23,660 bases of DNA. Origin: a virus. The DNA is taken from positions 1 through 23,660 of IMG/VR virus record IMGVR_UViG_3300046167_000376. One strand, written 5' to 3'. Below, piece after piece: positions 1 to 23,660 of this stretch; position 1 is the stretch's first letter; the number at the start of each line of letters is the position of its first letter. The position numbers were made by a program, and so were the translations under genes. The notes under the pieces are model-generated. The model was not told the origin of the DNA, did not search any database, and saw nothing but the letters and a program-made list of their open reading frames with translations.

Positions 1-249
1 ACGAAGGAATTTGAGATGCAAATGATGAAAAGCAACATCATTCACGGCGGCAATGAGGTTCTAAGGTGGCAAATGGGTTGCGCGGTGGTTTATACAGACG
101 TAAACGAAAACAAGCGCGTGACTAAAGAGAAGCACGAAAGCAAAAAAGTTGATGGCGTAATAGCTTCAATCATTGCCATGAACGAATACGGCCACCATAA
201 AACGAGCGGCGCACATGATACGGTTTTCGATATAATTTCCCTTTCGTAA
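1..249 (+). CDS. terL: Terminase large subunit, C-terminal end (continues from the right end of the window)
   Basis: These 82 codons are open from base 1 and end at TAA 247-249. They are the end of the terminase nuclease domain. The pattern TKEFE, then HGGN, VLRW and later KKVDGVIA is the usual C-terminal signature of HK97-type large terminases, and the Asp of KVDG is the expected late metal-binding residue of the RNase H-like fold. The codon phase fits exactly with the terL fragment at 22347-23660: the last codon there ends at base 23660 and the next begins at base 1, giving the expected join NGP-TKEFE. The ATG at base 16 is only an internal methionine. The portal gene follows after 12 bases. 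The joined protein would be about 520 residues, normal for the family. Confidence 0.93.
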   Translation, partial: TKEFEMQMMKSNIIHGGNEVLRWQMGCAVVYTDVNENKRVTKEKHESKKVDGVIASIIAMNEYGHHKTSGAHDTVFDIISLS

Positions 250-261
250 TTTGCACCCCAC

Positions 262-1455
262 ATGGCAACACTTCGCGACAGATTGAACGCGCTTTTGAGG
301 TATCGAGTCGGCAAGTACGATTCTCAGACCTTGGCGAATGACTTAGGTATTTACGGCACTACGGTAAGCGGTGCAAATATCAACGAGAACACCGCGCTTA
401 CAATCTCGACGGTTTACGCCTGCGTCTACAAGATTGCAAGCACCTTGGCCAGCTTAGATTTAGAGGTATATGAGCGCACAGGCCGAGAGATAGAACCCGC
501 GAACGTTCACCCTGCTTATGACGTTATCAAATACAAGCCCAACGAATACCAAACGGCGTTTGACTTTTGGGAGACCGTTATAAGCAATGCAGTCATTAAC
601 GGCGTTGGCTATGCACTGATTGAGCGCGACGGACGTGGCTATGTTACTAGCCTTGTTTGTTTGGACATATACGACGTAGACCGCAAAAACGTCAACGGGC
701 AGATAGTTTACAGCGTGCGCAATGTGGGCATTGTTCAGCCTGAGAATATGCTGGAGATTTGCAACCTACAAAGAAAGTCACCGATACGCTTGCACCGTGA
801 GAATTTAGGACTAGCCAAAAGCGCCGAGGATTTCGGAGCTGAGTATTTTGGCAGCGGCGGGCAAATGACGGGGATACTATCCAGCGACCAGCCTTTGAAG
901 AAGGAGCAGATGGATATAATCCAAGGCAGTTGGAACAAGGCCGCACAGCAAGCAGGCACAAAGCTGCTACCGTTTGGCTTTAAGTATTCGCGTATAAGCA
1001 TCAGCCCCGACGAAGCGCAGTTCATTGAAACGCGCAAATTTCAGGCTGAAGAGATATGCCGCATTTTTAGCGTGCCCCCTACATTGGTACAGCTCGAAAG
1101 CCAAACAACATACAACAATGTTGAACAGCAAAACCTACAATTTGCACGGCACACGATTGCACCTTGGGCCAAGCGCATCGAGCAGGAGATAGACAGAAAG
1201 CTAATCCAGTCACGGGAGCGCCCACAGATATACAGCAAGTTTAACCTCAACGATTTGTACCGAGGCGATATGCAGAGCCGTGCAGACTTTTATACTAAGA
1301 TGCTAAACAACGGCGTGCTAAGTATTAACGAAGTCAGGGGCAAGGAAGATATGAACCCAACAAGCGGGGGCGATACCCATGTCGTGCAAATAAACCAAAT
1401 CGCGCTGGACCGCCTAGGCAAGTACAGCGATAAAGTCAGCAGCGATGGCGTTTAG
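262..1455 (+). CDS. Portal protein (HK97 gp3 / Phage_portal family)
   Basis: The portal is the dodecameric ring at the single capsid vertex through which terminase pumps DNA and to which the neck attaches. The 397-residue product has the expected features: an N-terminal ALTISTVYACVYKIAS segment; a middle region with the wing/stem pattern; a conserved core around residues 255-300 (ETRKFQAEEICRIF, SVPP, YNNVEQQ) typical of HK97-type portals; and a C-terminal NDLYRGDMQSRADFY/LSINEVR motif. Length is in the normal range. It begins 12 bases after terL and overlaps the protease start by 11 bases, so terminase, portal, protease and capsid look like one operon. I see no clear Shine-Dalgarno, as is usual in Bacteroidota. 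Confidence 0.95.
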   Translation: MATLRDRLNALLRYRVGKYDSQTLANDLGIYGTTVSGANINENTALTISTVYACVYKIASTLASLDLEVYERTGREIEPANVHPAYDVIKYKPNEYQTAFDFWETVISNAVINGVGYALIERDGRGYVTSLVCLDIYDVDRKNVNGQIVYSVRNVGIVQPENMLEICNLQRKSPIRLHRENLGLAKSAEDFGAEYFGSGGQMTGILSSDQPLKKEQMDIIQGSWNKAAQQAGTKLLPFGFKYSRISISPDEAQFIETRKFQAEEICRIFSVPPTLVQLESQTTYNNVEQQNLQFARHTIAPWAKRIEQEIDRKLIQSRERPQIYSKFNLNDLYRGDMQSRADFYTKMLNNGVLSINEVRGKEDMNPTSGGDTHVVQINQIALDRLGKYSDKVSSDGV

Positions 1456-2914
1456 TAAGTACCCTGAGGCGATGACAAACAACGCGAAACGCGGCCTGCG
1501 TCTAAATGAAGAGGTAGGCGGTAAGTGCGCGACGGCGGTAGGCAAAGAGACCGCGCGGATACTATCGAATAAACTACCATTGAGCGAGGCACGCACCAAA
1601 AGAATGTACAGCTTTCTGAGCCGCGCCCGAACATATTACAAGCCCGACGATACAGAAGCGTGCGGCACAATTAGTTATTTACTTTGGGGCGGTGATACCG
1701 CTTTGAATTGGAGTGAATCAAAAGTTAAAGCAATGAAAGAAGAAGAAGACAAGCGCACGGAAGAACTGCGCAGCCAATACGGCGACAGCGTAGAACTACG
1801 CACGGCAGAAGTGCGGGCCGCTAGTGATGATGCTTTGGTAGTCGAAGGCTACGCGAGCAATTTCGATGTAGAGTACGATTTAGGATACTTCAAAGAAACC
1901 GTAGCCCGTGGCGCGTTTGATAACGTACTACAGGATGACGTACGTTTTTTACTCAATCACACAGGCGCACCATTGGCACGAACTACGAACGGCACGTTAG
2001 AGCTGAGCGTAGACGACCAAGGCTTGAAGTATCGTGCAGCACTTGCCGACACGCAGGACGGGCGCGACCTTTACAAGCTTATCAAGCGCGGCGATATTAC
2101 ACAGAGTTCGTTCGCTTTTACAATTGACTCGGATACGTGGAGCGAGGACCGCAGCACGCGAACAATCACCAAGGTGGGCAAATTATTAGACACGTCGGCC
2201 GTGACATACCCAGCCAGCCCGACGGCATCAGTCTACGCGCGTAACATGGCAGAGGCGGCGCAGGAAGTGGAGGAATTGAAAGCAGAACAGGTAGCAGCCG
2301 AACCCGTAGAGGAGAAGCGCGCAGAACCTGAAACGATAAAAACAGAACCGCGTAACTTTACGCAAAACATTACAAAGATGACTTTAAACGATTTGAAAGG
2401 CCAGCGCAATGCGAACTATGAAGAGTTTGTTGCAATCGGCCAAAAGGCGGACTCAGAGGGCCGCGTTATGACAGAAGCAGAGCAGGAGCGATGCGATAAG
2501 CTTGACAGCTTGATGCAAGACCTTGACGTTAAGATTAAGCACAAGACACGTGAGCAGGACATGGTGGCACGAATGGCGCAGAGCGGAACAGCTGGCGCAT
2601 CCGAGCAACGCGAAGTTGAGCGCGTTAATAGTTCTTTCAGCTTGAGCCGTGCAGTAGCTGCCGTTGCAAACGGCCGAAACTTGGAAGGTGCGGAAGCAGA
2701 GTGGGCAAGTGAGGCAAGCAAGGAGGCACGAAGCCAAGGCCTGCAAATGGCTGGACAGATTGCAATTCCTTCTAGTCGCTTTGCGTGCTGGAGCTGCAGG
2801 ACGACTTCCAAGCAGGAAGCGGCGACGGTGCAGGATTTGTACCTACTGTTGTACCCGCTGCAATCGAAGCACTGCGCGCCCCTACCGTATTGGAAGGACT
2901 CGGCACAACAGTAA
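1445..2914 (+). CDS. Prohead protease fused to the N-terminal part of the major capsid protein (frameshifted near its end)
   Basis: Three parts lie in one frame. Residues 1-95 are an extra N-terminal domain (YPEAMTNNAKR, CATAVG, RMYSFLSR, EACGTISYLLWGG) of a kind I recall from other phage head proteins; its role is unknown. Residues about 115-265 are an HK97-type (U35) prohead protease: candidate catalytic His172 in LLNHTG and Ser221/222 in GDITQSSFAF. From Met312 (base 2378) comes the start of the capsid protein, including the helical delta (scaffold) segment. No stop separates protease from capsid. Met312 could be an internal start producing capsid alone, and Met97 (base 1733) an alternative protease start. 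After about base 2780 the frame stops making sense: the last 44 residues are not capsid-like, and the capsid continues in the -1 frame. The ORF overlaps the end of the portal gene. Confidence 0.85.
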   Translation: MAFSKYPEAMTNNAKRGLRLNEEVGGKCATAVGKETARILSNKLPLSEARTKRMYSFLSRARTYYKPDDTEACGTISYLLWGGDTALNWSESKVKAMKEEEDKRTEELRSQYGDSVELRTAEVRAASDDALVVEGYASNFDVEYDLGYFKETVARGAFDNVLQDDVRFLLNHTGAPLARTTNGTLELSVDDQGLKYRAALADTQDGRDLYKLIKRGDITQSSFAFTIDSDTWSEDRSTRTITKVGKLLDTSAVTYPASPTASVYARNMAEAAQEVEELKAEQVAAEPVEEKRAEPETIKTEPRNFTQNITKMTLNDLKGQRNANYEEFVAIGQKADSEGRVMTEAEQERCDKLDSLMQDLDVKIKHKTREQDMVARMAQSGTAGASEQREVERVNSSFSLSRAVAAVANGRNLEGAEAEWASEASKEARSQGLQMAGQIAIPSSRFACWSCRTTSKQEAATVQDLYLLLYPLQSKHCAPLPYWKDSAQQ

Positions 2915-3636
2915 TTCGTAACGCTACAGGCAACTTGCAGTTTCCACGTGTAAGCGCAAAGGCCGCAGGTACAGGCGCAACAGAAGTAGCAGCCGATACA
3001 GGTTCAGGCATGGAAATGGATGACGTTACTTTGTCACCGCAGCGTGTAGCAGCTAACACCAAGTACAGCAAGCAATTGATTTTGCAGGGCGGTGCTGAGG
3101 TTGATGCGCTTATTGCTAACGAGTTGGCAGCAGCTATGAACGCCTACGTAGATACCACAGCCTTTGCTGCTATCATGGCATCGACTACTGTAAACCAGTC
3201 AAATGTTGCTGATGGCGCTCTGACTGCTGCAATGGTGAACCTGATGGAAACGGACGCACTTGCAGAGGGTGCAAACCTTGCAGGCGCTTCCTACGTTATG
3301 AGCGCAGGCGCTTACGGCCTTTCGAAGGCATTGGCGCAGGTTGCTAACGTAAATCCACTTTGGGAAAATGGCCGCTTCAATATGTACAACGCCGTTGCTA
3401 CGCCATACCTCGCTAACGGATTTTTGGAGGACGGAACAACAGCAGCCGAGGGCGCTCTTTGCTTTGGTAACTTCCAACAGGGCGGAATTTTGGCTTACTT
3501 CGGGGGCATTGATTTGCTAGTTGACCCGTACAGCGACGCAGGCACTGCACAGATTGCTTTGCACGTGAACCGATTCTTTGACTTCGATTTGCGACAGCCT
3601 AAAGCTTTGTCTATTGCGAAGCACTTGAATGCTTAA
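2785..3636 (+). CDS. Major capsid protein, main part (HK97 fold), in a shifted frame
   Basis: This frame carries the shell-forming part of the capsid protein: LELQDDFQAGSGDG, VPAAIEALR, VLEGLGTTVI, later the central TDALAEGANLAGASYVMS region and a C-terminal VDPYSDAGTAQIALHVNRFFDFDLR motif. All are typical of HK97-like capsid proteins, here resembling those of Bacteroidota phages. There is no proper start. The frame opens only at base 2776, after a TAG, and the GTG at 2785 is internal to the protein. The N-terminus with the delta domain lies in the preceding ORF (bases 2378 to about 2780). One extra base in the TTT at 2780-2782 would join both parts into a protein of about 419 residues, a normal length. 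A strong terminator follows 26 bases after the stop. Confidence 0.9.
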   Translation: MLELQDDFQAGSGDGAGFVPTVVPAAIEALRAPTVLEGLGTTVIRNATGNLQFPRVSAKAAGTGATEVAADTGSGMEMDDVTLSPQRVAANTKYSKQLILQGGAEVDALIANELAAAMNAYVDTTAFAAIMASTTVNQSNVADGALTAAMVNLMETDALAEGANLAGASYVMSAGAYGLSKALAQVANVNPLWENGRFNMYNAVATPYLANGFLEDGTTAAEGALCFGNFQQGGILAYFGGIDLLVDPYSDAGTAQIALHVNRFFDFDLRQPKALSIAKHLNA

Positions 3637-3661
3637 TTTGGTTGGGTTTGTTTGATTGGAA

Positions 3662-3688
3662 AGGGGGGCTGCGGCCCCTCTTTTTTTT
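3662..3688 (+). terminator. Rho-independent terminator after the capsid gene
   Basis: The stem AGGGG/CCCCT (3662-3666 and 3675-3679) has a GC-rich 8-base loop and is followed by C and eight T. It lies 25 bases after the capsid stop and closes the packaging/head operon. Confidence 0.85.
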
Positions 3689-3750
3689 GTCCTGTAACCC
3701 CAGTAAACACAGGCATTCCTAAAAAACACCTAAAATAATTACGAAAAAAC

Positions 3751-3782
3751 TTGCGTAGAAAAGAATGATTACCGTATATTTG
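3751..3782 (+). promoter_or_regulatory. Bacteroidota-type promoter of the 3808 cassette
   Basis: TTG at 3751-3753, 21 bases, then TATATTTG at 3775-3782. This matches the Bacteroidota -33 TTG / -7 TAnnTTTG consensus exactly. The -33 part is embedded in a 17-base motif (3741-3757, ACGAAAAAACTTGCGTA) that recurs twice before the gene at 16417. A leader of about 20 A-rich bases separates it from the ATG at 3808. Confidence 0.75.
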
Positions 3783-3807
3783 AGACATCAAACGAAACAA
3801 ACACACC

Positions 3808-4077
3808 ATGAACTACTCAATCCAACAGCTACAAAACCTTGATTCTCAGCTAGTTATAAGCGGTAATTCAACTCGAATTGATTACATTCAGGGAGGTAAA
3901 TACGTAATCGAAGGCATATTCAACCCAGCTCAAGCAATTGTGAAGTATCGAGATTGGTTAGTTGTTTTGGAAGATTGCGGAAACGGTTTTGAACCAATAA
4001 GCGCACGCAACACAATGACAGGAACAGAATACAGTAACCCGCTGCAATGGTTTTCAAATAAAGTCATTCAAGAATAA
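3808..4077 (+). CDS. Small unknown protein in a stand-alone transcription unit (moron-like)
   Basis: I do not recognise the 89-residue product. It is soluble-looking and mixed in charge, with a plausible small beta-rich fold (repeated VxYRDWLVVLED and YVIEGIF strands); no signal peptide, membrane helix or metal motif is visible. The ORF has its own Bacteroidota-type promoter 25 bases upstream and its own strong terminator 2 bases downstream, and it splits the head operon from the connector operon. That layout is typical of phage morons, extra genes expressed independently of the structural genes. The coding strand agrees with its neighbours, and its base composition seems more AT-rich than the flanking structural genes. 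Function could be host modification, exclusion or regulation; nothing in the sequence decides this. Confidence 0.75.
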   Translation: MNYSIQQLQNLDSQLVISGNSTRIDYIQGGKYVIEGIFNPAQAIVKYRDWLVVLEDCGNGFEPISARNTMTGTEYSNPLQWFSNKVIQE

Positions 4078-4078
4078 C

Positions 4079-4103
4079 AAGCCCCTCACGGGGCTTTTTT
4101 TTT
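4079..4103 (+). terminator. Rho-independent terminator of the 3808 cassette
   Basis: A perfect AAGCCCC/GGGGCTT stem with a TCAC loop (4079-4096) runs into nine T (4095-4103). It follows the stop at 4077 immediately. Confidence 0.88.
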
Positions 4104-4108
4104 AGCCG

Positions 4109-4116
4109 TATTTTAG
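4109..4116 (+). promoter_or_regulatory. Possible -7 box before the connector operon
   Basis: TATTTTAG differs from TAnnTTTG by one base and ends 4 bases before the ATG at 4121, the same spacing as at 9405, 16405 and 22031. No TTG is present 19-21 bases upstream because the terminator stem lies there, so this is weak. Without it the connector and tail genes would need read-through. Confidence 0.3.
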
Positions 4117-4120
4117 CGAC

Positions 4121-4684
4121 ATGATGACCGTAGAAATAACAGGCACGCCCGACCTCGACAGCATTATAACCGTGGCACAGCTAAAGGAGCATTTGAGAGT
4201 TGACCACACGGACGAGGATACACTTATAGAAGCTCTCAGAGATGCAGCCATTGCGTGGATTGAAGACGTATGCAATACGCGACTCGGCGACGTGAGCGCC
4301 GTGGGGTACATCGACTATTTTTATAACGTTCGTTTTCCCATTGGCCCGGTGAACTCCATTGCATCCGTGACGTATTTGGACACGGCAAACGCAACGCAAA
4401 CGCTACCAGCCGCAAAATATTGGTTTGACATAAAAACCAAAAGCGCGCGCATTACGTTCGACAATACGCCCGACCTATACGACGACACTTTTAACGCGGT
4501 CCAGGTGAATATGTCGTTAGGATATGCAGAGGCCGATATTCCGCAGCCGCTTGTTCATGCGATTCGTTTGCTTGTTGGGCATCTTTACGAGAATCGGCAA
4601 ACCGTGACAGGCTACAAAATGCACGAGCTGCCTTTGGGTATTTACAGCATCATTTCACCATATCGCAACGTTACAAGTGTATGA
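4121..4684 (+). CDS. Head-tail connector (gp6-like adaptor)
   Basis: The 187-residue product matches the Phage_connect_1 / gp6-like DNA-packaging adaptor family that sits below the portal. An N-terminal helical section has the typical TVAQLKEHLRVDHTDEDTLIE and AAIAWIEDVCNTRL pattern, a central beta-rich part carries PIGPVNSIASVTYLD, and a helical tail carries PQPLVHAIRLLVGHLYENR. These are diagnostic of the family in many siphophages. An ATG also exists at 4124; I keep 4121. The stop overlaps the next ATG (ATGA at 4681-4684), so translation of the following gene is probably coupled. It lies just downstream of the moron-like cassette. Confidence 0.9.
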   Translation: MMTVEITGTPDLDSIITVAQLKEHLRVDHTDEDTLIEALRDAAIAWIEDVCNTRLGDVSAVGYIDYFYNVRFPIGPVNSIASVTYLDTANATQTLPAAKYWFDIKTKSARITFDNTPDLYDDTFNAVQVNMSLGYAEADIPQPLVHAIRLLVGHLYENRQTVTGYKMHELPLGIYSIISPYRNVTSV

Positions 4685-5010
4685 AAATCGGGAAACTCGA
4701 CAGGCGAATAACAATTGAACGCGCCACCTTGACGCTGAACGACTACGGCGAACGCGCGGAAACGTGGACGACCTTGGCCACGATTTGGGCCGAGGTTAAT
4801 TACCGTGGAAGCGGTAGCGAGTCCATACAAAGCGACCAAGTTTATGCGGTGCAACCCGTGCATTTTATTATTCGTTACAGCAGCACTGTGAGCAGCGTAA
4901 GGCCAAGCGACCGCGTGAGCTACAACGGCCAACTGTATCAAATTGAAGCCGTGCAGGAAATCGGACGCGAGGAAGGTTTCAGGCTTGTCACAACGTCAAC
5001 AGGTGAGTAA
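4681..5010 (+). CDS. Head closure / head-tail joining protein (SPP1 gp16-like)
   Basis: The 109-residue protein matches the Phage_H_T_join family: KIGKLDRRITIERAT, DYGERAETW, WAEVNYRGSGSE, then RPSDRVSYNGQLYQIEAVQEIGR. In relatives it forms the ring that seals the packaged head below the connector. Length and order (connector, closure, gp10-like) are standard. The start overlaps the preceding stop by 4 bases, and the stop shares a base with the next ATG at 5010. Confidence 0.88.
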   Translation: MKIGKLDRRITIERATLTLNDYGERAETWTTLATIWAEVNYRGSGSESIQSDQVYAVQPVHFIIRYSSTVSSVRPSDRVSYNGQLYQIEAVQEIGREEGFRLVTTSTGE

Positions 5011-5537
5011 TGGACACGATGCAGGCGCAGTTACGTAAAATCGAAAAGCGGTTAGACAGAGCCGCACGATTTGGCACGATTAATAAAAAGGAATTCAGAA
5101 GGGCTAACCGTTTAGCTGGTAAAGAAACGGTTAACGCAATGCGTGGAAAGTTAAAGCCGTACAAGGACGATATAACTATACACAAAAAAGACGGCAAAAA
5201 AATTGAGATAAAAAAAGGTCAACTTAAAAGCTCAATCGGCGTTTGGTTCAGCAAAGGCAGTAATACGGCAATGATTGGCCCGCGTGCAAATAACGCAGGC
5301 AAATATAAATTGAAGCGCAAAGTGCGTGACGGCGCAGATGGCTGGTTTGCTCATATTGTAGAAATGGGCGCACGTCCTGCAACGATGAAAAAAGGCGGCA
5401 AGAAAGGCGGCGGCGGTATCATCATGCAAACGCCAAACAAGGGCAAACTAACTCAAGGAATAAAAGCGGGCATTGGTAAAACCAAACGCAGGCAACTAGA
5501 ACTTTACAGACAGGAATTTAAAAGGTTTATGAAATGA
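5010..5537 (+). CDS. HK97 gp10-like neck / tail completion protein
   Basis: The 175-residue, very basic protein fits the HK97 gp10 family of neck components: an N-terminal helix that pairs with a later LAGKETVNAMRGKLKP, GQLKSSIGVW, then MIGPRAN and GWFAHIVEMGARPA, followed by a Lys/Gly-rich loop and a C-terminal helix. It follows head closure by a one-base overlap and ends inside the start of the tail terminator fusion (ATGA at 5534). The glycine/lysine-rich stretch near residues 130-140 is low-complexity. Confidence 0.87.
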   Translation: MDTMQAQLRKIEKRLDRAARFGTINKKEFRRANRLAGKETVNAMRGKLKPYKDDITIHKKDGKKIEIKKGQLKSSIGVWFSKGSNTAMIGPRANNAGKYKLKRKVRDGADGWFAHIVEMGARPATMKKGGKKGGGGIIMQTPNKGKLTQGIKAGIGKTKRRQLELYRQEFKRFMK

Positions 5538-8377
5538 CAGTTGGAAAAGCAATTTTTACTTTGTTGTTAAGTGATACGGATTTACGCGGCATAGTCAACA
5601 ACCGTATCTTTCCAGAAGTAGCGCAGCAAGATGCGGTTTTGCCGTATGTCGTTTACAACATAAGCAGCAACGAACCAAGCGACACAAAGCGCGAGCCGTC
5701 GAAAATGGACACGGCACAAATCGAGGTAAATTTATACTCTACTAGCTACACCGAGTGCATTGATATGGCTACGCACGTAAGGGCTGCACTTGACCGGGTG
5801 CGCGGCACTTACACAGGCGTAAATGTTCAGTCCATTCAATACCTAGGCGAGGTAATTGATTTTGACGAGGCGCAGAGGGCTTACAATATCACATCTGATT
5901 ATGATGTAAGGGTAAGCCGCACAGACTTCGAGATAGCGCAAGGAAGCCCCATTACAGGCGTTACTCTTGGCGAATTGTCAGACGTAGACACCACAGGCGT
6001 AACTGATGGCCAAGTCATTGCATACGATGCAGCCGCACAGGAATGGCAGCCAGCAGATGGCACGGGCGGCGTTACTGAGTTAGGGCAGTTGGATGATGTG
6101 CAATTTCAGCAGGGCGGTGCAGAGGATGGCAACGTGCTATTTTATGACGGTGATATATGGACAAACGACACGCTGCAAAAGTCACAGATTGGACTAGGCA
6201 ACGTTGACAATACGAGCGACGTAGATAAACCCGTAAGCACGGCCACCCAAACCGAGCTAAACGCCAAGGCGAACAGTGCCGACTTTAGCAACGTAGACAA
6301 TACAAGCGACGCAGATAAGCCAGTAAGCACAGCAACACAAACGGCACTAAATGCAAAGGCCGATACTAGCGCCGTACCTACGGATTTAAACGACCTGAGC
6401 GACGTGAGCATAGTGGGCACGCCAGCAGGTAATCAGGCGCTAATCTATGACGCTACAGCGGGCGCATTCAAATCACAGGTTAGCTACACCAACCGTTTTG
6501 AAGATGAGGTTGAAACGGGTTTGCAAATGCCAACGATATACGCCGAGCGCGGATATTCTGTAAAGTCAGAAGGCGACGGCATTTTTATTGACCCATCTCC
6601 AGACACGCCAACAGCGGGCAAGGTTATCAAACGTAAGATTTACCACAAAACTGGATTCATAACCGACGACGATGTAATAGGCGACTATACGCTTATTCAC
6701 ACCTTTGCAGATGATACAGCTTACGCGGATACCGTTGCCGTGTTTGACGCGTTCGAGGAAGGCGCAACGTATGGCGTGCCACCGTTCACTTTGTTTCAAA
6801 CGTGGGAGGAGGTAACAGCAGCTCCTTCGTTTACGGGGTTGCTCAACGAGACGTACGGCAGCGGAGCGGAAGCCGCGTATTCAACGCGAAGGCTCAACGG
6901 TAACGTCACGGAGTGCATGGTCATTCGCAGAGCATCGGACAGCACTACCACCACGATAGGCTTTGACGGTTCAGGAAACATAGACGAGGCAGCTATCACG
7001 ACGTTCTGCACGGGTACGAGTTGCACGGTGGTCACGTGGAAAGACCAAAGCGGAAACGGTAACGACGCGACAGCCGCAGCACCTGCAAACGAACCGACTA
7101 TATACACGGGTGGCGCGATTGTGAAGGAGAACGGCAAGCCAGCAATTGACGTCAACAACCACCATTTGTTGTTCGCAAGTACGCTTTCACTTAGCAGCGA
7201 TTTCACTCAATTCCTTGTGACCAAGAAGGACTCGACCAATAACAGCGGTTCGGAATTCTTGTCTTATGGAACAGCAGGCACGGCAAAATATGCAGAAGGA
7301 TTTGCGGGCGGGGGTTTACCTGTGTTGGCCAATAGCGTGGGCAATCAATACGTTATTCATAGCAGCCTAAACAACAACTTTGCAATGACCACGGCAGACC
7401 AGCAAAAGCTGATATTTGCGAACCGCAGAGGCACAACAGGCGCGGCTGGATTGAATGGAAGTACAGAGAAGACAGCAACGGCAAGTTTGACAGGTACGGT
7501 TTCATATGAGGCTATTCTTGGAAATACGGGCGGCGGATTTCATAGTTACGACGGTTTTGCGCAAGAGGCTATTTTCTACGCTTCCGACAAATCCAGCGTC
7601 CGCACCTCCATCGAATCCAATATCGGCGATTACTTCACCCAAAACACGCCGCTACTCGACACGTACAGCGGTGCAGCGGCTGCGTATTCATTGAGGCTTT
7701 TGGATTCGACTTATACGGGTGCAGCTATCGAAGTATATGCTGGTACAAACGGTACAGCTGACATCTATTTCAATGTATTTGGAGAGCTTGATACGGTTGC
7801 ACTCGCAGCGCATTGCGGTAATCAAGACGGAACGGTACGAACGTGGTACGACCAAAGCGGAAACGGAAATCATGCCACGCAAACAATATCAACGGCGAAT
7901 CAGCCAAAGATTTACGACGGAAGCACGGGCGTGGTGACGAGGGGCGGTAAACCAAGCGTACTATTTACAGGGAGCACTCAAATCCTGCCGATTTCAAGCA
8001 GCTTTAGCAATAACACGTATTTGTATGTAGGGCAGCCTTTAAATAGATGTCAAGGGTTTGGCGATTTTAATAAATCAGTTAGAACCGATGGAATTGTTGG
8101 GTACAGAAATTTCGTATTCGAATGGGCTGGTGGGAATTTGTATGTATTGCACAATGGCACGGTGTACGACGCAACGAGCGGAGGTGGTATTTCAGTAAAC
8201 CTTGCTTTCGATGTTGTTTTGTTCCGTCGTGGGTCAGTCGGCACACCAGCACCTGATGCAATAGGCTATGAAAATACGCAATATATTAGTGAAATCGTGT
8301 CCTATTCCACTTTAGAAAGCGATGCCAATCTTGTTGGTATTAGCAACAACGCGAATGCATTTTACTCAGTTTTCTGA
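5534..8377 (+). CDS. Tail terminator (DUF3168) fused to fibre repeats and two lectin-like domains
   Basis: Residues 1 to about 129 are a DUF3168-type tail terminator, the ring at the head-proximal end of the tail tube; this is the normal position for that gene. The same frame then continues with fibre-type repeats. LSDVD-like linkers occur near 150, 185 and 285, and a 30-residue tandem repeat starting NVDNTSD lies at residues 223 and 253. Two copies of a module of about 269 residues follow. Its markers AAYS (Tyr449 and Tyr718) and DQSGNGN (Asp504 and Asp773) are the same distance apart. The modules resemble concanavalin-A/LamG-like or arabinofuranosidase-type sugar-binding domains. Relatives of DUF3168 are usually only 110-140 residues, so this is a true domain fusion. 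I infer a collar-mounted adhesin. No stop or frameshift lies at the joint. It ends with a TGATG overlap. Confidence 0.85.
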   Translation: MTVGKAIFTLLLSDTDLRGIVNNRIFPEVAQQDAVLPYVVYNISSNEPSDTKREPSKMDTAQIEVNLYSTSYTECIDMATHVRAALDRVRGTYTGVNVQSIQYLGEVIDFDEAQRAYNITSDYDVRVSRTDFEIAQGSPITGVTLGELSDVDTTGVTDGQVIAYDAAAQEWQPADGTGGVTELGQLDDVQFQQGGAEDGNVLFYDGDIWTNDTLQKSQIGLGNVDNTSDVDKPVSTATQTELNAKANSADFSNVDNTSDADKPVSTATQTALNAKADTSAVPTDLNDLSDVSIVGTPAGNQALIYDATAGAFKSQVSYTNRFEDEVETGLQMPTIYAERGYSVKSEGDGIFIDPSPDTPTAGKVIKRKIYHKTGFITDDDVIGDYTLIHTFADDTAYADTVAVFDAFEEGATYGVPPFTLFQTWEEVTAAPSFTGLLNETYGSGAEAAYSTRRLNGNVTECMVIRRASDSTTTTIGFDGSGNIDEAAITTFCTGTSCTVVTWKDQSGNGNDATAAAPANEPTIYTGGAIVKENGKPAIDVNNHHLLFASTLSLSSDFTQFLVTKKDSTNNSGSEFLSYGTAGTAKYAEGFAGGGLPVLANSVGNQYVIHSSLNNNFAMTTADQQKLIFANRRGTTGAAGLNGSTEKTATASLTGTVSYEAILGNTGGGFHSYDGFAQEAIFYASDKSSVRTSIESNIGDYFTQNTPLLDTYSGAAAAYSLRLLDSTYTGAAIEVYAGTNGTADIYFNVFGELDTVALAAHCGNQDGTVRTWYDQSGNGNHATQTISTANQPKIYDGSTGVVTRGGKPSVLFTGSTQILPISSSFSNNTYLYVGQPLNRCQGFGDFNKSVRTDGIVGYRNFVFEWAGGNLYVLHNGTVYDATSGGGISVNLAFDVVLFRRGSVGTPAPDAIGYENTQYISEIVSYSTLESDANLVGISNNANAFYSVF
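6200..6379 (+). repeat. 90-base tandem repeat within the fibre region
   Basis: Two units (6200-6289 and 6290-6379) encode almost the same 30 residues, NVDNTSDxDKPVSTATQT and following. The DNA has diverged mostly at synonymous positions, so selection acts on the protein. The pattern is typical of phage tail-fibre shafts. Confidence 0.75.
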
Positions 8378-8784
8378 TGAACCAATACATAATCGTACTA
8401 CCAACACCAACGCAGACAAGCGAACGGAGAGCGTACCAAATCACGCGCGAACTCTACAACATAAGCCGCCCCGTTTTGATACAGGCGGAAGGCGAAGCGG
8501 CCTCGACCGTCTTTGGGATTATCGTACACCCTGACGGAGTACAGAACGCTTTGCAGGTGGACACGGATTATCTTATCAACGTACACCCTGCCGCAAACCT
8601 CGAACGCCTTGTTGCTTGCTTTCCTGAGCTGTCGAATGATGAGCGCTACAGCCTGAGCAGTTACGTTCAAGTCAATCAAAAGTTTCCTTTCGGGCATATC
8701 GTGCCAAGCGATACGACGATAAGAACACAGGAATACATGGAGGAAAACGGGTGGTTTCCTGAAACTCCTGAAGGTGAAATTTAA
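8377..8784 (+). CDS. Unknown protein between the adhesin fusion and tail tube
   Basis: I do not recognise the 135-residue product. It is translationally coupled to the adhesin fusion (TGATG at 8375-8379) and ends 18 bases before the next small gene. Visible features are an N-terminal beta strand (QYIIVLPTP), a middle section with FGIIVHPDG and DTDYLINVHPAANL that looks alpha/beta, and an acidic C-terminus. There is no signal peptide or membrane helix. Its place suggests a structural or assembly partner of the adhesin, for example a chaperone or cap, but that is inference only. Confidence 0.7.
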   Translation: MNQYIIVLPTPTQTSERRAYQITRELYNISRPVLIQAEGEAASTVFGIIVHPDGVQNALQVDTDYLINVHPAANLERLVACFPELSNDERYSLSSYVQVNQKFPFGHIVPSDTTIRTQEYMEENGWFPETPEGEI

Positions 8785-8802
8785 AAGCAGTAAATTGCAC
8801 GC

Positions 8803-8958
8803 ATGAAGGTAACCATACAAAAACCATACAACAAAAACGGCTGGAAATGGTCAGCGGGCAAAGTTGTAGACGTTTCCAATAAGTTTGCCGCAAAACTTAA
8901 AAAAGGCGGGTATTTAGATAAGCCCGAAAAAAAAGAATCAAAAAAAATTAAAGAGTAA
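8803..8958 (+). CDS. Small basic structural-region protein (51 residues)
   Basis: This short ORF begins MKVTIQKPY, contains KVVDVSNKFAAKLKKGGYL and ends in a Lys/Glu-rich tail. Small proteins of this form, with a beta hairpin and a short helix ending in GYL, are common beside head-tail genes in siphophages, but I cannot name a function. The stop TAA shares its final A with the ATG of the tail tube gene (8958), so expression is likely coupled. It lies in the only 173-base gap between the genes at 8377 and 8958. Confidence 0.65.
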   Translation: MKVTIQKPYNKNGWKWSAGKVVDVSNKFAAKLKKGGYLDKPEKKESKKIKE

Positions 8959-9404
8959 TGGCACAAACAACAGGCATAATTAACTCGTCAAGCATTCGGG
9001 TTTTTCTCGGAACTACAGACGACAGCGAGGTAGTAATCGACCACGTAACAGAGTGCAGCATTTCCATGACCACGGATATGCGAGATATCACTACAAAGAC
9101 GAGCGCGGGATATCGTGAACTTTTGCCCGGTTTGAAGTCGGCCAGCATGAGCGTGAGCGGCCTTTTTGCAGAGGACGCTACGAACGGTTACAACCAACTC
9201 ATAGACCACCAACTTGCAGGCGATAAGCTTTTTGTAATTTTTACAAATACGGGAGGTGGAGCAACTGCAAACGCAGGCGATGAGCAGTTTGATATTTCGG
9301 GTTATATTTCAAGCCTTGAGCAAACCGCAGGCGTAGAAGACAACGTTGGTTTTTCTATGACTATCGAAGTAACGGGCACAGTTGTACGTGAGGTGATTGC
9401 GTAA
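8958..9404 (+). CDS. Major tail tube protein
   Basis: The 148-residue product fits the TP901-1/Phage_tail_2-type tail tube family: N-terminal GIINSSSIRVFLGT, a conserved ITTKTSAGYRELLPGLKSASMSVSGLF core, a DKLFVIFTNT strand and a C-terminal EVTGTVVREV strand. These rings stack into the flexible tail around the tape measure. Position directly before the tail chaperones and tape measure is standard. It starts inside the preceding stop and ends 12 bases before the next gene. Confidence 0.9.
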   Translation: MAQTTGIINSSSIRVFLGTTDDSEVVIDHVTECSISMTTDMRDITTKTSAGYRELLPGLKSASMSVSGLFAEDATNGYNQLIDHQLAGDKLFVIFTNTGGGATANAGDEQFDISGYISSLEQTAGVEDNVGFSMTIEVTGTVVREVIA

Positions 9405-9412
9405 TATCTTTG
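9382..9412 (+). promoter_or_regulatory. Candidate internal promoter before the tail chaperone gene
   Basis: TTG at 9382-9384, 20 bases, then TATCTTTG at 9405-9412, matching the Bacteroidota -33/-7 consensus. The -7 box plus 4 bases make up the whole gap between the tail tube stop and the ATG at 9417. If active, the transcript would have almost no leader. Confidence 0.5.
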
Positions 9413-9416
9413 CCTT

Positions 9417-9722
9417 ATGGTAGAGATAAAACTAGACGGTAAAACATTCCCAATACGTGCAACAATGCGCGCTTGGCGGAAGTTTGAAGATGCGACAGGT
9501 AAAAAGGTGGCAGACGTTGACAGCAACGACGTTACTTTGATTCCTGAGCTGGTTTATTATTTTGTGCAAGAGGGTTGCAAAAGCCAAGGCATGGCGTTCG
9601 AAATGGACGTTGATGATTTCTTTGGTATGATAGAAATATCAGATTTGCAAAAACTCAGCGAAGCCGTGGCCAAAGTCATGGGCGGAACACAAAAAAAAAC
9701 AAAGGCCAAGGCAAGCCGTTGA
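9417..9722 (+). CDS. Tail assembly chaperone, short form (lambda G analogue)
   Basis: The 101-residue protein starts VEIKLDGKTFPIRATMRAWRKFEDATG, the usual beginning of small tail assembly chaperones that coat the tape measure before tube assembly. It lies between tail tube and tape measure, as expected. Near its end the frame crosses a run of nine A (9691-9699) containing a zero-frame A-AAA-AAA heptamer. A -1 slip there fuses residues 1-94 to the next ORF, making the longer GT-like form. The G product itself ends at TGA 9720-9722 after a short Lys-rich tail. Confidence 0.87.
   Translation: MVEIKLDGKTFPIRATMRAWRKFEDATGKKVADVDSNDVTLIPELVYYFVQEGCKSQGMAFEMDVDDFFGMIEISDLQKLSEAVAKVMGGTQKKTKAKASR
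9692..9698 (+). promoter_or_regulatory. Programmed -1 frameshift site (A AAA AAA)
   Basis: In the frame of the 9417 gene the bases read A-AAA-AAA, a canonical slippery heptamer, within codons caa-aaa-aaa-aca. After a -1 shift the frame reads NKGQGKPLTWDKIEE with no stop, continuing to 10006. This is the conserved lambda G/GT arrangement. I did not find an obvious stimulatory structure by eye. Confidence 0.8.
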
Positions 9723-10006
9723 CATGGGATAAAATTGAGGAAATGGGGTTGGGCCAGTTGCGCCTAACCCCTTTTTTGCTTTATGGTTTGACGTTCGCAG
9801 AGTTTGGCAACGCTATGGCGGGGCACTACAAAGAAATCGAAGAACGGGAAAAAGCGGAATGGGAGCGCACGCGGTGGCTTGCAGCTATCACAATAAATCC
9901 ACACGTAAAGAAAAGGATAACCCCAAAAGACTTGGCAACCTTCCCATGGGAGAAGAAAGAAAAGGCCGCCGATGGAATTGGTATCTTGCGACAGTTAGCA
10001 AAGTAA
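9719..10006 (+). CDS. Tail assembly chaperone T domain, reached by frameshift
   Basis: This frame holds the T part of a GT-type chaperone. WDKIEEMGLGQLRLTPFLLYGLTFAEFGNAM follows the pattern seen in GTA and alpha-proteobacterial tail chaperones (W-D, G-LRL-P, LT-E). The only independent start would be TTG at 9719, which lies inside the fused sequence. I therefore infer that it is made mainly as a G-T fusion of about 196 residues through the slippery site at 9692-9698 (true coding from 9698). The tape measure starts 4 bases after its stop. Confidence 0.82.
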   Translation: MTWDKIEEMGLGQLRLTPFLLYGLTFAEFGNAMAGHYKEIEEREKAEWERTRWLAAITINPHVKKRITPKDLATFPWEKKEKAADGIGILRQLAK

Positions 10007-10010
10007 GAGC

Positions 10011-11552
10011 ATGGCAAAATTAGGCGATTTAATTGTAAGGGTTGGCGCGGATACGACGCCACTAAATACGGCACTTGGAAACGTTACCCGCACCATGCGG
10101 CAAAGCACGGGCAACATCCAAAAGTTAGGCCGTAATATGAGCATGGCGATAACTGCGCCACTGGTTGCTATAGCTGCAACCTCATTCCGTACTGCTGCAA
10201 CCTTTGAGCAATCAATGGCCAAGGTTAAAGCCGTTTCGGGTGCAACCGCTGCCGAGTTTGAAAGCTTAGAAAATAACGCTAAAGAGTTAGGACGTACAAC
10301 GCGATTCACAGCGAGCGAGGTAAGCGCCTTGCAGTTGGAATTCGCAAAGCTTGGTTTTTCCGCACAGGAAATTACAGAGGTAACAGAGGCCACGTTAAAC
10401 CTTGCACAGGCGACAGGGTCAGACCTTGCACAAAGTGCCGAGGTAGCGGGTGCAACGCTGCGCGCGTTTGGTTTGGATGCATCAGAAACCAGCCGCGTCA
10501 CCGATGTAATGGCCGCAAGCTTCAGCACGTCGGCGCTGGATATTGATAGTTTCCAAGACTCCATGAAATTCGTTGCGCCTGTTGCCAAGGCTGCGGGCGT
10601 TTCATTAGAGGAAGCCACGGCGATGCTTGGACAGCTTGCCAATAACGGTATCAAAGGCAGCACGGCGGGCACGTCACTGCGTAGGATATTGCAAGAGATT
10701 GCAGGCACGGGCCAACCGTTTGCCGAGGCTATGAAAAAGAGCGCCGACGAAGTTATAAACTTGGCCGATGCGAAGGATGAGGTAGGCCGCACGGCATCCA
10801 GTGCGTTTCTTGTTTTAAAGGAAGGCATGGGCGATGTGCAAGGACTAACGACAGAGCTACAAGGTGCGACAGGTGCGGCGGCGGCAATGGCCGCAATCAT
10901 GGACGACACAGCCGAGGGCGCGATGAAGCGGATGCAGTCGGCAATCGAGGGGGCGCAGATAGAAATAGGCACGGCGCTTGCTCCTATCATGATAAAATTG
11001 GCGGGCATCGTTGCCGACTTAGCGCAGAAGTTTAGCACGATGAGCGACGGCGGGCAAGCCATGGTGTTTGCATTGTCTGCCGTGTTTGGTGCAATTGGCC
11101 CGGTGCTTGCATTGCTGCCAAGTTTTACAGCAGGATTAAAGGCGGCTAAACTTGCGTTTGCTTCATTAAATATGACAATGCGCGCCAACCCCTTTGGCAT
11201 TGTTGCCACGGCTATTACTCTAGTTGTTACGGGCATCATAATGCTGACGGATGAAACCAAGAAAGCAGTAACGGCAGTAGACGCATTAACCGAGGCAAAC
11301 AAGAATTTAACGCTTGAAGAACAGAAGCGAAATATCGAGGTGCAAATAGAGCAACAGAAAAAACTGGTTGCAGAATTAGAGGCCGAGAAAGCCGCAAAAG
11401 ATAAGATTGCCGGAAAAGTTTGGCGGCAAAGCAATCAAGGAACAGAAGGAAGCAAACGCAGCCTTTGCCACAGCCAACAGCGAGTTGGCTACGATGAGCA
11501 CAATGTTGGACGAGGTGAATACAAAGCTCGAAAAGACGCCCGTAATTATTGA
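10011..11552 (+). CDS. Tape measure protein, N-terminal two thirds (frameshifted)
   Basis: The tape measure sets tail length and is ejected during infection. The N-terminal part has the phage-related minor tail motif: FEQSMAKVKAVSGA, ELGRTTRFTASEVS, EFAKLGFSAQEI, ATLRAFGLDASETSRVTDVMA, then NGIKGSTAGTSLRRIL and AIEGAQIEIGTALAPI. Hydrophobic segments lie near residues 350-375 and 395-410, followed by a coiled coil. After IAGK (around base 11413) the reading frame turns into non-homologous sequence ending at 11552. Dropping one A from the AAAA at 11414-11417 restores IAGKFGGKAIKEQ in the next ORF. The intact protein would be about 751 residues. Confidence 0.9.
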   Translation: MAKLGDLIVRVGADTTPLNTALGNVTRTMRQSTGNIQKLGRNMSMAITAPLVAIAATSFRTAATFEQSMAKVKAVSGATAAEFESLENNAKELGRTTRFTASEVSALQLEFAKLGFSAQEITEVTEATLNLAQATGSDLAQSAEVAGATLRAFGLDASETSRVTDVMAASFSTSALDIDSFQDSMKFVAPVAKAAGVSLEEATAMLGQLANNGIKGSTAGTSLRRILQEIAGTGQPFAEAMKKSADEVINLADAKDEVGRTASSAFLVLKEGMGDVQGLTTELQGATGAAAAMAAIMDDTAEGAMKRMQSAIEGAQIEIGTALAPIMIKLAGIVADLAQKFSTMSDGGQAMVFALSAVFGAIGPVLALLPSFTAGLKAAKLAFASLNMTMRANPFGIVATAITLVVTGIIMLTDETKKAVTAVDALTEANKNLTLEEQKRNIEVQIEQQKKLVAELEAEKAAKDKIAGKVWRQSNQGTEGSKRSLCHSQQRVGYDEHNVGRGEYKARKDARNY

Positions 11553-12267
11553 GGAAGTCAAGGACGAAACAGAGGACTTAACTACGAAATCGCGCGAGCT
11601 AAAAAACACCATCGGGTTTTTGATTAACGAGCTGGAGGAAGTACCAAGCGAGAACATTTGGAAACCAACAGAAGACGGTGCAAAGGACTTGACGCAGACG
11701 CTTGGCCACTTGTTTAATAAATTGGAAGAAACGCCAGTACAAGGATTAACAGCTGAATTGACAACAGCGGAAACCATTATGCAGGCGCTATCAGGAGCGG
11801 CAACAACTTTTGGGAGTATCATCGGTACAGCGTTTGCCGACATGATTACAGGAGCAAAAAGCGCAAAAGATGGCCTAATTGATATGGCTAAGGGCATTAT
11901 AGCCGCTGCGCTTGCAGCTTCTCAAGCGTCAATCATCGAAGCAATGATAAACAGCGGAAAATTCACAGGCCCAGCCGCTCCAATTGTTATACCTGCTTTG
12001 ATTGCTTCAGGTGTGGCACTTGTTCAAGGTTTATTTTCAGGCTTGCCAGCCTTCGCCGACGGCGGTATAGTTTCAGGCCCCACGCTTGGCCTTGTAGGTG
12101 AATACCCTGGCGCGAAAACAAACCCCGAGGTAATTGCACCACTTGATAAATTAAGGAGCATGATGGGCGGCCAGCACGTACAAGTAACGGGCAAAATTTC
12201 AGGCCGTGACATATTGTTAACGAGTGAACGAAATGCAATCGACCGTAACCGAGTAAGAGGATTTTGA
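11407..12267 (+). CDS. Tape measure protein, C-terminal third (frameshifted)
   Basis: This continues the tape measure in the +1 frame. The reading starts meaningfully at KFGGKAIKEQKEAN, goes through a Glu/Lys-rich coiled coil, then a glycine/alanine-rich hydrophobic region (TFGSIIGTAFADMI, IIAAALAASQASIIEAM, IVIPALIASGVALVQGLFSG). It ends with ADGGIVSGPTLGLVGEYPGAKTNPEVIAPLDKL, the typical C-terminal signature of tape measure proteins. The apparent TTG start at 11407 is internal. Joined to the 10011 ORF it gives one protein of about 751 residues. The tail-tip gene starts 4 bases after the stop. Confidence 0.9.
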   Translation: MPEKFGGKAIKEQKEANAAFATANSELATMSTMLDEVNTKLEKTPVIIEEVKDETEDLTTKSRELKNTIGFLINELEEVPSENIWKPTEDGAKDLTQTLGHLFNKLEETPVQGLTAELTTAETIMQALSGAATTFGSIIGTAFADMITGAKSAKDGLIDMAKGIIAAALAASQASIIEAMINSGKFTGPAAPIVIPALIASGVALVQGLFSGLPAFADGGIVSGPTLGLVGEYPGAKTNPEVIAPLDKLRSMMGGQHVQVTGKISGRDILLTSERNAIDRNRVRGF

Positions 12268-12270
12268 GCC

Positions 12271-14670
12271 ATGGACCCGATACGACTATACGCAGACTTC
12301 AAAGATGATAACGGCCTTGAGTACCGTTTGAACATTCACCAAGCAGGCTGGCAAGTATCGCCGTTTGAGTTTAATCTTGGCGCTGATGGCTTCACGCTGC
12401 AATACAGCGGCGACAATGAAAACCGAATGCAGCCAATCATAGGCAGTGAACTTACCTTCACGCTTATTGAGAACGCCCAACAGCACACCAATTTTATCGG
12501 GCAATTAGCAAACTCGGAGGATGCAGAATTTACGGTGTCAGTTTGGAAGGGTTGGCAGGTTACTAATGAATTGTTTTGGACGGGTGTACTTTTGTCTGAG
12601 CAGATAAGCCTAATGGATGAGGCATATCCAATTCAAAACACTTTTAACGCGGTGGATGAATTGGGCAACCTTGCCAATACATTGTACACGAACGACGGCA
12701 CGGCATACACAGGCCGCGACAACATAGCGCAGCATATTTACAAATGCCTACTCAAAACGCGGGCGCTCCATGTGTACAATAGCACAGATGTATTATTCAA
12801 ATACGCCAATAATTTTTACCCTACAACAGATTTTCAGAGCACGAACGCGCTAATAGAGTCAGAGGTAAACCACTCAGCTTTTTACAATCAGAATGAAAAC
12901 GGCACACCTGAATTTTTTGACACGTTCAAAGTGCTGCAAGATTTGGCAATCACGTTCAACAGCCGCGTGTTTTTTGCTGAAGGCGTGTTTTACTTCATAC
13001 CAATTGGCGCGGTTACGGACAGTACGTATTTATCTTTTTACAGCGTCACCAAAGGCGGCACAGTAAGCGCAAGCGCCACGACGGTAGATGTAAACTTAGA
13101 AGTTGGAGAAGACGTTATAAAGCTTGCAGGTGGCTCGACTACTTTTTTGCCGCCATTGCAGAAGGTCCAACGAATTTGGGAAACAAACGCAAATTTTCCC
13201 GTGTTGTTTCAGTTCGCACAGTTCTTAAATTCTCAGGGGCTTTACAGCGAATTGATTGGCACTGAAATAACTGACGATGATTTAGTTTATGAATCGGACA
13301 CAGTTCTGCGTTTGCAGCTACAATATAGACACAGCTATCCCGGCGGCGGAACGTTTCCAATTGGTGAGGATATATTAGGCCGTTTAGTTTTACGATTGCG
13401 CATTCAGTGCGGAACGCTTTTCTTAGCAAATTCTGTTACTTTTGGTCCTGATACTACGGAATATGGAAACTATCAAAGCAGCGTAAGTATTGACAACATG
13501 AATATCAGTGGCCCTGCATGGGCTGCAAGTGGTTACTTTTATATTCCTTTGACTCCTGACCCAATGTACTTTGACAGAAACACGGGTCAAGTGCATTTGG
13601 AACAAAGCTTTTACAGCAATGTCCTAGAAGTGCCGGGAGGTCAGCAAAATTTATTAGTTGATTTACCTGTTTTACCTTCGGAGCAAACTGGTTTAAGTGT
13701 GACGGCTACGGTCATGGCAAACGACCACGCAGGCGCACCAATTACAGATATTAACGGCTCGACAGCCTACGGCAAGCTTTCCAATATTGCCGTGTATGCC
13801 ATGACTGGAGAGGCGACCAACGGCGACGAAGTAATATACGAGGCCAACACAGGAAACAGCGGCCAACTAATTGTTGAGCAGCCAAGCGTCCAGATTGGTT
13901 CAGGCACGTTTGATAATCATAAAAACATTTATGATAATATCGGAGACGGTGAGGTGATAAACGAGTGGAGTGGGATACTATACCCGCAAGCAGATACGTC
14001 AATACATTCGCTTGGAGTGCAGGAAATTATAGCGGGCCAAAATAATAGCACGATGATTAAGCGCGGCGGCTATTATAAACGATTTGTCAGCCCGTTAAAT
14101 ACGTTAGAAATTGAAGGCGGTTTTTATTTGCCGTTTCAAACGTCTTTCATAGCGCGACCAATCGAAGGCGAATTTGAAGCGTGGCAGCTCGATGATAATG
14201 ATGAGGATATTGTTGTGCCACAGCCTGAAGTAATTGACACGCACGACCCGCAGGACGACAGCGAACCCGTGTACAATATCCGCAACACCTTTGCGCCCGA
14301 TGCTGGCAACATTGCACCGAATGTATTCCGCCGCTTGCTACAGCAGCCCGTGACGGCAGTAAATAACAGCGATGCATCTACCTACCAAGTAACGGCAGTT
14401 GATTATATGGTAATGAACACATGGACAGGAGCGAACGGCAGGAGCTTCATATATCTGCCAAGCGTAACAGGTAACGAAGGGCGCACGGTACAATTTCACA
14501 GCGACGAGACAATAAGCGCAAACAAGAACATACAGCTTGAGCCGCATTCAAGCGATACGGGTGTAACTATTGACGGCGCAGGCGCTTATGCTTTCAACCG
14601 CTCTTATGACGGCATCACTATCTTGTGCCATAATTCGAATTGGTTTATCATACAGAAAAAAGAGAAGTGA
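12271..14670 (+). CDS. Tail tip / distal tail-associated protein
   Basis: The 799-residue protein directly follows the tape measure, where distal tail and tail-associated genes lie. The N-terminal 140 residues (YRLNIHQAGWQVSPFEFNLGADGF, FTGVLLSEQ-like WTGVLLSEQ, IQNTFNAVDELGNL) resemble the hub-forming tail proteins common in Bacteroidota siphophages. The middle is beta-rich. Residues about 640-660 are an acidic linker (DDNDEDIVVPQPE). The C-terminus (RTVQFHSDETI, then DGAGAYAFNRSYDGITIL and NWFIIQKKEK) looks like the last turns of a fibre or spike. No separate tail fibre gene follows, so this one protein probably provides both hub and tip. No enzymatic motif is seen. The stop overlaps the next ATG. 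Confidence 0.75.
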   Translation: MDPIRLYADFKDDNGLEYRLNIHQAGWQVSPFEFNLGADGFTLQYSGDNENRMQPIIGSELTFTLIENAQQHTNFIGQLANSEDAEFTVSVWKGWQVTNELFWTGVLLSEQISLMDEAYPIQNTFNAVDELGNLANTLYTNDGTAYTGRDNIAQHIYKCLLKTRALHVYNSTDVLFKYANNFYPTTDFQSTNALIESEVNHSAFYNQNENGTPEFFDTFKVLQDLAITFNSRVFFAEGVFYFIPIGAVTDSTYLSFYSVTKGGTVSASATTVDVNLEVGEDVIKLAGGSTTFLPPLQKVQRIWETNANFPVLFQFAQFLNSQGLYSELIGTEITDDDLVYESDTVLRLQLQYRHSYPGGGTFPIGEDILGRLVLRLRIQCGTLFLANSVTFGPDTTEYGNYQSSVSIDNMNISGPAWAASGYFYIPLTPDPMYFDRNTGQVHLEQSFYSNVLEVPGGQQNLLVDLPVLPSEQTGLSVTATVMANDHAGAPITDINGSTAYGKLSNIAVYAMTGEATNGDEVIYEANTGNSGQLIVEQPSVQIGSGTFDNHKNIYDNIGDGEVINEWSGILYPQADTSIHSLGVQEIIAGQNNSTMIKRGGYYKRFVSPLNTLEIEGGFYLPFQTSFIARPIEGEFEAWQLDDNDEDIVVPQPEVIDTHDPQDDSEPVYNIRNTFAPDAGNIAPNVFRRLLQQPVTAVNNSDASTYQVTAVDYMVMNTWTGANGRSFIYLPSVTGNEGRTVQFHSDETISANKNIQLEPHSSDTGVTIDGAGAYAFNRSYDGITILCHNSNWFIIQKKEK

Positions 14671-14873
14671 TGGAGTGGGAAATTGTTGCAATCGTTTTGC
14701 CTGTAGTGGCGGGTTTGGTAGGTGTATGGGTAAACCTGAACAGCACGGTGGCACGCCTCAAAAGCCGCGTAATACAGTTGGAACTAGACAGCAACGAGAT
14801 AAAAAGCGACATGAAAGAACTACTGGCTAGCGTCCACAAAATCGAGTTGATGATTGCAAAGCTTCAAAAATGA
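14670..14873 (+). CDS. Small membrane protein with coiled coil (XhlA-like, possible holin partner)
   Basis: I choose the ATG at 14670, which overlaps the previous stop; longer readings from a TTG at 14640 run back into the tail gene. The 67-residue product has one membrane helix (IVAIVLPVVAGLVGVWV, residues about 4-20) and then a helix with heptad-like spacing (LKSRVIQLELDSNEIKSDMKEL). A single membrane segment beside a coiled coil is the layout of XhlA-type lysis proteins, although here the order is TM first. The next gene, another tiny membrane protein, overlaps by 4 bases, and the endolysin follows. Confidence 0.65.
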   Translation: MEWEIVAIVLPVVAGLVGVWVNLNSTVARLKSRVIQLELDSNEIKSDMKELLASVHKIELMIAKLQK

Positions 14874-14992
14874 TTTGGATTATCTTAGCAACCATAACCG
14901 TCAACGTCATATATAAGGCTCGCGAGTACGGTAGGGCAGACGTTGCGGATTTAATTATCCTGGTCGCAGCAAGCGCAATTTTACTAACGTGA
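14870..14992 (+). CDS. Tiny two-helix membrane protein, candidate holin
   Basis: This 40-residue ORF has a hydrophobic segment at each end (MIWIILATITVNVIY and DLIILVAASAILL) with a short charged loop KAREYGRAD between them, giving a hairpin with two membrane helices. It overlaps the preceding stop (ATGA at 14870) and the endolysin start (GTGA at 14989), so the three genes are tightly coupled. That position directly before an endolysin suggests a holin or pinholin, but 40 residues is very short and the call rests on topology and context. Confidence 0.6.
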   Translation: MIWIILATITVNVIYKAREYGRADVADLIILVAASAILLT

Positions 14993-15354
14993 AATATTTT
15001 AACTATCATGAATTCGACAGCCCCGACGCAATCGGCAGCGGTGAACACATGATGGACGACGATTTTTTGCAGATGTTAGACCGCGCTCGCCACTTGGCGG
15101 GCGTTCCTTTTCGTGTCAACAGCGGTTACAGGACGAAGGAACACAACAAGAAAATAGGAGGCAAACCAAACAGCGCCCACACCATGGGTTGCGCGGCTGA
15201 CATACATTGCACAGATTCACGTGCCCGGTGCTACATACTTGGCGCACTTCTCGAAGTTGGTTTTAATCGTGTAGGTATTTCAAAAACCTTCATTCATGTC
15301 GACAACAGTTACGACGCGAGCCACGACGAGGATGTAATATGGTTATATGACTAA
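14989..15354 (+). CDS. Endolysin, M15-family peptidase
   Basis: The 121-residue protein starts at GTG 14989 inside the previous stop. It has the metal-binding motifs of the peptidase M15 family: SGYRT (Arg48), SAHTMGCAADIH (His64, Asp71) and FIHVD (His103, Asp105). Such enzymes cut stem peptides of peptidoglycan, acting as phage endolysins at the end of infection. The protein has no signal peptide or cell-wall-binding domain, so export would depend on a holin. Size is normal for single-domain phage M15 enzymes. It overlaps the next gene by 8 bases. Confidence 0.88.
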   Translation: MKYFNYHEFDSPDAIGSGEHMMDDDFLQMLDRARHLAGVPFRVNSGYRTKEHNKKIGGKPNSAHTMGCAADIHCTDSRARCYILGALLEVGFNRVGISKTFIHVDNSYDASHDEDVIWLYD

Positions 15355-16060
15355 GGACATACGCCCACGAATCAACGCCCAGCAGATGCGTGCGCTGGAC
15401 TACCTGAGAACAAAGGAGCGGCGTATTTTGGTTATAGGTGACTTGCATTGCCCGTTCGAGCTTGACGGATATTTCGAGTTTTGCTTGGACACCTACGACC
15501 GCTTTGCCTGCAATCAGGTCATTTTTATCGGTGATATTCTCGATAACCATTATGCGTCATACCACGAAACAGACGCCAACGGAATGAGTGGAGGGTATGA
15601 GCTACAGGAAGCTATAAAGCACGTCGATAAGTGGGCTCAGGCGTTTCCGATTGCTGACGTCATTATAGGCAACCATGACAGGCTAATAATGCGCAAGGCG
15701 TTTAGCTCATCAGTGCCGCGTGAATGGATTAAAGACTACAACGAAGTGTTGGGCACTTCATGGAATTGGATGGAACGCATTGAGTATGACGGCGTGCAGT
15801 ACTGCCACGGGGAAGGTGGCACAGCACGCACCAAGGCAAAGAACGATATGCAGAGCACGGTACAGGGGCACATACACACGCAGGCATATGTTGAGTGGCT
15901 GGTGGGCAACCGCAGCAAAATATTTGGTATGCAGGTGGGGTGCGGCATCGACCGCGATAGCTACGCGGCTGCATATGCCAAGCACTACAAAAAGCAGGCA
16001 ATCGGTTGCGGCGTGGTCATAGGTGGGCATACGGCTATTAATTGTTTGATGCCGCTTTAA
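15347..16060 (+). CDS. Calcineurin-like metallophosphoesterase
   Basis: The 237-residue product has the complete motif set of the family: GDLH (31-34), GDILD (62-66), GNHD (108-111), His154 in CHGEGG, and GHIH (174-177). These bind two metal ions and hydrolyse phosphoester bonds. The length suggests a stand-alone enzyme. Relatives in phages are annotated as phosphatases or DNA-repair exonuclease-like enzymes, and the substrate cannot be read from sequence. It is odd in context: it overlaps the endolysin by 8 bases and is followed by a small membrane protein, so it is co-transcribed with late lysis genes instead of early DNA-metabolism genes. Confidence 0.85.
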   Translation: MTKDIRPRINAQQMRALDYLRTKERRILVIGDLHCPFELDGYFEFCLDTYDRFACNQVIFIGDILDNHYASYHETDANGMSGGYELQEAIKHVDKWAQAFPIADVIIGNHDRLIMRKAFSSSVPREWIKDYNEVLGTSWNWMERIEYDGVQYCHGEGGTARTKAKNDMQSTVQGHIHTQAYVEWLVGNRSKIFGMQVGCGIDRDSYAAAYAKHYKKQAIGCGVVIGGHTAINCLMPL

Positions 16061-16084
16061 TACCTTGCACTAAATTTTTACATT

Positions 16085-16270
16085 ATGGGTGAATTGATTC
16101 AGACTTATTGGGCCGAGATTGTTTTGGCTCTTATGGCATTCGTGAAGGTCATTGTAAACCTCACACCAACAGAAGCAGATAACAAAGTATTTGGATGGCT
16201 AGACACGCTAATAAATGCAATCGTAAGCGATAGGCGAAAGGAACGCCGAGAAGCGCGAAAAAATGACTAA
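16085..16270 (+). CDS. Small membrane protein, candidate holin-like
   Basis: The 61-residue product has one hydrophobic helix (AEIVLALMAFVKVIVNL, about residues 10-26), then TPTEADNKVFGWLDTLINAIVSD and a strongly basic tail RRKERREARK. Small proteins with a membrane helix followed by TPT-xxDN are frequent near lysis genes in Bacteroidota phages, as far as I recall, but their function is unproven. It is the last gene before the terminator at 16319. A weak TAAATTTT box lies at 16071-16078, but I do not trust it as a promoter. Confidence 0.65.
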   Translation: MGELIQTYWAEIVLALMAFVKVIVNLTPTEADNKVFGWLDTLINAIVSDRRKERREARKND

Positions 16271-16318
16271 CTTAGCCGCTAGGTTTGTTCCCTAGTTTGT
16301 TTGCAAGTTGATTTAAAG

Positions 16319-16345
16319 GGCTGTCCAACGGGGCAGCCTTTTTTT
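16319..16345 (+). terminator. Strong terminator at the end of the late (tail/lysis) operon
   Basis: GGCTGTCC (16319-16326) pairs with GGGCAGCC (16331-16338), one pair being T-G, around an AACG loop, followed by seven T. It separates the late genes from the 16417 cassette. Confidence 0.88.
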
Positions 16346-16372
16346 GTGCCCTAAAAAAAATCAAAGTTTTTT

Positions 16373-16412
16373 ACGAAAAAGCTTGCGTAACGAAATAACT
16401 TGCGTATCTTTG
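16373..16412 (+). promoter_or_regulatory. Promoter with tandem 17-base motif before the 16417 cassette
   Basis: ACGAAAAAGCTTGCGTA (16373-16389) is repeated at once as ACGAAATAACTTGCGTA (16390-16406), 15 of 17 bases the same. The TTG of the first copy (16383-16385), 19 bases and TATCTTTG (16405-16412) form a Bacteroidota -33/-7 promoter. Only 4 bases separate it from the ATG at 16417. A third copy of the motif lies at 3741-3757 in the promoter of the other cassette. Confidence 0.75.
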
Positions 16413-16416
16413 GGGC

Positions 16417-16665
16417 ATGGAAACACTAACCACCCTCCAACGCCAAGCGCGCATTGCACTCGAAGATGTGCGAACACAGGTTGCAATCTGCAACGAGTTG
16501 AACAAGAAGGTAACTGCCGAACCAAGTTTGGCGGATGTCCTCAAGAAAGCCAACGAGCGGCTTGAGTTGCTCAAGGCTCGATGGAGCGAAGCAGGAGATG
16601 CGGCTTGGGCAGTAAGCAAGAAGAAATTTTTTCCTGACATGCAATACAATCATCGTTTGATTTGA
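16417..16665 (+). CDS. Small helical protein in a stand-alone transcription unit
   Basis: The 82-residue product is unrecognised. It looks almost entirely helical: LTTLQRQARIALEDVRTQVAICNELNKKV, then a long amphipathic helix containing ADVLKKANERLELLKARW and a C-terminal basic/aromatic section. No membrane helix or zinc motif is visible. It has its own promoter directly upstream (nearly leaderless) and a terminator 10 bases downstream, like the 3808 cassette, and the two promoters share a motif. Its place at the border of late and early regions would suit a regulator or an early host-takeover protein. That is inference. Confidence 0.72.
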   Translation: METLTTLQRQARIALEDVRTQVAICNELNKKVTAEPSLADVLKKANERLELLKARWSEAGDAAWAVSKKKFFPDMQYNHRLI

Positions 16666-16674
16666 ATTTGCAAT

Positions 16675-16697
16675 GCCCTGCGGGGCTTTATTTTTTT
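16675..16697 (+). terminator. Terminator after the 16417 cassette
   Basis: GCCC/GGGC stem with a TGCG loop (16675-16686), then TTTATTTTTTT. It lies 4 bases before the next ATG (16701), so the early genes need read-through or their own promoter, which I cannot find. Confidence 0.72.
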
Positions 16698-16700
16698 ACC

Positions 16701-16814
16701 ATGTGGCGCGAAGGATACGACTACCCAGCAGACGACGAAGACGAAGGCCGTGACTTCTTTGAGGAGGCCGACGAACAACACGACAAATACCAAGACGAAA
16801 AACTAGACCGATGA
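16701..16814 (+). CDS. Very acidic small ORF (37 residues)
   Basis: This short ORF encodes a highly acidic peptide (runs such as DDEDEGRDFFEEADEQ). It starts 4 bases after a terminator T-tract and its stop overlaps the next ATG (ATGA at 16811-16814), which supports translation because all genes here are coupled in the same way. Acidic mini-proteins in phage early regions are sometimes DNA mimics or host inhibitors, but nothing here proves that. Confidence 0.5.
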   Translation: MWREGYDYPADDEDEGRDFFEEADEQHDKYQDEKLDR

Positions 16815-16960
16815 AAAAACCTATTTGCGTGCGCAGCAGCGTACAAGTAACAGCCCCAAAGTCATTCAACCAATGGCAGCAAGATTTAGCAGAGGAACGC
16901 GAGTTTCTGCGCTTGATTGACAAGATGAAAATGCACCTAAAGCAAAACCGCGAGAAATGA
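16811..16960 (+). CDS. Small unknown early protein (49 residues)
   Basis: The product is basic, with an N-terminal KPICVRSSVQVTAP segment and a helix (WQQDLAEEREFLRLIDKMKMHLKQ). I do not recognise it. It is joined to both neighbours by ATGA overlaps (16811-16814 and 16957-16960), which argues for a real gene in the early operon. Confidence 0.5.
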   Translation: MKKPICVRSSVQVTAPKSFNQWQQDLAEEREFLRLIDKMKMHLKQNREK

Positions 16961-17151
16961 CAAAGGAAGAGGCCGCAAAAGAAATAATTAAATTATTAGA
17001 GCAAGCTAGAGACTCAATTGAATACTGGGATAAAACAGGAAAGAAAGAAATGGGTTGGAGGATGTATTCTTATGAAAATGGATTGTTAGATGCCTTAGGA
17101 TTTGTAAAAGAAATTGATTGTAAAACCGAGAACGATGAACAACACCGATGA
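16957..17151 (+). CDS. Small helical early protein (64 residues)
   Basis: The product is mostly helical (KEEAAKEIIKLLEQARDSIEYW, then YENGLLDALGFVKEI) and charged. No family is recognised. It begins in the preceding stop codon and overlaps the start of the next gene (17135) by 17 bases. It is somewhat more AT-rich than its neighbours. Confidence 0.6.
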   Translation: MTKEEAAKEIIKLLEQARDSIEYWDKTGKKEMGWRMYSYENGLLDALGFVKEIDCKTENDEQHR

Positions 17152-17509
17152 ACTGCGGGCGCTATCTGCAAAGTACGATATGCACCCGGACCACTTCCAC
17201 AAAGACCCGCGCGGCTTTGTCATTATGACGCGCCGAGGCGTCGAGCATCTACAAGCCAAAATAAAGGCCACAGTGCGCTTTTCTACCGTCTCGGAATACT
17301 CAGACCCAAAGGATGGGAGATATTGCATTAAAGCCTACGCAAAATGCGAAATAGGGCAAGTAGAGACGTATGGCGAAAGCAGCAAAGCAAACAACCGAAA
17401 CGCTTACCCGATTGCCATGGCGGAAAAACGCGCTTTGTCACGTGCCATTTTGAAGCTTGCAGGCTTTTACACTGCTGGAGTGTATGGCGAAGACGAAATA
17501 GACGAATGA
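17135..17509 (+). CDS. Possible recombination / single-strand annealing-type protein
   Basis: I choose ATG 17135 over an in-frame TTG at 17114, which lies deep in the previous gene. The 124-residue protein has DPRGFVIMTRRGVEHLQAKIK, a central strand pair and then SSKANNRNAYPIAMAEKRALSRAILKLAGFY with an acidic end (GEDEIDE). The AMAEKRALSRAIL helix followed by an acidic tail resembles the end of phage annealing or recombination proteins seen in early operons of marine and Bacteroidota phages. I recall the pattern, not a firm family name. Its neighbourhood (methyltransferase, ssDNA-binding, nuclease, NinG) fits DNA recombination. The stop overlaps the next ATG. Confidence 0.6.
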   Translation: MNNTDELRALSAKYDMHPDHFHKDPRGFVIMTRRGVEHLQAKIKATVRFSTVSEYSDPKDGRYCIKAYAKCEIGQVETYGESSKANNRNAYPIAMAEKRALSRAILKLAGFYTAGVYGEDEIDE

Positions 17510-18150
17510 AGGTTCTAAATCTTTACGCTTGTTTAGGTGGAAACCGCTATAAGTGGGATGAAGTCGCAGACATTGACGTAACAGCCGTAGAGCTTGACCC
17601 ATATGCCGCCGAGTTGTATGCCGAGCGTTTCCCAAATGATACGGTAATAGTTGCAGACGCCCATCAGTATTTAATAAACCATTACAAAGAGTTTGATTTC
17701 ATTTGGAGCAGTCCGCCGTGTCCGACACACAGCCGAGCGCGATTTTGGGGAATAGGTAGCAACGGAAAAAATCCTATTTATCCAGATATGAAGCTCTATG
17801 AGGAAATAGTTTTTCTTCAGCATCATTGCAAAGTAAAGTATTGCGTTGAAAACGTTACGCCATATTACGAACCATTAATTCCACCGCAAAGACGTGGGCG
17901 GCATATGTACTGGGCGAATTTTGTTTTGCCGCAAACGTTAAGCACGCGTAAAGTGAAAATTTCAGCAGGCGCAAATGAAGTAAAAAATTTATGCTCTTTT
18001 CATTCGTTCGACTTTAATAAATACAAGGGTGAACAGCGACTAAATAAAATGGCTCGCAATTTGGTTGACTACGAAGCTGGCAAAACCATCTTTGAAACGG
18101 CTTGTGGCATCATACGCAAAAGCGACGTAAACCAATTGCAATTGCTATGA
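17506..18150 (+). CDS. Compact cytosine-C5 DNA methyltransferase
   Basis: The true start is ATG 17506 (ATGA overlap); the longer frame from 17344 is only open upstream. The 214-residue product has cytosine-C5 motifs: motif I LNLYACLGGNRYKW (about 4-17), acidic ELDPYAAELYAE after strand 2, motif IV SSPPCPTHS with catalytic Cys72, motif VI ENV (115-117) and motif VIII PQRRGR (127-132). The C-terminus (YEAGKTIFETACGII) recalls motifs IX/X. Only about 40 residues separate motif VIII from the end motif, so a normal target recognition domain is missing. No restriction gene is adjacent. I infer self-protection or regulation. Specificity cannot be predicted. Confidence 0.88.
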   Translation: MKVLNLYACLGGNRYKWDEVADIDVTAVELDPYAAELYAERFPNDTVIVADAHQYLINHYKEFDFIWSSPPCPTHSRARFWGIGSNGKNPIYPDMKLYEEIVFLQHHCKVKYCVENVTPYYEPLIPPQRRGRHMYWANFVLPQTLSTRKVKISAGANEVKNLCSFHSFDFNKYKGEQRLNKMARNLVDYEAGKTIFETACGIIRKSDVNQLQLL

Positions 18151-18422
18151 ACCTTGACGAATTTTTTGATAGCGTAGACGCTGACAATGCCGATGAGGTC
18201 GAAAGCATGAAAGACTACGCATTACACTTGCTCAGCACGTCCACAATGAAGGACGATGATGACGGGTTAGAAGATGAAATAATAGACACAGACCCAACGC
18301 CAAGCCGCTGGCGTGAGATATTCGAGCGGCTACGATTAAACCAGTTGCGTGCAATCGACTTGCCCAACTGTTCACAAACTGAATTTACTAAATCATACAA
18401 AAAACATGGAATTGATTATTGA
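18147..18422 (+). CDS. Acidic unknown early protein (91 residues)
   Basis: The start is ATG 18147 in the methyltransferase stop (ATGA). The N-terminal half is very acidic (DEFFDSVDADNADEVE, DDDDGLEDEIIDTD). The C-terminal half, REIFERLRLNQLRAIDL then SQTEFTKSYKKHGIDY, could be a helical DNA- or protein-binding part. I do not recognise a family. It overlaps the following ssDNA-binding gene by 17 bases. Confidence 0.6.
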   Translation: MNLDEFFDSVDADNADEVESMKDYALHLLSTSTMKDDDDGLEDEIIDTDPTPSRWREIFERLRLNQLRAIDLPNCSQTEFTKSYKKHGIDY

Positions 18423-18753
18423 GGGAGTTATTAAGCGCGTTTGTAAACCGATGGAATTCGAAAGCGGCTTTCGTAAATGCGAAGTACACGTTGAGGTGCA
18501 GGATGGCAAATATCCGCAGACCTTGGCGCTGGAGTTTCTCAAAGACGACGTTGACGAAGCCGTTGCATTGCCTGAGGGCAAGACTATTAAAGCACGGTGC
18601 AACGTACGCGGCAGCGAATGGCAAAAGGACGACACGCAGCCAATGCGCGTATTTATGAGCCTAGTGCCGTGGAAGTATGAAATCGTAGAAGCTGGAGCGC
18701 AGCCAGCACCAACCCAACAACCTTCACAAGATGGCGGAAATTTCCCTTTCTGA
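18406..18753 (+). CDS. DUF3127-like OB-fold single-stranded DNA-binding protein
   Basis: From ATG 18406 the product is 115 residues. It starts MELIIEGVIKRV, continues with a five-strand OB-like pattern (RKCEVHVEV, YPQTLALEFL, KTIKARCNVRGSEW, MRVFMSLVPWKYEIV), then a Pro/Gln linker and a C-terminal DGGNFPF tip like that of bacterial SSB proteins. The N-terminus and strand pattern fit DUF3127, a family found mainly in Bacteroidota and their phages, where it is thought to replace SSB. The tip would recruit replication and repair partners. An upstream ATG frame from 18349 exists but lies within the previous gene. Confidence 0.8.
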   Translation: MELIIEGVIKRVCKPMEFESGFRKCEVHVEVQDGKYPQTLALEFLKDDVDEAVALPEGKTIKARCNVRGSEWQKDDTQPMRVFMSLVPWKYEIVEAGAQPAPTQQPSQDGGNFPF

Positions 18754-18916
18754 GGTACGTTATACCGTTAGGCTACCAAAGCTAAATACGCGCGTAACGT
18801 TTGAGAACTACAGCAGCTTTGAAAGGTACGTTGATGACCTGCGAACAAAACAAATAAGCCATGAAATCCGAATTGAATACAATGAAACTGAAAGCCTTTA
18901 TAAACAAGCACTTTGA
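18731..18916 (+). CDS. Small unknown early protein (61 residues)
   Basis: The product (EVRYTVRLPKLNTRVTFENYSSFERYVDDLR then EIRIEYNETESLY) alternates strands and helix like a small alpha/beta protein. It overlaps the ssDNA-binding gene by 23 bases and the HTH gene by 56 bases, or by 35 bases if the latter starts at 18882. The overlaps match local style, but no family is recognised and it could be a chance frame. Confidence 0.5.
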   Translation: MAEISLSEVRYTVRLPKLNTRVTFENYSSFERYVDDLRTKQISHEIRIEYNETESLYKQAL

Positions 18917-19106
18917 AGGGTTAGACCATTGCGCCGAGGCTTTGGGCGTATCCCGTCGCACAGTCGAAAATTACATATACAGCAACCCCACCGGGATACT
19001 TAAACACAGCACCCAACTAATGCAGCTTGACGGCGTTGACCCGTTCGAACTGTTTGACGTGGTAGCTGAGAACGTAGAGCAAATCAACCAAAAACAAAAA
19101 GCATGA
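18861..19106 (+). CDS. Helix-turn-helix DNA-binding protein (Cro-like size)
   Basis: The 81-residue protein (74 residues if it starts at ATG 18882) has a recognisable HTH: DHCAEALGVSRRTVENYIYSNP at about residues 22-43, with ALGVSRRTVENYI as the turn and recognition helix. A hydrophobic C-terminal half follows. It is the only visible DNA-binding regulator in the genome. By inference it could bind the 17-base promoter motif at 3741 and 16373. No opposing repressor gene or integrase exists, so a lysogeny switch is unlikely. The stop overlaps the next ATG (19103). Confidence 0.75.
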   Translation: MKSELNTMKLKAFINKHFEGLDHCAEALGVSRRTVENYIYSNPTGILKHSTQLMQLDGVDPFELFDVVAENVEQINQKQKA

Positions 19107-19489
19107 TTCAATTTCATAACGGTTGGGAGCATGATTTAAAAGTCGGTCAAGACGGTGAAAGCGAATTCAGCAACTTGTTACGGAAGGGCCGACCGTTTTA
19201 CACCGTTGAATGTAAACGGGATATGCAAGTGCATGAAACAGGTAATTTATTCATCGAAGTCGAGAGCCGAGGAAGTGCCAGCGGGATAGAACACACGCAG
19301 GCGGATTATTGGGCATTTATGACGCACGATAAAAAAGTTAGTATTGTCGTAGACCGTAATACGTTGCAAAAGGTGCTGGAAGCTCACACAGGCGACAAAG
19401 TGAAAGGCGGCGACGACATGACAAGTCTAGGTTATTTGATACAAGCTAAGCAGCTAATTCGCTCAATACTGCACTACGTTGAAGCGTAA
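19103..19489 (+). CDS. PD-(D/E)XK-type nuclease
   Basis: The 128-residue product contains QDGESEFSNLL, then YTVECKRD and GNLFIEVESRG, followed by SGIEHTQADYWAF. The E-C-K and E-V-E strands with an earlier acidic residue are the hallmark of a small PD-(D/E)XK nuclease fold, and the HTQADYW pattern recurs in related phage and resolvase-like enzymes. Its place just before the replication initiator suggests a role in phage DNA processing or host DNA attack. Exact substrate is unknown. Its end overlaps the initiator start (TTG 19479) by 11 bases. Confidence 0.7.
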   Translation: MIQFHNGWEHDLKVGQDGESEFSNLLRKGRPFYTVECKRDMQVHETGNLFIEVESRGSASGIEHTQADYWAFMTHDKKVSIVVDRNTLQKVLEAHTGDKVKGGDDMTSLGYLIQAKQLIRSILHYVEA

Positions 19490-20222
19490 AGGCATATACA
19501 TCCCGCTGGAGTTGTGGAATCTTGGCGAGCTGCACCCAAACGAAAGGGTGTTGCTTGCTGAGGTTGCCAGCTTTGAGGACAAAAACAAACCATGCTTTGC
19601 AGGAAACGAACACTTTGCCCAACTGCTCAACGTATCAACGGCTACGGCGCGGGGCTATATTTCCAAGCTTGTAAACGCTGGTTTTCTAGTCCGAGAGGGT
19701 GACAGATACAACAGACGACTGCGTAGAATAGCGCAAACGAGTGCGCAGAATAGCGCAGACGAGTGCGTAGATTCACGCAGACGAGTGCGTAAATCCGCGC
19801 AAACGAGTGCGCAGAATTCAGCACATACTATAACAACTACTATATTAACTACTAATACATCTACTAATAGTGCAAAAGTGTTGAATGTTGTTTTACCGTT
19901 TCAATCGGAAAAATTTGAAGCCGCATGGAACGAATGGAAAGACTACAAACACACAGACCACCGATTTAGATACAAATCGCCCAAAAGCGAACAACGGGCA
20001 CTAATCAAACTACAAAATGAACACACCAACGAAAACGACGCCATCAACGCAATTCATACAGCAATTGCAAACGGATGGAAAGGCTTGGTATTTAACTCAC
20101 CCAAAGGCGGGAGAGCTAACAAGCGGCGAGCGGATAACCTTGAAAGAGATGTCAACCGCGAAAAGCTTGCAGAATTTGCAAGAACTGGACGTATCACGCC
20201 TGACGGTGGAAACGTGCTTTAA
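19479..20222 (+). CDS. Replication initiator protein with embedded origin
   Basis: It begins at TTG 19479; no ATG fits better. The 247-residue protein has an N-terminal winged helix (GIYIPLELWNLG, ERVLLAEVASF, CFAGNEHFAQLLNVSTATARGYISKLVNAGFLVR; residues about 5-72) as in phage replication proteins. A middle Arg/Gln/Ser/Thr-rich part (80-135) is low-complexity. The C-terminal domain (FEAAWNEWKDYK, YKSPKSEQRALIKL, AINAIHTAIANGWKGLVF) is common in Bacteroidota phage initiators. The low-complexity part is encoded by four 22-base DNA repeats plus an AT-rich tract, read in different frames, so it is an origin and not a protein repeat. This is the lambda O layout. It overlaps the next ORF by up to 206 bases. 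Confidence 0.82.
   Translation: MKRKGIYIPLELWNLGELHPNERVLLAEVASFEDKNKPCFAGNEHFAQLLNVSTATARGYISKLVNAGFLVREGDRYNRRLRRIAQTSAQNSADECVDSRRRVRKSAQTSAQNSAHTITTTILTTNTSTNSAKVLNVVLPFQSEKFEAAWNEWKDYKHTDHRFRYKSPKSEQRALIKLQNEHTNENDAINAIHTAIANGWKGLVFNSPKGGRANKRRADNLERDVNREKLAEFARTGRITPDGGNVL
19710..19819 (+). repeat. Iterons: four 22-base direct repeats plus one degenerate copy (replication origin)
   Basis: Units start at 19732, 19754, 19776 and 19798, each 22 bases, sharing the core CGCARACGAGTGCGYA with an internal CGCA/TGCG inverted repeat. A degenerate copy precedes at 19710-19731. The repeat length is not a multiple of three, so the units fall in all three reading frames of the initiator. Units 1 and 4 give AQTSAQNS, while units 2 and 3 give other peptides. 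Conservation is therefore at DNA level. 22 bases is about two helical turns, suiting initiator molecules bound on one face. Confidence 0.9.
19820..19880 (+). other. AT-rich tract next to the iterons (likely DNA unwinding element)
   Basis: Directly after the last iteron the sequence becomes AT-rich and contains three CTACTA elements at an exact 12-base period (19837, 19849, 19861). Iterons followed by AT-rich repeats is the arrangement of lambda ori and many plasmid origins. A 12-base period also equals 4 codons (Thr/Asn-rich peptide), so protein-level repetition cannot be excluded here. Confidence 0.65.
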
Positions 20223-20724
20223 AGGCACGAACGTGCGCACGGCATTGGTATGCGACGAAGCACCAACACGGGCCGCGCTAATCGGTATGCTAGGCCGCTG
20301 CGTCAAGTTTATCGACGCAAACAAGACACTAACAGAACCCGAACACATTGCAATGACGGTGAACGAGCTTGTCCAGCAATTTCCAACGTTTACCCTTGAA
20401 GATTGGCGCCTGTGCCTGTACATGATGGCCAAAGAGAGCTTTGGACCGTACTACGAACGCCTAAAGTTGGCGCAGTTTGTCGATTGCTTCACCAAGTACG
20501 ACCAACTGAAGCAGCCAGTGATTCAGACGATACGCGAGAACGAACGCAAAGAGGCCGAGCGGATGCAGCAGGAAGCCATGAGGCATTTACAGCCCGAATA
20601 CGTCACTCAAATTAACCCAGTGGCATCAAGGGTACACCCAGCCGACTGGATGGCAGGAGAGGACCGCTTAACGTACACAGAGCGCGAGGAGATGCAGAAA
20701 CGACAGAAGCAAAACAGTAAATGA
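20017..20724 (+). CDS. Replication-associated protein, possibly a helicase loader equivalent
   Basis: The open frame begins at ATG 20017, 206 bases inside the initiator gene. A later ATG (20149, MSTAKSLQNLQEL) is a more modest start, still overlapping by 74 bases. The product is up to 235 residues, helical, with LTEPEHIAMTVNELVQQFPTFTLEDWRLCLYMMAKESFGPYYERLKLAQFVDCFTKYDQLK. That pattern recurs in proteins encoded after initiators in Bacteroidota phages. No Walker motif is present. By position it is comparable to lambda P, but this is inference. The C-terminus is charged and probably disordered. The stop overlaps the next ATG. Confidence 0.6.
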   Translation: MNTPTKTTPSTQFIQQLQTDGKAWYLTHPKAGELTSGERITLKEMSTAKSLQNLQELDVSRLTVETCFKGTNVRTALVCDEAPTRAALIGMLGRCVKFIDANKTLTEPEHIAMTVNELVQQFPTFTLEDWRLCLYMMAKESFGPYYERLKLAQFVDCFTKYDQLKQPVIQTIRENERKEAERMQQEAMRHLQPEYVTQINPVASRVHPADWMAGEDRLTYTEREEMQKRQKQNSK

Positions 20725-21107
20725 CACCAATTGAACAATTTTGGGCGGACCTGATGGATTCACGCCGCTACGCCATCACAGAAGTTTACGGCGCGGAATG
20801 TGCAAGCCGTTACAGGCCGCACCACATGGAAAAGGAGTATTTTATAAACAACAGCGGCACGTTCACAGCGCACCCTGATGTTTCACGATATAACGAGGAT
20901 TTTTGGGATATGTGCAACAAACATTACGGAGAGCAACGCGAGGCATACAGGCGGAAACTACGGGCGAACTGGCACAGGGTACAGCAGTCCGATGAATACA
21001 AAAGCCGTAAGCGTGAGCGCGAAATGTTAAAAGACTACATTAGCCAAGCAATTAACGGTAATGGCAAAGAGACAGACACACGCACAACTGAAAAAGAAGG
21101 TCGATGA
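20721..21107 (+). CDS. Unknown early protein (128 residues)
   Basis: The product begins MTPIEQFWADLMDSRRYAITEVYG and has aromatic-rich segments (HHMEKEYFIN, RYNEDFWDMCNKHYGEQREAYRRKLRANWHRV) and a charged tail. I cannot assign it to a family. It is coupled to the preceding gene by ATGA (20721-20724) and overlaps the NinG start by 47 bases, so it belongs to the replication/recombination operon. Confidence 0.65.
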   Translation: MTPIEQFWADLMDSRRYAITEVYGAECASRYRPHHMEKEYFINNSGTFTAHPDVSRYNEDFWDMCNKHYGEQREAYRRKLRANWHRVQQSDEYKSRKREREMLKDYISQAINGNGKETDTRTTEKEGR

Positions 21108-21549
21108 GTGGTATAGCAAGTACATCAGATACCGAGCAGCAGACAAAGACGGTTACGCCGAATGCTTTACCTGTCACACACGTCACCATGTTGGGCATCT
21201 CCATTGCGGACATTTTGCAAGCAGGAGGCACATGGCCACCCGTTGGGACGACCCAGCGGACGGCATTGGTAACACAGCCCCGCAATGCGTTGCCTGCAAT
21301 CTGTACGACCAAGGACGGCAATGGTATTTCGGTCAAAGACTTGACAGCCTCAAGCCCAGACGAGCTAAGGAGATTATGCAACGCTCAAAGCAGAAAAAAA
21401 GCTACCCCATTGCAGAACTCAGAGAGCTGCGCGATAGATATGAGCGACAGGCTAACGAGCTCAGCAATGCGACGCCTGCAATCTTACGACGACCAGCAAA
21501 AGAGAAGAAGGATAAACAAACTAAGGCGAATGCTCGACGTTCTGTATAA
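21061..21549 (+). CDS. ninG: NinG-like recombination protein
   Basis: The 162-residue product matches the NinG/Rap family, which in lambda acts in recombination and Holliday junction processing. N-terminal LKKKVDEWYSKYIRYRAADKDG leads to zinc-binding pairs: C35-xx-C38, HLHCGHFASRRHMATRW (C49, H51) and QCVACN (C76, C79). A basic helical C-terminus follows. Order and spacing fit the family well. It overlaps both neighbours. Coding continues into a small overlapping gene. Confidence 0.87.
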   Translation: MAKRQTHAQLKKKVDEWYSKYIRYRAADKDGYAECFTCHTRHHVGHLHCGHFASRRHMATRWDDPADGIGNTAPQCVACNLYDQGRQWYFGQRLDSLKPRRAKEIMQRSKQKKSYPIAELRELRDRYERQANELSNATPAILRRPAKEKKDKQTKANARRSV

Positions 21550-21646
21550 TGAACACAACAGCAAAAGCCAAAGCATATTCATCCGTAAGGCTTACCGCGA
21601 TGAACTGTATATCTTGACAGGGTTGCATGGATATTATCGGACGTGA
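21530..21646 (+). CDS. Small unknown protein (38 residues) between ninG and the HNH gene
   Basis: The frame MLDVLYNEHNSKSQSIFIRKAYRDELYILTGLHGYYRT fills the gap between ninG and the HNH gene. It begins at ATG 21530, overlapping ninG by 20 bases, or at ATG 21467 (59 residues, more overlap). Its TGA (21644-21646) overlaps the HNH ATG. A much longer frame from 21104 exists but its front is a shadow of ninG. The gap is otherwise unexplained, which supports a real gene. Confidence 0.5.
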   Translation: MLDVLYNEHNSKSQSIFIRKAYRDELYILTGLHGYYRT

Positions 21647-21948
21647 TGGCTTACATACCCAAAGGAAGCAGGCGCAGCCCTTGGCACAACACAAGGCTAA
21701 AGCAAGGGCAACGAGTCAACAGAGATAACAGATATAGCTCTAAACCATGGCGGCGGTTGCGCGCTGCCTTCCTGCGTGAGAATCCATTATGCATCGAGTG
21801 CAACGAACTGGCTAATGTTGTTGACCACATTACACCCGTGACAAGGGGCGGCGACTTCTGGCGTGGGCCGTTTCAACCCATGTGCAACAGCTGCCACGCA
21901 CGTAAGTCACGGACAGAACGTACTGATTTACAGGGGGGTAGGGGGTGA
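21646..21948 (+). CDS. HNH endonuclease of the packaging module
   Basis: From ATG 21646 (GTG 21643 is an alternative) the product has 100 residues. It contains a zinc ribbon (C49-xx-C52 and C80-xx-C83) and the HNH core VVDHITPVTRGG...FQPMCNSCHARKS (Asp60, His61, His84). HNH proteins next to terminase genes, like HK97 gp74, stimulate terminase cutting, often in cos phages. It ends DLQGGRG, with the last codons inside a G-rich tract. Terminase small subunit follows after 94 bases with a hairpin and a promoter. Confidence 0.9.
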   Translation: MAYIPKGSRRSPWHNTRLKQGQRVNRDNRYSSKPWRRLRAAFLRENPLCIECNELANVVDHITPVTRGGDFWRGPFQPMCNSCHARKSRTERTDLQGGRG

Positions 21949-21972
21949 AGAAAACCATATAGACGTTACGAG

Positions 21973-21999
21973 AAAGTCCCGTGCAAGTTGACTTTTTTT
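21973..21999 (+). terminator. Weak terminator before the terminase operon
   Basis: AAAGTC (21973-21978) can pair with GACTTT (21990-21995) across an 11-base loop, then T's to 21999. The stem is short. It would close the early operon before the terminase promoter. Confidence 0.45.
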
Positions 22000-22008
22000 C
22001 GTGTGTGC

Positions 22009-22038
22009 TTGAAAGTAAAAGGGAAACCCCTAACTTAG
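22009..22038 (+). promoter_or_regulatory. Candidate promoter of the packaging/head operon
   Basis: TTG at 22009-22011, 19 bases, TAACTTAG at 22031-22038 (one mismatch to TAnnTTTG), then 4 bases and the terS ATG at 22043. Spacing agrees with the other promoters here. Confidence 0.45.
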
Positions 22039-22042
22039 CTAA

Positions 22043-22366
22043 ATGAACGATGCGCAATTTCAAAGGTTCACGGAACGCGTGGCCGAGTACAGCACACGCA
22101 GCGAGCTTACCAGCGGCGTAAAGTCTTTAATTCAAACGCTTTCATGCGTAGAAATTGAGGAAGAAATGCTGCAGGCGTTTTGCAATGAGCAAGGCACGTG
22201 CTACCAAGTCACAGGCAAAAGCGGCGACGTTTACAGCCGCGCCCGTCCTGAATGGCAACAACTCAAAGAGGCACGAATGAGAAAGCAGGCCATGATTGCC
22301 ACGCTGGAGAGGTTAGTAGGTACAACGGCAGAAACAGAAGAAAGCGTTGACGAATTCTTTGGATGA
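22043..22366 (+). CDS. terS: Terminase small subunit
   Basis: The 107-residue product lies directly before the large terminase and after HNH, the normal place. Its C-terminal half (NEQGTCYQVTGKSGDVYSRARPEWQQLKEARMRKQAMIATL) matches the pattern of P27-like small terminases, in which a T-x-K-x-G-D segment is followed by RPE and a helix. The N-terminal part is helical and short. Small terminases bind the packaging site and regulate the motor. Its end contains the proposed terL start. Confidence 0.75.
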   Translation: MNDAQFQRFTERVAEYSTRSELTSGVKSLIQTLSCVEIEEEMLQAFCNEQGTCYQVTGKSGDVYSRARPEWQQLKEARMRKQAMIATLERLVGTTAETEESVDEFFG

Positions 22367-23660
22367 ATTCCACTTTGACGAAGACGCGGCAAATCGTGCC
22401 GTTGACTTTATCGAGAAGTTTTGCAGTCATGTAAAAGGCGAGCTTGGCGGTAAGCCGTTTCTGCTTGAAGATTGGCAAAAAAACGACATAATTCGCCCAC
22501 TATTCGGTTGGAAAAAGGCCGACGGACGGCGAAAATATCGCACTTGCTACGTTGAAATTCCGCGTAAAAATGGCAAGTCAAACCTTTCTGCAGCCATTGC
22601 GCTCTATATGCTTTTTGCAGACGGTGAACCGGGTGCGGAAGTGATAAGCGCAGCAGGCGACCGAAACCAGGCCAATATCGTGTTCAGCATAGCGCAGGAG
22701 ATGATACACAACAACAAACACCTGAGCCAACGCGCCAAGGTTTTGCGCAACTCAATCAACTACAAAAGCAGCTTTTACAAGTCCATCAGCGCCGAGGCAA
22801 GCACAAAACACGGCTTTAACTGCCATGCCGTAATTTTCGACGAACTACACACGCAGCCCAACCGCGATTTGTGGGATGTACTCGTAACGTCCACAGGCGC
22901 ACGAACGCAGCCGCTTGTTATCGCACTAACTACAGCAGGACATGATAGGAATTCAATATGTTTTGAGATTCATGAGTACGCTCGGCAAGTTCAGGAGGGC
23001 AGTATTCTCGATGAGACTTTTTTACCAGTACTTTATGCCGCTGATGAAAGTGATGATTGGACAGCTGAAGAAACATGGGCAAAAGCCAACCCGGGTTATG
23101 GGTCGATTTGCACTAAAGCGTATTTTGAGCAAGAAAGCAAGAAAGCGCAGAATGTCCCGTCGTACCTAAACACGTTTTTGCGTCTAAATCTCAATATTTG
23201 GACAAGTGCCGAGCACGCGTGGATACCTGACGACGTTTTTATGCAAGGCGCGGAGCCAATCCCGTGGGAGCGTTTGCCGCTTTTACCCGCCTTTGGTGGC
23301 TTAGATTTAGCCAGCACGCAGGATTTAACCGCTTTTGCACTGCTATTTCGTGACGATGAAAACGACTGTTTTTATCTTATCGTTCACCAATTTGTAAACC
23401 AAGACAAGGCCGACAGCAAGAAATTAAGCGCAGGAATTGACTACCACAGGTACGCAAAAGACGGGCATTTGACTATTACACCGGGCAACGTCACAGATTT
23501 TCGATATGTAAAACAGCATATTGTAGACGCGTGCGCTAAATACGACATTCGCGGCATAGGATACGACCCACGATTTAGCACGTACATAGTGAGCGAATTG
23601 ATACAAGACGACATAGAAATGCACCCAATGGCGCAGAATATTACGACTATGAACGGCCCC
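22347..23660 (+). CDS. terL: Terminase large subunit (packaging ATPase/nuclease), runs off the window end
   Basis: The frame opens at 22320 without any ATG. TTG 22347 (or 22359) is the proposed start, just before the conserved FDEDAANRAVDFIEKF N-terminus. The 438 residues present include an adenine-binding FLLEDWQ (38-44), a Walker A-like IPRKNGKS (71-78), Walker B VIFDELH (Asp165, Glu166), coupling LTTAG (195-199), and nuclease-domain acids Asp320 in GGLDLA and Asp407 in GYDPR. The C-terminus lies at bases 1-249. An ATG at 22363 overlaps the terS stop, the usual arrangement, but is out of frame; one extra T in the TTT at 22374-22376 would connect it (MNSTFDEDAA). Confidence 0.93.
   Translation, partial: MTNSLDEFHFDEDAANRAVDFIEKFCSHVKGELGGKPFLLEDWQKNDIIRPLFGWKKADGRRKYRTCYVEIPRKNGKSNLSAAIALYMLFADGEPGAEVISAAGDRNQANIVFSIAQEMIHNNKHLSQRAKVLRNSINYKSSFYKSISAEASTKHGFNCHAVIFDELHTQPNRDLWDVLVTSTGARTQPLVIALTTAGHDRNSICFEIHEYARQVQEGSILDETFLPVLYAADESDDWTAEETWAKANPGYGSICTKAYFEQESKKAQNVPSYLNTFLRLNLNIWTSAEHAWIPDDVFMQGAEPIPWERLPLLPAFGGLDLASTQDLTAFALLFRDDENDCFYLIVHQFVNQDKADSKKLSAGIDYHRYAKDGHLTITPGNVTDFRYVKQHIVDACAKYDIRGIGYDPRFSTYIVSELIQDDIEMHPMAQNITTMNGP

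Follow-up and report, generated by a model that had tools for sequence, protein, structure and literature searches.

The 23,660-nucleotide stretch of viral DNA analysed here (the window) very probably carries a phage replication origin at 19716-19868, inside the gene for the replication initiator and of the lambda O/ori type, as judged by sequence comparison. The design is of a kind known already from lambda O, SPP1 gene 38, pSK41 rep and pPR9 rep. What is new is this member, the limits that synonymous sites set on it, the joint exchange of its winged helix-turn-helix (wHTH) domain and iterons among relatives, and evidence of wide occurrence in HTH_36/O-like initiators. The gene and the domains of its product are placed as follows.

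19479..20222, + strand: O-like replication initiator gene (247 aa, TTG start; Pfam and PHROG matches)
19506..19718, + strand: winged helix-turn-helix DNA-binding domain (~residues 10-80; AlphaFold2 model, fold comparison)
19905..20072, + strand: C-terminal helical domain, putative helicase- or loader-binding part (~residues 143-198; AlphaFold2 model)

The earlier note on this DNA had called the gene a replication initiator, and profile searches agree. Its product matches PF13730 HTH_36 (E 1e-6, 28.9 bits, above the gathering cut-off of 25) and the PHROG replication initiation families 270 (E 1e-12), 678 (O-like, E 6e-12), 2880, 19658, 428, 391 and 345. Phage_rep_O (PF04492) is absent among the Pfam matches listed at E<=1, as is the RepA_N domain (PF06970), and the likeness to RepA_N is that of the general wHTH fold. 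The AlphaFold2 model (mean pLDDT 61, pTM 0.32) contains a wHTH domain to about residue 80 and a helical C-terminal domain at about residues 143-198. When the wHTH domain was compared with VIA-align, Z scores of 8-10 were obtained for wHTH proteins such as LexA and MarR-type repressors, and 8.0 for the RepA_N-type initiator 4pt7; we discarded these matches as a sign of a specific relative, since the list shows the general wHTH fold only. Foldseek with the same model returned no match at E<=0.001. Residues 82-134 have pLDDT below 50 and are predicted to form a disordered linker, coded by 19722-19880, which is nearly the same stretch as the iterons and the AT-rich block described below. The iterons thus lie where they had been placed at the outset, between the N- and C-terminal domains, with the wHTH before them, the helical domain after them and a predicted disordered linker between.

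A pattern search of the whole window located five 22-bp units at 19710-19819, within the initiator ORF.

19710..19731, + strand: iteron unit 1, with 3 mismatches against the pattern and a degenerate 5' half
19732..19753, + strand: iteron unit 2, 0 mismatches
19754..19775, + strand: iteron unit 3, 0 mismatches
19776..19797, + strand: iteron unit 4, 1 mismatch
19798..19819, + strand: iteron unit 5, 0 mismatches

These are the 22-base repeats, one of them degenerate, that had been reported in this ORF, and the degenerate one is the first (19710). A repeat finder gave four direct copies at 19712-19817 with spacings of 22, 22 and 22, and Tandem Repeats Finder (TRF) gave an array at 19715-19817 with a period of 22, 4.7 copies, 82% matches and a score of 127, the highest in the window. 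The runner-up, which scored 54, is a 17-bp repeat with two copies at 88% match at 16373-16406. When the iteron pattern CGCARACGAGTGCGYARAWT was searched with at most 3 mismatches on both strands of the 23,660 bases, the five sites (19710, 19732, 19754, 19776 and 19798) were the only ones found; shuffled sequences contained a mean of 0.04 sites, and five were reached in 0 of 100 shuffles. The period-22 self-match of the initiator gene is 0.85, compared with a maximum of 0.56 among 300 codon shuffles of the same gene. Neither TRF nor the pattern search detected a second iteron-like array elsewhere in the window.

Successive units start at frame offsets 0, 1, 2, 0 and 1 of a single ORF and are translated as NRRLRRI, QTSAQNS, ADECVDS, RRRVRKS and QTSAQNS, bearing out the proposal that one DNA repeat codes for different peptides in successive units. 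The description of the array as read in all three frames holds in the sense of rotating frames of one ORF. It does not hold for the other two frames of the block, which have stops, indicating that no overlapping proteins are encoded there.

Directly after the iterons lies an AT-rich block, which was missing from the earlier description of the locus.

19824..19868, + strand: AT-rich block with ACTAA/TAATACA-type repeats, putative DNA unwinding element (TRF, AT content, constraint)

TRF detects a period of 12 at 19826-19866, and the block is the most AT-rich 48 nt of the initiator gene. The same holds for the best 48-nt window just past the repeats in 20 of 26 representative genes, which were picked mostly for their repeats, and third-position AT is raised past the repeats in 24 of the 26 (p 7e-8). 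Across 29 representatives, TAATACA occurs at 8.6 per kb in the 100 nt past the repeats and at 0.11 per kb elsewhere, the former in 14 genes and the latter in two. In 25 related genes with GC >=50%, which are not independent, Asn-Thr is written as AATACA in 45 of 65 cases in the AT block and in 0 of 17 outside it. AATACA stands in one reading frame in 29 of 30 cases, so a peptide reason is possible for part of the AT motif; ACTAA stands in two frames (25 and 5 cases). A DnaA-trio-like reading of the block was dropped, as by inspection two of the iteron types described below (A' and C') lack such a motif.

Synonymous sites provide a measure of selection on the DNA itself. For this analysis, 31 genes with the window's type of iteron (type I: 9 of group A, 9 of A' and 13 of B) were codon-aligned. 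Comparison of group A with group B yields dS values of 1.10 for the wHTH, 0.19 for the iterons, 0.07 for the AT block and 0.57 for the C-terminus, and the corresponding dN values are 0.15, 0.14, 0.33 and 0.38. The same order of dS is observed in the five other group comparisons. The high amino-acid change and near absence of synonymous change in the AT block speak against a mere lack of divergence. In a per-codon profile, which counts columns with a conserved residue, synonymous difference is absent from 8 of 66 columns in the wHTH, 27 of 34 in the iterons, 12 of 14 in the AT block and 40 of 109 in the C-terminus. The iterons and the AT block each differ from the wHTH (Mann-Whitney p 5e-10 and p 1e-6, respectively), and the iterons differ from the C-terminus (p 2e-5).

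19716..19868, + strand: DNA-constrained segment, putative minimal origin (synonymous difference zero in 39 of 48 codon columns)

The limits of this segment, at about 19716 and 19868, are set by a drop in the profile after 19713, where synonymous difference is 0.83, and a climb at 19869, where it is 0.56. Within the segment, nine of the 48 codon columns do vary synonymously, four of them above 0.5. Low stretches are also found in the C-terminal half of the gene, mainly near the overlap with the next gene; the mostly low stretch at about 20130-20220 is largely that overlap in another frame, as expected. The combination of suppressed synonymous change and ongoing amino-acid change in 19716-19866 indicates that selection acts on the DNA, so that the dS comparison and the per-codon profile uphold what had been argued from the rotating frames. 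The earlier coordinates of 19710-19819 describe the iterons correctly and fall short for the constrained element, which reaches about 19868.

Homologs of the initiator were collected by three profile scans of IMG/VR, which gave 28, 52 and 26 loci. From these, 84 open frames including the window's were entered, of which 65 are distinct; L023, which is broken, and loci duplicating other entries were left out. We define the close family as the 53 distinct genes of at least 225 aa that have the wHTH, excluding the distant L098-L100. In all 53 of these full-length genes, the window's included, the best period is 22 (p<=0.01), which answers the question of whether relatives keep the initiator and lose the repeat: the 22-bp array is kept throughout. 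Five loci that have only the C-terminal domain in common with the window (L024-L028) give 0 of 5 at p<=0.01, the best being L024 with p 0.017 at a period of 18, suggesting that the array goes with the wHTH half. These five have another N-terminus and a linker rich in Lys/Glu or Lys/Asp.

The close family splits into wHTH types, each with its own iteron. Type I, to which the window and groups A' and B belong, has TGCGY-N6-RCGCA. Type E (L071) has GGCTC-N6-GAGCC-like iterons in four of five units, and type F (L075 and L077) has GCTC-N6-GAGC, in five of five units in L075; in both types E and F, both arms of the iteron have changed. Type D (L058) has GGGTGGTANAAAC, with perfect symmetry in the last unit only. 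Type C (L017 and others) has GGGTGGGCGCAAACGGAC with a period of 22, and types C and C' are without a clear dyad.

The boundaries between these types can be followed by aligning individual loci with the window, which was done for L017, L018, L020, L022, L011 and L055. Across 19501-19920, which covers the wHTH, the iterons and the AT block, L017, L018 and L020 are 37-65% identical to the window per 60-nt bin, and they have another wHTH and other iterons (GGGTGGGCGCAAACGGAC) than the window. From 19981 onward identity per bin is 87-100%, edge bins excepted, extending to about 20820 in L018 and L020 and to the end of the fetched piece in L017. Upstream, in bins 18661-19080, L017 and L020 are again 65-87% identical to the window, indicating that the exchanged segment includes the gene before the initiator. 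In L022, another type C locus, identity is 73-97% between 19921 and about 20700, and L011 and L055, which have type-I iterons, display no identity step against the window. The C-terminal domain is 88-92% identical in the loci with a swapped N-terminal half. Thus, the wHTH and the iterons appear to have been swapped jointly, next to a C-terminal domain that hardly changed; as the iterons adjoin the wHTH, this joint exchange could partly be linkage. At about 3001-3980 of L023, a foreign ORF is joined in frame to the first ~35 codons of a second initiator. An intact type-A N-terminal half comes directly after this fusion, and the locus ends inside the gene. This fusion looks like a scar of cassette exchange.

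Possible dyads in the window's type-I iterons are placed as follows.

19720..19801, no strand assigned: four possible dyads TGCGY-N6-RCGCA, 22 bp apart (starts 19720, 19742, 19764 and 19786)

In another register, TGCG-N8-CGCA is found at 19720-19735, 19742-19757, 19764-19779 and 19786-19801, with a broken fifth at 19808-19823. TGCGY-N6-RCGCA accounts for 123 16-mers in 32 type-I genes, and among the 14 distinct 16-mers the Y and R arms do not covary significantly (Fisher p 0.58). Taken alone, the symmetry of the window's own unit is within chance (p 0.65 against shuffles). When consensus units of 28 representatives, lambda included, were compared with their own shuffles, 10 were more dyad-symmetric at p<=0.05, and 18 had no significant dyad, among them the window (0.65) and lambda O (0.07); the combined value over the 28 units is 4e-9 by Fisher's method, the genes not being independent. 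For A-tract dyads, 11 of 37 genes lie above a null of codon shuffles (p<=0.05), and the window is not one of them (p 0.36). These mixed results suggest that the dyad is a property of part of the class. Our confidence in the origin is unchanged by them, as it never rested on the dyad.

From these computed features we infer a mechanism in which the initiator wHTH, perhaps as a dimer, would bind each of the four to five iterons. The 22-bp spacing corresponds to about two helical turns and would place the iterons on one face of the DNA. A wrapped initiator-DNA complex may then melt the adjacent AT-rich block with its ACTAA/TAATACA-type repeats, and the C-terminal domain, together with the product of the next gene (20149-20724), might bring in the replicative helicase. 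Because the iterons are coded in a predicted disordered linker, where the peptide would hardly matter, the DNA is free to be selected as DNA.

The genes around the initiator form a replication module. Upstream is a single-stranded DNA-binding protein (SSB; DUF3127/PHROG 4932), and downstream are a NinG-like nuclease and an HNH nuclease. The gene that follows the initiator is

20149..20724, + strand: downstream gene in the position of lambda P, a possible helicase loader by position only (loci of relatives)

and at 20149-20222 it shares its DNA with the end of the initiator gene, read in a different frame; synonymous change is mostly low there. Its only match is to PHROG 35728, a family of unknown function; profile searches recognised no helicase-loader family in it, a comparison with 50,697 phage records gave no match at E<=0.01, and its structure model is poor (pLDDT 57). 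In relatives' loci we find 53 distinct sequences of this gene besides the window's own, as counted by the last 120 residues, at least six of them truncated. At the window's left end is a portal gene, and at its right end the large terminase gene (22365-23660; PHROG 9, E 7.5e-131) runs off the sequence, so that the contig was probably cut from a genome that is circular or permuted. An ORF at 17344-18150 matches C-5 cytosine methylase profiles, chiefly in their N-terminal part (Pfam match residues 55-133 of 268), and may be divergent or incomplete. The DUF3127-type SSB family is typical of Bacteroidota. It is the one feature that speaks for the earlier assignment to a Bacteroidota phage, which is tentative: two profile scans of cellular genome contigs, with the initiator alignment and with the next-gene alignment, found no relative.

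The closest comparison is with lambda. There, O dimers bind inverted-repeat iterons within gene O, an AT-rich tract beside them is opened by the O nucleoprotein complex, and P is suggested to bind the C-terminal part of O (PMC5043065, PMC7466680, PMC6022878). The layout proposed for the window at the outset was that of lambda O and ori-lambda, and it is indeed alike: iterons lie within the initiator gene between DNA-binding and C-terminal domains, an AT-rich tract lies directly downstream of them, and a second replication gene, putative in the window, comes next. The two differ in spacing (about 20-24 bp, as 20/24/23, in lambda versus a strict 22 bp in the window), in iteron sequence, in Pfam family (Phage_rep_O, PF04492, versus HTH_36) and in the next gene, which is the P helicase loader in lambda and matches only a PHROG family of unknown function in the window. 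The window's phage had also been called unrelated to lambda. The Pfam families do differ, but lambda O matches PHROG 678 (1.7e-35), 391 and 345, and the window protein matches the same three, suggesting that the two are remote relatives by profile and that "unrelated" was overstated.

Other systems share parts of this layout. In the staphylococcal plasmid pSK41, of the RepA_N group, the origin is central in rep and the origin-coded linker peptide can be deleted, and in the chimeric rep of pPR9 a putative pfam13730 HTH replaces the RepA_N domain and the origin region; a pPR9 mini-replicon replicated (PMC5703833). Together with pSK41, pPR9 is the closest experimental precedent for the HTH_36 domain family. 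Unlike the window, both are Firmicutes plasmids with a C-terminal domain of the pSK41 type, pPR9 being likened by description only, and pSK41 has a RepA_N domain, which the window initiator does not. The gene 38 initiator of SPP1 binds direct repeats in its own gene, at oriL, beside an AT-rich unwinding element (PMC6316719). SPP1 has a second origin, oriR, elsewhere, whereas the window, which is perhaps incomplete, has no second array. P1 RepL belongs to an initiator family different from the window's. At P1 repL/oriL, replication is blocked when an AT-rich region within the initiator gene is altered synonymously, and the word "iteron" is absent from that paper (PMC9948254).

Three other accounts of the repeats must be weighed. 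The protein could be a regulator that represses its own gene or a downstream operon through the repeats, which would then be an operator array, with the origin elsewhere. The wHTH fold resembles that of LexA, MarR and other repressors, and the early region that holds the repeats is probably transcribed. Against this, the best profile matches are replication initiators, an AT-rich constrained block stands directly beside the repeats, and the window has no second such array; a promoter scan also found no site near the repeats, though it used the sigma-70 consensus only and says little for Bacteroidota-type promoters. We regard an operator array in place of an origin as unlikely; autorepression could occur alongside origin function. 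Packaging and partition sites occur in or near phage genes, and the block might likewise be some other cis-acting site, such as a pac or partition site, read by the initiator protein or by terminase. That is very unlikely, given that the block travels with the initiator's DNA-binding domain, combines iteron periodicity with an AT-rich element, and belongs to a replication module, where an SSB precedes it and a NinG-like nuclease follows.

A tandem repeat with no role as DNA, arising by slippage or kept as a linker peptide repeat, would suit a region that codes for a low-complexity, predicted disordered linker, and the AT motif does keep one frame. Such a repeat is nonetheless hard to reconcile with 22-bp units in rotating frames that code for different peptides, with suppressed synonymous change in the block, with different iterons of the same period accompanying different wHTH domains, and with the rarity of such repeats in neighbouring ORFs of the surveyed loci (1 of 56); we consider it highly improbable. 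An intragenic origin of the lambda O type is the reading that we carry forward.

Intragenic repeats are also found well beyond the close family. A fourth IMG/VR scan, with a diverse alignment, gave at least 80 loci, with 401 candidates confirmed, and the repeat survey took 48 mostly weaker-matching loci from it (L144-L191), or 47 genes after one short gene was dropped. An intragenic repeat with a period of 16-29 is present at p<=0.01 in 40 of these 47 initiators, many of which are alike, and in 38 of 45 distant genes after removal of the close relatives L147 and L151; among the matches listed, all significant genes have a period of 21-23. As a control, 56 ORFs that neighbour these initiators were put to the repeat test, and one passes. 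That ORF is L176 563-1250, with a period of 21. For clustering, 112 genes were entered, after ten of the 65 distinct genes had been set aside for truncation or a different N-terminus, and the 106 with anchor and length fell into 32 wHTH clusters (75% identity). As read from a motif finder, 25 of the 32 clusters, lambda included, have two or more consecutive spacings of 19-24 bp, a count that has no null behind it. In all of these 25 except L174 and L178 (both 21 bp), the units are mutually out of frame.

A codon-shuffle test was applied to nine phage records besides lambda, taken from 21 that matched, with the fetched record L110 left out. Three of the nine, Cruim01, Skulduggery and LspM-01, exceed all 300 shuffles, and the Bacteroides phage record gave no repeat in either version tested. 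Lambda O is marginal in the fixed-period test, being reached by 19 of 300 shuffles, because of its irregular spacing (20, 24, 23); the motif finder recovers all four of its iterons. Among five further HTH genes, from one Staphylococcus phage and four plasmids, those of phage SAP3 and a L. crispatus plasmid pass, and three of the four plasmid genes fail, including that of the one Bacteroidota plasmid. The SAP3 initiator (L193 741-1454) has near-identical repeats 24 bp apart and in frame, followed by AATAATACAAGTATTAATAATACAAG, and its unit has the lowest dyad p-value among the units tested. In Pseudomonas-type phage initiators (L106, L104, L102 and many of L149-L190), the genes of which are GC-rich, CCCCTTCGGAAAACnCG-like repeats occur within the gene at spacings of 20-23 bp, with AGTAATACA-type blocks after them.

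Our literature search, which took in few subscription journals, found no publication that surveys HTH_36 phage initiators for intragenic iterons. A 2006 review by Weigel and Seitz reportedly deals with phage replication modules. Phage TLS is reported to lack such repeats both in gp58 and in the rest of its genome (PMC11447400), indicating that the intragenic design is not universal among phages, and in a genomic island a gene is preceded by a putative oriV that has repeats (PMC2647930). Taken on sequence grounds, the survey is evidence that the putative intragenic origin design is common among HTH_36/O-like phage initiators. A broader proposition, which we find plausible and yet do not quite favour, is that the two-part intragenic origin is a built-in, inherited trait of the whole HTH_36/O-like class. 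Each wHTH, the iterons that belong to it (22-23 bp for the most part, some having an A-rich centre flanked by inverted arms) and an unwinding block of the TAATACA/ACTAA type downstream would then make up a single transferable cassette for specificity, which in the phages and plasmids of several bacterial groups is combined with different C-terminal domains that recruit the helicase. If this were true, the position of the origin and the pairing of initiator with iteron would be readable from sequence alone.

An uncultivated phage group thus gains a delimited putative origin of about 150 bp with a testable recognition code. The natural pairs of DNA-binding domain and iteron that appear to have been exchanged together offer a starting point for decoding the specificity of initiators and for compatible replicons, and suppressed synonymous change may serve as a general way to find origins hidden in genes. 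The design known from lambda, which is among the oldest origin designs known, is suggested to extend over a large set of phage initiators.
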